Origin: Pyxidicoccus sp. MSG2
Lineage (GTDB): Bacteria > Myxococcota > Myxococcia > Myxococcales > Myxococcaceae
NCBI RefSeq assembly: GCF_026626705.1
Contig: NZ_JAPNKC010000001.1
Coordinates: 9,504,001 to 9,568,000 of the forward strand
Length of the DNA: 64,000 nucleotides
Reading direction: 5' to 3'
The position numbers were made by a program, and so were the translations under genes. The first letter of the stretch is position 1; each line of letters opens with the position of its first letter. This document shows, one piece after another, positions 1 through 64,000 of this stretch. The notes below the pieces were generated by a model that was not told the origin of the DNA, ran no database searches, and worked only from the letters and a program-made list of their open reading frames with translations.

Positions 1-697
1 GGTGGCGGACATCGTCAATCAAATCCTCGGCAGTGAGGTGGACCTCATCGCGGGAGGCGGTGCGGAGCTGTTCGGCACGGAAGGGCTGCCCGTGCTCTCC
101 GACGCGGCCGCGCAGCACGGCTGGTCGCTCATCACCGAGCCCGCCGGGCTTGCTTCGGCGCCGACGTCGAAGGCGCTCGCCGTCTTCCCCTCGCAGAAGA
201 ACGCCGCGGACGTCCCGGGCGCGCGGCTGCCGGACCTCGCGCGGTGGGCGCTGTCGCGCCTGTCCACGGACCCGGACGGCTTCTTCCTCCTGCTGGAGCA
301 CGAGGGCACGGACACGGCCAGCCACGAGAACGCGGCCGACGACTTGCGCAACAGCCTGTGCTCCTTCGACGAGACGGTGGGCGTGGTCGCGGACTTCGCG
401 CGGCAGCGCGGCGACACGCTGGTGCTCGTCGTCGGAGACCATGAAACGGGAGGCCTGCGCGTCCTCGCGGACAGCGCCGGGGGCGTGGCGCTGGAGTTCG
501 GCACCAGGACGCATACCGGCTCGCTCGTGCCGCTCTTCGCGCTCGGGCCGGGCTCGGAGCAGTTCGTCGGCTTCTACGAGAACACGGAGATTGCCCACAA
601 GGTGGTGCAGGCGCTCTACGGCGTGGGGGCAGGGGAGGCGGAGGCCACGTCCCACGCCGCCCGTGTCACCACGGGCAGCGCCTCCGGCGGCTTCTGA
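1..697 (+). CDS. Alkaline phosphatase, C-terminal part (cut by window edge)
   Basis: The reading frame is already open at the left edge, so the start lies outside the window; about 231 residues remain. The family (PF00245) is a secreted, metal-dependent phosphomonoesterase. Visible family motifs are LLEHEGTDTASHEN, in the place of the usual metal-binding E-G-x-x-D-x-x-x-H block, then GDHETGG, which supplies the Asp, His and Glu/Thr of the metal centre, and THTGSLVPLFALGPG with the last metal His. The catalytic Ser and the signal peptide would lie in the missing part. The stop is TGA at 695-697. The next gene is convergent on the minus strand only 15 bp away. Identification as an alkaline phosphatase is firm; which phosphatase class it belongs to cannot be decided from this fragment. 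Confidence 0.85.
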   Translation, partial: VADIVNQILGSEVDLIAGGGAELFGTEGLPVLSDAAAQHGWSLITEPAGLASAPTSKALAVFPSQKNAADVPGARLPDLARWALSRLSTDPDGFFLLLEHEGTDTASHENAADDLRNSLCSFDETVGVVADFARQRGDTLVLVVGDHETGGLRVLADSAGGVALEFGTRTHTGSLVPLFALGPGSEQFVGFYENTEIAHKVVQALYGVGAGEAEATSHAARVTTGSASGGF

Positions 698-712
698 GCG
701 CGGCCCCGGGCG

Positions 713-1681
713 TCAGGCCTTCTCGGCGTAGACCAGCCCGTACTCGTCGGTGTTGTAGTGCAGGTGCCAGAAGAGCTGGCCGGGGTCCGTCTCCCGGGCC
801 TTGCGCACATTCTCCCGGACCTGCTCCAGCGACATCGCGCCGGGCTCGCGCTGGTGGCGCGTCAGGCTGTGCAGGGCCATGAACGCGGTGTTGGCGCCCG
901 GGTACACATCCAGGGCGATGGAGTCCAGCCGGGCGTTCTTGAAGCCCGCCCGCTGCATCTCGGCGACGTAGCGCTGCGACGTCCACACGTTCGACTCGGG
1001 CATGGCGATACGGCCGCGCCAGTAGCGCAGGTGCAGGCGCTGCCGCAGTCCCAGCCCGGCCTCGCGGTCCGTCTTCATGCACATGTCCGCCATCACCAGC
1101 CGGCCGCCGGGGCGCAGCACGCGGAAGGCCTCGCGCAGGAAGTCCCGGCGCGTCTTGAAGTGCAGGGCGGACTCCAGCGCGAAGACGACGTCGAACTCGC
1201 CGGCCCCGAAGGGCAGGCTCGTCGCGGAGCCCTCCTGCAGCCGGATGACGTTGTCCAGGCCGACGAGCCGCGCGCGCTCGCTCGCGATGCGCACCTGCGT
1301 CGGCGTGACGTTGATGCCGGCGATGCGCGCCGGCTTGTACGACTCGGCCCAGAGCAGGTCCTGGTCCCCATAGCCGAAGCCGCAGTCCAGCACCGACTCG
1401 CCCGCGCCCAGCTTCGCCGTGCGTGCCAACAGGTGCGCCATCTGCGCCTGGGCGGCCGGGAACAGCTCACCCACCCGCTCGCAGTTGTTCTCGTCCACCT
1501 TCTCCACGTCGCGCCAGTAGCCCAGGTTCAGCCACAGCGGCTCGCGCCCCGTCCCGGCGCTGACCTGCTGGGGCGTGGGCATGCCCGGCACCCACGGGCC
1601 CACGTCCTCCGTATAGAAGCGCGCCGCGTCCGCCAGCAGCGCATTCTTCAGCCGCGTTGCCACCTTCACCACTTCGAGCAT
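713..1681 (-). CDS. Class I SAM-dependent methyltransferase
   Basis: A 322-residue Rossmann-fold methyltransferase. Motif I is VLDCGFGYGDQD (about residues 100-111), followed by the post-I region IAGINVTPTQV and motif IV FDVVFALESALHF; FRVLRPGGRLVMADM is the post-motif segment typical of the Methyltransf_11/25 and tocopherol/sterol methyltransferase group. The substrate cannot be told; similar enzymes modify small lipophilic molecules or secondary metabolites. ATG at 1681 is preferred over the TTG at 1684 because GGAGGAG sits about five bases upstream. It lies downstream of the clpB terminator and is convergent with the phosphatase gene, so it is probably transcribed alone. Confidence 0.85.
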   Translation of the reverse strand: MLEVVKVATRLKNALLADAARFYTEDVGPWVPGMPTPQQVSAGTGREPLWLNLGYWRDVEKVDENNCERVGELFPAAQAQMAHLLARTAKLGAGESVLDCGFGYGDQDLLWAESYKPARIAGINVTPTQVRIASERARLVGLDNVIRLQEGSATSLPFGAGEFDVVFALESALHFKTRRDFLREAFRVLRPGGRLVMADMCMKTDREAGLGLRQRLHLRYWRGRIAMPESNVWTSQRYVAEMQRAGFKNARLDSIALDVYPGANTAFMALHSLTRHQREPGAMSLEQVRENVRKARETDPGQLFWHLHYNTDEYGLVYAEKA

Positions 1682-1761
1682 CAACTCCTCCCGAGTCGTG
1701 CGGGCAGCATATCCGAGTCACTGGATTTGCATGAATAGCGAGGAGCACCCGGAGATAGACG

Positions 1762-1807
1762 AAGGGCCCGGACGCCGGGAGTGTCTTCCTCCCGACACCG
1801 GGCCCTT
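1762..1807 (-). terminator. Hairpin terminator downstream of clpB
   Basis: A perfect 10-bp stem, AAGGGCCCGG at 1762-1771 with CCGGGCCCTT at 1798-1807, and a 26-base loop that itself contains the weaker GTGTC/GACAC pair. It lies 25 bp past the clpB stop and before the methyltransferase start. On the minus strand the stem is followed by CGTCTATC, not a clear T-run. Confidence 0.7.
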
Positions 1808-1832
1808 TCACCGCACCGTGCCGTGACGCGGG

Positions 1833-4457
<2,625 letters not shown>

Positions 4458-4574
4458 GTCAACAACGTAAGAGCCGAACCCCCCTTGGCAAGTTGGCGCG
4501 GCGTGTCATGAATGTCTGCCTGCCATGGAATACTTTGGACTCCTGGTAGCGACCGGGCTTTCAAGGAGCCGGAG

Positions 4575-4603
4575 TTGCCATGTGAGCGCGGGCCGGGTAT
4601 AGG
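4575..4603 (+). promoter_or_regulatory. Sigma-70-type promoter candidate for the gene at 4.7 kb
   Basis: TTGCCA at 4575-4580 and TATAGG at 4598-4603 are separated by exactly 17 bp, 5/6 and 4/6 matches to the consensus hexamers. Transcription would start near 4610, only about 15-20 bases before the first codons that look like protein-coding sequence. Confidence 0.5.
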
Positions 4604-4746
4604 CGGCGCCAATCCTCGGGGGGCTGAACCTGGAAGCGCACGGCGGTTATCTCGTACGAATCGAAAGCCTGGGCGGGCTGGAGCTGATCCGGCTGGCGCG
4701 TGAGGCGCTGGCGCTGGACGGCGCCACTGGCGCCAGCGGCCTGCAC

Positions 4747-5220
4747 GTGACGGTGAACCGGCGCCGCAAGGTGGTGCGGTTGGCGTACGTGGGCCCCTTC
4801 ACCGCCGGCCGCCAGGGCGCGCACTGGTACGCGGCGCACCACGCGCTGCCGAGGCTCCTGTCCCGGGCCGCCAACGTCACGGTGCATGCCTACGTGTTTG
4901 ATCCGGACGAGGGCGAGGAAGTCATCGCCTACGGCAACGGCCGGCGCGTGGGTGGCGAGCGGGTGGTCTACGAGGACGTGGAGCTGCCCGGCCGTCCGGA
5001 GGACGTGGACGAAGCGGCCTTCAAGCACATGCAGGAGCGCTGGCCGATGGGGCACCTGGCCTACGTCTTCGGCCTCACGCGCAAGGAGTTGCTGCGCCTG
5101 CCCCTGGCGGTGCCGGGCCGCGTGCTGGCGCTGGATGGCTCGGAGCAGGACAGCGCGTCGGCGCTGGAGGCCCTGCTGCCGGGCGCGCAGGTGCCGCACC
5201 TCGGTCCGGACGCCCACTGA
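4747..5220 (+). CDS. Conserved-looking hypothetical protein, start uncertain
   Basis: I do not recognise the family. From the first standard start (GTG at 4747) it encodes 157 residues, soluble, with no signal peptide or membrane segment, an N-terminal basic RRRK stretch and a mixed alpha/beta look. The same frame stays open and protein-like upstream to the TAG at 4600-4602: it reads LEAHGGYLVRIESLGG and then LELIRLAREALALDG before reaching the GTG, with no ATG, GTG or TTG in between. A CTG at 4630, six bases after a run of G, may be the true start, giving about 196 residues and fitting the promoter at 4575-4603. An alternative is a GTG at 4582 with a good ribosome-binding site that is interrupted by the amber codon. 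It converges on the next gene with a 20-bp gap. Confidence 0.65.
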   Translation: MTVNRRRKVVRLAYVGPFTAGRQGAHWYAAHHALPRLLSRAANVTVHAYVFDPDEGEEVIAYGNGRRVGGERVVYEDVELPGRPEDVDEAAFKHMQERWPMGHLAYVFGLTRKELLRLPLAVPGRVLALDGSEQDSASALEALLPGAQVPHLGPDAH

Positions 5221-5240
5221 AGGGCGCCCGCACCGGGGGA

Positions 5241-5891
5241 CTACTCCTCCTCGGGTGCCGGGTCCCTGGCGAGGACGGCGTCCCGCACGGAGTCGCTGCG
5301 GAAGTACTGGCCGAGCAGGGCGAAGGTGCCCGCCACCAGGGCCGTGCCGAGCACGGAGAGCCCCACGGCGAACCACGGCGCGAGGGTGTTCACCATGTCC
5401 GCGGCCGCCGGGTCCTGGTACGCCGGCAGGTTGCGCATGCTCTGCGCCAGTGCGGTGCCCATGCGCCGCGACACCACGGCGAACTGGGCGCCGTCGATGG
5501 TCCGCAGCACGGCCACCACGATGGCGGCGCGGCCGAGCAGGCGGCGCATGCCCTCTCGAGGCAGCCCGTCCGGACGGAGCATGCGGGCGGAGGCCACGAA
5601 GACGAAGGCACACGCGATGGAGAGCACCCCCATCAGGACGGTGCGCGGCTCGCGCATGGGCTCGAGGGCGGAGTACTGCGTCCGCACCACCGTCTCCATG
5701 ACGGCCTTGTCGCCCATCCAGGCGGGGAACTCGTTTTCCAGCTGGCGCTCGCGCGCCTCGTAGAAATGGGCCAGGTGGGTGGCCTCGCTCAGCGCGGACC
5801 AGCCGGTGAGGGCGGCCAGCACGAGGCCCACCATGGCGGCGAAGCGGATGCCCCGGGGGAGCCCGCTCGAACGGGAGGCGGACACCGTCAC
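5241..5891 (-). CDS. Hypothetical membrane protein
   Basis: 216 residues with about four hydrophobic helices: near residues 14-34, about 85-102, about 122-140 and about 172-192. The segment between helices 1 and 2 is charged and contains a region rich in Glu and Arg. I see no catalytic motif. The GTG start at 5891 overlaps the TGA of the upstream DUF1844 gene (GTGA arrangement), so it is the third cistron of a tightly coupled operon. The acidic tail ends PAPEEE. Function unknown. Confidence 0.7.
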   Translation of the reverse strand: MTVSASRSSGLPRGIRFAAMVGLVLAALTGWSALSEATHLAHFYEARERQLENEFPAWMGDKAVMETVVRTQYSALEPMREPRTVLMGVLSIACAFVFVASARMLRPDGLPREGMRRLLGRAAIVVAVLRTIDGAQFAVVSRRMGTALAQSMRNLPAYQDPAAADMVNTLAPWFAVGLSVLGTALVAGTFALLGQYFRSDSVRDAVLARDPAPEEE

Positions 5892-6202
5892 CGCTTGCTC
5901 GCCTCCACGAAGCGCAGGCGCAGGTCCGTGAGGAGCCCGTCGAAGAGCTTCTCTTCCTCGACCGAGAGGTTCCCCTTCGTCTTCACGCGCAGCATCGAGA
6001 GCAGGTCCAGGTTCTGCCGGGCCAGCGGCAAGTCGCGCGCCGTCTGGCCCGTCTCCGGATTGGGAGCGTCACCGAGGTGGATGAGCACCGCGGTGCCCAG
6101 CCCCACGATGAAGGTGCTGAAGGAAATCGACTCCTCGGACGCGGAGCGCGCTTCCCCCCGCATCACGAAGGTCTCGCCGCGCTTCTCGTCCCCGGAGCTC
6201 AT
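5888..6202 (-). CDS. DUF1844 domain protein
   Basis: 104 residues. The core FSTFIVGLGTAVLIHLGD, then a PETGQ segment, ARQNLDLLSMLR and a charged LRLRFVE end match the DUF1844 family found in Deltaproteobacteria and Myxococcota. The first part of the core is hydrophobic enough for one membrane-associated helix. No biochemical role is established for the family. Its ATG overlaps the stop of the preceding acidic protein (ATGA) and its stop overlaps the GTG of the following membrane protein, so all three are probably translationally coupled. Confidence 0.8.
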   Translation of the reverse strand: MSSGDEKRGETFVMRGEARSASEESISFSTFIVGLGTAVLIHLGDAPNPETGQTARDLPLARQNLDLLSMLRVKTKGNLSVEEEKLFDGLLTDLRLRFVEASKR

Positions 6203-6453
6203 GCGGAGGCCGAACCCTCGTCCTCGGAGCCCTCGTCGTCGGACTCGTCTTCGTCCTCGTCGATGTCGTCCTCGTCATCCTCGTAGTCGTCGACGTCGTC
6301 GAGCATGAGCGTCTCGATGGGGACGGACTTCTCCTGCACGTCCGGCAGGCCCTTGATGTGGCGCTCGTACGCCTTCTCGTCCAGGTGACCGGAGCGCAGG
6401 TACCGGTCCGCCGTGCGCTTGTCGAGGTACTTCGGGTCAGCCGAATCCGCCAT
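6199..6453 (-). CDS. Small acidic hypothetical protein
   Basis: 84 residues, first gene of the three-gene operon. The N-terminal half (MADSADPKYLDKRTADRYL, then a GHLDEKAYERHIKGLPD stretch) looks like a small helical domain; the second half is an extreme Asp/Glu run containing DDVDDYEDDEDDIDEDEDE and ends EGSASA. Such acidic tails often bind basic partners or metal ions, but that is inference. The ATG at 6453 was chosen because the larger open frame upstream is not protein-like and thiE starts divergently 91 bp away. The stop overlaps the ATG of the DUF1844 gene. Confidence 0.75.
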   Translation of the reverse strand: MADSADPKYLDKRTADRYLRSGHLDEKAYERHIKGLPDVQEKSVPIETLMLDDVDDYEDDEDDIDEDEDESDDEGSEDEGSASA

Positions 6454-6544
6454 GTTCAAATCCTCAGAATTGCTTGGAAAACAGCGCGCCACCTTATAGC
6501 AGGGAGGGCGCCTGTCAACGCCGCCGAGCCGCCATCCAGAGCCG

Positions 6545-7201
6545 ATGAACGCACCGCCCCGCTCCATGCTTCCCCGCGGCCCGTACCTCCTGTGTGACGA
6601 CACCGTCCTCCCGGAGGTTCCGCTGGTGGACAAGGCGGCACGGCTGGTGGCCGGTGGGGCCCGGGTGGTGCAACTGCGCATGAAGCGCACACCGCCCCGG
6701 GAGGCACTTGTGGCCGCGCGCGAAGTGGCCGCGCTGTGCCGGCGCGCGGGAGCGCTGTGCCTGCTGAACGACAGGGTGGACCTGGCGCTGCTGGCGGGGG
6801 CGGACGGGGTGCATGTGGGGGACGAAGACTTGCCTCCGGAGGCCGCGCGCGAGCTGCTCGGGCCTGGCCGGCTGGTGGGCGTCACGGTGCGCGGCGTGGA
6901 AGGAGCACGGGCGGCGCGCGAGGCGGGCGCGGACTACGTGGGCGTGGGGCCGCTCTTCGGCACGACGACGAAGCAGGTGGCGGCGCCGGTGCTGGGGCTG
7001 GAGGCGTTCGCCGCGGTGGTGAAGGGCAGCCCGCTGCCGGTGGTGGGCATTGGCGGCGTGGGGCTGGCGAACATCGCCCGGGTGGCGGCGGCGGGGGCGC
7101 ATGGCGCGGCGGTGGTGTCCGATGCCCTGCTCGCTGGGGACATCGCCGAGCGGGTGCGGCAACTGGTGGCCGCGTTTGAACGGGGCGGGGCGGGGGACTA
7201 G
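6545..7201 (+). CDS. thiE: Thiamine-phosphate synthase ThiE
   Basis: 218 residues, a TIM-barrel enzyme that couples HMP-pyrophosphate and thiazole phosphate to thiamine phosphate. Visible family blocks are VVQLRMKR near residue 42 (diphosphate/substrate region), CLLNDRVDLAL, GVHVGDEDLP, YVGVGPLFGTTTK (the usual G-P-x-x-x-T-x-T-K loop) and VVGIGGVGLANI at the phosphate end. It starts the cluster thiE - C26 amidotransferase - thiD, with 21 bp to the next gene. No TPP riboswitch elements are visible in the 91 bp upstream. Cytosolic. Confidence 0.93.
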   Translation: MNAPPRSMLPRGPYLLCDDTVLPEVPLVDKAARLVAGGARVVQLRMKRTPPREALVAAREVAALCRRAGALCLLNDRVDLALLAGADGVHVGDEDLPPEAARELLGPGRLVGVTVRGVEGARAAREAGADYVGVGPLFGTTTKQVAAPVLGLEAFAAVVKGSPLPVVGIGGVGLANIARVAAAGAHGAAVVSDALLAGDIAERVRQLVAAFERGGAGD

Positions 7202-7222
7202 CCTCGCCCGCTCAGGAGCCCC

Positions 7223-7987
7223 ATGAACAACCATCCGCGACACCACGGGCCGCCGCCGCGCCGCCCGAACATCGGCATCACCCCGGACTGGAGTCAGCCC
7301 GAGGACCAGGCCTTCGCCCGCTACGAGCTGAAGGTGCCGTACTCGGACGCGGTGCTGCGCACGGGGGGCCTGCCCTTCGTGTTGCCGTACACCGATGACC
7401 CGTCGTGCGTGGAGGCGTACCTGGACCGCGTCTCCGGGGTGCTCGTCACCGGTGGCGCGTTCGACATCCCTCCGGAGGCCTACGGCGAGGTGGCACGCGA
7501 GGGGCTGGGGGCGTTGAAGGAAGGGCGCACCGCGTTCGAGGCGGCGCTGATGCGCGGCGCGCTCAAGCGCAACATGCCGGTGCTGGGCATCTGCGGCGGC
7601 ATGCAGTTGCTCAACGTCGTGCTGGGCGGCACGCTGTTCCAGGACATCGGCCGCGAGGTGCAGGGCGCCCGCGAGCACGAGCAGAAGCATGACCGCACCC
7701 AACCGCAGCACCCGGTGGAGGTGAAGAGCGGCACGCTGCTGGCGGAGGCGGTGGGGCACGGCCAGTTGATGGTCAACTCCACGCACCACCAGGCGGTGCG
7801 CGGGGCGGGGAAGGACGCGGTGGTGTGCGCGGTGGCGCCGGACGGTGTGGTGGAGGCGATTGAGTCCACCGTGCATGGCTTCGCGGTGGGCGTGCAGTGG
7901 CACCCCGAGTACATGGCCACGACGATTCCCGTGCACATGGGCCTGTACAAGTCCTTCGTGCAGAAGGCGCGCGAGCACCGGCGGTGA
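7223..7987 (+). CDS. Peptidase C26 / gamma-glutamyl-GABA hydrolase-type amidotransferase
   Basis: 254 residues of the class I glutamine-amidotransferase fold, subfamily C26 (PuuD-like). The nucleophile elbow is GICGGMQLL with Cys124; the His-x-Glu pair is in QWHPEYMA (His227, Glu229), so the triad is complete. Family members hydrolyse gamma-glutamyl amide bonds, for example gamma-glutamyl-GABA. No polyamine genes are nearby. Its position inside a thiE/thiD cluster suggests, by inference only, a role in salvage or cleanup of an amidated compound. Its TGA overlaps the GTG of thiD (GTGA), so the two are translationally coupled. Confidence 0.88.
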   Translation: MNNHPRHHGPPPRRPNIGITPDWSQPEDQAFARYELKVPYSDAVLRTGGLPFVLPYTDDPSCVEAYLDRVSGVLVTGGAFDIPPEAYGEVAREGLGALKEGRTAFEAALMRGALKRNMPVLGICGGMQLLNVVLGGTLFQDIGREVQGAREHEQKHDRTQPQHPVEVKSGTLLAEAVGHGQLMVNSTHHQAVRGAGKDAVVCAVAPDGVVEAIESTVHGFAVGVQWHPEYMATTIPVHMGLYKSFVQKAREHRR

Positions 7988-8718
7988 GTCCGCGCGTCCT
8001 CCTGCTGGCCGGGCACGAGCCCACGGGGAGGGCGGGGTTGCTGGCGGACGTGTCGGCCGTGCTCGCAAGGGGCGGGCAGCCGGTGGCGGTGCCCATGGCG
8101 CAGACGGCGCAGGGCACCACGACGTTTGGCTGGATGGCCGCTGCTCCGCGCATGCTGGCCGCGCAGGTGGCCGCCGCGCGCGAGTTGGGGCCGCTGCACG
8201 CGGTGAAGTGGGGCATGGTGCCCGGCCCCGCGCAGCTGTCCGCCGCGCGTGCGGCGCTCGAGGGCACGGACGCGTGGTGGGTGGTGGACCCGGTGGTGCG
8301 CACGTCCCGGGGACAGGTGCTGTCGAGCCTGTCCGCGCGGGCATACCTGGCGCTGGCGGGCCCGCGCGTGGTGCTCACGCCCAACCTGGACGAGGCGGGG
8401 TGGCTGTTGCGCAGGCCCGCGCCCCGCTCGGTGGAGGAAGCCGCGGAGGCCGCCGCCACGCTGGCGCGGTACGGCTTTGGCGCGGTGCTGGTGAAGGGCG
8501 GGCACCTGCCGGGCGACGCGGGACTGGCGGACGTGCTGGCCACGCCCGCGCGCGTGCGGGTGCTGCGAGGCGAGTGGCTGGAGCGCGCGCCGGGACGCCG
8601 TGGCACCGGGTGCCGGCTGGCCTCGGCGCTGGCCACGGAGCTGGGGCGGGGCCGGACGCTGGAGGCCGCGGTGCGCGCGGCGCGCGGGCTGGTGGTGCGC
8701 TACCTGCGAGCGGGCTGA
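7984..8718 (+). CDS. thiD: Hydroxymethylpyrimidine/phosphomethylpyrimidine kinase-like
   Basis: 244 residues of the ribokinase/PfkB fold, ThiD branch, which phosphorylates HMP and HMP-P with ATP. Motifs: AGHEPTGRAGLLADVSAV at the N-terminus (counterpart of G-x-D-x-S-G-G-A-G-x-x-A-D), TTTFGW, DPVVRTSRG, VLTPNLDEAGWLL, AVLVKGGHL and the C-terminal anion hole RRGTGCRLASALA. The first motif carries His-Glu-Pro-Thr where standard ThiD has Asp-Pro-Ser-Gly, so it is a diverged member. GTG at 7984 overlaps the stop of the upstream gene and is much better than the longer frame, whose extra residues are a shadow of that gene. It is convergent with dnaB across a hairpin. Confidence 0.8.
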   Translation: MSPRVLLLAGHEPTGRAGLLADVSAVLARGGQPVAVPMAQTAQGTTTFGWMAAAPRMLAAQVAAARELGPLHAVKWGMVPGPAQLSAARAALEGTDAWWVVDPVVRTSRGQVLSSLSARAYLALAGPRVVLTPNLDEAGWLLRRPAPRSVEEAAEAAATLARYGFGAVLVKGGHLPGDAGLADVLATPARVRVLRGEWLERAPGRRGTGCRLASALATELGRGRTLEAAVRAARGLVVRYLRAG

Positions 8719-8720
8719 CG

Positions 8721-8759
8721 CGGGAGCCCGCCGCCCGAGTGGCGCGGGTCCGGCTCCCG
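8721..8759. terminator. Bidirectional hairpin between thiD and dnaB
   Basis: CGGGAGCC at 8721-8728 pairs with GGCTCCCG at 8752-8759; the loop can form a second short stem CGCC/GGCG. It starts two bases after the thiD stop, in the 72-bp convergent gap, and can serve both genes. Confidence 0.55.
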
Positions 8760-8790
8760 AAGCGGGCCTCCTCCGCGAGGTGCCGCGGGC

Positions 8791-10161
8791 CTACTCGCCG
8801 CCGCGGCTGCGGCTCTCGAAGCGGGTGTATTCCGAGAGGAACACCAGGTCGACGGAGCCAATGGGGCCGTTACGCTGCTTGGCGACGATGAGCTCCACCG
8901 GGATGACGGTGCTGGTGGGCGCAGCCGGCTGGCCGTCGGGGCCCTCTTCCGTCTCCTCGCGGTGGATGAACATCACCACGTCGGCGTCCTGCTCGATGGA
9001 GCCGGACTCACGCAGGTCCGACAGCATGGGCTTGCCGCCCTTGCGCTCCTCCACCTTACGGTTGAGCTGGCTGAGCGCGATGATGGGCACCTCCAGCTCC
9101 TTCGCCAGCTGCTTGAGCGCGCGGGAGATTTCCGCCACTTCCAACTGGCGGCTCTCCACCTTGCCCTTCTGGTGCATCAGCTGGAGGTAGTCGATGACCA
9201 GCAGCGACAGCCGCGGGTCCTTCTGCTTCACGCGTCGCGCCTTGGCGCGCAAGTCGAACGGGGACAGGCCGCCCGAGTCGTCGATGTAGATGGGGGCGTT
9301 GTAGAGCGCGCCCGCCATCTCCTGGAACTTCTCCTCGTCATGCGGCGACAGCCGGCCGCCGCGCAGCTTCTTCATGTCCACGCGCGCGGTGGACGCGAGC
9401 AGACGCATGAGGAGCTGGTCGGCGGGCATTTCCAGGCTGAAGATGCCGACGGCCTTGTTCTCCTTCAGCGCCGCGTGCACCGCGATGTTCATCGCGAAGG
9501 ACGTCTTGCCGATGCCGGGACGCGCCGCGAGGATGATGAGCTCGCCCGCGTGCAGGCCGGTGAGCTGGTTGTCCAGGTCGATGTAGCCGGTGGACAGGCC
9601 CGTCACGCCCGTGGCCGCGGCCTTCATCTTGTCGAGCAGGTCGAGCGTCTGCTCCATCAGCTCGCTGACCGGGCGCAGGTCGCCCTCGCGCTTCTTCTCC
9701 GCGAGGAGGAACACCTTGCGCTCGGCCTCGTCGAGCAGCACCTCCAGCTCGCCCGTCTCCGAGCTGGCCAGCTCCTGGATCTCCCGGCCCACGTTGGCCA
9801 GGCGCCGGCGGATGGCCTGGTCCTTGACGATCTGCGCGTACTGGACGGCGTTGGACGCCAGCGGCACCACCTGGTCCAGCCGCATCAGGTATGCGGGGCC
9901 GCCCACGGCGACGAGCTGCCCGAGGACTTTCAGCTCCTCTGCCAGCGTCAGGTGGTCGACCTGCTTGGACTGGCCATCCAGCTTGAGCATCGCCGCGAAG
10001 ATCTGCGCGTGCGCGGGGCTGGAGAAGTCGTCCGGGAAGACCACCTCACCCACCGCGGCGATGAGCGTGTTGTCCGCGAGCACGGAGCCCAGCACCGCTC
10101 GCTCTGCGGCCAGGTCCTCGTGAACCCGCCGGCCTTCTCTCATTTCGAGGACGTTTTCCAT
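8791..10161 (-). CDS. dnaB: Replicative DNA helicase DnaB
   Basis: 456 residues, normal for DnaB, the hexameric 5'-3' helicase of the replication fork. The N-terminal domain (VHEDLAAERAVLGSVLAD) is followed by a linker and the RecA-like motor domain. Walker A is AARPGIGKTSFAMNIA (about residue 210), FSLEMPADQLLMR follows, Walker B is LLVIDYLQLM, and the arginine finger/DNA loop region SQLNRKVEERKGGKP and LRESGSIEQDADVV closes the motor. No intein or insertion interrupts the motifs. The start could be the ATG at 10161 or the one at 10143. In many bacteria dnaB directly follows rplI; here a LytTR regulatory cassette separates them. Confidence 0.97.
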   Translation of the reverse strand: MENVLEMREGRRVHEDLAAERAVLGSVLADNTLIAAVGEVVFPDDFSSPAHAQIFAAMLKLDGQSKQVDHLTLAEELKVLGQLVAVGGPAYLMRLDQVVPLASNAVQYAQIVKDQAIRRRLANVGREIQELASSETGELEVLLDEAERKVFLLAEKKREGDLRPVSELMEQTLDLLDKMKAAATGVTGLSTGYIDLDNQLTGLHAGELIILAARPGIGKTSFAMNIAVHAALKENKAVGIFSLEMPADQLLMRLLASTARVDMKKLRGGRLSPHDEEKFQEMAGALYNAPIYIDDSGGLSPFDLRAKARRVKQKDPRLSLLVIDYLQLMHQKGKVESRQLEVAEISRALKQLAKELEVPIIALSQLNRKVEERKGGKPMLSDLRESGSIEQDADVVMFIHREETEEGPDGQPAAPTSTVIPVELIVAKQRNGPIGSVDLVFLSEYTRFESRSRGGE

Positions 10162-10260
10162 GGCTGCCCGCCCACTCTACAGGCGGCCCTGACATGTCCC
10201 CAATTTTCGGAAACAGACCTGTAGCACCGGGTGGGTGGAGGAGAGGGCCTACCTCCTGAC

Positions 10261-11031
10261 TCACCCCGCCATTCCCCATCTTTCGAGGAAGGCTTCACGC
10301 CACGTGCGGCTGAGTACCACCGTGGTGCCGTCCTTGAGGACGAGGATGCCGTCGCCGTGCGTCCAGGGCTCCAGCTTCGCCACCGCGTCCAGGTTGACGA
10401 TGTCGCCCCGGTGCACGCGCACGAAGCGCTCCGGGTCCAACCGCTCCTCCAGCGCGCGCAGGCTCTGGCGGACGAGGTGCTCGCCCTGGGCGGTGTACAG
10501 CCGCACGTACTTGTCCTCGGAGGACAGCCGCCAGACGGTGTCCAGCCGCAGCGGCACCCAGGCCTCGCCCACCTTCACGACGAGCCGCTCCAGCGGGCGC
10601 GCGGGCGTGGCGCGGGACACTTCCTGCAACAGCGTCTGGAGCCGGTCAGCCTCGCTGTCACCGCCGATCAGCAATGCATGGGCCTTGTCGAGCGCCCTGC
10701 CGAAGCGGGCCGCGTCGTAGGGCTTGAGCAGGTAGTCCACCGCGTGCGCATCGAAGGCGCGGAGGGCGAAGGCGTCGTAGGCAGTGGAGAAGATGACCGC
10801 GGGGCAGTCTTCCGGCCCGAGGGACTCCAACACCTCGAAGCCGGTGAGCCCCGGCATCTGCACGTCGAGCACGAGCAGGTCCGGCCGCAGCGCCTCCACG
10901 CGCGCGAGGGCATCTGTTCCGTCCACCGCTTCGCCCGCGAGGAGGAAGCGCGCGTCGTCCGCGAGCAGGCGCTTCACCTTCGCCCGCGCGGGGGCTTCGT
11001 CGTCGACGACGAGCACGCTGAAGCGCTTCAT
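10261..11031 (-). CDS. LytTR-family response regulator
   Basis: 256 residues. The receiver domain (1 to about 120) has the acidic pair VVDDEAPAR, the phosphoacceptor in LLVLDVQMPGLTG, the Thr in STAYD and the Lys in YLLKPYD. The C-terminal LytTR DNA-binding domain (about 145-250) contains WRLSSEDKYVRLYT, a repeated SLRALEERL helix and FVRVHRGDIVNLD, all typical. It is paired with the LytS-like kinase just upstream. The ATG overlaps the stop of a 21-codon frame that fills the gap to the kinase gene. Such systems usually control envelope or stress genes; the targets are unknown here. Confidence 0.93.
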   Translation of the reverse strand: MKRFSVLVVDDEAPARAKVKRLLADDARFLLAGEAVDGTDALARVEALRPDLLVLDVQMPGLTGFEVLESLGPEDCPAVIFSTAYDAFALRAFDAHAVDYLLKPYDAARFGRALDKAHALLIGGDSEADRLQTLLQEVSRATPARPLERLVVKVGEAWVPLRLDTVWRLSSEDKYVRLYTAQGEHLVRQSLRALEERLDPERFVRVHRGDIVNLDAVAKLEPWTHGDGILVLKDGTTVVLSRTWREAFLERWGMAG

Positions 11032-11093
11032 GTCGTCACCCCTGGCGGCAGGGGCGCGTCATCCTCCAGCCACCTCACGTCGGAGCGCTTCAT
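11028..11093 (-). CDS. Possible 21-residue linker ORF between kinase and regulator
   Basis: An ATG at 11093 overlaps the kinase stop as ATGA, and the TGA at 11028-11030 overlaps the regulator ATG as ATGA. The peptide begins MKRSDVRWLEDDAPL and ends in GVTT; its first three residues equal those of the regulator (MKRF), and the DNA at both starts reads ATGAAGCGCT. It may be a real coupling peptide, or a remnant of a duplicated regulator start whose only job is to keep ribosomes on the message. No other evidence for a protein. Confidence 0.3.
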   Translation of the reverse strand: MKRSDVRWLEDDAPLPPGVTT

Positions 11094-12217
11094 GCCGCCA
11101 CCTCGCGAGGTAGCCACAGGGACACGCGCGCGCCACCCTCCGGTCCCTGCCCGCGCTCCAGCCGCGCCCGTCCGCCATGCAGCAGCGCGAGGATTCGCTC
11201 CAGGTGTGCCAGCCCCACGCCGGGCCCCTTCGCGGGAGAGGACTCCCCGAAGCCGCGTCCGGTGTCCTCCACTTCCAGCAGCACGCTCGCACCGTCCGCG
11301 CGCGCGCGGATGCGCACCTCCAGCGGCTCGCGCCGGTCCTGGTTGTGCTTCACCGCGTTCTCCACCAGCGCCTGCAGCGCGAAGCACGGCACGCGCGCGC
11401 CTTCCATTCCGGGCGCCACGTCCCAGCGCACCGTCACGCGCTCGCCGAAGCGGGCGGCCAGCAGCGCGATGAAGCGCTCCGCATGGGCACGCTCCTCCGC
11501 CAACGTCCACGTGGCCTCCTGGCGCTCCAGGCTGGCGCGCAGCAGGCCGCCCAAGTCACTCAGCAGCCGGTCGGTGCGCGCCAGGTCCTCGTACATCACC
11601 GCGCTGATGGTGTTCAGCGCGTTGAAGAGGAAGTGCGGGTGGAGCTGCCCGGTGAGCGCCTGGAGCCGGGCCTCCCGCAGCTCGCTCTCCAGGGTGGCCT
11701 CGCGGACGGCCCGCGCCTGCCGCTCCCTCCAGGCGATGAGGAGACCCCAGAGCACCCCACCCACCGAGTACGCGATGAGGTCCTTCTGGGCCTCCATGGG
11801 AATGCGGAAGGACAGGTCCCCATAGTCATAGTGCCCCAGGCCGAGCAGCGCGTAGAGCGGGTACCTCGGCGGCACCATCGCCACCATGTGCAGCGTGGTG
11901 AAGAGCACGAAGCCCACCACGTGGATGCCCAGGAAGCGCGCCCAGCCGACGCGGGGGCCCGGGGCGTTGAGCACCGTGGTGTGGAGGATGGGCAGCACGA
12001 CCCAGACCCCCAGCGCTCCGGTGATTTCCCAGACGAACGGCTCCAGCACCGGGATGCTGCCGCCATTGCCGAGGATGGTGAGGAACACCGTCAGCCCGTT
12101 CCACAGCCCGATTCCGAGGAAGAGCACGAACAGCCCCAGCACCGTCCGCGCACGGAGGCGCGGCCACTGCCAGCCGGAGGCATGAACGGAAGGGCTCTCG
12201 GTGGGAAGGGAAGCCAT
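11090..12217 (-). CDS. LytS-type sensor histidine kinase
   Basis: 375 residues. About four N-terminal membrane helices (residues about 25-45, 60-80, 90-112 and a weaker one near 150) precede the His_kinase domain (PF06580). The phosphorylation box is LTGQLHPHFLFNALNTI with the conserved His, and the ATPase part has FALQALVENAVKHNQ (N box) and EDTGRGFGESSPAKGPGVGL (G boxes). There is no separate extracellular sensor domain, so the membrane helices probably sense. The gene is seven bp downstream of the acyltransferase gene and is coupled through the small linker ORF to the LytTR regulator, so the three genes probably form one operon. Confidence 0.93.
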   Translation of the reverse strand: MASLPTESPSVHASGWQWPRLRARTVLGLFVLFLGIGLWNGLTVFLTILGNGGSIPVLEPFVWEITGALGVWVVLPILHTTVLNAPGPRVGWARFLGIHVVGFVLFTTLHMVAMVPPRYPLYALLGLGHYDYGDLSFRIPMEAQKDLIAYSVGGVLWGLLIAWRERQARAVREATLESELREARLQALTGQLHPHFLFNALNTISAVMYEDLARTDRLLSDLGGLLRASLERQEATWTLAEERAHAERFIALLAARFGERVTVRWDVAPGMEGARVPCFALQALVENAVKHNQDRREPLEVRIRARADGASVLLEVEDTGRGFGESSPAKGPGVGLAHLERILALLHGGRARLERGQGPEGGARVSLWLPREVAA

Positions 12218-12224
12218 GGGCGCG

Positions 12225-13391
12225 TCAGGCAGTATGCCCCGCCTCCGCGGTCCGGAGCGCGGTGCGTCGGGTGCCGCGCGGCTTCATCCCGAAGCACGGC
12301 CTCAGGAAGGGCACCCGCGCCACGGCCTCGGTCAGCCCCCAGGTGACGCCGAAGGACACGCCGAGCACCAGCCCGAACAGCGCCAGGGTGCTCACGGGAA
12401 GCCGTAGGAACGCGTAGCCCACGACGACGATGACCGTCTGGTGGAGGATGTAGAACGGATAGGACAGCTCCTGCGCGTGCTTCAGCCAGGGCCGGCGCAC
12501 GTGGATGCGCGCCCGTGCCCAGGCCAGCGCCGTCAGGATGAAGAACCAGAGCGCCGCCTGCGCGCCGAGCACCTCCGGCACCAGGGGGAATTCGCTGTCC
12601 GGCATCATCACGGCGAAGAGCACGACGCTCGCCATCAGCAGCCCGCGCCGCCGCTCCACCAGGTGGTCCCACACGCGCGGGCAGCGGCCCAGCAGGTGCC
12701 CCAGGAGGAAGAGCAGGCCGTAGTGGCCGAAGGTCCTCGGGTCATCGAGGAGCGCGTGCGTCTCCGGGTGGTGGCGCAAGAGCAGCCAGTTGAGCGCGAG
12801 CGGTGCGAAGAGCCAGGCCACGTTCCACCCCCGGCACAGCCAGCCCTCCACCCGCGCGAGCAGCGCCTGCCCGCGCGCCGTGCCCAGCGCCGCGAAGAGC
12901 GGCAGCGCGAGCATGCAGAAGACGAAGAGGTACGCGACGAACCAGAGGTGGTGCCAGCTGAAGCTGCCGGCGGGGTAGGGCACGAAGTCGAACACCGACG
13001 GGTAGAACTCCGCGTAGCTCCCGTGGAAGCGGCCGCGGAACAACTGCTCGACGTAGATCTGCGGCGGCACCACCAGGAACATGCCGAACACCAGCGGCCC
13101 GAAGAGCCGCTTCACGCGGTCCTTCTCGAACACGCCCACCGAGCGCCGCCGCAGCGCCAGGGCCGTGCCCACCCCGGAGATGAGCATCAACAGCGGCATC
13201 CGGACGTGGTGCAGCACCTCCATGGGCGGCTCCAGCCACGTCAGCGCCTGGGCGCTCTTCACGTGCCAGTCCCACCGGTTGAACATCATCCCCGTGTGGA
13301 ACAGGTGCAGCAGCAGGATGGCCACCACCCGGAGCCAGTCCAGGTCGGGGCGGTGCTCGTCAACGGCGTGCGGCGCGGCAGTGGTGCTCAT
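12225..13391 (-). CDS. Membrane acyltransferase (acyltransferase 3 family)
   Basis: 388 residues with about ten membrane helices and the acyltransferase-3 signatures: DLDWLRVVAILLLHLFHTG at the N-terminus (Arg and His of the active site) and PLLMLISGVGTALALRRRS, then WHHLWFVAYLFVFCML. Members move acyl groups onto sugars of polysaccharides, peptidoglycan or small molecules at the membrane. The ATG at 13391 has a strong ribosome-binding site (GGAAGGAGG), while the longer frame runs back into rplI. It is first in an operon with the LytS/LytTR pair, so its activity may be under, or report to, that system. Confidence 0.85.
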   Translation of the reverse strand: MSTTAAPHAVDEHRPDLDWLRVVAILLLHLFHTGMMFNRWDWHVKSAQALTWLEPPMEVLHHVRMPLLMLISGVGTALALRRRSVGVFEKDRVKRLFGPLVFGMFLVVPPQIYVEQLFRGRFHGSYAEFYPSVFDFVPYPAGSFSWHHLWFVAYLFVFCMLALPLFAALGTARGQALLARVEGWLCRGWNVAWLFAPLALNWLLLRHHPETHALLDDPRTFGHYGLLFLLGHLLGRCPRVWDHLVERRRGLLMASVVLFAVMMPDSEFPLVPEVLGAQAALWFFILTALAWARARIHVRRPWLKHAQELSYPFYILHQTVIVVVGYAFLRLPVSTLALFGLVLGVSFGVTWGLTEAVARVPFLRPCFGMKPRGTRRTALRTAEAGHTA

Positions 13392-13506
13392 GGGAGAGCC
13401 TCCTTCCACTCCGGGATACGCATGGCGCGCACGACGCTCCACGCGGATGTCGTGGGACGGACCGGGCGCGGCGCGAGCCGGACGGGAGGGGGCACGGGAA
13501 AAGCGA

Positions 13507-13536
13507 AAGGCCGCCCGGGTCTCCCCGGACGGCCTT
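13507..13536 (-). terminator. Terminator downstream of rplI
   Basis: AAGGCCGCCCGGG at 13507-13519 pairs with CCCGGACGGCCTT at 13524-13536; in the minus-strand transcript the single mismatch is a G-U pair. A four-base loop makes this a very stable 13-bp hairpin 27 bp after the rplI stop, followed by TCGC. Confidence 0.75.
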
Positions 13537-13563
13537 CCGAACTTCAGCGACGAGTGGCGAGGA

Positions 13564-14007
13564 CTACTCGGCCACCACGTCGACCTTGATCTTCGCCACC
13601 ACGTCGCGGTGCAGCCGCAGCTCCACCTCGAAGTGGCCCGTCGACTTGATGGGCTCGGGCAGGTGGAGGGCACGGCGATCCACCGTCTGACCCTGGGCGG
13701 CAACGGCCTCGGCGATGTCCAGCGCGGTGACGGAGCCGAAGAGCTTGTCCTGCTCGCCGACCTTGCGCTTGATGGTCACCTTGATGTTGCCAATCTTCTT
13801 CGCCTGCTCCTCCGCAGCGCCCTTCAGCTTGGCGTTGCGGGCGGTGAGCACCGCCTTCTCGTGCTCGAGCTGGCGCATGTTCTGCTCGCTCGCGAGAACC
13901 GCCTTCTTGCGAGGCAGCAGGTAGTTGCGGCCGAAGCCGTCCTTGACGGTGACGAGGTCCCCGGACTTGCCGAGGTTGTCGATGTCCTCACGCAGAATGA
14001 CCTTCAT
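13564..14007 (-). CDS. rplI: 50S ribosomal protein L9
   Basis: 147 residues, full length. The N-terminal rRNA-binding domain begins [17 protein letters not shown] and contains [17 protein letters not shown], the L9 signature. The long connecting helix (about 45-75) and the C-terminal domain ([26 protein letters not shown]) follow. ATG at 14007 has AGGAGA upstream. The gene order rpsF-rpsR-rplI is the conserved one. rpsR ends 27 bp upstream. Confidence 0.98.
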
Positions 14008-14033
14008 GTTCAGTCTCCTGTGCGGACCGGCGG

Positions 14034-14447
14034 CTAGCCGACCACCGCGTTGTAGGGGAGCAGCGCGATGCCACGGGCGCGCTTGATGGCCACCGCCACC
14101 TCGCGCTGGTGCTTCGCGCAGTTGCCGGAGATGCGGCGGGGGATGATCTTGCCGCGCTCGGTGACGAAGTACTTCAGCGTCGCCTGGTCCTTGAAGTCCA
14201 CGGAGGCGTTCTTCTCCGCGCAGAAGCGGCAGACCTTCTTGCGGCCGAAGCCGCGGCCACCACCGCGCTTGTCGTCATCGCCACCCATCCCGCCGCCGCG
14301 GTCATCACGACCCCCGCGGTCGTCGCGGCCACCGCGATCACCACCGCGGCCGCCACCACCAAAACCACCGCCGCCGCCACCACCACCGAAGCCGCCGCTG
14401 CGGCCGCCCGGGGCAGAGCCCGTCTTGCTGTCAGTTCCGTTGCTCAT
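14034..14447 (-). CDS. rpsR: 30S ribosomal protein S18 with Gly/Arg-rich N-terminal extension
   Basis: 137 residues, against about 75-90 in most bacteria. The C-terminal 70 residues are a normal S18: [38 protein letters not shown] and [20 protein letters not shown]. The first 65 residues form a low-complexity segment of Gly runs, RGG and GGRDDRGG repeats, like eukaryotic RNA-binding RGG tails. The start codon at 14447 is in the expected position after rpsF, and the extension is in frame without a good internal start, so it appears to be translated. The CxxC pair in CRFC is kept. Its ORF follows rpsF by 50 bp. Confidence 0.95.
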
Positions 14448-14497
14448 GAGCGTTCTCGATTCCTGGGTTGGTCCCTAGGGAATTGACCCGGCGGCCC

Positions 14498-14968
14498 TCA
14501 GGCCTCCTCGGTCGACTCCTCCTCCGACTCGACTCCCGGCTCCTCGCCACCACGGAAGCCGCCCTCGCGCTCCGCCGGAGCGCCCGGACGGGTCTCCTCG
14601 ACGTCGCCGGCCAGCTTCAGGTCCTCGAGGACCGGACGCGTCTCGGGATCCACCTCTTCGGCGATCTTCACGGAGATGTAGCGGGTGACCTCGTCGAGGT
14701 TGCGGAGGTTGCGCTCGATCTCGGCCACCAGCTTCGAGCCGCCCAGGTAGCTGGCGTGCACGTAGATGGCGCGGGGCTGCTTCGCCACGGGGAACAGGGT
14801 CTTCTTCTTGCCCCACACCGTGAAGCGAAGGAGCTTGCCGCCCTCACGACCAACGATGCCGCGGACGCGCTCCTTGAGCTTGTCCACGTTGTCGTCCGTC
14901 AGGTCAGGCTTGACCAGGAAGATGGTCTCGTACTCACGAAGCCGCGTCGCGGCCTGCGTCTCAGCCAT
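14498..14968 (-). CDS. rpsF: 30S ribosomal protein S6
   Basis: 156 residues. The S6 core REYETIFLVKPDLTDD, then KLLRFTVWGKKKTLFPVAKQ, RAIYVHASYLGG and RNLRNLDEVTRYISVKI is complete; S6 binds the central domain of 16S rRNA as a dimer with S18. The C-terminus carries a long acidic extension (about residues 115-156, ending in ESEEESTEEA), a feature of many S6 proteins that are glutamylated or extended. The ATG at 14968 is preceded by GGGGAGAG. The 287 bp upstream, to the pth stop, hold hairpins but no gene; an S6:S18-binding leader is possible but cannot be confirmed by eye. Confidence 0.97.
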   Translation of the reverse strand: MAETQAATRLREYETIFLVKPDLTDDNVDKLKERVRGIVGREGGKLLRFTVWGKKKTLFPVAKQPRAIYVHASYLGGSKLVAEIERNLRNLDEVTRYISVKIAEEVDPETRPVLEDLKLAGDVEETRPGAPAEREGGFRGGEEPGVESEEESTEEA

Positions 14969-15167
14969 GTTTTCTCTCCCCTTGGGGTCGAGTGCCCCCC
15001 GGACAATCCGAGGAGCGGGGAAACGGTCAGCAAAGCCAGGAGGCCCTGCCGCCGGGGACGGGAAACCGCGCGCCCGTCGCCTTCGCGCTACGTCCCGTGC
15101 TCGAACACGGGAAGCTGTGAAAGAACATCCCACCGGGCCTGCACCCGCTGGGGGAACGCGCCTTCTA

Positions 15168-15243
15168 GGAGGGGGCCCCCTCCAAGTCAAGCGGCCGGAG
15201 GGCCCGGCAGCCTGCCTGCCCCGCCTGGAAGTGCCAGGGCGGG
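15168..15243 (-). terminator. Hairpin and palindrome downstream of pth
   Basis: Two inverted repeats follow the pth stop. CCCGCCTGG at 15220-15228 pairs with CCAGGGCGGG at 15234-15243 with one bulged base. GGAGGGGGCCCCCTCC at 15168-15183 is a perfect 16-bp palindrome. They probably end pth transcription before the rpsF promoter region. There is no clear T-run. Confidence 0.5.
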
Positions 15244-15255
15244 CCCGGCTCGAGG

Positions 15256-15831
15256 CTACGCCTTCCGGTTGAACCGGTTCATGGCCACCGACAGCCCGTC
15301 CCGAATCCAGGTCTCCGTCACGTCCACCGAGCGGCCGATGAGCTCCTCCAACTGCCGGCGCTCCCCGTCGTCGAAATTGGACAGGACGTAGCCGGCCACG
15401 CGCTCGCGGGCGTTGGGGCCCTCCGGCTTGCCGATGCCGAAGCGCAGGCGGATGAAGCCCTCGTCGCCCAGGCTGGAGACGGTGCTCTTGAGGCCGTTGT
15501 GGCCGCCGCTGCCGCCGCCCGCCTTGAGCTGGAGCCGGCCGAAGGGCAGGTCCAGCTCGTCGTGGATGACGAGCACGTCCTCCACCGGCACCTTGTAGAA
15601 GCGCGCCGCCTCCGCCACCGAGCGGCCCGACAGGTTCATGTACGTCTGGGGCTCCACGAAGAGCACGCGCTCGCCGGCCAGGGTGCCCTGGCCCACCTTC
15701 GCGGCGAACTTCTCCTGGTTGAGCTGGGCGCGCGCCCGCGGCAGCAGCGCCTCCACCACCATGAACCCGATGTTGTGCCGGTTCTGCTCGTACTCGCGCC
15801 CCGGGTTGCCCAGCCCGACGATGAGCTTCAT
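15256..15831 (-). CDS. pth: Peptidyl-tRNA hydrolase
   Basis: 191 residues, standard length. It frees tRNA from prematurely released peptidyl-tRNA. The N-terminal motif [20 protein letters not shown] holds Asn9 and the catalytic His19; [30 protein letters not shown] with the catalytic Asp, and [12 protein letters not shown] are all intact. The start ATG at 15831 has GGAG six bases upstream. It lies downstream of rplY, an arrangement seen in many bacteria. Confidence 0.97.
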
Positions 15832-15851
15832 GAGAGGCTCCGAAACGAGAA

Positions 15852-15882
15852 CGGGGCCAGCCCCTGCTTCGGGCCAGCCCCG
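15852..15882 (-). terminator. Weak hairpin between rplY and pth
   Basis: CGGGGC at 15852-15857 pairs with GCCCCG at 15877-15882, and the minus-strand transcript then reads TTCTCGTTTC. The gap is 78 bp. It may be an attenuating rather than a full terminator, since rplY-pth is often co-transcribed. Confidence 0.35.
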
Positions 15883-15909
15883 CTCCAGAAGGGTTGCGTG
15901 GGAAGAAGA

Positions 15910-16605
15910 CTACTTCTTCGCCGGGGCCTTCGCCGCTGCGGCCGGAGCCGCCGCCGCCTTGTCGCCCGCCTTCGCAGCCGCCGGAGCCGCCGCCGCCGCC
16001 GCCGGAGCCGCCGCGGCCGCCGCCACGGGGGCCGCCTCGGCCGCCTCGGGCGCGCTGAGGACCGCCACCGTGTAGTTGACGTTGGTCTTCACGGACACGC
16101 CCGCGGGGAACTTCACGTCGTTGACGTGGAGGGCCTCGGCGATCTTCAGCGGCGTCACGTCCACCTCGATGCGCTCGGGGATGGCGTTCGGCAGCGCCCA
16201 GACCTCGAGCTCGCGGCGAATCTGGGTGAGCAGACCGCCGTCGGCCACGCCCGCGGCCTTGCCGACGAGCGTCAGCGGGACGTTGACCTTGACCTGCTCG
16301 TTCTCACGCACGGCGATGAAGTCGACGTGGAGGATGTCGCGGGTCAGCGGGTCCATCTGGTAGTCCTTCAGGAGGACCTGATGGGTGTCCGCGCCCAGCT
16401 TGATCTGGATGAGGGTGTTGAACTTGTGCGGGGTGTTGATGGCGACGCGGACCGACTTGGGGTCCACGGCGATGTGCACCGGCTTGGCCAGGTGCTTGCC
16501 GTAAACCACGGCGGGAACCACGCCCTTCGCGCGCAGGCGGCGGGCAACGCCCTTGCCGGAACCTTCACGCGCCTGGGCCTCGAGGGTGGTCTTGTCGACG
16601 GACAT
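15910..16605 (-). CDS. rplY: 50S ribosomal protein L25/general stress protein Ctc
   Basis: 231 residues, the long Ctc/TL5 form. The N-terminal 5S-rRNA-binding domain has LEAQAREGSGKGVARRLRAK, VVPAVVYGK and the strand YQMDPLTRDILHVDF; the C-terminal beta domain contains VPLTLVGKAAGVADGGLL and ERIEVDVTPLKIAEALHV. The last 45 residues are almost only Ala, Pro and Lys, a histone H1-like tail common in high-GC bacteria. ATG at 16605 has GAGG eight bases upstream. An inverted repeat, GCCACTGG (16636-16643) with CCAGTGGC (16671-16678), lies in the leader and could be regulatory. Confidence 0.95.
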   Translation of the reverse strand: MSVDKTTLEAQAREGSGKGVARRLRAKGVVPAVVYGKHLAKPVHIAVDPKSVRVAINTPHKFNTLIQIKLGADTHQVLLKDYQMDPLTRDILHVDFIAVRENEQVKVNVPLTLVGKAAGVADGGLLTQIRRELEVWALPNAIPERIEVDVTPLKIAEALHVNDVKFPAGVSVKTNVNYTVAVLSAPEAAEAAPVAAAAAAPAAAAAAPAAAKAGDKAAAAPAAAAKAPAKK

Positions 16606-16791
16606 GGAAATGCCTCACGAAAGGGGACTGCGGTTGCCACTGGCCACCCTGGCGCCCTCGGCATCCCGCCCCAGTGGCGGGCCCCGAAGACGGCGCCCTG
16701 GTTGAGGGAGCCAATGGAGGAGGCTGCACATGCCAGCCGGAGGGCCCGGAGTCAAGCCGTCCGGCAGGCGGGCGCGTCCAGGCCCAGGCGC

Positions 16792-17742
16792 TCAGACGAA
16801 GAGCGAGCTGAGCGAGTCCGCGCGGTGGATGCGGGCGATGGCCTCGCCGAAGAGGCGCTCGGTGGTGAGCACGCGAACCTTGGGGCAGGACTGCGCCGCG
16901 GGTGACAGCGGCACGGTGTCCGTGAAGACGACCTCCTCCAGCACCGAGTCGGTGAGCCGCTGGATGGCCGGGCCGGAGAGGATGGGGTGGACGGCGTAGG
17001 CCACCACCCGGCGCGCGCCCTTGGCCTTCAGCGCGGCGGCCGCCTGGGTGAGCGTGCCCGCGGTATCCACCATGTCGTCCACCAGCACGGCGTCCTTCCC
17101 ATTAACATCGCCGATGAGGTTCATCACCTCGGAGGCGTTGGGGCGCGGGCGGCGCTTGTCGATGATGGCGAGGCCGGTGTTCAGCCGCTTCGAGTACGCG
17201 CGGGCGCGCTCCACGCCACCGGCGTCCGGCGAGACGATGACGAGCTCCTGCGAGTCGGGGAAGCGCTTGCGCAAATCCTCCAGGAACACCGGCGAGCCGT
17301 AGAGGTGGTCCGAGGGGATGTTGAAGAAGCCCTGGATCTGCCCGGCGTGCATGTCCATGGACACCACGCGCTCGACGCCGGAGGACTCCAGCAGGTCGGC
17401 GATCAGCTTCGCCGTGATGGGCGTGCGCGGGGCGACCTTCCGGTCCTGCCGGGCGTAGCCGTAGTAGGGGATGACGGCGGTGATGGAGCCTGCGCTCGCC
17501 CGCTTGAGGGCGTCGCACATGATGAGCAGCTCCATCAGGTGGTCATTCGCCGGAGGACACGTCGACTGCAGCACGAAGATGTCGTGACCGCGGACGTTCT
17601 CTCCTATCTCGACGTGGATCTCCCCGTCGGAGAAGCGACCGACCTCCGCCTTGCCCAGAGGGCGCTTGAGGTACTCGCAAATGCGATGCGCCAGGCCGGG
17701 ATTCGAGTTCCCGGCGAACACCTTGAAGTCACGCGGCTGCAT
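16792..17742 (-). CDS. prs: Ribose-phosphate pyrophosphokinase
   Basis: 316 residues, the normal length. It makes PRPP from ribose-5-phosphate and ATP for nucleotide, His and Trp synthesis. Start [20 protein letters not shown]; the flexible loop [17 protein letters not shown], the catalytic-site motif [16 protein letters not shown] and the PRPP loop [21 protein letters not shown] are complete. The ATG at 17742 matches family starts; the 38-residue upstream extension of the frame is a shadow of spoVG. No Shine-Dalgarno is clear. It is 43 bp downstream of spoVG. Confidence 0.97.
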
Positions 17743-17785
17743 GGTGGGGCCGCTGACTAACCTGGACACGGGTGGAAGGGAAGTC

Positions 17786-18085
17786 CTAGTCCATGTCAGC
17801 CGGCGCTGAGACGAGCATCCCGGCTTGCGCCTGGTGCAGGTGTCTCTCGTACTCAATGAGGATGACGCGCTCCATCTGGCTGCGCGTATCCGCGTTGAGC
17901 GGGTGGGCTATATCCTTGTACGTCCCATCCTTCCGTTTCTTTGCCGGCATCGCGATGAACAGCCCGGAGGAGCCGTGGATGACCTTCAAATCGCGAATGA
18001 CGAAGCAATGATCCAGGGTGATGGTGACGTACGCCTTGAGCTTGTCCTCTTCGACCGGAAACACCCGGACGTCGGTGATGTTCAT
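17786..18085 (-). CDS. spoVG: SpoVG family RNA/DNA-binding regulator
   Basis: 99 residues. The sequence [20 protein letters not shown], then [19 protein letters not shown] and [13 protein letters not shown] is a textbook SpoVG. SpoVG proteins bind nucleic acids and affect sporulation septation and virulence genes in Firmicutes and Borrelia; in myxobacteria a role in development is plausible but unproved. ATG at 18085 follows a GGGGGGG run. The gene heads a set spoVG-prs-rplY-pth on the same strand. Confidence 0.95.
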
Positions 18086-18156
18086 GGTCCCCCCCCGAAC
18101 CCGAAAGGTCGGAGCTGAAGGGAAGCCTGGGACATACCGGGTGTAAAATGCAAGCG

Positions 18157-18179
18157 GGGACCCGAGTGACCCGGGTCCC
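18157..18179 (-). terminator. Terminator downstream of the DUF5658-like gene
   Basis: GGGACCCG at 18157-18164 pairs with CGGGTCCC at 18172-18179 around a seven-base loop; on the minus strand the sequence continues CGCTTGCATTTTACAC, fairly T-rich. It separates the gene at 18.2 kb from spoVG. Confidence 0.6.
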
Positions 18180-18220
18180 AATGTTCAATTCACCCACAGT
18201 CCAGTGCTCTACCGGTGGAG

Positions 18221-18595
18221 TCAGTGAAAGGCACCGGGCCAGTGCAGGACCAGGTGGGTCAGGAAGGCCAGGTGATAGACGACGATGATGCCGTAGACGA
18301 CGGCGCCCGCCCGGATGGCGATGCGGCTGGCCTTCAGCCGCCGGTGGAGGCACAGCAGCCACAGGCCCGCGTTCACGATGACCAGCTTGGAGAACATGAA
18401 GACGAGCGGAGACTGCTCGTACGCCACGCGCATCAGCGGGTTGAGCTCCTCCGCCACCCCGAGCTGCAGGAACAACAGGGTGAACAGCCCGTCCATCAGG
18501 TTCAGCATCAACAGCGCCACCGACGCGGGTGACACGTAGAACGAAGCCCTGCTGGCCCACGCCGCATCCTGCGTCTGCTCGATTGTCGCCGCCAT
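18221..18595 (-). CDS. Small membrane protein, DUF5658-like
   Basis: 124 residues with three membrane helices: SVALLMLNLMDGLFTLLFL (about 25-43), LVFMFSKLVIVNAGLWLLCL (about 62-81) and IRAGAVVYGIIVVYHLAFL (about 92-110). The N-D/DGLFT and A-E-E-L-N-P-L-M elements match the DUF5658 family, whose function is unknown. The ATG at 18595 is preceded by GGGAGG at good distance. It is followed by its own hairpin and is divergent from tdk. Confidence 0.75.
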   Translation of the reverse strand: MAATIEQTQDAAWASRASFYVSPASVALLMLNLMDGLFTLLFLQLGVAEELNPLMRVAYEQSPLVFMFSKLVIVNAGLWLLCLHRRLKASRIAIRAGAVVYGIIVVYHLAFLTHLVLHWPGAFH

Positions 18596-18737
18596 GCCCG
18601 CCTCCCACGCCCGTCCACCGGAACCGGGAGCAGTCCCTTTCAAGAGGCTTGCCAGCGCCGCGCGACGCGGCCTGGAGCGGGCGGGCGAGCGGGCTCATAC
18701 GGGGCGTGGAGGGCGTGTGGGATGGGCGCGTTGAAAG

Positions 18738-18766
18738 TTGACTCCCCTGGGGGTGTGGCAGACTAT
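18738..18766 (+). promoter_or_regulatory. Promoter candidate for tdk
   Basis: TTGACT at 18738-18743 and GACTAT at 18761-18766 are 17 bp apart. Because it lies inside the longest open frame, it argues for a tdk start downstream, at the TTG 18803. Confidence 0.4.
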
Positions 18767-18802
18767 CCGCGCCCCTTCCGGCCCCTCTCCGCGAGCGCTT
18801 CC

Positions 18803-19402
18803 TTGCATCAATTCCCCAAAGATATCGGGTGGATAGAGGTCATCTGTGGCTCCATGTTCTCCGGCAAGACGGAGGAGCTGATCCGCCGCGTCCAGCGGGC
18901 CCTGTACGGCAAGCAGAAGGTGCAGGTCTTCAAGCCGCGCATCGACAACCGGTACGACGACACGGCGGTGGTGAGCCACTCGCAGCTCAAGGTGACCTCC
19001 ACCCCCATCGACCGGGCTGAAGAGATTTTTTACCGGTTGGCCGCGGACACCCAGGTGGTGGGCATCGACGAGGTGCAGTTCTTCGGCGCGGAAGTGGTGG
19101 CGGTGGTGCAGGCGCTGGCCAACAAGGGCCTGCGCGTCATCTGCGCGGGGCTGGACCAGGACTACCAGGGGCGGCCCTTCGAGCCGATGCCGCAGTTGAT
19201 GGCGGTGTCCGAGTACGTGACGAAGGAGCTGGCCATCTGCGTCGTCTGTGGGAATCCGGCCAATCGCTCCCAGCGGCTTGTTTCCAGCGGGGAGCGCGTG
19301 GTGGTGGGCGCGGCCGGGGCGTACGAGCCGCGCTGCCGCAAGTGCCATGTCACGGAGCCGACGGAAGGCACGCCGCCGCAGACGCTGAAGCTGTTCGACT
19401 GA
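18803..19402 (+). CDS. tdk: Thymidine kinase
   Basis: 199 residues from the TTG at 18803 (LHQFPKDIGWIEVICGSMFS), the usual size; an ATG at 18722 would add 27 residues unlike the family and would overlap the promoter candidate. It phosphorylates thymidine in pyrimidine salvage. P-loop GSMFSGKTEELIRR, GIDEVQFF (Walker B with catalytic Glu), GLDQDYQGRPF (lasso-side) and two zinc pairs, CVVC and CRKC, are intact. The downstream upp gene is 43 bp away in the same direction. Confidence 0.93.
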   Translation: MHQFPKDIGWIEVICGSMFSGKTEELIRRVQRALYGKQKVQVFKPRIDNRYDDTAVVSHSQLKVTSTPIDRAEEIFYRLAADTQVVGIDEVQFFGAEVVAVVQALANKGLRVICAGLDQDYQGRPFEPMPQLMAVSEYVTKELAICVVCGNPANRSQRLVSSGERVVVGAAGAYEPRCRKCHVTEPTEGTPPQTLKLFD

Positions 19403-19445
19403 AGGACACGTGTCGTCCGCCTGACGGGCGACAGGAGCCGACCGG

Positions 19446-20261
19446 ATGCGCGACACCCTGTACGCGAACGTGCCCTTCAAGCTGAACGAGATGACCCACC
19501 ACTATGGACCGCACGTCCACCTGGTGGGAAATCCGTTCCTCCTCTCGCAGCTGGCCACGTTGTGTTCGAAGGGTGTCATCCAGCCGCAGATCAACCGGCT
19601 GGTGGAGCAGCTCTACGCCGACCTGGTGAAGACGGTGGTGAACGCCGAGTTCCCCCGGAAGATGGTGAGCCTGCCCACCCGGATGATTGATTACACCCCG
19701 CAGGGCCTCTACCAGGGCGAGGTCATCGACCCGCAGGTGCGCGTGGTGACGGTGAACATCGCCCGCGCGGGCACGCTGCCGTCGCAGGTGACGTACGACT
19801 TGATGAACACCACGGTGGACCCGTCGCTGGTACGGCAGGACCACATCATCATGAGCCGGATGATTGACGCCGCTCAGGCGGTGGTGGGCTCGGAGATTGG
19901 CGGCGCGAAGATTGGCGGCGACGTGGACGACGCCTTCGTGCTCTTCCCGGACCCGATGGGGGCCACGGGCGGCAGCCTGTCCACGGCGATTTCGCTCTAC
20001 AAGTCGAAGGTGCCGGGGCGTCCCCGGCGCATCATCACCCTGAACCTCATCGTCACGCCGGAGTACCTGCGGCGCATGACGACGGAGCACCCGGACGTCA
20101 TCATCTACGCGCTGCGGTTGGACCGGGGCATGTCCCCGCCGGAGGTGTTCGGCACGGAGCCGGGCGCGCTCTGGGAGCAGGAGCGGGGACTGGATGACCG
20201 GCAGTACATCGTTCCCGGAGGTGGCGGCTTCGGGGAGATCATGAACAACGCCTACGTGTAG
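19446..20261 (+). CDS. upp: Uracil phosphoribosyltransferase-like protein
   Basis: 271 residues, longer than E. coli Upp (208). It has the UPRTase PRPP-loop counterpart LFPDPMGATGGSLSTAI, the Arg-rich VTVNIARAGTLPSQ and a C-terminal DRQYIVPGGGGFGEIM resembling the uracil-binding end. It should make UMP from uracil and PRPP. ATG at 19446 has AGGAG eight bases upstream. It sits between tdk and hpt, so the three form a salvage operon. The longer N-terminus makes it a distinct subfamily; a related phosphoribosyltransferase activity is possible. Confidence 0.82.
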   Translation: MRDTLYANVPFKLNEMTHHYGPHVHLVGNPFLLSQLATLCSKGVIQPQINRLVEQLYADLVKTVVNAEFPRKMVSLPTRMIDYTPQGLYQGEVIDPQVRVVTVNIARAGTLPSQVTYDLMNTTVDPSLVRQDHIIMSRMIDAAQAVVGSEIGGAKIGGDVDDAFVLFPDPMGATGGSLSTAISLYKSKVPGRPRRIITLNLIVTPEYLRRMTTEHPDVIIYALRLDRGMSPPEVFGTEPGALWEQERGLDDRQYIVPGGGGFGEIMNNAYV

Positions 20262-20272
20262 TGGAGGAGCCC

Positions 20273-20806
20273 TTGGCGTTCTACGAGCAGCAAGTCGGCG
20301 TGATGATTTCCGAGGAGAAGTTGCAGGCTCGCGTGCGGGAGCTGGCCGCGGAGATTACGCGCGACTACGCGGGCAAGGACCTGACGCTCATCTGCGTGCT
20401 GAAGGGCTCCGTGTTCTTCGCCATGGACCTGGCGAAGAACATCGACCTGCCGGTGAAGCTCGAGTTCCTCGGCGTGTCCAGCTACCAGGGCGGCACGGAG
20501 TCGACGGGCGAGGTGCGCATCACCACGGACGTGAGCAAGCCCATGGCGGGCAAGCACCTGCTCATCATCGAGGACATCATCGACACCGGGCTCACCATGC
20601 AGTTCCTGCTGGAGAACCTGCGTGCCCGGCACCCGGCGTCCCTGAAGCTGTGCTCGCTGCTGGAGAAGCCGGCGCGGGCCCGGACGAAGGTGGACATCGA
20701 CTACAAGGGCTTCGTCATCGATGACCACTTCGTCGTGGGCTACGGGCTCGACTACGCCGAGGTGTACCGGAACCTGCCGTTCATCGGCGTGATGAAGGGG
20801 AAGTAG
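20273..20806 (+). CDS. hpt: Hypoxanthine phosphoribosyltransferase
   Basis: About 177 residues from TTG 20273, which has GGAGGAG five bases upstream; a GTG at 20261 overlapping the upp stop by one base would add four residues. It salvages hypoxanthine and guanine with PRPP. CVLKGSVFFAMDLAKNIDLP, VSSYQGGTESTGEV (flexible loop) and the PRPP motif LLIIEDIIDTGLTMQFLL are diagnostic; FVVGYGLDYAEVYRNLP is the family C-terminal signature. Last gene of tdk-upp-hpt, ended by a strong hairpin. Confidence 0.95.
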   Translation: MAFYEQQVGVMISEEKLQARVRELAAEITRDYAGKDLTLICVLKGSVFFAMDLAKNIDLPVKLEFLGVSSYQGGTESTGEVRITTDVSKPMAGKHLLIIEDIIDTGLTMQFLLENLRARHPASLKLCSLLEKPARARTKVDIDYKGFVIDDHFVVGYGLDYAEVYRNLPFIGVMKGK

Positions 20807-20823
20807 GCCCCTTCCCGGCTGGG

Positions 20824-20850
20824 AGGCGCGCGCCCGGAGGCGGCGCGCCT
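20824..20850. terminator. Hairpin between hpt and the convergent lipoprotein gene
   Basis: AGGCGCGC at 20824-20831 pairs with GCGCGCCT at 20843-20850, followed on the plus strand by TCATG. It sits in the 61-bp convergent gap and can stop transcription from either side. Confidence 0.65.
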
Positions 20851-20867
20851 TCATGACCCCTGGAGCG

Positions 20868-21170
20868 CTATAGCGGGCAGAAGGTCTGCGACGTGCCCGG
20901 GCAGTAGGTCTCGACGTTGTCGCAGACGACCGAGCAGCTCGTCCGGCCCGGGATGCACAGGGTGTTGCTGCGCTTGCAGCCGATGGAGCCGCCGGACGGG
21001 CAGGTGATGCGAACGGTGTCACAGCCGGGAGGCCCTGCCTCGTTCCCGGGCTCGGAACGGAGCGCCGCGGCATCCTGGGCCGGGTTCGTGTCGCTCGGGG
21101 ACTCCGGGCTGGAGGCGGGGCCACAGGCGGTCAGGGCCAGCAGCGCGAGCAGGCGGACTGCGTTCTTCAT
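20868..21170 (-). CDS. Small Cys-rich lipoprotein
   Basis: 100 residues. The signal peptide MKNAVRLLALLALTACG ends in a lipobox (LTAC), so it should be lipidated and held at the inner or outer membrane. The mature part is a short Ser/Pro/Glu-rich linker and then a C-terminal domain with nine cysteines (CDTVRITCP, GCKRSNTLC, SCSVVCDN, YCPG, FCP), likely to be disulfide-bonded in the periplasm or on the surface. No known domain is recognised. It is monocistronic, convergent with hpt. Confidence 0.75.
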   Translation of the reverse strand: MKNAVRLLALLALTACGPASSPESPSDTNPAQDAAALRSEPGNEAGPPGCDTVRITCPSGGSIGCKRSNTLCIPGRTSCSVVCDNVETYCPGTSQTFCPL

Positions 21171-21410
21171 GCGAGCACCTCGGGGTAGGGGAGACGTGCG
21201 AGCGTCATTCCGAGGATTCCGAGCGTCAACGGTTTTATGGGTCGGCGGAGCGCCGAGGGCTCCTCGCGGGCGCCGCCCCCCGGGCATGGAGCGGTGGCTT
21301 CTGTTGCCATGTGGTTGCACATGCACACCGTCCTTGAGGGGACTGCTCGTGCCGTGAGGCGCCAGCCGTGGGCAACCGTGGCGCGGGCCATCGCGGAAGA
21401 GAGGCTGCGC

Positions 21411-22238
21411 ATGCCTGCATCCATGGTGAAGTCCGCTCCGGCGCGCGCCGGTGGCGAAGAGGCGCTCCGGAAGTATGTGGCGGAGCTGATAGGCACTTTC
21501 GTGCTGGTGCTGGGAGGTGTGGGCGCGGCCGTGCTGGCGGGGGAGCGCATCGGCTTCCTTGGCGTGTCGCTCGCGTTTGGCTTGTCGCTGCTGGCGATGG
21601 TCTACACGGTGGGGCCCATCTCCGGCTGCCACGTCAACCCGGCGGTGACGCTGGGGCTCTTGCTCACGGGGAAGATGGAGTCCCGCCACGCGCTCGGCTA
21701 CGTGGTGGCCCAGTGCGTGGGAGCCATCGCCGCGGCCGGGGTGGTGCTGCTGATTGCCCGGGGGGTACCGGGGGGCTACTCGGCGTCCGTGGAGGGGTTG
21801 GCGTCCAACGGCTTCGGCGCCGCGTCGCCCGAGGGGTACGGCATGGGCGCGGCCTTCCTCACCGAGGTGGCGCTCACCTTCCTGCTGGTGCTGACGGTGC
21901 TGGGGGCCACGGATGCGCGCGCGCCCGTGGGCTTCGCGGGGCTGGCGATTGGACTGGTGCTGGCGCTCATCCACCTGGTGGGGATTCCGGTGACGAACAC
22001 GTCCGTGAATCCGGCGCGCAGCCTGGGGCCGGCGCTGTTCGCGGGCGGGCTGGCGCTGAGCCAGTTGTGGCTGTTCATCGTGGCACCGCTGCTGGGGAGC
22101 GCTACCGCCGCGGCCGTGTACCGCACCGTGTTCCGCCCGGTGGTGCCGATTACGGCCAGGACGGCGGAGCGGGCCACGGAGCGCGAGCGGGCGGAGCGGG
22201 TGGCGAGCAACCGGACGGACACCCAGGTTCCGACCTGA
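21411..22238 (+). CDS. aqpZ: Aquaporin Z-like water channel
   Basis: 275 residues from ATG 21411, which has GAGAGG upstream; earlier in-frame starts give a non-family N-terminus. Six membrane helices and two NPA half-helices are visible: GCHVNPAVTLG and TSVNPARSLGPA. The selectivity-filter positions of orthodox water channels are kept: Phe in SLAFGLSLLAM, His in LIHLVGIPVTNTSVNPAR, Thr and Arg in the same block. This points to water rather than glycerol transport. The last 25 residues are an added charged tail rich in Arg, Glu and Ala. It is followed by the tandem-repeat block. Confidence 0.92.
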   Translation: MPASMVKSAPARAGGEEALRKYVAELIGTFVLVLGGVGAAVLAGERIGFLGVSLAFGLSLLAMVYTVGPISGCHVNPAVTLGLLLTGKMESRHALGYVVAQCVGAIAAAGVVLLIARGVPGGYSASVEGLASNGFGAASPEGYGMGAAFLTEVALTFLLVLTVLGATDARAPVGFAGLAIGLVLALIHLVGIPVTNTSVNPARSLGPALFAGGLALSQLWLFIVAPLLGSATAAAVYRTVFRPVVPITARTAERATERERAERVASNRTDTQVPT

Positions 22239-22267
22239 GTCGGCACGTGGGGGCGGCCCGCACGGAA

Positions 22268-22505
22268 TGACGTGACCCGGGCCGCGCTCCCCGGGCGGGC
22301 AGCCGTGGAAGGAACGTTCATTCCGTCCGGCTGGCGGCAGAGGGGAGTGCCGCGATTCGGGCCGCCTCCCCCCGACGGTCGCCGTGGAAGGAACGTTCCT
22401 TCCGGCAGTTCGCTGGCAAAGGGGAGTGACGTGACTCGCGCCGCCTCCCCCCGACGGTCGCCGTGGAAGGAACGTTCCTTCCGGCTGGCTGCCAGCGGAG
22501 TGGAG
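22268..22505. repeat. Three tandem 79-bp units, each with an 18-bp palindrome
   Basis: Units at about 22268-22347, 22348-22426 and 22427-22505. The core GCCGTGGAAGGAACGTTC begins at 22302, 22381 and 22460, exactly 79 bp apart. Units 2 and 3 carry the perfect palindrome GGAAGGAACGTTCCTTCC (22386-22403, 22465-22482); unit 1 has one change (22307-22324). Upstream of each core is a GC-rich arm ending CTCCCCCCGACGGTC in units 2 and 3. The period is not a multiple of three, so it is not coding repeats. It fills the gap of 455 bp between aqpZ and the LysE-family gene, where I see no gene. Confidence 0.9.
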
Positions 22506-22693
22506 GCACCTGCGGCGTCTCGAGTGAGACGGAATCGCGGTTCCGGACGGAGCACGCGGCCTGGAGCGCGAGCACCCGCTTGCACGGGCCGGTGCGCTTC
22601 ACGGGACGCTCGTGCGGGCGTATACGGCAGACGTGGGACGCGGCCGAGGTGTCCCGCACCTCGCTCCGGGTGTCACGGAGTGGAGCCACCGCC

Positions 22694-23326
22694 ATGCTCT
22701 TCGACCCGACCCGCCTCGCCGCGTTCATGCTGGCCGGCATCGCGCTCACTCTCACCCCGGGGCCGGACACGATGTACGTGCTGGCCCGGAGCCTCGGCCA
22801 GGGCCGCTCCGCGGGCGTGGTGTCCGCGCTGGGCATCGCCACCGGGTGCCTGTTCCACATCGCCGCGGCGGCGCTGGGACTGTCCGCGCTGCTGGCGACG
22901 TCCGCCATGGCCTTCACCGTGGTGAAGTGGGTGGGTGCCGTCTACCTGGTGTGGATGGGCGTGCAGATGCTGCGCCGCAATGCGGGCCCGGAGGTCGTGC
23001 AGGGACTCCAGCCCACGAGTCTGTGGCGCAACTTTCGCGACGGTGTCGTCACCAACGTGCTCAACCCGAAGGTGGCCCTGTTCTTCCTCGCCTTCCTGCC
23101 GCAGTTCGTGGACCCGGCCCGGGGCTCCACGGGAGCGCAGTTCGTCGTGCTCGGGTTGCTGTTCGACGTGACGGGGACGGCGTGGCTCATGTTCCTCGCC
23201 GGTGCTGCTGGCGCATTCGGCGCGTGGCTGCGGCGCAACCCGCGCGTGGCCGAGGCGCAGAAGCGCGTGACGGGCGCGGTGTTCATCGCGCTCGGGGCCC
23301 GGCTGGCGCTGCAGGGACGGGAGTAG
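22694..23326 (+). CDS. LysE/RhtB family exporter
   Basis: 210 residues with six predicted helices. The N-terminal signature ALTLTPGPDTMYVLARSLGQG, then GIATGCLFHIAAAALGL and FRDGVVTNVLNPKVALFFLA followed by FLPQF are diagnostic of LysE/RhtB translocators, which export amino acids or related small molecules with the proton gradient. The ATG at 22694 has GGAG seven bases before it; the longer frame upstream runs into the repeat block. The substrate cannot be predicted. No adjacent LysR-type regulator is present. Confidence 0.88.
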   Translation: MLFDPTRLAAFMLAGIALTLTPGPDTMYVLARSLGQGRSAGVVSALGIATGCLFHIAAAALGLSALLATSAMAFTVVKWVGAVYLVWMGVQMLRRNAGPEVVQGLQPTSLWRNFRDGVVTNVLNPKVALFFLAFLPQFVDPARGSTGAQFVVLGLLFDVTGTAWLMFLAGAAGAFGAWLRRNPRVAEAQKRVTGAVFIALGARLALQGRE

Positions 23327-23336
23327 CGGCTTCGCT

Positions 23337-23984
23337 TCAGAAGATCGTGGTGACGACGAGGTACGCCACGTAGACCGCCCAGGGCAGGGCGACCAGGACG
23401 CTCAGGAGGTTGAGCAGTCCGGCCCAGAGGGGGTAGCGCTCGCGCCAGGGCAGGAGCAGGAACTGGCCTCCGGCCAGGATGGGCATGGGCAGGAGGTTGA
23501 TGGCCGCCAGCTTCGCGCTCAGCAGGCCCCAGACGCGGAGCAGCTCTCCGTTGCGGAGCAGCGCGACGAGGCGCTCGATGCGGCCCGGGAGGGCGGAGAG
23601 CTCGAAGGGCAGGGTGAATCCGTGGACGAACTGGTGGAGGCCCTCGGTGGCGCCCAGGCAGACCATGGCGATGGCGACCTGGGTGACCCATGGCAGGAGG
23701 ATGACGGCGCCGTGCATGGGGAGTGAGAGCTGCTGGAGCCGGTTCACCTTCGGTGCGTCCGCGGGCTCTTCCGTGAAGCCCACCGCGCTGGCGATGGCGA
23801 AGGGGCGGAAGGCCCAGACGATGCCACCCAGGCGCCCGGTCAGCAGGACGGGGCCGATGCCCAGGTCCACGAGCACGGGCCGCGCGCCCAGGGTGCTCGC
23901 CACCGCTGCCTGGGCCAGGGCCCAGAGCACGTTGACGGCGAAGAAGAGCAGCCAGAGCCAGAGGAAGGGGACGAGGCGGTCCAT
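23337..23984 (-). CDS. M50-like membrane protein lacking metalloprotease residues
   Basis: 215 residues, five or six membrane helices. Two landmarks recall site-2 proteases: ALAQAAVASTLGARPVLVDL followed by GIGPVLL in the place of the HExxH helix and the following glycine strand, and AAINLLPMPILAGGQFLLLP in the place of the N-x-x-P-x-P-x-L-D-G-G motif. The zinc ligands are gone: there is no HExxH, and the motif Asp is replaced by Ala. Its function may be scaffolding or substrate binding rather than cleavage. The assignment to the M50 fold is inferred from these short motifs and spacing only. It is convergent with the LysE gene (10-bp gap). Confidence 0.6.
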   Translation of the reverse strand: MDRLVPFLWLWLLFFAVNVLWALAQAAVASTLGARPVLVDLGIGPVLLTGRLGGIVWAFRPFAIASAVGFTEEPADAPKVNRLQQLSLPMHGAVILLPWVTQVAIAMVCLGATEGLHQFVHGFTLPFELSALPGRIERLVALLRNGELLRVWGLLSAKLAAINLLPMPILAGGQFLLLPWRERYPLWAGLLNLLSVLVALPWAVYVAYLVVTTIF

Positions 23985-24078
23985 GGGGTGCCTTCCGTTC
24001 TACCACGGTGGGGAGACAGTGCTTCCGGGCCTGGAGTAGCGCGTTGCAACCCTGATACGCCTTCATGGCGAGGGCAGC

Positions 24079-25050
24079 ATGGGCTACGGCGTCGTCAGTC
24101 ATCTTTGGATTCATGGGAACCCGGACGGCACCACCGTCAGCCAGTGGCTGGACGTGGCGCTCAGGACTTCATTCCAGAGCGGGTACGAGTTCGAAACCGT
24201 GGTCGCGGATGCGTACCGTTTCGGGCCGGCGCTGACGCTCGTCGACGTGCAGCCCCTGGGGAAGTTGACCCGGAGCAGGTCTGCTTCCAAGGCGGCTGAG
24301 GCCGGATCGAAGACCGACTTCCTGACCCGAGTGGCCGAGCTCGCGGCCGGGACGGGACTCCGGTGCACACGCATCTGGATGGGTGACCTCGGAGACATGT
24401 CCTGGGAGCTCGAGGTCACCGGCACGGGAGCGCGCCCCATCGGAGCCCGCATGCAGGACGCGGAGTTGTCCACGCTCGGGCCGCGAGGCTGGAGCGAGGA
24501 CTCCAAGAGTCCCTCGGTGGCCCGGGACATCATTCGAGGCGTCGTCAGCCTGCCGCTCGTGGAGGTCCATCACTACATCGACTGGGCGCTCGCCACCCGG
24601 GATGCCATCGAGAAGAGCGCGCCGGTCGAGGGGTTTGATTCAACGCTCATCGCGCGGCTGCTCTCGACCCGCTATCTGGTCTGGAAGGGCAGGGCGCTCC
24701 AGAGGGTCATGACGGCGGAGGAGATGGCACCCGAGCTCGCTGGAGCTCTGCGGCTTCGCACGGCACGGAGTCTCGTGCAGCCGGTCCTGGTCTGGAGTCT
24801 CGTCGTGACGGTGGCCGTCATCGTGCCGGCCGTGCTGTACCACTTCATCTTCGCCCCGCCCGTGGAGGGCCCGAAGGTGGGGCTCGTGCTCGGCGGCCTC
24901 ATCACTTCCTTCTGGCTCCTGTTCTCGCTGGTGGGGTTCGACGACTTCAAGGGAGCCCCGGTGCGCTGGCCGCGAAGGGCGGCGCTCCTCGTTGGCGGCG
25001 AGCTGGCGATGGCCTTGCTGATGTGGGTGGTGCACGGCGCGCCGTCCTGA
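24079..25050 (+). CDS. Hypothetical protein with C-terminal membrane helices
   Basis: 323 residues. The first 230 residues form a soluble alpha/beta domain of unknown family; the C-terminal 90 residues contain three membrane helices (SLVVTVAVIVPAVLYHFIF, VGLVLGGLITSFWLLFSLVG and LLVGGELAMALLMWVV). There is no signal peptide, so the N-terminal domain is probably cytosolic. The start ATG at 24079 has a weak GAGGG upstream. The GC content is slightly lower than in neighbours. No recognised motif. Confidence 0.7.
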   Translation: MGYGVVSHLWIHGNPDGTTVSQWLDVALRTSFQSGYEFETVVADAYRFGPALTLVDVQPLGKLTRSRSASKAAEAGSKTDFLTRVAELAAGTGLRCTRIWMGDLGDMSWELEVTGTGARPIGARMQDAELSTLGPRGWSEDSKSPSVARDIIRGVVSLPLVEVHHYIDWALATRDAIEKSAPVEGFDSTLIARLLSTRYLVWKGRALQRVMTAEEMAPELAGALRLRTARSLVQPVLVWSLVVTVAVIVPAVLYHFIFAPPVEGPKVGLVLGGLITSFWLLFSLVGFDDFKGAPVRWPRRAALLVGGELAMALLMWVVHGAPS

Positions 25051-25231
25051 AGTGTGCAGGTGCGGCGTCCGGATGGGCCGGCACTCACGGCACCCGCGTT
25101 GTGGCGCGGACACTCCTCTCGGACGGCGGCGCAGGTCTGCCTTCCGCGTAGAACCTGATTAACGGCACGCGCGTTACTTCCTGCAACCACAACGTCCGTT
25201 CACGAAGGGCGGACACGCAGGAGGTACTCAC

Positions 25232-25471
25232 ATGGCGAAGAACAGCAGCCGCGGTGGTGGCGTGCACACCACCCCGAATCCGGAGGGCGCGGGCTGGGTC
25301 AACCAGATGAAGGGGAAGGTGACGAGCAAGCACCGGCTCAAGGAGCGCGCGGTCGAGACGGGACGGGTGCTGGCCCAGGAGAAGAGGACCGAGCACACCA
25401 TCCACAACATCGACGGAAGCATCGGGAAGAAGAACAGCTACGGCAACGACCCGAGCACGTCGAAGGGCTAG
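25232..25471 (+). CDS. DUF2188 family small protein
   Basis: 79 residues, basic. The layout HTTPNPEGAGWVNQMKGK, AVETGRVLAQEKRTEHTIH and NIDGSIGKKNSYGNDP fits DUF2188 (short two-repeat-like beta/alpha domain; consensus ends D-G-x-I-x-x-x-x-S-Y-G-x-D-P). The role is unknown; members are found in stress-linked settings. ATG at 25232 is preceded by AGGAGG. Its own strong terminator follows, so it is monocistronic. Confidence 0.85.
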   Translation: MAKNSSRGGGVHTTPNPEGAGWVNQMKGKVTSKHRLKERAVETGRVLAQEKRTEHTIHNIDGSIGKKNSYGNDPSTSKG

Positions 25472-25486
25472 CGCCTGGTGCGGCGC

Positions 25487-25514
25487 AGCCACCCGGATGG
25501 GGGACCGGGTGGCT
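25487..25514 (+). terminator. Terminator of the DUF2188 gene
   Basis: AGCCACCCGG at 25487-25496 and CCGGGTGGCT at 25505-25514 form a perfect 10-bp stem with an eight-base loop, followed by CTTGG. It begins 16 bp after the stop. Confidence 0.75.
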
Positions 25515-25588
25515 CTTGGCGGGGGCGACGCATGCTTGCGGTCCGGGTGTGATTTACGGAGTCAGGGCGGGCATGGTGGATTCAGGGC

Positions 25589-25822
25589 ATGCGCTTCAGT
25601 CACGTGTGGGTCGCACTGGCGCTGCTGGCGGGCTGTGCGTCGCCCCCGCTCGTCAGAGCGCCTTCTTCCGAGCGCCGGGCCGTCGCCCCCGCCACGAGGT
25701 CGCCCACGGCCTCGCGCTACCGGCTGGAGAGCGTCGAGGTCTTCGGCTCACCCCGGACCGGGGACCGGGTGGCCGGACGGAGTCAGGTGGAGACCCGAGG
25801 GGGAAGTTCCTGGGTGAGGTGA
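25589..25822 (+). CDS. Short putative lipoprotein, possibly a truncated gene
   Basis: 77 residues. MRFSHVWVALALLAGCASPP is a lipoprotein signal with lipobox LAGC. The remaining part, Ser/Pro/Arg-rich then YRLESVEVFGSPRTGDRVAG, has the shape of the first strand-helix of a POTRA module (x-G-x-x-R-T-x-x-x-V), then stops. It overlaps the end of the convergent gene by 40 bp. The likely reading is the 5' remnant of a longer outer-membrane or secretion gene, but a genuine short lipoprotein is possible. Confidence 0.4.
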   Translation: MRFSHVWVALALLAGCASPPLVRAPSSERRAVAPATRSPTASRYRLESVEVFGSPRTGDRVAGRSQVETRGGSSWVR

Positions 25823-26157
25823 TGGAAGAGCTGCTCCATCCACCGGAGCTGCTCCTCCTCATCGGGCGTGATGGGCGTGTGCCTCCAGCCGAGGACGAAC
25901 GGTCTCCAATGCACCAGCGTCGCCAGCAGCTCGGCCTTGCGATCCAGCTCTTGCGCAGCCCGGCAATATCCGACGAGCGCCACTGACGCCGCTGAGCGGC
26001 ACCACGGGGCTTCCTTCTGGATGTCCCTGGCCGCGAGCACCTCGAGTGCACTCGCGTAGGCGCGAAAGGCGCCTTCGGTGTTCCCGGCCCGGCGCTGGCG
26101 GTCCGCCGCGCCAATCCGCCGGGCCGCTCGCAGCCCCGCGACGAATGAGCGGACCAT
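25783..26157 (-). CDS. Hypothetical small helical protein
   Basis: 124 residues, mostly helical, with Ala/Arg-rich TPR-like stretch RAGNTEGAFRAYASALEVLA (one repeat-like helix pair) and a Trp-rich middle (VHWRPFVLGW). No signal peptide. ATG at 26157 was taken because a longer frame is a shadow of nrdB. I do not recognise a family. The C-terminus overlaps the lipoprotein frame on the other strand. Confidence 0.5.
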   Translation of the reverse strand: MVRSFVAGLRAARRIGAADRQRRAGNTEGAFRAYASALEVLAARDIQKEAPWCRSAASVALVGYCRAAQELDRKAELLATLVHWRPFVLGWRHTPITPDEEEQLRWMEQLFHHLTQELPPRVST

Positions 26158-26174
26158 GGGGCCTCTTGCAAGAA

Positions 26175-26209
26175 GGCCCGGCCCTCGCAGGATGCGGAGG
26201 AGCCGGGCC
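26175..26209 (-). terminator. Terminator of the nrdAB operon
   Basis: GGCCCGGC at 26175-26182 pairs with GCCGGGCC at 26202-26209, and the loop can extend the stem with CCTCGCA/TGCGGAGG. On the minus strand it is followed by TTCTTGC. It lies 26 bp after the nrdB stop. Confidence 0.75.
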
Positions 26210-26235
26210 GGATGGTCAACCTGCGCGTGGGAGCG

Positions 26236-27246
26236 TCAGAACGCCGCGTCGAACACCACGTCCGTCGCCGCGCCCACTCCGACGGCCACCTGGTACGACG
26301 AAACCCGGCGCTCGAAGAAGTTGGTGAGCTCCTGCACGTCCTGCAGGTCCATGAAGTGCAGCGGGTTCTTCGTCCGGAACACCGGCGCAATCCCCAGCAT
26401 CTGCAGCCGCTGGTCCGACACGTACTCCAGGTAGCCGCGCATCTCCTGCACGGACAGGCCCATGACGCCGCCGCTCAGCAGGTCCTGAGCGAACTGCGTC
26501 TCGCACTCCACCGCCTCGCGCATCATCGCCACCACGTCGCGCTCCATCTGCGCGTCGAAGAGGTCCGGCTCCTCCTTGCGCGCCGTCTGGATGCACTCGA
26601 ACGCGAACGCCATGTGCGCGCTCTCGTCGCGGAACACCCAGTTCGTCCCCGCCGCCAGGCCGTTCAGCAGGCCCTTGCTGCGCAGGAAGTACACGTAGGC
26701 GAACGCCGCGAAGAAGAAGAGTCCCTCGATGCAGCCCGCGAAGCAGATGAGGTTGAGCAGGAACTTGCGCCGCTCCTCCTTCGTCCGCAGCTCGTCCAGG
26801 CCGTGGACGCTGTCCATCCACTTCATGCAGAAGCGCGCCTTGCGCTGGATGGAGGGGATGTTGTCGATGGCGGCAAAGGCCTTCGCCCGCTCCGCCGGGT
26901 CCGGCACGTACGTGTCCAGCAGCGTCAGGTAGAACTGGACGTGCAGCGCCTCCTCGTACAGTTGCCGCGACAGGTACATCCGCGCCTCGGGGGCGTTGAT
27001 GTGCTTGTAGAGGTTCAGCACCAGGTTGTTGCCGACGATGCTGTCCCCCGTCGCGAAGAACGCCACCAGCCGGTGGATGAGGTGACGCTCCGCGTCCGTC
27101 ATCTTCGAACGCAGGTCCACCAGGTCCGTGGAGAAGTCCACCTCCTCCACCGTCCAGGTGTTCTTGATGGCGTTCCGGTACATCTCGAAGAACTGCGGGT
27201 ACGCCATCGGGCGCAGCGTCAGGTTCAATCCAGGGTTCAGCAGCAT
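26236..27246 (-). CDS. nrdB: Class Ia ribonucleotide reductase, beta subunit
   Basis: 336 residues. The di-iron carboxylate helices are complete: Asp68 in FFATGDSIVGN, Glu99 and His102 in QLYEEALHVQFYLTLL, and later NLICFAGCIEGLFFFAAFAY plus WVFRDESAHMAF. Tyr106, four residues after His102, is in the place of the radical tyrosine of the E. coli enzyme, so a tyrosyl-radical enzyme is likely, not a Tyr-less Ic form. It pairs with NrdA to reduce ribonucleoside diphosphates. It is 77 bp downstream of nrdA on the same strand. Confidence 0.95.
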   Translation of the reverse strand: MLLNPGLNLTLRPMAYPQFFEMYRNAIKNTWTVEEVDFSTDLVDLRSKMTDAERHLIHRLVAFFATGDSIVGNNLVLNLYKHINAPEARMYLSRQLYEEALHVQFYLTLLDTYVPDPAERAKAFAAIDNIPSIQRKARFCMKWMDSVHGLDELRTKEERRKFLLNLICFAGCIEGLFFFAAFAYVYFLRSKGLLNGLAAGTNWVFRDESAHMAFAFECIQTARKEEPDLFDAQMERDVVAMMREAVECETQFAQDLLSGGVMGLSVQEMRGYLEYVSDQRLQMLGIAPVFRTKNPLHFMDLQDVQELTNFFERRVSSYQVAVGVGAATDVVFDAAF

Positions 27247-27323
27247 TGCTTCGGTGCTCCTTGCGCTGCGCGCGCGGGGTTCTTGCCGGTCCTTCGATAC
27301 GTCCGTGCTTCAGCGTCCCAGGC

Positions 27324-29876
27324 CTACTGGCAGGCCTCGCACGCCTCGGGGTTCTCCAGCGAGCAGGCCAACGCCTCGGCGTCGGTGACCTCCGCCTTGG
27401 CGGCCACCGGGGCAGGGGTCGACGGCATCGTCGTGCCCGTGCCCGCGCCGCTCACCGTGGCCTTCGCAATCCGCGTCGCCGGGCGCGAGCGCAGGTAGTA
27501 CGTGGTCTTCAGCCCCTTCTGCCACGCGTAGAAGTACATCGACGACAGCTTGCCGATGTTCGGCGTCTCCACGAACAGGTTGAGCGACTGGCTCTGGTCG
27601 ATGAAGGCCCCGCGGTCCGCGCCCATGTCGATGAGCGAGCGCATCGGAATCTCCCAGGCCGTGCGGTAGATGGCCCGCAGGTTCTCCGGCAGCTCCGTGA
27701 TGTCCTGCACGCTGCCTTCCGCCATCTTGATGCGGTTGCGGACGTTCTCGTTCCACAGCCCCAGCGACTGGAGGTCGCGCACCAGGTAGCGGTTCACCTG
27801 GAGGAAGTCGCCCGACAGCGTCTCGCGCTTGAACAGGTTGGACACCTGCGGCTCGATGCACTCGTAGCAGCCGACGATGGAGGCAATCGTCGCCGTGGGC
27901 GCAATCGCAATCATCAGCGAGTTGCGCAGGCCGTGCTTCAGGATGCGCTGGCGCAGCGCGTCCCAGCGCGCCGTGTCCTCGGGCACCACGCCCCAGCTGT
28001 CGAACTGGAGCTCGCCCTTCGCCGCCCGCGTCTCCGGGAAGGAGGGGTGCGCGCCGAACTGCTCGGCCAGGTCGCACGAGGTGGACAGCGCCGCGTAGTA
28101 GATCTCCTCCGAAATCTTCTTCGACAGCGCCCGCGCCTCGGGAGCGTCGAACGGCATCCGGAGCTGGAAGAACACGTCCTGCAGGCCCATCAGTCCCAGT
28201 CCCACCGGACGCCAGCGGCGGTTGGAGTCCGAGGCGGAGGGAATGGGGTAGTAGTTGAGGTCGATGACCCGGTCCAACTGCTTCAGCGCGAGCTGGGCGT
28301 TGGCGCGCAGGCGCTCGAAGTCGAACTTCCCGTCCACCACCATCCGGCCCAGGTTCAGCGAGCCCAGGTTGCACACCGCCGTCTCACCCTGGCTCGTCAC
28401 CTCCAGGATTTCGGTGCAGAGGTTGGACAGGTGGATGACGTTGCCATCCTTGCCCGTCTGGTTGCTCTTGCGGTTGCTGATGTCCTTGAAGGTCATCCAG
28501 CCGTTGCCCGTCTGCGCCAGCACCTTCATCATCCGGGCGTACAAATCGCGCGCCTTCACCTTGCGCATGGCCAGGCCCTTGGCCTCGGCCTCGGCGTAGG
28601 CCTTCTCGAAGGCGTCGCCGTACAGGTCCGTCAGGTGCGGGACGGCCTTCGGGTCGAACAGGCTCCAGTCGGCGTCCGCCTCCACGCGCTTCATGAAGAG
28701 GTCCGACACCCAGTTGGCCAGGTTCAGGTTGTGCGTGCGGCGCGCGTCGTCGCCGGTGTTCTCACGCAGCTCGAGGAAGTCCTCGATGTCCGCGTGCCAC
28801 GTCTCCAGATACACGCAGCAGGCGCCCTTGCGCTTGCCACCCTGATTCACGGCGGCGACGGAGGCGTCCAGCGTCTTCAGCCAGGGGACGATGCCGTTGG
28901 AGTGGCCGTTGGTGGAGCGGATGAGCGAGCCGCGCGCGCGCACCCGGTGGTACGCCACGCCGATGCCGCCGGAGAACTTCGACAGCATCGCGATGTCCGA
29001 GTACTTCTTGTAGATGGCGTCCAGCTCGTCCGCGGGCGAGTCCAGCAGGAAGCAGCTGGAGAGCTGCTCGTGGCGCGTGCCCGAGTTGAACAGGGTGGGC
29101 GAGCTGGGCATGTACTCCAGCGAGCTGAACAGCCGGTACAGCTCAATCGCGTCGCGCGCATTGTCGCCGCTGAGCGCGCAGGCCACGCGGAGGAAGAACT
29201 CCTGCGGCGTCTCCAGCACCTCGCGCGTCTGCGGGTTCTTCAGGAGGTAGCGGTCGTAGACGGTGCGCAGGCCGAAGTACTCGAACAGGTCGTTTCGCGA
29301 CGGGTCGATGGCGGCGTTGAGCTTGCGCGCGTTGGCCTGGACGAACTGGAGCAGCCGGTCCGCGATGAGGCCGTGCTTGTGGCCCGCGGCGATGGACTGG
29401 CTGAAGGAGTGGATCTCCTGGTTGCTGACCTCCTTCTGGATGAAGGCGGACAACAGGCGCGCGGAGAGGCGGCCGTACTCGGGCTCCTCGGCGATGAGCG
29501 CCGCGGCCGTCTGGATGGACAGCCCGTCCAGCTCGCGCGTGGTGGCGCCGTCATAGAGGCCGGAGATGGTCTTCGTGGCCACGCGCATGACGTCCACGCG
29601 GGGCAGGCCCATGCAGCAGCGGCCCACCGCGCGGACAATCTTGTTGAGGTCCACCGGCTCCGCGGTGCCGTTGCGCTTCTTCACGCGCATCGTGGTGGAG
29701 CCGAACTCGGCCGGAGGGGCCTCCGTGGGCGCTGGCGCTGGCGTGGCACTCACGGACGGCACCGGGTGTCCATTGGTGGCGGGCGGGACGGCCAGGTTGA
29801 CGGCAGCGGGCTTCACGGGCGTTTCGAAGTTCACGAGCGGCTCACTCCGGACAAAGGCATGGCCTCGGACAGACAC
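27324..29876 (-). CDS. nrdA: Class Ia ribonucleotide reductase, alpha subunit
   Basis: About 850 residues. The N-terminus has a Pro/Ala-rich leader (about 55 residues), then an ATP cone (TMRVKKRNGTAEPVDLNKIV and on), so dATP inhibition is expected. The barrel holds SSCFLLDSPADEL, SNLCTEI, TAVCNLGSLNLGRM (thiyl Cys region) and the tyrosine pair KTTYYLRSRPA that relays the radical to NrdB. The C-terminus CEACQ is the thioredoxin-reducible pair. The start may be GTG 29876 or GTG 29834 (with GGAG upstream). An NrdR-like operator-promoter lies 215-260 bp upstream. Confidence 0.95.
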   Translation of the reverse strand: MSVRGHAFVRSEPLVNFETPVKPAAVNLAVPPATNGHPVPSVSATPAPAPTEAPPAEFGSTTMRVKKRNGTAEPVDLNKIVRAVGRCCMGLPRVDVMRVATKTISGLYDGATTRELDGLSIQTAAALIAEEPEYGRLSARLLSAFIQKEVSNQEIHSFSQSIAAGHKHGLIADRLLQFVQANARKLNAAIDPSRNDLFEYFGLRTVYDRYLLKNPQTREVLETPQEFFLRVACALSGDNARDAIELYRLFSSLEYMPSSPTLFNSGTRHEQLSSCFLLDSPADELDAIYKKYSDIAMLSKFSGGIGVAYHRVRARGSLIRSTNGHSNGIVPWLKTLDASVAAVNQGGKRKGACCVYLETWHADIEDFLELRENTGDDARRTHNLNLANWVSDLFMKRVEADADWSLFDPKAVPHLTDLYGDAFEKAYAEAEAKGLAMRKVKARDLYARMMKVLAQTGNGWMTFKDISNRKSNQTGKDGNVIHLSNLCTEILEVTSQGETAVCNLGSLNLGRMVVDGKFDFERLRANAQLALKQLDRVIDLNYYPIPSASDSNRRWRPVGLGLMGLQDVFFQLRMPFDAPEARALSKKISEEIYYAALSTSCDLAEQFGAHPSFPETRAAKGELQFDSWGVVPEDTARWDALRQRILKHGLRNSLMIAIAPTATIASIVGCYECIEPQVSNLFKRETLSGDFLQVNRYLVRDLQSLGLWNENVRNRIKMAEGSVQDITELPENLRAIYRTAWEIPMRSLIDMGADRGAFIDQSQSLNLFVETPNIGKLSSMYFYAWQKGLKTTYYLRSRPATRIAKATVSGAGTGTTMPSTPAPVAAKAEVTDAEALACSLENPEACEACQ

Positions 29877-30089
29877 GGGTGTCTGCCCCCAGGGAGGTGG
29901 CTCCCGAGGTCATGCTACTGGAAAGATGTTCAGGGGGGACCCGTCCTGGAGGGGGCGGGTCTAGGGTCTGAAGACGACCGGGTGTCGGCGGTGTTTCATG
30001 AGGCAGCAGCTAGCTGTGCGCAAGTAACCCACAACCCCTCCTCTGCCCCACGCCACGGCGACGTCTTTCGGTGGGGCACCGTCGACCGG

Positions 30090-30137
30090 GCACAAGCTAT
30101 GGGGGGGTATCGAAGGTGTCAACGCGAGATCTAGTGC
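30090..30137 (-). promoter_or_regulatory. nrdA promoter overlapped by two NrdR-like boxes
   Basis: On the minus strand TTGACA (30117-30122) and TAGCTT (30094-30099) are separated by 17 bp. Two 16-bp sequences resemble the NrdR box ACACWATATMTWGTGT: ACGCGAGATCTAGTGC at 30122-30137 (12/16) and GCACAAGCTATGGGGG at 30090-30105 (10/16). Their starts are 32 bp apart, matching the spacing of about three helical turns known for paired NrdR boxes, and they cover the -10 and edge of the -35. Repression of nrdAB by NrdR when nucleotides are sufficient is inferred. Confidence 0.55.
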
Positions 30138-30149
30138 TCTCCTGGGCCC

Positions 30150-30169
30150 GATCATTGCAATCTATGATC
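30150..30169. repeat. Inverted repeat upstream of the nrdA promoter
   Basis: GATCAT at 30150-30155 and ATGATC at 30164-30169 flank eight bases, followed by CGATC. It could be an operator or a weak hairpin; it is about 30 bp upstream of the nrdA -35. The 400-bp gap between nrdA and the next gene has no ORF that looks real. Confidence 0.4.
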
Positions 30170-30219
30170 GATCTCCAACACGTTTCGTCACGTTGTCCTG
30201 ACGACACTCCGTGAGACTC

Positions 30220-30247
30220 CCAGGGACGCCTTGTATGGGGTCCCTGG
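30220..30247 (-). terminator. Terminator of the gene at 30.3-31.1 kb
   Basis: CCAGGGAC at 30220-30227 pairs with GTCCCTGG at 30240-30247 around a 12-base loop, 34 bp after the stop. On the minus strand GAGTCTCACGG follows. Confidence 0.6.
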
Positions 30248-30280
30248 AATCCAACCTGGACGGCAGGAATGCGGCCGGAT

Positions 30281-31078
30281 TTACGGATTTCCGCCCGCGT
30301 CCGGAGCCGCCGGGGCCGGCGTCTCGGGAGGCGTCGTCCCGGTGGGTTCAGGTGGGGAAACCGGCGTCTCCGGGGCAGGCTTCGGCGTGGGCTCGGGCGC
30401 GGCCTGGGGACCGCTGAGGGTGTGCACGGCGCGGCGGAGGGCCTCCTCCAGCTCGCGGGCGGGCGGGGTGACGGTGCTGAGCATCTGGTTGGCGCTGCGG
30501 GCGTGGCGGCTCTGGCTCTCGGCGGCCATCTTGAGCTGGCTGAGGGCGTCGCTGACGAGCTTGCGGGCGTCCTCCAGCTTCTGGCGGGCCTGGTAGTACG
30601 CGACGTCCGTCATGAGCTTCTGGAGCGTCAGGCGCTGCTCCTCGGTGATGCCGGAGAGCTTCTCCGCGCGGCGCAGGTAGTAGAGGCCCTGGTCCACGCG
30701 GGCGGGCTCGTCCGAGGCGATGCGCGGGCGGGCCAGCGACTCCAGGAGGGGGAAGAGGGCGCGGTCCAGCTCGTCGCGCTCGGTGAAGCTGCGCAGGGCG
30801 AGCGCGGTGACGTCCTGGCCCTCCACGGGGATGGGGGCGTAGGCGTCCGCCAGCCGCGGGTCCCCGGGGCGGTAGGGGACGGAGCCCATGGGGGCGGTGC
30901 GGCCCTTCATCACCGTGAGCTGACCGTCCGCGAGGGCCAGGGTGAAGGTGCGCGCGTTGAGCTGGGAGAGGAGGAAGACCACCACTCCGCCCAGGCCGAG
31001 GATGAGAGTGAAGACGAGCAGTCGCGTGAAGGTGCGCTTCGCCCGGTAACCGAATCCCTGCTGTCCCGCTGAGTTCAT
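30281..31078 (-). CDS. Hypothetical single-span membrane protein with Pro-rich tail
   Basis: 265 residues: a basic N-terminus with RAKRTFTR, one membrane helix (LLVFTLILGLGGVVVFLLS, about 20-38), a globular/helical region to about 220, and a C-terminal tail with PEPTPKPAPETPVSPPEP-type repeats that probably spans the periplasm. No recognised domain. It is divergent from the giant coiled-coil gene and shares its upstream region, so co-regulation is possible. The helical middle contains EEQRLTLQKLM and ARQKLEDARKLVSDALSQ. Confidence 0.7.
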   Translation of the reverse strand: MNSAGQQGFGYRAKRTFTRLLVFTLILGLGGVVVFLLSQLNARTFTLALADGQLTVMKGRTAPMGSVPYRPGDPRLADAYAPIPVEGQDVTALALRSFTERDELDRALFPLLESLARPRIASDEPARVDQGLYYLRRAEKLSGITEEQRLTLQKLMTDVAYYQARQKLEDARKLVSDALSQLKMAAESQSRHARSANQMLSTVTPPARELEEALRRAVHTLSGPQAAPEPTPKPAPETPVSPPEPTGTTPPETPAPAAPDAGGNP

Positions 31079-31135
31079 GTCGCCTGCTCTCCTGTCGTCC
31101 AGGCGCGAGGCCGATTTCTGGCCCTGGCGCTTAAC

Positions 31136-31163
31136 TTGGGGCTCGGTCGCCCACGGCTATACT
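31136..31163 (+). promoter_or_regulatory. Promoter candidate for the giant coiled-coil gene
   Basis: TTGGGG at 31136-31141 and TATACT at 31158-31163 are 16 bp apart; the -10 matches the consensus in 5 of 6. Transcription would start near 31170, very close to the first ATG at 31183. Confidence 0.4.
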
Positions 31164-31182
31164 CCTACTCCCGAACACACCC

Positions 31183-34100
31183 ATGCATCACACATTCCGC
31201 CGCATGGGGCCCAGTGAACTGCTGCCCCGGTACATCTTCGCGGAGAGCCTCTTCGCCCGTCGCCGGGTGCTGGAAGTCGACGCCGTGGCCTCCACGGGCG
31301 GCGAGAGCGCGCGCTTCCTCGTGGAACGCGGCGCGCGCGCCGTGATTGCGTGCGACGCCGACGTGACGGCGGTGGAGGCGGCGCAGAAGGCCCACGGAGG
31401 CCCCGCGCTGCGCTTCCGCGCCAACGTCTACGACGACTTCGAGGCGGGCAGCTTCGACGTGGTGCTGATCGCCGACCTGGCGCCGTACGTGAAGGCGCCG
31501 GAGCTGCTGGCGGAGCTGGCGCGGCTGGTGACGAAGCATGGCTTCCTCGTGGGCGGCCTGCGCAATGTCGCGGGCCTGTCGCTGCCGCAGTTGCTGGAGC
31601 CGGAGGAGGGCGTGCCGCCCACGTACGGGCTCTTGCTGGACGCGCTCTCCGTCCACTTCCCGCACGTGGAGGTGGCCACGCAGTCGCCGGTGCTGGGCTA
31701 CCAGCTCGCCTTCGAGCGCGGCGAGGGGCTCCAGGTGGACGGCACCCTCGTCAATACCAGCGAGGCGGCCTACTTCCTGGTGGTGGCGGGGCAGGAGCCG
31801 GCGCGGGTGGTGGACCCCACGTGGGTGCAGCTGCCGCCGGAGCCGCTGGCCTTCACCCGCGGGAAGCTGGACGAGGTGGTGGCGCGCGCGAAGTCCTGGG
31901 AGGACCGCAGCGCGCGGCTGAAGGAATCACTGACGAAGCTGCGCGCGGAGCTGACGGACCGCGAGGCGGAGGCCGCGGCGCTGCGGCCGGCGCTGGAGGT
32001 GGCTCGCGACGAGGTGGCGCGGCTCACCGCGCAGTTGGAGCTGGCGCGCGGCACCCGGGAGTCGCAGCGCGAGCGGGATGATTTGTCCGGGAAGCTGCGC
32101 CGCCGCGAGCTGGAGCTCCAGGTGGCGACGGAGCGGATGGCGGACGCGGACCGCCGGCTCGCGGCGCAGCGGCTGGAGGTGGAGGCCGCGCAGCGCGCCC
32201 AGGCGGACGCGGGCGTGCAGGTGCTGGCCGCACAGGAGTCGCTGCGGCTGGAGCGGGCCCGGCGTGAGGAGACCCTCGCTTCGCTGGAGGAGGCCCGGGA
32301 GCGGCTGACCCAGGCCTACTCGCAGGTGCGCGAGCTCCAGGACGAGCTGTCCACGCTGCGCATCGACCGGGAGAAGGACCGGCTGGCGGCGGAGCGCGCC
32401 GTGGAGCAGTCCGAGGACCGGCGCAGGGCGGCGGAGGCCGCGCGCGAGCGGGAGCTGCGAATCGCCGAGCAGTACTCGGCGGCGCTGGCGGCCGTGGAGC
32501 ACCTGAAGGCCGAGTCCGCGCGGGTGGAGGAGCTGTCCCGCGACTCCGGCACGGCGGTGGCGGTGAAGGAGGCCGAGCTGGCGCGCGTGGCGCGTGAGCT
32601 GGCCGACGCGAGGCAGCGGACCGCTTCCGCGGAAGGGGCGCGCAAGGACGCGGAGGAGCGGCTGGAGGCGCTCCAGGCCGAGTCCCGCGGGGTGGAGACG
32701 GAGCTGACCGCTTCGCGCGAGGCGGAGGCCCGGCTTCGCGGCGAGGTGGAGGCGCTCACGCGCGATGAGGCGGCCTCCCGGGCCCTGGCGGCGCGGCTGG
32801 AGGAGTCGCTCCACGAGGCGACGGCACGGCTGGAGGCGCTGGAGGCGGAGCGCTCGCGGACCGAGGCGCGGCTGGGGCAGGCGCTGGAGACCGAGCGCGC
32901 GGGGCTGCGGGAGCGGCTGGAGTCGCTCGAGCAGGCGCTGGAAGGCGCGCGCGACCGGGCGGAGTCGTTGTCCGGAAAGGTCCGCGACGAGGTGGCGGCC
33001 CGGGCGGACAGCGAAGCCCGGCGGCTGGAGCTGGAGGCGGAGCGCGAGGCGCTGGTGCGGCGCGTGGTGGAGCTGGAGGCGGAGTCCTCCGCGCGCGCCC
33101 GGACGCAGCGGCAGGAGTTCGAAGAGGCCCTCCAGACCGCGCGGGCGGAGCTGGAGTCGGCGCACGCGGAGCGGCACGCCTCGGAGGCGCGGGCGTCGCA
33201 GGTGCGCGGCGAGCTGGACGCGGAGCGACAGGCGCGGACCTCTCTGGAAGAGGCGCTGCGGCTGGCCCGTGAGGGGCTGGAGGATGCGGCGCGGCGGCTG
33301 TCCGAGGCCGAGTCCGCCCTGGCGCACACGCGGGAGACGCTCGACGCGGAGGTGCGGCGGCGCACCGAGCTGGAGACGGGGCTGGCCGAGGTCCGGGCCA
33401 CGCTGGAGTCCGAGCGCGAAGGACGTGCTCAGTCCGGCTCCGCGCTGGAGGCGCTGCGCGCGAAGCTGGAGGCGGAGCGCGAGGTGCGGGGCGGGGCGGA
33501 GACGGCGCTGGCGGAGGCCCGCGAAGGATTGGAGGAGGCGCGCCAGGCGCTCGCCCAGGCACGGGACGCGCTGTCCACGGAGCAGGAGCGGCGCGCCCGG
33601 TGGGAAGCGGCGCTCGCGGACGCGCAGGCCCAGCTCCAGGACGAGGCGCAGCGGCGGACCCGGGCGGAGGCGGCCCTCGAAGAGGCGGCGCAGGGGCGTG
33701 CTCGGGCGGAGGCGGCCCTCGAGGAGTCCCAGGCCCGGCTCCAGCTGGAGACCCGGCAGCGCACCCAGGCCGAGGCGGACGCGGCGGAGGTCAGGGCGCG
33801 GCTCACGCAGGACGCCGATGAGGCGCAAGCCCGGCTCACGCAGGAGTCGGAGCAACGCGCTCAGGTCGCGGCGGAAGCGCAGGCCCGGCTCCAGGAGGAG
33901 GCGCGTCAGCGGGCCCTGGCGGAGGCCGCTTCGGCGGAGTCGCAGACGCGGCTCCTGGAAGAAGCGCGTCAGCGGGCCCTGACGGAGGCTGCTTCGGCGG
34001 ACCTCGAGGCGCGTCTCCAGGATGAGGAGGCGAAGCACGCCCGGGCCACGGCGGCGTTGGCGGAGGCGGAGGCCGGACTCGCGGCCGAGGCGCAGCAGCG

Positions 34101-37100
34101 CTCCCGGCTGGAGCTGGCGCTTCAGGACGAGGCTCAGCAGCGGGCTCGGGCGGAAGCGTCGCTGGTGGCGGTCCGCGAGGAGCTCGCCGCTTCGAGCGAG
34201 GCGCGCGAGCGGGTGGAGGCCCGCACCCAGGCGACCCTGACGGAGGCCCGGGACGCCCTGGCCTCCGAGCGCGAGCATCGCGAGCGGGTGGAGGCCGAGC
34301 TCACCGGGATGCGCGAGCGCGCCTTCGGTGCCGACGAGGTCGTCACCCGGCTCCAGGCCGAGGCGCAGTCGGAACGCGAGGGCCGCGTCCGGGCCCAGGC
34401 GGCGCGCGCGGAGGTGCAGGAGGCGCTCGACGTCGAGCGCGAGGAGCGGGCTCGGCTCGATGCGGCGCTGGCTTCGGCTCGCACGGACCTCCAGGGAGAG
34501 CGCGAGGCCCGGACCGGGCTCGACAGCGCCCTCACCCTGGCTCGGACCCAACTGGATGCCGAGCGTGACGAGCGCACCCGCCTCGACGCGGCGCTCGTCT
34601 CCGCTCGCGCGGAGCTGGAGGCCGAGCGACAGGGCCGGAGCGAGGGCGAAGCGGGACTGGCGCAGCTCCGTGCGCGCCTGGAGGCCGAGCAGCTCGCCCG
34701 GGTGGACGCGGAGGCCGCGCTGGCCCGCGTCCAGGCGGCACTGTCCGCCGAGCAGGAAGCCCGCTCGGAGGCAGGCAGCGCGCTGACCCAGGCCCGGTCC
34801 GCGCTGGAGTCGCTGCGCTCCGATGCCGCCGCCCGAGAGCAGGCGCGACAGGAGCGACTGGAGGCCGCCGAGCGCGTCATGGCCGAGCAGCAGCGCGTTC
34901 TCGAAGAGGAACGTGCGGCCGCGAAGGCGCGGGAACAGGAGTCCGAGGCGGCGGTGGCGCGGCTGGAGGCCCGGCTCGCGGAGACCCTGGCCACCCGTGA
35001 AGCGGAGGCCGCGCGCGGCGCGACGCTGGAGCAGTCCCTTGCCGAGGCCGAGGCCGCACGGCGCGCCACGGAAGCCCAGTTGTCCGAGCGCGACTGGTCC
35101 CTCCAGGAGCTTCAGGCGCAGGTGGCCCGGCTGCGCGAGCAGGTCGGGGAGGGCGAGAGCGAGGCCCGTCGCCTCACCGAAGCGGCCACGGCCCACGAGC
35201 AGGCGCTGGCCGAGGCTCGCGAGGCGCTGACGCGTCAGGAAGAGCTGTCGCGCAAGAAGCTGGAGGCGCTGGATGCGGAGGTCGAAGAGGCGCTCATCCG
35301 CGCGGAGCGGCAGCAACGGCAGCTCGAGTCCCTGGGGGCGGAGCGCGCCCGCGAGCAGGAGGAGGCCCAGCTCGCCCTGGAGGCCGCGCGGCAGGAGGTG
35401 GTGTCGCTGCGCGCGGAGCTGGGGCACGTGGTCGCGGCGCGGCAGGAAATCATGCGCCTGGGCGCGGAGCTCCAGCGCGCCATGGCGGCCCTGCACGAGC
35501 GGGGCATGCACATCGCCCGGCTCGACGCGGAGCTGGTGGACGCGCAAGACCGGCTCGCCGGCCAGCGGGAGAACGCCGAGCTGCTCATGGTGCAGCTCGA
35601 GACGGCGCGGCGCTTCGCGGGCAAGGCCACCGCGATGGAGAGCTCGCTGGAGGCCGAGCGCGCCGCCCTGGACGCGCTGAGGGAAGTGGCCCGGGCCGAG
35701 AAGGAGCGGGCCACCGCGCTGGAGGCCCGGCTCGCGGAGGCTCACGAGGGAGCGAGCGCCGCCCGCGCGGACCTGGAGGCCCGACTCGAGGACGTCACCG
35801 CGCGGCGTGCCGCGCTGGACTCCCAGTTGGCGGAGGCCACCGCGACGGTCGACGCCCAGCGCGCCGAGCTGGAGACGCGGCAGGCCGACATCGCCCGGTT
35901 CGAGGCGCGGCAGGCCGAACTGGAAGCGCGGCTGGCGGACCTCTCGTCCTCCGCCGAGGCGCAACGCACCGAGCTGGAGACCCGCCTCACGGAGGCCACC
36001 GCTCGAGCCGAGGCCCAGCGCACCGCGCTGGACGCACGGCTCACGGAAGCCACCGACCGCTTCGAGGCCGAGCGTTCCGAGCTCCAGTCGCGACTCGCCG
36101 ACGTCAGCGAGCGTGCGGAGGCCGACAGGCGTGAGCTGGAGTCGCGGCTCGCGAACCTCACTGCGCAGGCCGAGGCCGACAGGCATGAGCTGGAGTCGCG
36201 GCTCACGAACCTCACCGCGCAGGCCGAGGCCGACAGACGCGAGCTGGAGTCAAAGCTCGCGGACGCCACCACGCGCGCAGAGGCGGAACGTGCCGCACTG
36301 GAGCAGCAGCTCGCCGCCGCCACCGCGCGCTTCGACGCAGACAGGGCCGCCCTGGATACCCGGCGCGCCGAGCTGGAGGCCGCCGCCTCCGAGAGCACCA
36401 CCGCCCTCCAGTCCCTCCAGGAGCGCCTGGGCCGCGCCGAGTCCGAGCGCACCGCCCTGTCCTCCGAGCGCGAGCGCCTCCAGTCGGACCTCACCGTCGC
36501 CCGCGCCGCCCGTGTCCGCCTGGAAGGCCGCATCACCGCCCTGGAGACGACGTCCACCGACGCCGTCCGCATCCTCGACGCCGAGCGCGCCGAGCGCGAG
36601 CGCCTCGCCCAGTCCCTGGAGGAGACCCGCCAGCAACTCCAGAAGCGCGAGGGCAGCTCCGCCGAAAGGCTCAAGACGCTGCTCACCGAGGTCACCGCCC
36701 TCAAGGAGCAGGTGACCACGCTGGGCACGGAGAAGCAGTCCCTCCTCGAGGACCGCGCCGAGCGCGCCCGCCTCGAAACCCGCGTGCGCGAGCAGCAGGA
36801 GCGCCTGTCCGCGCTGGAGGCCGAGCGCAAGGACCTCCTCGCGTCCGTGGAGGAGCTCAAGGCCTCCGCCCAGCCCGAGGCCGTGCTCGAGATGGCCGCG
36901 GAGATGGAACAGCTCCAGACCCTGGTCGAGGAGCTCCAGCAGAAGCTCGCCGCCCAGGAGACGGAGCTGGGCGCGCTGCGGCGGCAGGCGGCCCGCGCTG
37001 GCGCCAACCCCGTCCAGGAAATCTACGAGCGCGCCAACGCCGAGCTGAACGCCGTGAAGAACGAGCTGTCCCGCCGCTCCGCCACGCCCCCCGCGGCGCC

Positions 37101-37218
37101 CGGGGGCACGGCCGGCCGCCTGCCCACGATTCCCCAGGCGAAGCCGGGCCGCACCGCCATGCCCGCGCTCGACCTGCCGCCCACTCCCGCTCCGAAGAAG
37201 CCAGACGAGCGCGAGTGA
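31183..37218 (+). CDS. Giant coiled-coil protein with degenerate methyltransferase-like head
   Basis: 2011 residues. Residues about 8-190 look like a class I methyltransferase Rossmann fold: VLEVDAVASTGGESARFL in the motif I position (about 29-46), an acidic end of strand 2 (ACDAD), FDVVLIADLAPYVKAPELL at motif IV. The glycine-rich GxGxG turn is missing, so SAM binding is doubtful. About residues 225-1950 are a near-continuous coiled coil dominated by Glu, Arg, Ala and Leu, including at least eight 18-residue repeats. The last 60 residues are Pro/Ala-rich. There is no signal peptide or membrane helix, so a long cytoplasmic filament or scaffold is likely. The first ATG (31183) or the ATG at 31204 (MGPSELLPRY) could be the start. 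dapF begins 25 bp downstream. Confidence 0.85.
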   Translation: MHHTFRRMGPSELLPRYIFAESLFARRRVLEVDAVASTGGESARFLVERGARAVIACDADVTAVEAAQKAHGGPALRFRANVYDDFEAGSFDVVLIADLAPYVKAPELLAELARLVTKHGFLVGGLRNVAGLSLPQLLEPEEGVPPTYGLLLDALSVHFPHVEVATQSPVLGYQLAFERGEGLQVDGTLVNTSEAAYFLVVAGQEPARVVDPTWVQLPPEPLAFTRGKLDEVVARAKSWEDRSARLKESLTKLRAELTDREAEAAALRPALEVARDEVARLTAQLELARGTRESQRERDDLSGKLRRRELELQVATERMADADRRLAAQRLEVEAAQRAQADAGVQVLAAQESLRLERARREETLASLEEARERLTQAYSQVRELQDELSTLRIDREKDRLAAERAVEQSEDRRRAAEAARERELRIAEQYSAALAAVEHLKAESARVEELSRDSGTAVAVKEAELARVARELADARQRTASAEGARKDAEERLEALQAESRGVETELTASREAEARLRGEVEALTRDEAASRALAARLEESLHEATARLEALEAERSRTEARLGQALETERAGLRERLESLEQALEGARDRAESLSGKVRDEVAARADSEARRLELEAEREALVRRVVELEAESSARARTQRQEFEEALQTARAELESAHAERHASEARASQVRGELDAERQARTSLEEALRLAREGLEDAARRLSEAESALAHTRETLDAEVRRRTELETGLAEVRATLESEREGRAQSGSALEALRAKLEAEREVRGGAETALAEAREGLEEARQALAQARDALSTEQERRARWEAALADAQAQLQDEAQRRTRAEAALEEAAQGRARAEAALEESQARLQLETRQRTQAEADAAEVRARLTQDADEAQARLTQESEQRAQVAAEAQARLQEEARQRALAEAASAESQTRLLEEARQRALTEAASADLEARLQDEEAKHARATAALAEAEAGLAAEAQQRSRLELALQDEAQQRARAEASLVAVREELAASSEARERVEARTQATLTEARDALASEREHRERVEAELTGMRERAFGADEVVTRLQAEAQSEREGRVRAQAARAEVQEALDVEREERARLDAALASARTDLQGEREARTGLDSALTLARTQLDAERDERTRLDAALVSARAELEAERQGRSEGEAGLAQLRARLEAEQLARVDAEAALARVQAALSAEQEARSEAGSALTQARSALESLRSDAAAREQARQERLEAAERVMAEQQRVLEEERAAAKAREQESEAAVARLEARLAETLATREAEAARGATLEQSLAEAEAARRATEAQLSERDWSLQELQAQVARLREQVGEGESEARRLTEAATAHEQALAEAREALTRQEELSRKKLEALDAEVEEALIRAERQQRQLESLGAERAREQEEAQLALEAARQEVVSLRAELGHVVAARQEIMRLGAELQRAMAALHERGMHIARLDAELVDAQDRLAGQRENAELLMVQLETARRFAGKATAMESSLEAERAALDALREVARAEKERATALEARLAEAHEGASAARADLEARLEDVTARRAALDSQLAEATATVDAQRAELETRQADIARFEARQAELEARLADLSSSAEAQRTELETRLTEATARAEAQRTALDARLTEATDRFEAERSELQSRLADVSERAEADRRELESRLANLTAQAEADRHELESRLTNLTAQAEADRRELESKLADATTRAEAERAALEQQLAAATARFDADRAALDTRRAELEAAASESTTALQSLQERLGRAESERTALSSERERLQSDLTVARAARVRLEGRITALETTSTDAVRILDAERAERERLAQSLEETRQQLQKREGSSAERLKTLLTEVTALKEQVTTLGTEKQSLLEDRAERARLETRVREQQERLSALEAERKDLLASVEELKASAQPEAVLEMAAEMEQLQTLVEELQQKLAAQETELGALRRQAARAGANPVQEIYERANAELNAVKNELSRRSATPPAAPGGTAGRLPTIPQAKPGRTAMPALDLPPTPAPKKPDERE
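35905..36390 (+). repeat. 54-bp (18-residue) tandem repeats inside the coiled coil
   Basis: Units begin at 35905, 35959, 36013, 36067, 36121, 36175, 36229, 36283 and 36337, each exactly 54 bp, with the protein pattern A-x-R-x-E-L-E-x-R-L-x-x-x-x-x-x-A-E. The units at 36121 and 36175 are almost identical in DNA (both encode ELESRL, then N-L-T-A-Q-A-E-A-D-R), which shows recent expansion. A period of 18 equals one heptad plus one hendecad. Confidence 0.9.
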
Positions 37219-37242
37219 CGACTCGCCGCTAGGATTGCGCCC

Positions 37243-38094
37243 GTGGACGCTCACGAGCGCATCTTCAAGTATCAGGGCCTGGGCAATGACTTCGTCATCC
37301 TGGACCGCCGTCGCACGGGCGTGGACATCGACGCCGCGACGTCACGGTGGATGTGCGACCGGCGCCTGGGCATCGGCGCGGACGGGGTGCTCTCCATCCT
37401 CCCCTCGCAGCACGCCGTGGCGCGCATGGTGGTGCACAACGCCGACGGCAGCATCGCGGAGATGTGCGGCAACGGCCTGCGCTGCGCGGTGAAGTACCTG
37501 GTGGACCACACCGACGACAGCCCCGGCCGCATCGACGTGGAGACCGGCGCGGGCGTGCTCTCCTGCATCCCCGGCTATGGCGACGGCGGCGTCATCGGCG
37601 TGGACATCTCCATGGGCCCCGCGCGCCTCGTCGCGCCCAACCTGCCCTCGGGCGCCACCGGCAAGCCCTTCCTCGACCTGCCCCTGCCGGGCCACCCCGG
37701 CCTGCGCGGCTCCGCGGTGAGCATGGGCAACCCGCACCTCGTCCTCCTGGACCAGCCCCTCGAGGACGCCCCCCGCCTGGGGCCCACGCTCGAAGTGCAC
37801 CCGTCCTTCCCCGACCGCACCAACGTGGAGTTCGTGCGCGTGGAATCGGATGGCCTCACGGTAGTCGTCTGGGAGCGGGGCTGCGGGCTGACGCAGGCGT
37901 GCGGCACCGGGGCCTGCGCGTCGGCGGTGGCGGCCGTGCTGGCGAAGCGCCTGCCCCCGGACGCCTGGCTGCGCGTCACGCTGCCGGGCGGAGACCTGCG
38001 CATCCGTGTGCCCGCCGACCTGTCCGACATCCGCCTCCGTGGCCCGGTGGCCTTCGTGTTCGAGGGCGTTGTCGTGTTTCCGTCCCCCCGGTAA
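37243..38094 (+). CDS. dapF: Diaminopimelate epimerase
   Basis: 283 residues. It turns LL- into meso-diaminopimelate for peptidoglycan and lysine. Two active-site cysteines are present: Cys75 in EMCGNGLRC and Cys220 in QACGTGACAS; KYQGLGNDFVILD at the N-terminus is the family signature. Start GTG 37243. It sits between the giant coiled-coil gene (25 bp upstream) and a receiver protein gene (44 bp downstream) in one direction, so it is likely co-transcribed. Confidence 0.97.
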   Translation: MDAHERIFKYQGLGNDFVILDRRRTGVDIDAATSRWMCDRRLGIGADGVLSILPSQHAVARMVVHNADGSIAEMCGNGLRCAVKYLVDHTDDSPGRIDVETGAGVLSCIPGYGDGGVIGVDISMGPARLVAPNLPSGATGKPFLDLPLPGHPGLRGSAVSMGNPHLVLLDQPLEDAPRLGPTLEVHPSFPDRTNVEFVRVESDGLTVVVWERGCGLTQACGTGACASAVAAVLAKRLPPDAWLRVTLPGGDLRIRVPADLSDIRLRGPVAFVFEGVVVFPSPR

Positions 38095-38138
38095 CCTCAA
38101 GCGTTCCTCTCCCCCTCGCCCCCAGGTCAGAACGCGCC

Positions 38139-39989
38139 GTGGCCGGACCCATCCTCGTCGTCGATGACGACCTGTTCTTCCGACAAGTCGCCAGCGACAT
38201 GCTCACCCGCAACGGGCACCGCGTGGTGGCCGTGGAGAACGCAACGCTCGCGCTCGTGGAGGCGTCCCGCACGCCCTTCGACCTCGTCATCACGGACGTG
38301 GTGATGCCCGGCGTGGACGGCTTCGCGCTCACCGCGCGCCTGCGCGAGCGGGACCCGGACCAGGAGGTCATCCTCGTCAGCCATCGCACGGACGTGCGCG
38401 GCTCGGAGATGGCGCTGCGCTCCGGCGCCGCGGACTGCCTGACGAAGCCGGTGGAGGAAACCGACATGCTGCTGGCGGTGGACCGCGCCCTGGAGCGCGC
38501 CAGCCTCCGCCGCGAGCGCACGCAACTGCGCGACGAGAATCTCGAGTTCGCCCGCTTCCACAACCTGCACCAGCGCTGCCTGGAGCTCATCTCCCATCCG
38601 GACCTGGAGTGGTTGCAGGAGCGCATCATCGCGGAGCTGAGCGCCGTCTGTGACGCGCAGAGCGCCGCGCTGTGGGTGATGGACGACCGGGGCGACCTGG
38701 TGCTGCGCGCGTACCGGGGGCTGCTCGACAAGCAGTTCCTCGCGGAGAAGATGAACCCCGAGGGGCCGCTGGCCGGCCGCCTGCGCGAGGCCCTGCCGTG
38801 GCTCGCGCGCGACGAGCGCTCCGCGGTGATGTACGTGCCGCTCGTGTCCTCCGGGGAAGTCGTCGGCCTGGCGCAGCTGTCGGACCCGCTCGCCGGGGAC
38901 TTCCGCCCCGAGCACTCGCGCGACGCCAAGGTGCTCGCGGACTTCGCCGCGGTGGGTGTGAAGAACGGCCGGCGGATGCTCGCGCTCCAGCGGCTGGGCC
39001 TGAGAGACCGCGAGACGGCGGCGTACAACCTCAGCTACTTCACCGACTACGCGTCCAAGGAAATCTACAAGGCGCGCCGCTACGGGCGGACCTTCTCGCT
39101 GCTGACCTTCTCCATCGACAACCTGCCGCTGGTGCGCGTGCGGCAGGGTGCGGCGGACGCGAAGAAGGCGGTGCGCGGCATCATCCGGGCGCTCAGCAAG
39201 ATCATCCGCGACTCGGACGTCATCGCGAAGGCGAGCGACCAGGAGTTCTACCTCCTCCTGCCGGAGACGGACTTCTTCGGCGCGCTGATGTTCGTGCGTC
39301 GCGCGGTGGCGGCGGTGCGCGAGGAGCCGGAGGTGCAGGACGTGGAGCAGCGCCTGCCGCTGGCCCTCGTCGGCGGAGCGAGCACCTTCCCGAAGGACGG
39401 GGAGGACTTCGACGAATTGGTCCACCGCTGCCGCCGCCGCATGGACGAGCGGCGCGCGTCCCTGCAGCGCCGGCTGATGCTGGACGGGCTGCCCTTCTGG
39501 GACGAGGTGGACCTGCTCCTGGGCACGCCGACGAGCCCCCGGCTGCCGGTGGACGAGCGCTCCGAGCCGAGCCGCCGCGGCAAGGTCTCCGACGCGCTCT
39601 TCGACGAGCTGCAGGCGGAGATTGCCCGCGAGCTGATGAGAGACCCGGGCTCACGCGGAATCCTGTACGTGGGCGGGCCGGAGATTCGCACGGACCTGCC
39701 CATCGCCTCGGGGCTGGAGTCGGCGCCGCCAGACATGGCGTCGCGCATCTACCTGCTGGGCCGCCGCGTGGACCTGGAGTCACACCCCGCGCTGACGCCC
39801 GTGTTCCTGGAAGGGGATGACCGGGTGACGCGGCACGAGTTCATCCTCTGGCTCTCGGAGAACGCCGCGTACGCGCTCATCCAGCGGCGCGGGCTCGGGG
39901 CGACCTGGGGCTTCCATACCTCGGACACCGCGGTGGTGGACGGGCTCATCTCCAAGCTGCAGGCCGAGTACGACCTGCAGCCCTACTGA
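38139..39989 (+). CDS. Receiver-GAF-degenerate GGDEF response regulator
   Basis: 616 residues. Receiver domain (about 1-125): ILVVDDDLFFRQV, phosphoacceptor in LVITDVVMPGVDG, Lys in CLTKPVE. A coiled linker leads to a GAF domain (about 165-300: LWVMDDRGDLVLRAY, VMYVPLVSSGEVVGLAQLSD). A GGDEF-like domain follows (about 310-450: YNLSYFTDYASKEIYKARRYGR and ASDQEFYLLLPETD), where the signature is SDQEF in place of GGDEF, so cyclic di-GMP synthesis is unlikely. The last 150 residues (ILYVGGPEIRTDLP and on) are an unrecognised domain. GTG 38139 was chosen because the upstream part of the frame is the shadow of dapF. Gap to the next gene is 16 bp. Confidence 0.88.
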   Translation: MAGPILVVDDDLFFRQVASDMLTRNGHRVVAVENATLALVEASRTPFDLVITDVVMPGVDGFALTARLRERDPDQEVILVSHRTDVRGSEMALRSGAADCLTKPVEETDMLLAVDRALERASLRRERTQLRDENLEFARFHNLHQRCLELISHPDLEWLQERIIAELSAVCDAQSAALWVMDDRGDLVLRAYRGLLDKQFLAEKMNPEGPLAGRLREALPWLARDERSAVMYVPLVSSGEVVGLAQLSDPLAGDFRPEHSRDAKVLADFAAVGVKNGRRMLALQRLGLRDRETAAYNLSYFTDYASKEIYKARRYGRTFSLLTFSIDNLPLVRVRQGAADAKKAVRGIIRALSKIIRDSDVIAKASDQEFYLLLPETDFFGALMFVRRAVAAVREEPEVQDVEQRLPLALVGGASTFPKDGEDFDELVHRCRRRMDERRASLQRRLMLDGLPFWDEVDLLLGTPTSPRLPVDERSEPSRRGKVSDALFDELQAEIARELMRDPGSRGILYVGGPEIRTDLPIASGLESAPPDMASRIYLLGRRVDLESHPALTPVFLEGDDRVTRHEFILWLSENAAYALIQRRGLGATWGFHTSDTAVVDGLISKLQAEYDLQPY

Positions 39990-40005
39990 GACGAAGGCAA
40001 TCCCC

Positions 40006-41507
40006 GTGGCCCAGGTCCGGAAGATTCTCATCGCCGACCCCGACCTCGAGTCCGTGCGCTCGCTGTCGCGCGCGTTGCGCACCAAGGGCTACCAGGTGCA
40101 CTACGCGCCGGATGGCTCGCGCGCGCTGGAGGTGGCCGTGTTGCGCCACCCGGACCTCACGCTGTTCGACGAGGGCTGCCGGCTGCTGGACGCGCGGACC
40201 TTCATCCAGATTCTGCGCACCAACCCGCGCACCGAAGACATCCCGGTGGTGCTCACCACCTCCAGCTTCGACTCGGACCGGCAGCGCGGCCTGCGTGACG
40301 GCTACCTGCGCAAGCCCTTCAACCTGGACGAGGTGCTCAGCCGGATTGAACACATCTTCCGGCGCAGCGAGGCAGCCAAGGACCTCAAGAGCGAGCAGCA
40401 GGAAATCGAAGGCTCGCTCAGCCAGCTCAGCATCCCGGACCTGATGCAGCTGCTGGGCATGAACAAGCGCAGCGGCCGGCTGGCGCTGGAGCGCGGCAAC
40501 GACCGGGGCGAAATCTTCGTCGTCGACGGCCGCCCCGTGAATGCGAAGCTGGGGCGCGTGGAAGGGGAGAAGGCGTTGTTCCGCCTGCTCGCGTGGGTGG
40601 ATGGCACCTTCACCTTCTCGCCGGGGACGAACGCGGCGCGGCCTCGCATCAACCGCGGCATGGACGACTCGCTGCTGGAGGGCATGCGGCAGTCGGACGA
40701 GGTGAACCGGCTGATGCCGGGCCTGCCGCCGCGCCACACGCGGCTGATGCTGGCGCCGGACGTGGACCTGTCGCAGGACCAGCACCCGGTGACGGCGCAG
40801 GTGGTGGGCCTGCTGCGCCAGCCGCGCGCGCTGGGCGAGGTGCTGGACCTGGCGCCGGCCACGGACCTGGAAGTGCTGAGCGTGCTGTCCGCGCTGATGC
40901 AGCGGGGCGTGGCACGGGCGGCGGACGCGGACGGCTCGGACGCCAACGCAGTGAGTTGCTGGGCGCGGCGGAGGTGCACGCGCTGCGCGGGCGCATCCTC
41001 CGGACGCGGGCGGCGCCGGCGAAGGTGGCCACCGCGAAGGTGTTCGTCTGCGGCAGCGGCGCGGCGGCGGCGCGGCGGATTCTCGCGAGGCTGCCGGGGC
41101 TGGAGGCGCTGTCCGCCGAGCCCACCGCCGTGAAGAGCGGCTTCGGCACGCTGGGCCGGCTGGTGCTGAGCGAGGTGCTGCGCCTGGACTTCTGCGTGCT
41201 GCCCCCCGCGGAGGCGGCCCGTCCCCTGTGGCGGCCCTTCACGGCGGGCGCGGTGGGCGCGCTGCTGCTCGACGTGTCCGAGCCGGCCGTGCGTCTGGCG
41301 CACTACCTCTCATGGGAGGTGCGCATGCCCGTGGTGGTGGTGGGCGCGGAGGTGCCCGTGCCGCTGCAAGGGGCGCCCGCGGGCGCGCTGGGCGTGAATG
41401 ACGACCTGTCCGAGGCGCTGCGCGCGCTGCTCGTCCAGGCGCTCAATCCGGCGCCCACGCTGCCCGGGGTGACGCAGGCGCAGCGGCTCAGCGCGTCCGC
41501 GGTGTAG
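40006..41507 (+). pseudogene. Receiver-PATAN (DUF4388) protein gene split by a frameshift
   Basis: From GTG 40006 the product has a receiver domain (KILIADPDLESVRSL; Asp in LTLFDEG; LTTSSFD; LRKPFNLDEV), then a PATAN/DUF4388-like domain (about 140-245: GSLSQLSIPDLMQLLGMNKR, GEIFVVDGRPVNAKLG). After about residue 312 the frame turns into Arg-rich nonsense ending at 41133. The natural continuation lies in the +2 frame from about 40950 (SELLGAAEVHALRGR, VATAKVFVCGSGAAAAR) to the stop at 41505-41507, and ends like a degenerate GTPase-type domain (WRPFTAGAVGALLLD, PVVVVGAEVP). One missing base near 40948-40950 explains it. It is either a real null allele or a sequencing error. Confidence 0.8.
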
Positions 41508-41514
41508 CCACGCC

Positions 41515-41889
41515 TCACCAGTAGCGGCGCGGCGGAGGCGCGGGAGGCGGAGGCGCCGCGGGCAGGGGCTCGAGCATGCCGAGCTTCAGCAGCCGCTCGA
41601 CGGCCGTTTTGACCTCCTTCGCCGTGGTGCCGCAGCCATCGAGGTTGCGCGTCGCTTCCGCGACGGTGCGCTCTCCGGAGGCGAACTCCACGAGGTAGAG
41701 CCCGTCGTCGGGGGGAAGTCCGAGTGTGGTCCCCCACGTGGCCCGGGCCGCGTCGAACTGGGCGCGCCCGTTGCCGCTCTTGGCCGCTTCAATCATGGCC
41801 GCATACGACGCCGCGGCCTCGCTGCCCTTCGGCGAGAGGCGGAACTTCTGCGCGCGTCCGTACCGAACCTTCTCTGTCTCTTCACTCAT
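41515..41889 (-). CDS. Hypothetical protein coupled to the desaturase
   Basis: 124 residues. Its ATG overlaps the desaturase stop (ATGA), so translation is coupled. A central helix-turn-helix-like part is FASGERTVAEATRNLDG followed by VKTAVERLLKLGML, which resembles the winged-helix domain of PqqD-like or sensor proteins; the tail is PPPPAPPPRR. The family is not recognised. It is convergent with the frameshifted gene, only 7 bp apart. Confidence 0.65.
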   Translation of the reverse strand: MSEETEKVRYGRAQKFRLSPKGSEAAASYAAMIEAAKSGNGRAQFDAARATWGTTLGLPPDDGLYLVEFASGERTVAEATRNLDGCGTTAKEVKTAVERLLKLGMLEPLPAAPPPPAPPPRRYW

Positions 41890-42977
41890 ACCGCAACCTC
41901 GATGACGGGCTGTCCCATCCGCTTGAGCCAGCGCACGTGGCTCTTCAATGCCGCACCCACGCTCGTGTTCACCCGGTAGTGGACGCCGTGCTCGCGGCAG
42001 GTGTCCTCGACGATGCGCGAGAGCGCCGGGTAGTGCAGGTGACACACGCGTGGGAAGAGGTGGTGCTCCACCTGATAGTTGAGTCCACCGAGATACCAGC
42101 TCACCAGCCGGTTGCCCCGCGCGAAGTCCACGGTGGAGCCGATCTGATGGGTGGCCCAGTCGTGGGGGAAGGCGTGGCTGTGCTGGGGCACCTCGGTGAA
42201 GGCGGCCTCCTCCACGCAGTGCGCGAGCTGGAACACCGTCGCCAGCGTCAGCCCGAGCACGAAGGCGGTGAGCGCGTAGGCGAGCGCCACCTGCCAGAGC
42301 GGATGGAGGAGTATGGGCACCACGAGCGTCCAGCCATAGAAGAGGGCCTTGCCGACGAGCATCCCGGCGAGCTTCCGCCCGGAGGGGCGCGGCATCTTCT
42401 GCCGGCCGACGCGGCCGGTGACCAGGTCCTTGAAGTCGTCGATGAAGTGCCACTTCACCGACAAGAGCCCGTAGAGCACCCAGATGTAGAGGTGCTGGAA
42501 GCGATGGGCCGCGTGCAGCCGCTGGCCCGGGGCAATCCGGCACAGCGGCTGGATGTCGATGTCCTCGTCCAGGCCGACGACGTTGGTGTGGCTGTGGTGG
42601 AAGATGTTGTGCTTCCAGTTCCACACGTAGGAGGAGCCGCCAATGACATCCAGCGACCATCCGAGCAGGCGGTTGACGCTCCGGCTCGATGAATAGCTGC
42701 CGTGGTTGGCGTCATGCTGGACGCTGAAGCCGATGCCGGCGATGGCGAGCCCGAGCGACACGCACCCGGCCATGACGCCCCACACGTTCGTCGCGCCGAA
42801 GACGAGCCAGGCGTACGAGGCCCCGAACCAGCCGAGGATGACCGCGGTCTTCAGGTACATGCCGGGCAGGTCCCGGGCAGAGCGACCGCTTGATTCCAGG
42901 TACTGCTCCACCCGCGCCTTGAGGTCCTGATGGAAGGGCCCTGACTCCAGGAACTTCGCCTTCGTCGCTTGCGACAA
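41886..42977 (-). CDS. Membrane-bound fatty acid desaturase
   Basis: 363 residues of the FADS-like di-iron superfamily. The three histidine boxes are complete: HDANH (88-92), HNIFHHSH (123-130) and QVEHH (302-306), the last with Gln, which is typical for front-end and linoleoyl-CoA-type desaturases. Four membrane helices flank them (for example MYLKTAVILGWFGASYAWLV). It introduces a double bond in acyl lipids, with an electron donor supplied elsewhere. The start is a TTG at 42977, the only reasonable one. It probably contributes to membrane fluidity or to polyunsaturated lipids. Confidence 0.93.
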   Translation of the reverse strand: MSQATKAKFLESGPFHQDLKARVEQYLESSGRSARDLPGMYLKTAVILGWFGASYAWLVFGATNVWGVMAGCVSLGLAIAGIGFSVQHDANHGSYSSSRSVNRLLGWSLDVIGGSSYVWNWKHNIFHHSHTNVVGLDEDIDIQPLCRIAPGQRLHAAHRFQHLYIWVLYGLLSVKWHFIDDFKDLVTGRVGRQKMPRPSGRKLAGMLVGKALFYGWTLVVPILLHPLWQVALAYALTAFVLGLTLATVFQLAHCVEEAAFTEVPQHSHAFPHDWATHQIGSTVDFARGNRLVSWYLGGLNYQVEHHLFPRVCHLHYPALSRIVEDTCREHGVHYRVNTSVGAALKSHVRWLKRMGQPVIEVAV

Positions 42978-43023
42978 CGTTCACCCGCTCTCACGCCACC
43001 GACGCCACCACCGCTGGAGCGGG

Positions 43024-43054
43024 AGGCCGCACCGGGAGAATTCCCGCGCGGCCT
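43024..43054 (-). terminator. Two-tier hairpin terminator of the YukJ-like gene
   Basis: AGGCCGC at 43024-43030 pairs with GCGGCCT at 43048-43054; inside, CGGGA (43033-43037) pairs with TCCCG (43042-43046) around GAAT. It lies 56 bp past the stop at 43110, before the desaturase start. Confidence 0.65.
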
Positions 43055-43109
43055 TCGCCTGCCTGGTGCCGAAGTCCTTCGTAACACATCAGGCAGTGAG
43101 GCTGTTCCG

Positions 43110-44093
43110 CTAGAAGACGACCGTCCAACCGGGACGGGCCTGCGCCTTCACATACGAGACGCCGTCGATCTTCAGGCCCTGGTCATCGAGGAGCGAGATG
43201 AGGCCGCCGTTGTTTGACAACTCCAGGGGCTTTGCCACTGGCAATAGCCGCGTGGCGCCCGGCGGCAGATCTCCGCTCAAGGGCTGCTTGTGCTTGTTCT
43301 TGTCCACGAGCGCCCACCCGTCGAGCGACACCGGATCGGGCGAGGTGTTGAGCAGGGTGATGGTCTCCCGCTCGGGCGAGCGCGTGTCGTTGACGAGCGC
43401 GGCGATGATGCGCACGACGCCGTCGTGGGGGATGGGGATGGTGCCGTCGAGGGTGTGACCCGTCCTGTCGTCGGTGTGCCACGACTGCGACTGGAACTTG
43501 AGGAAGATGCCCACCCACTGCTGCGTCGCGGGGAGGTGGATGAGCACGCCGCCGTCCTGGTAGACGCCGTCCTGGTCGGCGAAGGACGGGTCGTTGCCCT
43601 GGTTCATGTGGATGTCGTGGATGCCCCGTCCGGGCTTGAAGTGGAAATACTTGTCCTCGGCGGGCTCGGGGCCCCAGGGCTCGCCGAAGGCATAGACCTG
43701 GGCCTGCGCGTCCCGCGCGGCGCGCTGGAAGTAGTGGTCCAGCTTCTCGTTCAGGTCATTGTCCGGCCCGGGGACGTTGGGCGGCAGCGGCGTCATGCCG
43801 TCGCGGTCGAAGAGGTTGCCGCGGATGAAGTCGAGCGCCAGTCCGCCCGCGCTGCTGGGAATGGGCGTGAAGCCGGGAGGCAGCGCTTCGAGCGTCTCCG
43901 CGAGAGGATGCTGGAAGTGCTCGTCGACGAGGAATTGCAGGTCCGAGGGCGGCAGCTTCGAGCTGACGTTGACCGCGATGCGGTAATGCACCCCCCCGGC
44001 CACGATTCGCACCTGATAGTGGGGGCTCGGTCCCGAGCCCAGCTTCATCTCGGTGGCCGAGCCCTTCAAGACTCCATATTGCTTCAGCGGCAT
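43110..44093 (-). CDS. YukJ-like DUF2278 protein with lamin-tail domain
   Basis: 327 residues. The N-terminal 225 residues are a DUF2278 (YukJ) module: KQYGVLKGSATEMKLG, HYQVRIVAGGVHYRIAVNV, the Asn/His-rich GRGIHDIHMNQGND and DGGVLIHLPATQQWVGIFLK. The last 100 residues form a lamin-tail beta-sandwich (about 235-325: ETITLLNTSPDPVSLDGWAL, then VDKNKHKQPLSG). ATG 44093 has AGGAGG upstream. DUF2278 has no known biochemical function. No signal peptide is seen, so export would need another route. Confidence 0.8.
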   Translation of the reverse strand: MPLKQYGVLKGSATEMKLGSGPSPHYQVRIVAGGVHYRIAVNVSSKLPPSDLQFLVDEHFQHPLAETLEALPPGFTPIPSSAGGLALDFIRGNLFDRDGMTPLPPNVPGPDNDLNEKLDHYFQRAARDAQAQVYAFGEPWGPEPAEDKYFHFKPGRGIHDIHMNQGNDPSFADQDGVYQDGGVLIHLPATQQWVGIFLKFQSQSWHTDDRTGHTLDGTIPIPHDGVVRIIAALVNDTRSPERETITLLNTSPDPVSLDGWALVDKNKHKQPLSGDLPPGATRLLPVAKPLELSNNGGLISLLDDQGLKIDGVSYVKAQARPGWTVVF

Positions 44094-44158
44094 GTGCGGT
44101 CCCTCCTGTTCCTCGGGAGGGAGTGGGCCGGGCGCGGATGTGATGCCGAGAGGCGCCG

Positions 44159-44932
44159 CTAGCCCAGCAGCCAGCCCATCGCTTCCGGGAGCCGCCGCTG
44201 CCAGTCCCGCTCGTGGTGCTGGCCCCCGGGTTCGAGCACCAGGCGCAGTTCGTGGTCCGCGTAGCCCAGGTGCTGGAGGTGGCGGTGGAAGTTCCGCGTG
44301 GCCTCGCCGTAGCGCATGACGTAGCCCACGGGGTCCACCGTCTCGTCCGTGCCCGCGTCCAGGTAGATGCGCGACCACCTGCGCGTGTGGGCCGTCCACT
44401 CGCCGAAGAGCCGGTCCCAGCTCCACATCACGGAAGGTGACAGCGCGCCGATGCGGCCGAAGAGGTTCGGGTACCGCCAGCCGAGGTGCAGCGACATCAG
44501 CCCGCCGAGCGACGCGCCCATGAGGCCGGTCCACTCAGGCCCCTGGCGCGTGCGGTAGACGCTGTCGACCCAGGGCTTGAGCGTGTCGACGAGGAAGCGG
44601 ACGAAGGGCTCGCCGCGGGCGGAGATGCCGCCGCGCGGCTCGGGCCAGGGGGAGTACTCGGCGAGCCTGTCGTGCGTGGAGTCCACCGCGACGATGAGCC
44701 ATGGGCCGATGCGGCCCTCGGAGACCAGGCGCTCCAGCGTGTGGTTCGCGCACCAGGTGTCGAAGAGCGCCGACTCCGGGTGGGCGAAGACGTTCTGCCC
44801 GTCGTGCATGTAGAGCACGGGGAAGCGCTGCTCCGGCGCTGTCTCGTACGCGTCCGGCGTGTAGATGCGCACGGTGCGGGTGCGCCCCTCCTGGGGAGAG
44901 GCGAAGTCTCGGATGATGTGGACGTGTCCCAT
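44159..44932 (-). CDS. Esterase D/enterochelin esterase-type hydrolase
   Basis: 257 residues of the PF00756 alpha/beta hydrolase family. Nucleophile elbow GLMGASLGGLMSLHLG with Ser; YMHDGQNVF is the oxyanion strand common to Fes/FrsA-type esterases; GGQHHERDWQRRLPEAM gives the catalytic His. No signal peptide is seen, so it appears cytosolic, or starts further upstream than the ATG at 44932. Substrates could be siderophore esters or other acyl esters. It is monocistronic on the minus strand, divergent from the EBP gene. Confidence 0.85.
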   Translation of the reverse strand: MGHVHIIRDFASPQEGRTRTVRIYTPDAYETAPEQRFPVLYMHDGQNVFAHPESALFDTWCANHTLERLVSEGRIGPWLIVAVDSTHDRLAEYSPWPEPRGGISARGEPFVRFLVDTLKPWVDSVYRTRQGPEWTGLMGASLGGLMSLHLGWRYPNLFGRIGALSPSVMWSWDRLFGEWTAHTRRWSRIYLDAGTDETVDPVGYVMRYGEATRNFHRHLQHLGYADHELRLVLEPGGQHHERDWQRRLPEAMGWLLG

Positions 44933-45110
44933 GGGCTCGCGGCGCGGAAGATAGATGGCGCCCCCGCGCCTCGCCAGCCCGGCCCATGGCGCGGTGTTCA
45001 CCTGCGACGTCAGCCACGTGCTCCGTCCTGACGGGGGGCAGACAGACACGCCTCTCCGATGCACAGAGGTCGTGCGCTCTCGGCTCGACGGAGGTATCAA
45101 GGCGCGACGC

Positions 45111-46733
45111 ATGCCCACGAAGCAGCCGCTGCCCGCAGACATGTCGACGCCCCCTGGCCGGGACCAGGGACGGCAGACTCCGTCCGTGCGCGGCCTTCCG
45201 GCGCTGACGGTGGTGGCCCACCCGCAGCTCCAGCGCGTCGGAGACCAGTTGTTGCTGGAGACGCTGGTCACCGACGGCAGGCCCGTGCCGCTGTCGCGCA
45301 ATGCGCCGGACTTCGCGCGCCCCGGCGGCCTGCTGTCCATGCCGCTCGGGGACCCGTTCATCAGCCGCACGCCCATCCAGCTCGAGCCCGGGCCGCGAGG
45401 CGGCGTGCGCCTGCGGGTGCCCGAGGACGCGACGCAGGTTCGCGTGGCCTGGGAGCCCGTCACCGGTGTCCGCGACTTCTCCCCCGAGGAGCTCACGCTC
45501 GGCGTGCCGCTCGTGCTCGCCGACCGTGTGGTGTTGCTGCTCCACAAGACGTCGCCTAGCCAGGCCACGGGGCCGGAGGACCTGGGCATCGTGGGGCAGG
45601 GTGAGGGCATCCGCCAGGTGCGCGACGACATCGCCCGCGTCGCCGACCTGAACGTCCCCGTGCTCATCCGTGGCGAGACGGGTACCGGCAAGGAACTGGT
45701 GGCGCGCGCCATCCACGAGCGGGGCCCTCGTCGCGCCGCCCCCTTCGTCAGCGTCAACCTGGGCGCGCTGGCGAAGGAGCTTGCCGCCGCCGAGCTGTTC
45801 GGCGCGCAGCGCGGCGCTTACACCGGCGCCACGAAGGACCGGGAGGGCTTCGTGCGCGCCGCCCACGGAGGAACGCTCTTCCTCGACGAGGTGGGCGAGG
45901 CCCCTCCCGAGGTGCAGGTCGCCCTGCTTCGAGTGCTGGAGACGGGCGAGGTCTTCCCCGTGGGCGGCCACGAGCCCGTCCGCGTCGATGTTCGGCTCGT
46001 CTCCGCCACCGACGCCGACCTGGAGGCGCGCATCCAGGAGCGGCTCTTCAAGGCCCCGCTGCTACACCGGCTCGCCGGCTTCGAAATCCAGATGCCTTCG
46101 CTGCGCGCGCGCCGTGAGGACATCGGCCCGCTCTTCCTGCACTTCGCCCGGCAGGAGCTGGAGGCCACGGGCGAGGCCGGACGGCTGTCGTCCTCGGAGC
46201 CTCGCACCCAGCCGTGGCTGCCCGCGGCCCTGGCCGTGCGGCTGGTGCGCTACGCGTGGCCCGGCAACGTGCGGCAGTTGCGCAATGTCGCGCGGCAGCT
46301 CGTCATCGGCAGCCGCGGAATGCCGCGCCTGCGCGCTGACACGCGCCTGGAGCAGACGCTCGACGCCGACGCCCTGCCCGTGCCCGGCGCTCCCCTGGAC
46401 GTGCCCGTGCCGCCCGCCGCCCCGGACGTCCCCGAGGTGAAGACCTCGCGGCGCAAGCCCGCGGAAGTGGGGGAGCAGGAGCTGCTGGAGGCCCTGCGCG
46501 CCTGCTCGTGGGACCTCAAGGCCACCGCGGACTGGCTGGGCATTCCCCGTCCGTCCGTCTACGTGCTCATCGACAAGAGCTCGCTGATTCGCACCGCACG
46601 GGACTTGAGCGCGGAGGAAATCACCCGCTGCTTCCAGGAGTGCGGCGGAGACCTCGACCAGATGGTGCAGCGGCTGGAGGTGTCCAAGCGCGCCCTCCAG
46701 CGCCGCGTGCGCGAGCTGGGCCTGGACGCGTGA
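45111..46733 (+). CDS. Sigma-54 enhancer-binding regulator with FHA-like N-terminus
   Basis: 540 residues from ATG 45111. Residues about 40-145 are FHA-like (the RNAPDFARP and SRTPIQLEP elements), suggesting recognition of phosphothreonine. The AAA+ domain (about 160-390) has Walker A RGETGTGKELVARAIHERGP, the sigma-54-contact loop GAYTGA (Tyr instead of the usual Phe), Walker B GGTLFLDEVGEAP and arginine fingers near FKAPLLHRLAGF. The C-terminus has two helix-turn-helix stretches: a Fis-type one (ALRACSWDLKATADWLGIPR) and a second (FQECGGDLDQMVQRLEVSKR, then ALQRRVREL). The stop lies inside a TGACACGTCA palindrome. A Ser/Thr kinase gene is close by at 47.3 kb and might provide the phosphate signal. 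Confidence 0.92.
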   Translation: MPTKQPLPADMSTPPGRDQGRQTPSVRGLPALTVVAHPQLQRVGDQLLLETLVTDGRPVPLSRNAPDFARPGGLLSMPLGDPFISRTPIQLEPGPRGGVRLRVPEDATQVRVAWEPVTGVRDFSPEELTLGVPLVLADRVVLLLHKTSPSQATGPEDLGIVGQGEGIRQVRDDIARVADLNVPVLIRGETGTGKELVARAIHERGPRRAAPFVSVNLGALAKELAAAELFGAQRGAYTGATKDREGFVRAAHGGTLFLDEVGEAPPEVQVALLRVLETGEVFPVGGHEPVRVDVRLVSATDADLEARIQERLFKAPLLHRLAGFEIQMPSLRARREDIGPLFLHFARQELEATGEAGRLSSSEPRTQPWLPAALAVRLVRYAWPGNVRQLRNVARQLVIGSRGMPRLRADTRLEQTLDADALPVPGAPLDVPVPPAAPDVPEVKTSRRKPAEVGEQELLEALRACSWDLKATADWLGIPRPSVYVLIDKSSLIRTARDLSAEEITRCFQECGGDLDQMVQRLEVSKRALQRRVRELGLDA

Positions 46734-46772
46734 CACGTCAAGGCGGGGCCCGATGCGCTGGATGACGTGTCC
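46731..46772 (+). promoter_or_regulatory. Pair of TGACRYGTCA palindromes, likely enhancer (UAS)
   Basis: TGACACGTCA at 46731-46740 and TGACGTGTCC at 46763-46772. Their centres are about 82 and 114 bp upstream of the start site predicted from the sigma-54 promoter at 46824. Such positions are normal for EBP binding sites. The first overlaps the EBP stop codon. Confidence 0.5.
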
Positions 46773-46823
46773 ACCGGGCGCCCTCGCGGCCGCGTCACCG
46801 TGGCTCCCGAGGGCGATTGCCAC

Positions 46824-46839
46824 TGGTACAATGCCTGCA
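46824..46839 (+). promoter_or_regulatory. Sigma-54 promoter of the small protein gene
   Basis: TGGTACAATGCCTGCA has the required GG-N10-GC (46825-46826, 46837-46838) and matches TGGCAC-N5-TTGCA in 9 of 11 fixed positions. The predicted start is near 46850, giving a 42-base leader with GGAGGAG before the ATG at 46892. Confidence 0.65.
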
Positions 46840-46891
46840 ATATCGCGGTGAACACGTTCGTCAGACCCCGAGTGGGGAGGAGCCACGGCCC

Positions 46892-47260
46892 ATGGGCAGC
46901 ATCACCATCCACATCCGTCTCAACGAGGACATTCGCTACACCCCGAGTCCCCTCGTCCGGCAAGGCGACGCGGTGACGTTCAAGCTCGAAGACGTCCCCT
47001 ATGCGGCCGAGGTGCGGTTCCCCGACGGCACCTGCCTCAGCACGCCGGGGCCCTACGAGCTGGATGGCAACTCGCTGTTGCTGTCGTCGTCCCTGCAAAC
47101 CGTCGCTGCGACCGCCGCCGAGGGGCAGTACCCCTTCACGGTGACCATCTTCGACGGCAGCAGCACCTCGACCTCGCTCAGGGTGGGCGGGCAGCATGAG
47201 GTGAAGAAGGGCGGCATCGACGTGTCGACGGAGCCGCCCAAAGACCCCGAGAAGAAGTAG
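46892..47260 (+). CDS. Small beta-rich protein, likely sigma-54 controlled
   Basis: 122 residues from ATG 46892, with GGAGGAG upstream. It begins MGSITIHIRLNEDIRYTPSP, contains alternating hydrophobic strands (DAVTFKLEDVPYAAEVRF, QYPFTVTIFDG) and ends in a Lys/Glu/Pro tail PPKDPEKK. No signal peptide, Cys only one. It looks like a small beta-sandwich similar to immunoglobulin-type modules, but I do not recognise a family. It lies between the EBP gene and the convergent kinase gene (9-bp gap), and its promoter is the sigma-54 type, which suggests it is a main target of the EBP. Confidence 0.75.
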   Translation: MGSITIHIRLNEDIRYTPSPLVRQGDAVTFKLEDVPYAAEVRFPDGTCLSTPGPYELDGNSLLLSSSLQTVAATAAEGQYPFTVTIFDGSSTSTSLRVGGQHEVKKGGIDVSTEPPKDPEKK

Positions 47261-47269
47261 CGGCGTCGG

Positions 47270-50965
<3,696 letters not shown>

Positions 50966-51077
50966 CGGGGCAGCATACGGGCTGGCCCCGGTGCGGCGGG
51001 AGGCCCGCCGGAAGGTCCTCAGGCCCAGGGGGGAGGTAGGGCCCGGTGAGGGGAGGTGGACCTTCCGGCGGTCTCGA

Positions 51078-54000
51078 CTACTTCCGCGCACCCTCCGGCC
51101 GGCGGTTGCGCCGACGGAGGCCGAGCAGGGCCAGCAGGGCCAGTCCGGACGAGGCCGGCGCCGCGCTGCATCCGCCACCCGCGAAGGCGCGGGTGATTTC
51201 CTCCACCGTCCAGCTGTAGACGGCGGGCGAGGCATCCACGTTGCCCGCCGTGTCCACGGAGCGCACGCGCAGGGTGTGCTCACCCAGCGCCACGTCGTAG
51301 TTGTCCTCGCACGGGGCGTAGGCGCCGCCGTCCAGGCTGCACTCGTAGCGCACGTCGTCCTCGGTGGAGGCGTAGTCGAACGAGGCGTCCCCGTTGGTGG
51401 TGAGCGAGCGCGGCCCGCGGGGGATGGAGGTGTCCGGCGCCTGGGTGTCGATGGCGAAGGTGTCCGTGTTCGACACGGGGCTGGTGTTGCCGGCCGCGTC
51501 GGTGGCCGTGGCCGTCACGGAGTGCTGGCCGTCCGCCATGGGGGCGGTCGGCACGCAGCTCCATGCGCCGGTGTCACTGGCGACGGCCGTGCAGATGACC
51601 GTGTTGCCCTCGCGCACCGTCACCGTGCTGCCCGGCTCCGCCGTGCCCGTCAGCGTGGGCCTGGAGGTGGACAGCACCGAGCCCGGGGTGGGGCCGGTGA
51701 TGACCGGTGCGGCGGGCGGCGTGGTGTCGACCGGGGTGGGGCCGCGGACGGTGATGTTCACCGCCGGGGCCGGCTCCGTGGCGCTCAGGGTGGTGGAGGT
51801 GAGCACCACCGAGTGCGTGCCGTCCGCGACATCTCCCAGGTCACACGTCCAGTGGCCCGTGGCGTCCACGACGGCGGTGCAGGCGGGCGTGTTGCTCCCG
51901 TCGACGTAGACGATGACGGTGGCGCCCGGCGAACCGGTGCCGCCGATGGTGCCCTCCGTGGTGCCGCCCGTACCAGGGCTGGTGAGCACCGGGATGAGCT
52001 GGCAGATGGACAGCGCGTCCACGCGGTACGTCACCGCCGTCTCGGTGTTGTTGTTCAGGCCGCAGTCGGTGTCCACCAGGGCCAGGCGCACGTCGCCTGT
52101 GGCCGCGTTGAAGTCACGCGACAGCGGGAAGCCCAGCGTCATGGCGGCGTTGCGCGTGCTGGAGACAGGCCCACCCACCGGGACGGCGCCCTGCGAGAAG
52201 GCCTGCGCCCCGGTGCCCGGGTTGACGTTGACGCCGAAGATGCCCGGGTACCAGCTGCTGGTACCCGAGTAGCTGACGGCGCCGGACACGTAGTGCATGC
52301 GGTAGCGGCCCGGAACGGTCAGCGCGGCCTGGACGGCGCCGGCGGGCAGGGACGGGCTGTTGATGTCCGACACCTGCGTGCACTGGCTGCGGCCCAGGCG
52401 GGTGAAGAAGGTGCTCACCCCCGTGTTCTTGCAGCCGTACCCGCTCTCGGTGGTGCAGGTGGCGCTGCAGCCGTCGCCCGCGGTGGTGTTGCCGTCGTCG
52501 CACGCCTCGGCGGCGGCCTTGACGCCGTCGCCGCACGTCACCGCGCACACCGACGGGTTGCCGGAGCAGCTGTAGCCCGCCTCGAGGGTGCAGGACGCGC
52601 CGCAGCCGTCGCCGGTGGCGGTGTTGCCGTCGTCGCACAGCTCGCCCTCGTCGAGGGCGCCGTTGCCGCAGTTGGTGAGGACGTCGCAGCGGTTGGTGGA
52701 GGGGTTGCAGTAGCCGCTGTCGCAGACGCCGGAGGCCGCGCACGTCTGGCCAATCTCCCACAAGCAGCGCGGAGAGCAGGTGTCGCCGCTGTTCAGGTTG
52801 CCGTCGTCGCACACCTCGCTGCCCGCGACGACGCCGTCACCGCACGAGGTGCTGCAGACGCTGGGCTGGCCGATGCACGAGTAGCCGCTCTCCTGGGCGC
52901 AGGTGTTGCTGCACCCGTCGTTGTTCGTCTGGTTTCCGTCGTCGCACTGCTCGCCGGACTGGAGGGTGCCGTTGCCGCACGTCGCCACGCAGGGCTGGCC
53001 CGGGGTGGGGCACGTGTAGGGCGGCTCCACGGCGGCGCAGGTCGAGTTGCAGCCGTCGCCGTTGTTGGTGTTGCCGTCGTCGCAGGCCTCGGCGCCCGCG
53101 GTGATGCCGTCGCCGCAGAGGGTGTCGCAGTCGCTGGGCTGGCCCGAGCAGCTGTAGCCGGTCTCCACGCGGCAGCCCGGCGAGCAGCCGTCGTTGCCGG
53201 CGGTGTTGCTGTCGTCGCACGTCTCGTTCGCGTCCAGCGTGCCGTTGCCGCACGTCTGGGTGCACACGGAAGCGCCGTTCGCCGGGGTGCTGCACGCGTA
53301 GCCCGGCTCGACGCGGCACTCGGTGGCGCAGCCGTCCCCCGGGTTCAGGTTGCCGTCATCGCACTGCTCGCCCGGGTTCACCGTGCCGTTGCCACACGTC
53401 TTCGCGCAGGGCTGGCCCACGGTGGGGCAGGAGTAGCCCAGCTCCAGGGTGCAGGCGATGGAGCAGCCGTCGTTCTGCTGGGTGTTGCCGTCGTCGCACA
53501 GCTCGCCCGAGTCCAGCCGGCTGTTGCCGCACAGGGGGGCGCACACGGACGGGGCGCCCGCGCACTCGTAGCCGCTCTCGATGCGGCACGCCGCGGAGCA
53601 GCCGTCCGAGCCGTTCTGGTTGCCGTCGTCGCACTGCTCGCCAGCGTTGATGGCGCCGTTGCCGCACGTCTGCACGCAGGCCTGGCCCGGGGTGGGGCAG
53701 GCATGGCCGGCCTCGACGCGGCAGCTCGCGTTGCAGCCGTCGCCCGCGGAGGTGTTGCCGTCGTCGCACTGCTCACCGGGGTTCAGCGCGCCGTTGCCGC
53801 ACGTCCTGGCACAGGTGCTGGGCGCGCCCGTGCAGCCGTAGCCCGGCTCGATGGCGCAGGTGGCGCTGCAGCCGTCGTTGCTGGTGGTGTTGCCGTCGTC
53901 GCAGTCCTCGCGCAGGGAGACGACGCCGTCGCCGCAGCGGTCGTCGTACGCGTCCACGAAGAGGTAGCGGAAGGCGTTGGGCTCGGTGGTCTCGTTCTCG

Positions 54001-54941
54001 TTGCACAGCTCGATGCGGTTGAGGCCCGTGCGCCAGGGGGCGGTGGTGCCGAACTCGCGGAAGATGTTCTTCTGCCAGGGCTGGCCACCCGGGTCGTTCA
54101 CCGTGACGGGCGTGACGGCCGTGCCGTTCACCCGCGCGCTGTCGAAGGCGTTGTCGTTGAACGTCGCCAGGCGCAGGCGGAACTGGGCGATGTTCGTCGT
54201 CGAGGGAACGATGAAGTCCTGGTACACGCAGGTGCTCTCGCCCAGGGGCGCCCGCATGTAGCGCGCCGTCTGGATTTCCTGCGGCCAGTCCTGGGCGTCG
54301 CGCACGTCGGTGACGGCGCCCGTCGTCGTGCCCCTGTAGAACCAGTGCGGGTCCGCGCCGGACTCCAGGCGGCGGTTGTTCTGGTCCACGCCGGTGTTGA
54401 ACACCGCGACACCCGCCCTCACGCAGCGGCTGGGGCTGCCCGCGCAGGCGAAGCCGGGCTCCACCTCGCACTGGCGGCTGCAGCCGTCGCCCTCGAAGCG
54501 GTTGCCGTCGTCGCAGATTTCCTGGTCGAAGTTGGGCCACGGGCGGTTGTTGAAGGCACCGTTACCGCACAGGGACAGGTCACAGGTGGCGGTGCAGCCG
54601 TTGGCGCCCGCCGCGGTGTTGCCGTCGTCGCAGGCCTCGCCGGAGTTGGTGACGTCGTTGCCGCACAGGCTCGCCAGGGAGCAGGCGCGGCCGGGGACGT
54701 GACAGAGGTAGCCCGACTCGATGGCGCCGGCGGCGGAACAGCCGTCGCCGGACACCGTGTTGCCGTCGTCACATTGCTCGCCGGGCTGGATCCGCCCGTC
54801 GCCGACGACCGCCGACGACTGGCTGGCCAGCATGGGGCCGGAGGTGGAGGGCTGCCCGGCGACGTCCGCCTCGCAGCCCGTCAGGGTGGACACCAGCGCG
54901 AGCGCCAGTGCCGCCGCCTTCAGGAAGACACGTGTAGTCAT
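51078..54941 (-). CDS. Lipoprotein with 14 myxobacterial Cys-rich repeats and MYXO-CTERM tail
   Basis: 1287 residues. Signal peptide with lipobox TLTGC (MTTRVFLKAAALALALVSTL before it). Residues about 45-860 hold 14 DUF4215/Myxo-disulfide repeats, each near 40 residues, of the form C-G-N-G-x-x-x-x-G-E-x-C-D-D-G-N-x-x-x-G-D-G-C; a non-repeat insert lies after the third (around the HWFYRGTTTG region). Two Ig-like domains follow (PVITGPTPGSVLSTSRPTLT) and a final beta domain. The end GGCSAAPASSGLALLALLGL and then RRRNRRPEGARK is a MYXO-CTERM signal. The combination predicts a cell-surface protein attached at both ends. ATG 54941 lies 12 bp after the OmpA-family gene. Confidence 0.9.
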   Translation of the reverse strand: MTTRVFLKAAALALALVSTLTGCEADVAGQPSTSGPMLASQSSAVVGDGRIQPGEQCDDGNTVSGDGCSAAGAIESGYLCHVPGRACSLASLCGNDVTNSGEACDDGNTAAGANGCTATCDLSLCGNGAFNNRPWPNFDQEICDDGNRFEGDGCSRQCEVEPGFACAGSPSRCVRAGVAVFNTGVDQNNRRLESGADPHWFYRGTTTGAVTDVRDAQDWPQEIQTARYMRAPLGESTCVYQDFIVPSTTNIAQFRLRLATFNDNAFDSARVNGTAVTPVTVNDPGGQPWQKNIFREFGTTAPWRTGLNRIELCNENETTEPNAFRYLFVDAYDDRCGDGVVSLREDCDDGNTTSNDGCSATCAIEPGYGCTGAPSTCARTCGNGALNPGEQCDDGNTSAGDGCNASCRVEAGHACPTPGQACVQTCGNGAINAGEQCDDGNQNGSDGCSAACRIESGYECAGAPSVCAPLCGNSRLDSGELCDDGNTQQNDGCSIACTLELGYSCPTVGQPCAKTCGNGTVNPGEQCDDGNLNPGDGCATECRVEPGYACSTPANGASVCTQTCGNGTLDANETCDDSNTAGNDGCSPGCRVETGYSCSGQPSDCDTLCGDGITAGAEACDDGNTNNGDGCNSTCAAVEPPYTCPTPGQPCVATCGNGTLQSGEQCDDGNQTNNDGCSNTCAQESGYSCIGQPSVCSTSCGDGVVAGSEVCDDGNLNSGDTCSPRCLWEIGQTCAASGVCDSGYCNPSTNRCDVLTNCGNGALDEGELCDDGNTATGDGCGASCTLEAGYSCSGNPSVCAVTCGDGVKAAAEACDDGNTTAGDGCSATCTTESGYGCKNTGVSTFFTRLGRSQCTQVSDINSPSLPAGAVQAALTVPGRYRMHYVSGAVSYSGTSSWYPGIFGVNVNPGTGAQAFSQGAVPVGGPVSSTRNAAMTLGFPLSRDFNAATGDVRLALVDTDCGLNNNTETAVTYRVDALSICQLIPVLTSPGTGGTTEGTIGGTGSPGATVIVYVDGSNTPACTAVVDATGHWTCDLGDVADGTHSVVLTSTTLSATEPAPAVNITVRGPTPVDTTPPAAPVITGPTPGSVLSTSRPTLTGTAEPGSTVTVREGNTVICTAVASDTGAWSCVPTAPMADGQHSVTATATDAAGNTSPVSNTDTFAIDTQAPDTSIPRGPRSLTTNGDASFDYASTEDDVRYECSLDGGAYAPCEDNYDVALGEHTLRVRSVDTAGNVDASPAVYSWTVEEITRAFAGGGCSAAPASSGLALLALLGLRRRNRRPEGARK

Positions 54942-54952
54942 GGATTCTGGCC

Positions 54953-56800
54953 TCACTTCTCGATGGTGTCGGCGGTGGGGTTGCCCTGCTGCGTCGTCAC
55001 GCCGACGGCGTCACCGACAATGTGGAACTCCACGCGGCGGTTCTTCGCGCGGCCTTCCTTGGTCTTGTTGTCCGCGATGGGCTTCTCGGGGCCGAAGCCC
55101 TTCGGCTCCAGGCGCTCGACCGCCACCGACTTGCCCACCAGGTACTTCACCACCGCCTCCGCGCGGCGCTGGGACAGGTCGCGGTTGTAGTCGGCGTTGC
55201 CGGTGTTGTCGGTGTGGCCCTCGATGCGCATCTTCTCGATTTCAGGATGCGTGGCGAGGATGTTGGCCACCGTGTCGAGCAGCTTGAAGCTGCGCGGGCT
55301 GATGAGGTCCTTGTTGTTCTCGAAGTAGACCGTCTCGAGGACGCGAATCTGGCCCTCGCCAATCTGCGCCAACTGCTTGCTCTTGCAGCCGTGGTTCTTC
55401 TCGGTGCCCGGCTCGTCGGGGCAGTTGTCCAGCCGGTCCACGAGGCCGTCGCTGTCACGGTCCTTGTCCGGGCAGCCGCGGTTCTCCTTCGGGCCCGCCT
55501 CGTTGATGCAGGCGTCGCGCGCGTCGGCGATGCCGTCCGCGTCGTTGTCCGGGTCCGGGCAGCCGTTGGTGTCCTCGAAGCCGTCCGCGTCCTCCGCCTC
55601 GCGCGGGCAGGAGTCCTTGGAGTCGGCGATGCCGTCCTTGTCGGTGTCCGGGTCGTCCGGGCAGCCGTCTTCATCTTCGAAGCCGTTCGTGTTCTCCGGC
55701 TGGGAGGCGCAGCGGTCGGCCAGGTTGAGGATGCCGTCCTGGTCGTCGTCGCCGTCCGCGCAGCCGTCGAGCTGGGCGAGGCCCTTGGAAGAGGGGCAGC
55801 GGTCCGCGACGTTCTTCACGCCGTCACCGTCCGCGTCGAGGTCGGGGCACCGCGCTACGTCGTACGACTGGCCCTCCACGCAGCGGGCCGCGCTGCCGGA
55901 CTCCGGGCCGAAGGTCATGCCCGCGAGCACGCGGAAGTTCGGAGTGCCGGGCGTCTGGCCGAAGCCGGGGCCGCCCATGATGTACACCTCGGAGTCTGCG
56001 CCGGTGCGCGCACGCAGGCCGAGCAGCACCTCCATGGACTCCGGCGCGTCCGCGAACGGCAGGGTGCCGCGCACCACCAACTCCTCCTTGAGGCCGAAGA
56101 GGCCGGCGGAGAGGTTGACGCCGCCGTTCATCTCCACGCCCATCTCGTCGCGCAGCGGCTGCGTCGCGGGGGAAAGGGCGTACGTCTTGGTGCGCACCAG
56201 CGCGCCCACGTCCGCGCCCACGCGCCAGGTGCCGCCCAGCGCCTTGCCCAGGCCCACGCGCGGCGAGAAGACGAAGCCGTCGTCCTTGGTGAGCACCTCG
56301 GAGTTGCCCACGGGCAGCGCCACGCCCAGGTGCACGGCGAGGTCCAACGGCCCCTCATCCGCCTCGGAGAAGATGCCCGCACGGCCCTGCAGCCACGGGG
56401 TGCCGAGTCCCGCCGTCTCCGGCGTCGCCACGCCGAGCACCGAGGTGTCCGGGCCCCACTGCGTGACGATGGGCACCTGCGCGCCCAGCTCCAGCCAGTC
56501 GGTGACGGCATACGCGCCGCTCAGGTGCACCGTCACGCGGTCGCTGACGATGACGCCCTGCCGCTCGTCGCGCTCGAGGAGCACCAGCGGCTCGTTCTCG
56601 TAGTGCGCGGTGAGGGCGAGGCGATACTGGCCCTTGTCGAGCAGATCTCCGGTGGACAGCACGAGGCTGTCCTTCGCCGCGGGGTTGAGTTGCAGCCGCT
56701 CCAGCTCGATGCTGGGAATGCGCTGCGCCTGGGCCTGGACACTGGATGCCCAGAGGACCGCCAGTCCCCCAAGCCAGAAATGATTCCTACGTAGAAACAA
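54953..56800 (-). CDS. OmpA-family protein with thrombospondin type 3-like repeats
   Basis: 615 residues from TTG 56800 (GGAGG five bases before); a GTG at 56812 would add four residues. The signal peptide ends AQAQ. An N-terminal beta-barrel-like domain (about 25-300) is followed by Asp-rich calcium repeats (DLDADGDGVKNVADRCP, then DTDKDGIADSKDSCP and similar, about 310-470) and an OmpA C-terminal peptidoglycan-binding domain (about 480-600: MRIEGHTDNTGNADYNRDLS, QRRAEAVVKYL, KNRRVEFHIV). It should bridge outer membrane and peptidoglycan. It is first in an operon with the Cys-rich lipoprotein gene and has its own sigma-54-type promoter. Confidence 0.92.
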   Translation of the reverse strand: MFLRRNHFWLGGLAVLWASSVQAQAQRIPSIELERLQLNPAAKDSLVLSTGDLLDKGQYRLALTAHYENEPLVLLERDERQGVIVSDRVTVHLSGAYAVTDWLELGAQVPIVTQWGPDTSVLGVATPETAGLGTPWLQGRAGIFSEADEGPLDLAVHLGVALPVGNSEVLTKDDGFVFSPRVGLGKALGGTWRVGADVGALVRTKTYALSPATQPLRDEMGVEMNGGVNLSAGLFGLKEELVVRGTLPFADAPESMEVLLGLRARTGADSEVYIMGGPGFGQTPGTPNFRVLAGMTFGPESGSAARCVEGQSYDVARCPDLDADGDGVKNVADRCPSSKGLAQLDGCADGDDDQDGILNLADRCASQPENTNGFEDEDGCPDDPDTDKDGIADSKDSCPREAEDADGFEDTNGCPDPDNDADGIADARDACINEAGPKENRGCPDKDRDSDGLVDRLDNCPDEPGTEKNHGCKSKQLAQIGEGQIRVLETVYFENNKDLISPRSFKLLDTVANILATHPEIEKMRIEGHTDNTGNADYNRDLSQRRAEAVVKYLVGKSVAVERLEPKGFGPEKPIADNKTKEGRAKNRRVEFHIVGDAVGVTTQQGNPTADTIEK

Positions 56801-56875
56801 GGCTTCCTCCACGTTCCGCGTGCCCCCCTCTGGTGCACGCGTCCCGCTCGCTGCTTACGGGGTTTGCGGCCCCTG

Positions 56876-56891
56876 TGCACGCATTGAGCCA
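56876..56891 (-). promoter_or_regulatory. Sigma-54 promoter of the OmpA/Cys-rich operon
   Basis: On the minus strand TGGCTCAATGCGTGCA has GG-N10-GC and matches TGGCAC-N5-TTGCA in 9 of 11 fixed positions. Its spacer AATGC is the same as in the promoter at 46824. The predicted start is near 56865, about 65 bases before the TTG start at 56800. Confidence 0.55.
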
Positions 56892-56966
56892 TGCGCAAGG
56901 GGGAGGCACCTTCCGAGGGAGATCTGCGCGAAACGGGCACCCGGGGCGCGCGGTGGGGCGGTTCCT

Positions 56967-57016
56967 GACGTGTCAAAGGCCCGGCGACACGTCACCCCGC
57001 GGCGCATTGACGCGTC
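56967..57016 (-). promoter_or_regulatory. Three TGACRYGTCA-type sites, likely enhancer array
   Basis: TGACGTGTCA at 56967-56976, CGACACGTCA at 56986-56995 and TGACGCGTCA at 57007-57016. Centres are about 106, 125 and 146 bp upstream of the predicted OmpA-operon start. The first two also form a 9-bp inverted repeat (56967-56975 with 56987-56995). This 400-bp gap has no other gene-like content. Confidence 0.5.
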
Positions 57017-57196
57017 AGCCAGGTGTCAGGACGGGTCTACACCCGTGCTGGAATCAGATTCTCAAAGACTGGGAGGCCCACCGCCTTGTTTGCGAGAGGC
57101 TTCTGTTGTCACCCCATGTCAGGGGCAACCCGGTGGACGGGGCTTCGCCCTGCCGCGAGTAGATGGGGAAGATCCGCGTCCCAGCCCCTCGGGGAG

Positions 57197-57610
57197 GTGC
57201 ATCCCGGGCGGCCGCTCGTGGAGGGGAAGGTGGCCTTCGTGGACCGCACGCTGTGGGCCTCCGTGTACCGCGTCGCCATGGAGCCCTCGCGCCGCCGCGC
57301 GTCCCTGGCGGGACTCTCCATGGAGGCCCGCGAGCTGCTGACCTCCATTGAGCGGGACAGGGAGGTCCGGCTCGAAAAGGAAGGGTCATGGACCAAGGCC
57401 CGCCAGACGCTGCAGGAGCGGCTCCTCGTCCACTTCTCCGAGGCGCAGGAGGAGGACGGGCACCACGTCGCGGTGCTGCGCTCGTGGCGGACCTGGGCCC
57501 ATCCGGCGCTCCGGGAGGAGGCGATGACGCTGTCCTACGAGGACGCGCTCGCCCGGCTGCGGGAGGCGTGCGGCGGAGCGCCCACCGGCCTGGGCCCGTG
57601 GGTGTTCTGA
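57197..57610 (+). CDS. Hypothetical small soluble protein, start uncertain
   Basis: About 137 residues from GTG 57197. It has an Arg/Glu-rich helical middle (LTSIERDREVRLEKEGS, SWTKARQTLQERLLVHF) and an end LREACGGAPTGLGPWVF. Other possible starts are ATG 57116, GTG 57218 and ATG 57277. I do not recognise the family. It is near the sigma-54 enhancer array but on the opposite strand, and no clear promoter of that type faces it. Confidence 0.5.
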   Translation: MHPGRPLVEGKVAFVDRTLWASVYRVAMEPSRRRASLAGLSMEARELLTSIERDREVRLEKEGSWTKARQTLQERLLVHFSEAQEEDGHHVAVLRSWRTWAHPALREEAMTLSYEDALARLREACGGAPTGLGPWVF

Positions 57611-57688
57611 GCGACATCGACCTTTGCTGAGGCATGGCCGAAATCGTGGGCTCCACGTCCTTGCGGCCAGGACGCGAAGGGGCGCAAT

Positions 57689-58858
57689 GTGCTTCGCATG
57701 AAGCGAGCACCCCAGCGCCCGGGGCCAGCCGCGTCCGCACGTCCCGGAACGCAGGGCCTCCCGACACTCCAGCGCCAACGGCCCGCGACGAGCAGGCCCC
57801 CCGGTACACGGGGCCTTCCCCTGCGCATCGCGCTGCTCGCCTTCGACGACGCGCAGGTCCTCGACGTCACCGGCCCGCTGGAGGTCTTCGGCCGTGCCTC
57901 GCGTCTGCTCCGGGAGCAGCACGGGGCCACGGGGGACCGGTATGCGCTGGAGCTTCTCAGCGCGCATGGCCCCGTGCTGCGCTCGTCGTCGGGCCTGCGC
58001 CTCGTCGCGGACGCGGTGCTCCCGCGCCGGCGCACGGGCCCCAGGCGCAGCACCTTCGACACGTTGCTCATCGCGGGCGGCCGGGGCGTGCGGCACGTGG
58101 CGGAGGACCCGCGCGTCCTCTCCTGGGTCCAGGCGCAGGCCCCGCGCGTGCGCCGGCTCGCGTCCGTCTGCACCGGCGCCTTCGTGCTCGCGGCAGCGGG
58201 GCTGCTCGACGGGCGGCGCGCCGTCACCCACTGGAGCGAGTGCGAGCAGCTCGCGCGGCGCTACCCGGAAGTCACCGTGGAGGAAGACCCCATCTTCATC
58301 CGGGACGGCCACGTCTACACGTCCGCGGGAGTCACCGCGGGCATGGACCTGGCGCTGGCCCTGGTGGAGGAGGACTGCGGCCGCGACGTGGCGATGGCGG
58401 TGGCGCGCGAGCTGGTGCTCTTCCTCCGCCGGCCCGGAGGCCAGTCGCAGTTCAGCGCGCAGCTCTCCGCGCAGACGGCCGAGCGCGAGCCCCTGCGCGA
58501 CCTCCAGGCGTGGATGGTGGACCACCCTGGTGACGACCTGCGCATCCCCGCGCTGGCCCGCCGTGCCGCCATGAGCGAGCGCCACTTCCGCCGCGCCTTC
58601 ACCGCCGATGTCGGCTGTCCTCCCGCCCGTTTCGTGGAGCAGGTGCGGGTGGACGCCGCGCGCCGGGCCCTCGAAGAAACAGCCGACGGCGTGGACGCCA
58701 TCGCCGCGCGCCTGGGCTTCGGCACCTCCGAGTCCATGCGCCGCGCCTTCACACGCATCCTCCACATCAGCCCCACCGCCTATCGCGAGCGCTTCCGCGC
58801 CGCGAAGCCCACCCGCGAGCGCTTCCGCGCAGCAGAACCCAGGAGAAGCAGGTCATGA
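57689..58858 (+). CDS. GlxA-type transcriptional regulator (DJ-1/PfpI + AraC)
   Basis: 389 residues from GTG 57689 (GAAGGGG upstream). Residues about 45-235 are a DJ-1/PfpI domain: IALLAFDDAQVLDVTGPLEV, TLLIAGGRGVRHV and LASVCTGAFVLAAAGLLDGR with the nucleophile-elbow Cys. Residues about 265-375 are an AraC-type double helix-turn-helix: ALARRAAMSERHFRRAF, ADGVDAIAARLGFGTSESMR and RRAFTRILHISPTAYRERF. Such regulators (GlxA, FtrA) sense a metabolite through the DJ-1 domain and activate a neighbour. The stop overlaps the ATG of the next DJ-1 gene (ATGA). Confidence 0.92.
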   Translation: MLRMKRAPQRPGPAASARPGTQGLPTLQRQRPATSRPPGTRGLPLRIALLAFDDAQVLDVTGPLEVFGRASRLLREQHGATGDRYALELLSAHGPVLRSSSGLRLVADAVLPRRRTGPRRSTFDTLLIAGGRGVRHVAEDPRVLSWVQAQAPRVRRLASVCTGAFVLAAAGLLDGRRAVTHWSECEQLARRYPEVTVEEDPIFIRDGHVYTSAGVTAGMDLALALVEEDCGRDVAMAVARELVLFLRRPGGQSQFSAQLSAQTAEREPLRDLQAWMVDHPGDDLRIPALARRAAMSERHFRRAFTADVGCPPARFVEQVRVDAARRALEETADGVDAIAARLGFGTSESMRRAFTRILHISPTAYRERFRAAKPTRERFRAAEPRRSRS

Positions 58859-59451
58859 CCCGTATCGGAATCGTGCTGTTCGACGGAGCAGAGGAGCTCG
58901 ACTACGCCGGCCCGTGGGAGGTCTTCGCCGCGGCGGCGTACCTCCGCCCGGAGCTGAACATCGACGTCCGCACCTACGCGAAGGACGCCAACCCCATCCG
59001 CAGCGCCAAGGGCCTGCGCGTCATCCCCCACGCGAGCTTCGCGGAGGCGCCGCGCCTGGACGTGGTCCTCGCGCCGGGAGGGGAGGGACGCAAGCGGGAG
59101 ATGCACGACGAGGGGATGCTCGGGTGGCTCCGCGCGAAGGGCGCCGAGGCGAAGTGGAACACCAGCGTCTGCACCGGCGCCTTCCTGCTGCACGCGGCGG
59201 GGCTCGCGAAGGGGCGCCGGATGACGACGCACTGGAGTGCCGTTGAAGAGCTGCGCGCCCGGGGCGACGTCACCGTGCTCGACGGCATCCGCTACGTCCG
59301 GGACGGCAACGTCGTCTCCGCGGCGGGAGTGTCCGCGGGCATCGACATGTCGCTGTGGCTGGTGGGACAGCTCTGGGAGCCGGCCTTCGCGCGGCAGGTC
59401 CAGCGCTACATCCAGTACGAGCCCGCGCCGCCGTACGCCGCGGAGACCTAG
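58855..59451 (+). CDS. DJ-1/PfpI family protein, isonitrile hydratase-like
   Basis: 198 residues. MTRIGIVLFDGAEELDYAGP starts the flavodoxin-like fold; WNTSVCTGAFLLHAAGLAKG holds Cys106 and then RMTTHWSAVEEL follows; VVSAAGVSAGIDMSLWLVG is near the dimer side. This pattern is shared with isonitrile hydratases and other DJ-1 enzymes, and with the N-terminal half of the upstream regulator, so both probably bind a related ligand. It is translationally coupled to the regulator. It converges with the gene at 59455 (3-bp gap). The substrate is unknown. Confidence 0.88.
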   Translation: MTRIGIVLFDGAEELDYAGPWEVFAAAAYLRPELNIDVRTYAKDANPIRSAKGLRVIPHASFAEAPRLDVVLAPGGEGRKREMHDEGMLGWLRAKGAEAKWNTSVCTGAFLLHAAGLAKGRRMTTHWSAVEELRARGDVTVLDGIRYVRDGNVVSAAGVSAGIDMSLWLVGQLWEPAFARQVQRYIQYEPAPPYAAET

Positions 59452-59454
59452 GCG

Positions 59455-59799
59455 CTACGCCGCCACGTCGAGAATCTCCAGCGCCTCGCGGACGCCGGGC
59501 ATGGCGGCGAGCAGCTCGAACTCCGCCGCCTGGAGCATGGACACCCGGCGACCGGACATCCGGTCCATGAGCAGCTCGATGCGGTAGTCACCTGCTGGAC
59601 TGACGCGGCGGGAGATTCGGGCGCGGCGGCCCTCGGCCTGACAGGCGAGGATATCGTTGCGCAGGCTACGCAGACGCCGGAATACCTTCAGCGCAAGACG
59701 CCCCTCGGGGGTGTCGAACGTGTGGAAGTGCCGATTTCTCGACAGGGGCTTGCTGGGGTCATGGAGCCTCTCGACGAGGCGCCGAACGAATGGGTCCAT
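59455..59799 (-). CDS. Hypothetical small basic protein
   Basis: 114 residues, Arg/Leu-rich. No signal peptide or membrane helix. The N-terminus MDPFVRRLVERLHDPSKPLS and the C-terminal AAEFELLAAMPGVREALEIL look helical. I do not recognise a family. It is divergent from the TPR lipoprotein gene (40 bp between starts). Confidence 0.6.
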   Translation of the reverse strand: MDPFVRRLVERLHDPSKPLSRNRHFHTFDTPEGRLALKVFRRLRSLRNDILACQAEGRRARISRRVSPAGDYRIELLMDRMSGRRVSMLQAAEFELLAAMPGVREALEILDVAA

Positions 59800-59839
59800 C
59801 GACGGGGGAGGATAACATCCGGTACCCTCGCGCTCAGCG

Positions 59840-61162
59840 ATGCCCCGGCTTTTTTCGATCCGTCCCTGGACCCTGGCGCTCCTCCTCCCGCTTGCTTGCA
59901 GAGAGCCGGAGGTGGCAGCCGTCCAGAACCGTGCCCAACAGGCCCAGATGGCCCTCGCAGAGGGCCGTTCCTACCTGGAGAAGAACGAGCCCAACCAGGC
60001 CCTCTCGGCCCTGCGCCGGGCCGCCAGTGCCGCGCCGGAGAGCGCCGAGCCCCTGCTGCTCATGGCCCGCGCCCACCGGATGGCGGGCAACGAGGGCGCC
60101 GCCATCCTGGCGCTCAAGCAGGCGAAGTCCCTCGTCGGGGACGACCCGTCGATTCAGCGCGAGCTGGCCGACCTGTACCTCCAGGACGGCCACACCCAGG
60201 ACGCCCTCGTCGCCCTCGTCCACCTGCGCGACTCGGGCTCGCTGCCGGACGCGGACGTGCTCCGGCTCGCCCGCATCCAGGCGCGCGAGGGGCAGATTGA
60301 CGCCGCCTTCAAGACGCTGGAGGGCATCCTCCGCGAGAGCCCGGATGACGCCGAGGCCAAGTCCGTGGAGGCCGAGGTCCTCCTCATCAAGGGCGAGGAG
60401 TTGCTGGCGGCCAACCTGATGGACCGGCTGCTCCAGGAGGACCCGGGGCTGACGTCCGCGCGGCTGCTGCGCGCGCGCTACTTCCTCAACAACGGCTTCC
60501 CGGAGATGGCGGAGGCGGACCTGGGCGCCGTGCAGGCGCCGGAGTCGGCGCGCACGGACGTCATCACCCTGCGCGCGCGCGTGCTGCTGGTGCTGGGGCG
60601 CCCCGCCGAGGCCGAGATCGCCCTGAAGAAGCTGGTGGAGGCCGAGCCCCAGAATGCCGAGGCCCTGGCGTGGCTCGCGGAAGCCGCGCTGGTGCAGGGT
60701 CGCCGCTCGGACGCGCAGGGGCTGGTGGACCGGGCGCTGCAACTGCGGCCCCGCATGGCGCGGGCCCTGTACGTGCGCGGGCGCGTGCTGGAGGACCAGG
60801 GAGACCGCCGCGGCGCCGAGGAGAGCTACCGCTTCGCCCTGTCGGCGGAGCCCCGCTTCGCGCCCGCCCACTCGCGGATGGCGCAGGCCCACCTGAAGGC
60901 GGACCGGAAGACGGACGCCCAGCTCTCCCTGGAGCGGCTGCTCACGCTGGGCGAGGCGTCACTTCAGGAGAAGGCGCAGCTCGCCGGGCTCTACGCGACG
61001 CTGCAGACGAAGGTACCCCAGGGGCTGAAGCTCATCGAGGAGGCGCTGAAGCGCAGCCCCGAGAACGAGGAGTACCTGCGCACGCAGAAGGCCCTGATGG
61101 CGCTCGCTCCGAAGCCGAAGAAGCGCCCCACGGGCCCCGTCATCATCCGCGGAGGCCGCTGA
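59840..61162 (+). CDS. TPR-repeat lipoprotein
   Basis: 440 residues. Signal MPRLFSIRPWTLALLLPLAC with lipobox LPLAC followed by Arg-Glu. About ten TPRs follow (for example NQALSALRRAASAAPES, AEAEIALKKLVEAEPQNAEA, ALAWLAEAALVQGRRSDAQG). The tail KPKKRPTGPVIIRGGR is basic. Such lipoproteins act as assembly platforms in the periplasm, for example for pilus or polysaccharide machines. The end overlaps the convergent M16 gene by 20 bp. Confidence 0.88.
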   Translation: MPRLFSIRPWTLALLLPLACREPEVAAVQNRAQQAQMALAEGRSYLEKNEPNQALSALRRAASAAPESAEPLLLMARAHRMAGNEGAAILALKQAKSLVGDDPSIQRELADLYLQDGHTQDALVALVHLRDSGSLPDADVLRLARIQAREGQIDAAFKTLEGILRESPDDAEAKSVEAEVLLIKGEELLAANLMDRLLQEDPGLTSARLLRARYFLNNGFPEMAEADLGAVQAPESARTDVITLRARVLLVLGRPAEAEIALKKLVEAEPQNAEALAWLAEAALVQGRRSDAQGLVDRALQLRPRMARALYVRGRVLEDQGDRRGAEESYRFALSAEPRFAPAHSRMAQAHLKADRKTDAQLSLERLLTLGEASLQEKAQLAGLYATLQTKVPQGLKLIEEALKRSPENEEYLRTQKALMALAPKPKKRPTGPVIIRGGR

Positions 61163-62474
61163 CGGCGGCCAGCACGGGAGCCTCCGGTGCCGGCAGCCCG
61201 GGGGCCTCCGCCACCACGCGCTCCAGGGCCTTCAGGCCCTTGCGCTGGCCCACCGCCACCACGGTGAGGTTCTCGCGGTTGAAGTAGCGCCGGGCCACCT
61301 CGCGCACGCGCGCGGCGGACTGCGCGTCCACCAGGTCGGCGCGGTGGGAGAAGGACTCGGGCGCATTGAAGATCTCATTCACGCCGAACCAGCCGGCCAG
61401 CTCGCCCGGCGAGTCCTGCGCGAACTCCAGCAGCATGCGGTGCCGCCGCTTGGCGCGCGACAGCTCCTCCTCGCCCACCTCGGTGTCGCAGAGGGCGCCC
61501 AGCACGCGGAAGGCCTCGGCCACCACCTGCGCCGCCTTCTCCGGGGCGCTGGCCGCTTCAATCTCGAACACGCCCGCGTCGTGGTACGTGTCCAGCGACG
61601 CGTGGACGGAGTACGCCAGCCCCCGCCGCTCCACGATTTCGAACGGCAGCCGTGACGACAGCCCGTCATCCAGCAGGCGCCGGATGATTTGCAGGGCGGG
61701 CTGGTCATCATGCCGGTCCGGCACGGTGCGGAAGTTGATGCGGAACTCCGTCTGCGACTCGTCGTGCGCCACGAAGTGCAGCTTGGGGCCGGGAGGCGTG
61801 GAGGGCGGGGCGGCCTCCGTGCTGACCGGGCCGCGCGGCAGCCGGGCGAAGGCGCGCTCCGTCATCTCGAGGACTTCCTGGCGATTGACGCGCCCCGCGG
61901 CGGTGACGACGAGGTTGCCGGCGACGTAGTGCCGCGCGAAGTGCTCCAGCACCTGTGCGTGGGTGAGGGCGGAGACGGACTCGCGGGTGCCGGCAATCTT
62001 CAGGGCCAGCGGGTGGCTGGGGAACAGCAGCCGCTGGGAGAGGTTGTCCAGGTCGATGTCGCGGCCCTTCTCGTCCACCTCGTCGAGCATCTCCTCGAGG
62101 ATGATCTGCCGCTCCACCTCCATGTCGGTGAGGCGGGGGCGGGTGAGCATGTCACCGAGGATGTCCATGCCCACGCGCAGGTGCGCGGGGTGCAGGGGCG
62201 TGTAGTAGTACCCGTGGTCCCGGGTGGTGACGCCGTTGAGGTTGCCGCCGACCTCCTCGACGGCCGCGTTCATCTTCACCGTGTCCGGCCAGCCCTCGCT
62301 GCCGCGGAAGAAGAGGTGCTCCAGGTAGTGGCTGACGCCGTTGTTGGCGGGCGTCTCATGGCGACTGCCCGTTCGCACGTAGATGGCGAGCAGGGCGGTG
62401 TGGAGGTGGGGCGTCTCGACAGTGACGACGCGAAGCCCGGAGGGCAGCTCGTCCCGGTACGAATTGAAGCTCAT
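61143..62474 (-). CDS. M16 family zinc peptidase
   Basis: 443 residues, the size of a single-half M16 (MPP-beta/YmxG-like) enzyme. The inverted zinc motif HYLEH is at 49-53 in GVSHYLEHLFFRG, and the third ligand Glu is at 127/128 in QIILEEMLDE. The C-terminal RGLAYSVHASLDTY keeps the Arg and Tyr of the partner half. The catalytic site is therefore complete. There is no signal peptide, so it is probably cytosolic and degrades peptides. ATG 62474 overlaps the stop of the histidine kinase gene (ATGA), so the two are coupled. Confidence 0.93.
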   Translation of the reverse strand: MSFNSYRDELPSGLRVVTVETPHLHTALLAIYVRTGSRHETPANNGVSHYLEHLFFRGSEGWPDTVKMNAAVEEVGGNLNGVTTRDHGYYYTPLHPAHLRVGMDILGDMLTRPRLTDMEVERQIILEEMLDEVDEKGRDIDLDNLSQRLLFPSHPLALKIAGTRESVSALTHAQVLEHFARHYVAGNLVVTAAGRVNRQEVLEMTERAFARLPRGPVSTEAAPPSTPPGPKLHFVAHDESQTEFRINFRTVPDRHDDQPALQIIRRLLDDGLSSRLPFEIVERRGLAYSVHASLDTYHDAGVFEIEAASAPEKAAQVVAEAFRVLGALCDTEVGEEELSRAKRRHRMLLEFAQDSPGELAGWFGVNEIFNAPESFSHRADLVDAQSAARVREVARRYFNRENLTVVAVGQRKGLKALERVVAEAPGLPAPEAPVLAAVSGLRG

Positions 62475-64000
62475 GCGCGTGGGAGCCTTAACACGAAGGA
62501 GGTGCCCTGGCCGGGAATACTCTGGCAGGAGAGCGAGCCCCCGTGGGCCTGGAGGATCTGCTGGCTCACCGCGAGCCCCAGCCCGGTTCCGCCCTCCTTG
62601 GTGGTGAAGAAGGGCTCGAAGAGGTGACGCCGCACGTCCTCCGTCATGCCCTGGCCGGTGTCACTCACATGGACTTCCACGTCGTGCTCCAGGGGGCGGG
62701 TGGCCACGGTGAGCCTGCCGCCCGTGGGCATGGCCTCGCGGCTGTTGCGCAGCAGGTTGAGGAACACCTGGCGCAGCTGGCCCTCGTCCGCGAGCACGGC
62801 GGGCGTGTCCTTCGCGAACTCGCGCACCACCTCCACGCCCGCGCGCTCCAACTCCTCGCGGGTGAAGTCGAGCACGCCGTCCAGTACGGCGGTGACGTCT
62901 CGCGGGTCCAGGTCGGGACGGGGAGGGCGGGCCATGCGCAGGTACTGCTCGGTGACGTCCGCCAGGCGGTCCACCTCGTGGGTGACGGCGGAGAGGAGCT
63001 CCTTCACCTCGGTGGAGTCATTCGCTGACGCGAAGCTGGCGCGCTCCAGTCCGTCCTGGAGCAGCTCCACGTTGAGGCCGATGGAGGAGAGGGGGTTGCG
63101 CACCTCGTGGACGATCTGCGCGGAGATGCGGCCCACGGCGGCGAGCTGCTCGGCGCGCATGAGGGCCTCGGCCTGGGCCTTGAGCTGGGCCTCGCGGGCC
63201 TGGAGCGAGCGGGCCATCTGGTCGAACTCGCGGGCGAGCACGGCCACCTCGTCGTCGCCGCGCACGCCGAGCTGGGCGTTGTAGTCGCCGCGGCCGATGC
63301 GGGACACGCCCTCGATGAGGGTGCGCACGGGGCGCAGGGTGCGGGCGGACCAGGCGATGACGCCCAGGCCCACGATGATGGCCGCGAGTGAGAAGCCGAT
63401 GATGAACAGACCGGTGGTCCGCTCGCGTTCCTCGGCGCCGTCCACGCGCTCGCGGATGCGGTTGGCGAGCGCGGCGCGAAGCACGCGAATCTCGCGGCCG
63501 ATGGAGGTCTCCAGCTGGCGCAGGTCCGTGGTGGCGCGGGCCACCTCCTCGCGGTCCGGGGACGCGGTGGACAGCGCGGAGAAGACCGTCTCCGCGGCGC
63601 GGCCGTAGTCGCGGTAGCGCGCGTGGATTTCCCCGAAGCGGTTCTCCAGCCCGCGGATGAAGGGGACCTCGCTGGCGGGGGCGAAGGCGAGCACCTCGCG
63701 CGCCTTGACCTGGGCGTCCGTCAGTCGCTGGGACATGAGGGGCGGGTAGTAGAGGCGCGCGAGCCGGATGTAGGCGCGGCGGGCCTCCACGCTGCTCTCA
63801 TCGAGCATCCGCTCGGTGTCCTTCTCCTGCGTGGTGTGGAAGGTCTCCAGCTCCGCGGCGTCCTGCGAGAGCTGGAGGTAGCCCTGGCTGACGAGGCGGA
63901 TCTCCAGCCGGTTGCGGTGCAGCTCCGTCACGCTGAAGAGCGACACCATCCCGAAGGTGATGAGCACCACCGCGTAACCCAGGAAGATGCGCGTGGCGAG
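62471..64000 (-). CDS. Membrane sensor histidine kinase (N-terminus beyond window)
   Basis: At least 509 residues in the window, open at the right edge (IFLGYAVVLITFGMV is a first membrane helix). A helical periplasmic sensor (about 180 residues) is closed by a second membrane helix (FIIGFSLAAIIVGLGVIAWS), a HAMP domain (LRPVRTLIEGVSRIGRGDYN) and a HisKA/HATPase pair: AQIVHEVRNPLSSIGLN with the His, LLRNSREAMPTGG, VSDTGQGM, and GGTGLGLAVSQQIL. The kinase is complete apart from its very start. No response regulator gene is in view; the partner may lie beyond the edge. Confidence 0.93.
   Translation of the reverse strand, partial: LATRIFLGYAVVLITFGMVSLFSVTELHRNRLEIRLVSQGYLQLSQDAAELETFHTTQEKDTERMLDESSVEARRAYIRLARLYYPPLMSQRLTDAQVKAREVLAFAPASEVPFIRGLENRFGEIHARYRDYGRAAETVFSALSTASPDREEVARATTDLRQLETSIGREIRVLRAALANRIRERVDGAEERERTTGLFIIGFSLAAIIVGLGVIAWSARTLRPVRTLIEGVSRIGRGDYNAQLGVRGDDEVAVLAREFDQMARSLQAREAQLKAQAEALMRAEQLAAVGRISAQIVHEVRNPLSSIGLNVELLQDGLERASFASANDSTEVKELLSAVTHEVDRLADVTEQYLRMARPPRPDLDPRDVTAVLDGVLDFTREELERAGVEVVREFAKDTPAVLADEGQLRQVFLNLLRNSREAMPTGGRLTVATRPLEHDVEVHVSDTGQGMTEDVRRHLFEPFFTTKEGGTGLGLAVSQQILQAHGGSLSCQSIPGQGTSFVLRLPRA

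Follow-up and report, generated by a model that had tools for sequence, protein, structure and literature searches.

The question raised by this locus is whether the enhancer-binding protein (EBP) encoded in it acts on its own neighbour, and which DNA sites it would use. The window, that is the whole stretch of 64,000 nucleotides analysed here (contig NZ_JAPNKC010000001.1 of Pyxidicoccus sp. MSG2, positions 9,504,001 to 9,568,000), belongs to the 13.3 Mb genome of a soil-dwelling predator of the Myxococcus/Pyxidicoccus group, and an initial annotation had placed a sigma-54 promoter with two upstream palindromes between an EBP gene and a small downstream gene. NtrC, NifA and other EBPs bind as dimers to palindromic upstream sites and contact sigma-54 polymerase, with effects of helical phase. 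To our knowledge, myxobacteria possess dozens of EBPs, few of which have known sites.

The EBP gene (45111..46733, plus strand, likely start ATG 45111) encodes an FHA-type sigma-54 activator, predicted to combine an FHA fold, an AAA+ domain and tandem helix-turn-helix (HTH) units. The AAA+ sigma-54 interaction domain is recognised by Pfam (Sigma54_activat, PF00158, 2.2e-58), as is a C-terminal Fis-type HTH (HTH_8 match in the full-length protein), and the GAYTGA loop (of GAFTGA type), GETGTGKE and LFLDE are all present and kept across the EBP alignment. In the AF2 model, the C-terminus appears as two tandem three-helix Fis-like HTH units, the second of which is weak by sequence (E 0.059). Residues 32-159 of the same model are predicted to adopt an FHA fold, an identity taken solely from fold comparison, with FHA chains as the top structure matches (best match Z 11.8, rmsd 3.3, 110 aligned); Pfam and PDB profile searches with this N-terminal domain returned no FHA or other match. 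The Ser-Arg of the SxxH region is invariant and the His position is occupied by Pro, and with such an atypical pocket, lacking a clear SxxH histidine, phosphothreonine binding by this domain is uncertain. A Foldseek search with the whole EBP model led to AAA+ chains with poor superposition, and the low-confidence AAA+ region (pLDDT under 50) was left uninterpreted. The nearest named relative is from Pyxidicoccus caerfyrddinensis, at 95% identity.

The region downstream of the EBP gene largely bears out the initial annotation, with two corrections. Of its two TGACRYGTCA sites, palindrome 1 (TGACACGTCA, 46731..46740, plus strand), identified by sequence scan and in orthologues, is exact, whereas palindrome 2 (TGACGTGTCC, 46763..46772, plus strand), which starts 32 bp after palindrome 1 and 61 bp before the -24/-12 element, has one mismatch, at the last base. 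Their centres do lie near -82 and -114 when the GC is set at -12. The EBP stop codon TGA (46731-46733) forms the first three bases of palindrome 1, an overlap shared by 13/120 EBP loci. A degenerate middle site (CGATGCGCTG, 46751..46760, plus strand) is positioned at +20 and is better kept in sister species, as TGACGCACTG or TGACGTGTCG, than in the window. The predicted sigma-54 -24/-12 element (TGGTACAATGCCTGCA, 46824..46839, plus strand; CTGGTACggtgcCTGCAA in orthologues) is where it had been placed, but the reported 9-of-11 match becomes 8/11 on recounting against TGGCACG-N4-TTGCW (9/12 counting the final W). GG and GC are intact at -24 and -12, the 10-bp spacer is present and the element is conserved, and transcription from it would depend on rpoN. 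The leader has the good ribosome-binding site ascribed to it (GGGGAGGAG, 46874..46882, plus strand), with AGGAGCC conserved among orthologues, upstream of ATG 46892, and the gene that follows (46892..47260, plus strand) does encode 122 aa.

Two lines of evidence favour the proposed binding of the EBP to these neighbouring sites: their co-occurrence over 96 genomes, and the match between EBP clade and site flank. With presence of the EBP family defined as E below 1e-180, strict TGAC pairs occurred in 62/64 family genomes with the EBP family and in 0/32 without it (Fisher 1.9e-23, a value inflated by phylogeny). The 32 genomes include some near 10 Mb, and no strict TGAC pair was seen in two genomes that have the EBP family. 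It is highly probable, on these and the following observations, that the EBP gene belongs, together with the intergenic region, to a kinase-linked sigma-54 module with a wider regulon. EBP dimers would bind the 10-bp TGACRYGTCA palindromes, usually present as 2-3 copies on a single helix face, through the C-terminal tandem HTHs, with Q536 and R540 in the last recognition helix possibly reading the outer T:A pair. The AAA+ ring would then contact sigma-54 RNA polymerase at the -24/-12 element, in fixed helical phase downstream of the palindromes, and the promoter of the 122-aa gene would be opened. The window EBP, alone or with a close TGAC-class paralogue, may also activate other phased promoters, including that of an OmpA/TSP3 gene in the window and, elsewhere (own genome or relatives), those of secreted trypsin-like proteases, a class 3 lipase, mechanosensitive channels and an amine oxidase. 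A neighbouring Ser/Thr kinase would probably signal to the EBP via the FHA domain.

Covariation between EBPs and their sites is the strongest evidence for the predicted reading of the palindromes by the EBP. Paralogous EBPs of one clade, about 60-65% identical, adjoin CGACRYGTCG sites, not TGAC..GTCA. When EBPs were classed as T (50) or C (25) by the flank of the phased site belonging to each, the label required a single change on the 120-protein tree, compared with a mean of 21 after shuffling and 0/500 shuffles as low. Column comparison of the T-class (n=50) and C-class (n=25) revealed five positions with zero overlap. Two of these, Q536 and R540 (codons within 46698..46712, plus strand, counted from 45093), lie within the last recognition helix as predicted (532-541), separated by one turn; C-class EBPs have G, R or N (once T) at position 536 and mostly K at 540. 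Since the C-class is one clade, and partly shared ancestry is possible, these residues are candidates for the specificity determinants and not proof. Across the genus, hand counts of other paralogues correlate with CGAC-pair counts (Spearman 0.54). A C-type-like palindrome, AGACATGTCG, is also found at 45137-45146, within the 5' end of the EBP reading frame (CGACATGTCG in relatives), and is kept in many TGAC-class EBPs; the lone CGACATGTCG/AGACATGTCG was not counted as a site, because it encodes conserved residues and is probably codon-driven.

An alternative is that the main activator is a close TGAC-class paralogue, or a mixture of paralogues, and not the window EBP. The own genome holds such a protein (C1 12340023-12341567), 80% identical to the window EBP, encoded beside an MscS-like gene, of the same site class and with its own TGAC sites and phased promoter. 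This account is nonetheless improbable: the regulon and the same intergenic arrangement are still present where the window EBP's orthologue is the only family member in the genome. Three genomes with a single family EBP, of the TGAC-class (G066, G067 and G074), contain 13, 7 and 5 TGAC pairs, respectively, and 0 CGAC pairs.

Conservation of the arrangement was assessed in 120 distinct EBP loci collected from family genomes, by seeking a palindrome followed at 45-110 bp by a strong -24/-12 element, within 220 bp of the EBP stop. Both elements were found in 60/120 loci and in 36/39 of the loci closest to the window EBP (at least 73.5% identity), compared with 0/120 loci in each of 20 rounds of dinucleotide shuffling. 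Orthologous intergenic regions carry CTGGTACggtgcCTGCAA and palindromes at a spacing of ~31-33 bp, a third site frequently lying between them, and their indels amount to whole helical turns. The initial annotation had made its reading depend on retention of the palindromes and the -24/-12 element in these regions, and both are retained. No palindromes were found after the EBP in distant homologues (L080, L081) or at three further loci (L077, L079, L082). In eight Corallococcus-type orthologues the -24/-12 element is kept directly after the EBP stop, and no palindrome is present within 130 bp upstream of the promoter. Loci of Corallococcus-type genomes without palindromes (L174-L183) may point to a different site or to lost control.

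On the scale of the genome, TGACRYGTCA occurs 26 times in the own genome vs 3 times for a reversed-pattern control, and palindrome pairs 8-38 bp apart 20 times vs 2. Within the window alone, the excess of exact or 1-mismatch palindromes is marginal (11 vs 6.5), and one of them, at 35228, within coding sequence and with no promoter, was regarded as due to chance. Some palindrome clusters of the own genome have no good -24/-12 element (L014/L158, L013/L157). Three CGACACGTCG palindromes in 13-bp steps, out of the usual phase, are located ~1.6 kb before the window (C1:9502334-9502369).

A composite search of 27 genus genomes, for TGACRYGTC followed by TGGYNC-N5-YTGCW, yielded 55 matches with short gaps and 86 with long gaps, vs 1 and 3 in controls. 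Start-to-start distances keep almost entirely to helical steps near 49, 60, 71, 82, 93 and 103 bp, with values of 48-49, 59-62, 70-73, 79-83, 90-94 and 100-105 bp, and the sole off-step match, at 87, is in apparent coding sequence. Over 26 promoter families, a period of 10.5 bp gave a Rayleigh R of 0.81, a value reached in none of 5000 simulations, in which the period was also optimised; the families and the lists of distances were compiled manually, and related genomes are only partly independent. Spacings from site to site are likewise 20-22, 31-33 and 40-43 bp, with 99% of the 75 listed TGAC pairs within 1.5 bp of 21, 31.5 or 42.

It is very improbable that the palindromes belong to an unrelated regulator, such as a repressor or an architectural protein, and that the EBP uses other sites. 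Many dimeric repressors typically use short perfect palindromes, and the Corallococcus-type promoter with no palindromes would fit such a reading, yet it leaves the helical phase, the co-occurrence with the EBP family and the EBP-clade-specific flanks unexplained. That the -24/-12 match is a chance occurrence in GC-rich DNA, with no sigma-54 promoter, is scarcely credible given that the element is conserved and phased both in orthologues and in non-homologous promoters, although matches with up to 3 mismatches are no more frequent in the window than expected (96 vs 104), and the window scan by itself was dropped as evidence.

The kinase-linked module is predicted to extend beyond the single promoter of the initial annotation to a regulon that includes a second promoter in the window. 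There, a cluster of palindromes conserved in the genus (TGACGCGTCA, TGACGTGTCG and TGACACGTCA in minus-strand reading, 56966..57017) precedes a second putative sigma-54 element (TGGCTCAATGCGTGCA, 56876..56891, minus strand; 84 bp from the nearest palindrome), upstream of a gene for an OmpA / thrombospondin type 3 repeat (TSP3) protein with a weak TraB-like match (54953..56812, minus strand). At least two palindromes ~41-44 bp apart plus a -24/-12 element are present at this promoter in 27/27 genus genomes. The distance from palindrome to promoter is near 84, 62 or 50 bp across these genomes, and deletions have therefore removed whole helical turns.

The 122-aa protein has no Pfam or NCBIfam family and is modelled as a small beta-sandwich, cupredoxin-like (Z 8.5); conserved copper ligands are not evident and a copper function is not claimed. 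At three loci (L265, L270, L286) the small target gene is tandemly duplicated, and every copy has palindromes and a sigma-54 element of its own. Predicted TGAC-type targets elsewhere encode trypsin-like proteases, in several species including the own genome, as well as MscS-like channels, a class 3 lipase and an amine oxidase. CGAC-type targets comprise another class 3 lipase, a PA-IIL-like lectin, small beta proteins and kinases. Many of the predicted targets look exported or surface-linked, and a role in predation or nutrient release might be guessed at.

The putative source of the signal lies immediately downstream, where a convergent gene (47270..50800, minus strand, 5' end approximate) encodes a Ser/Thr kinase with TPR repeats (Pkinase 3.7e-39 plus TPR, Pfam). 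Part of such a kinase-TPR gene is found within ~2.5 kb in 59/86 EBP loci with enough flank, and is downstream and convergent, as in the window, in 57 of the 59 cases. Archangium-type genomes carry C-type sites and a phased promoter at the kinase gene itself. The kinase neighbourhood and the C-type sites at kinase genes make it likely that the kinase controls the EBP through its FHA domain.

Compared with NtrC and NifA, the system proposed here would use a shorter palindrome, tandem Fis-like HTHs and an FHA domain in place of a receiver or GAF domain. Jelsbak, Givskov and Kaiser are said to have described FHA-domain enhancer-binding proteins of Myxococcus xanthus in 2005. The M. xanthus proteins resemble the window EBP in their FHA domain, sigma-54 activator part and sigma-54 regulon, and are from the same bacterial group; no binding site for them appears in the searchable literature, whereas the present analysis proposes a 10-bp palindrome in two site classes, together with a regulon and tandem HTHs. 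FHA-EBPs and sigma-54 regulons are already known in myxobacteria, from works cited in PMC12288465 and PMC6971385, and the cis code here is unusually clear. Nla28 of M. xanthus recognises 8-bp tandem half sites, CT(C/G)CG(C/G)AG (PMC7910581), and its regulon (PMC7910581, PMC9765219) likewise has defined sites upstream of many myxobacterial sigma-54 promoters, although both the site and the EBP are different. Literature text searches for the site sequences, with a scope that excluded the 2005 FHA-EBP paper, found no myxobacterial report, and the novelty of the palindrome site is provisional.

A broader reading, to which we incline with some reserve, is that a kinase-linked FHA-EBP family in Myxococcaceae uses a paralogue-specific cis code, with the same GACRYGTC core throughout, an outer T:A or C:G pair read by residues 536 and 540 of the second HTH, and strict helical phase to the -24/-12 element. 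Parallel regulons, of secreted proteases and lipases and of lectin-like and membrane proteins, would in this way be insulated within one genome. The target list of a so-far uncharacterised activator family can now be read from the genome, and this one EBP family gains a readable site and a two-residue specificity hypothesis. Ser/Thr kinases would be linked to defined sigma-54 target genes, and some 26 promoter families form a natural collection in which the helical phasing of enhancers relative to sigma-54 promoters can be studied. Next to C-class EBPs, small genes (L147 4221-4646 and L152 about 6840-7001) encode products that start MSKNQ or MLSKNQ and resemble peptide precursors.
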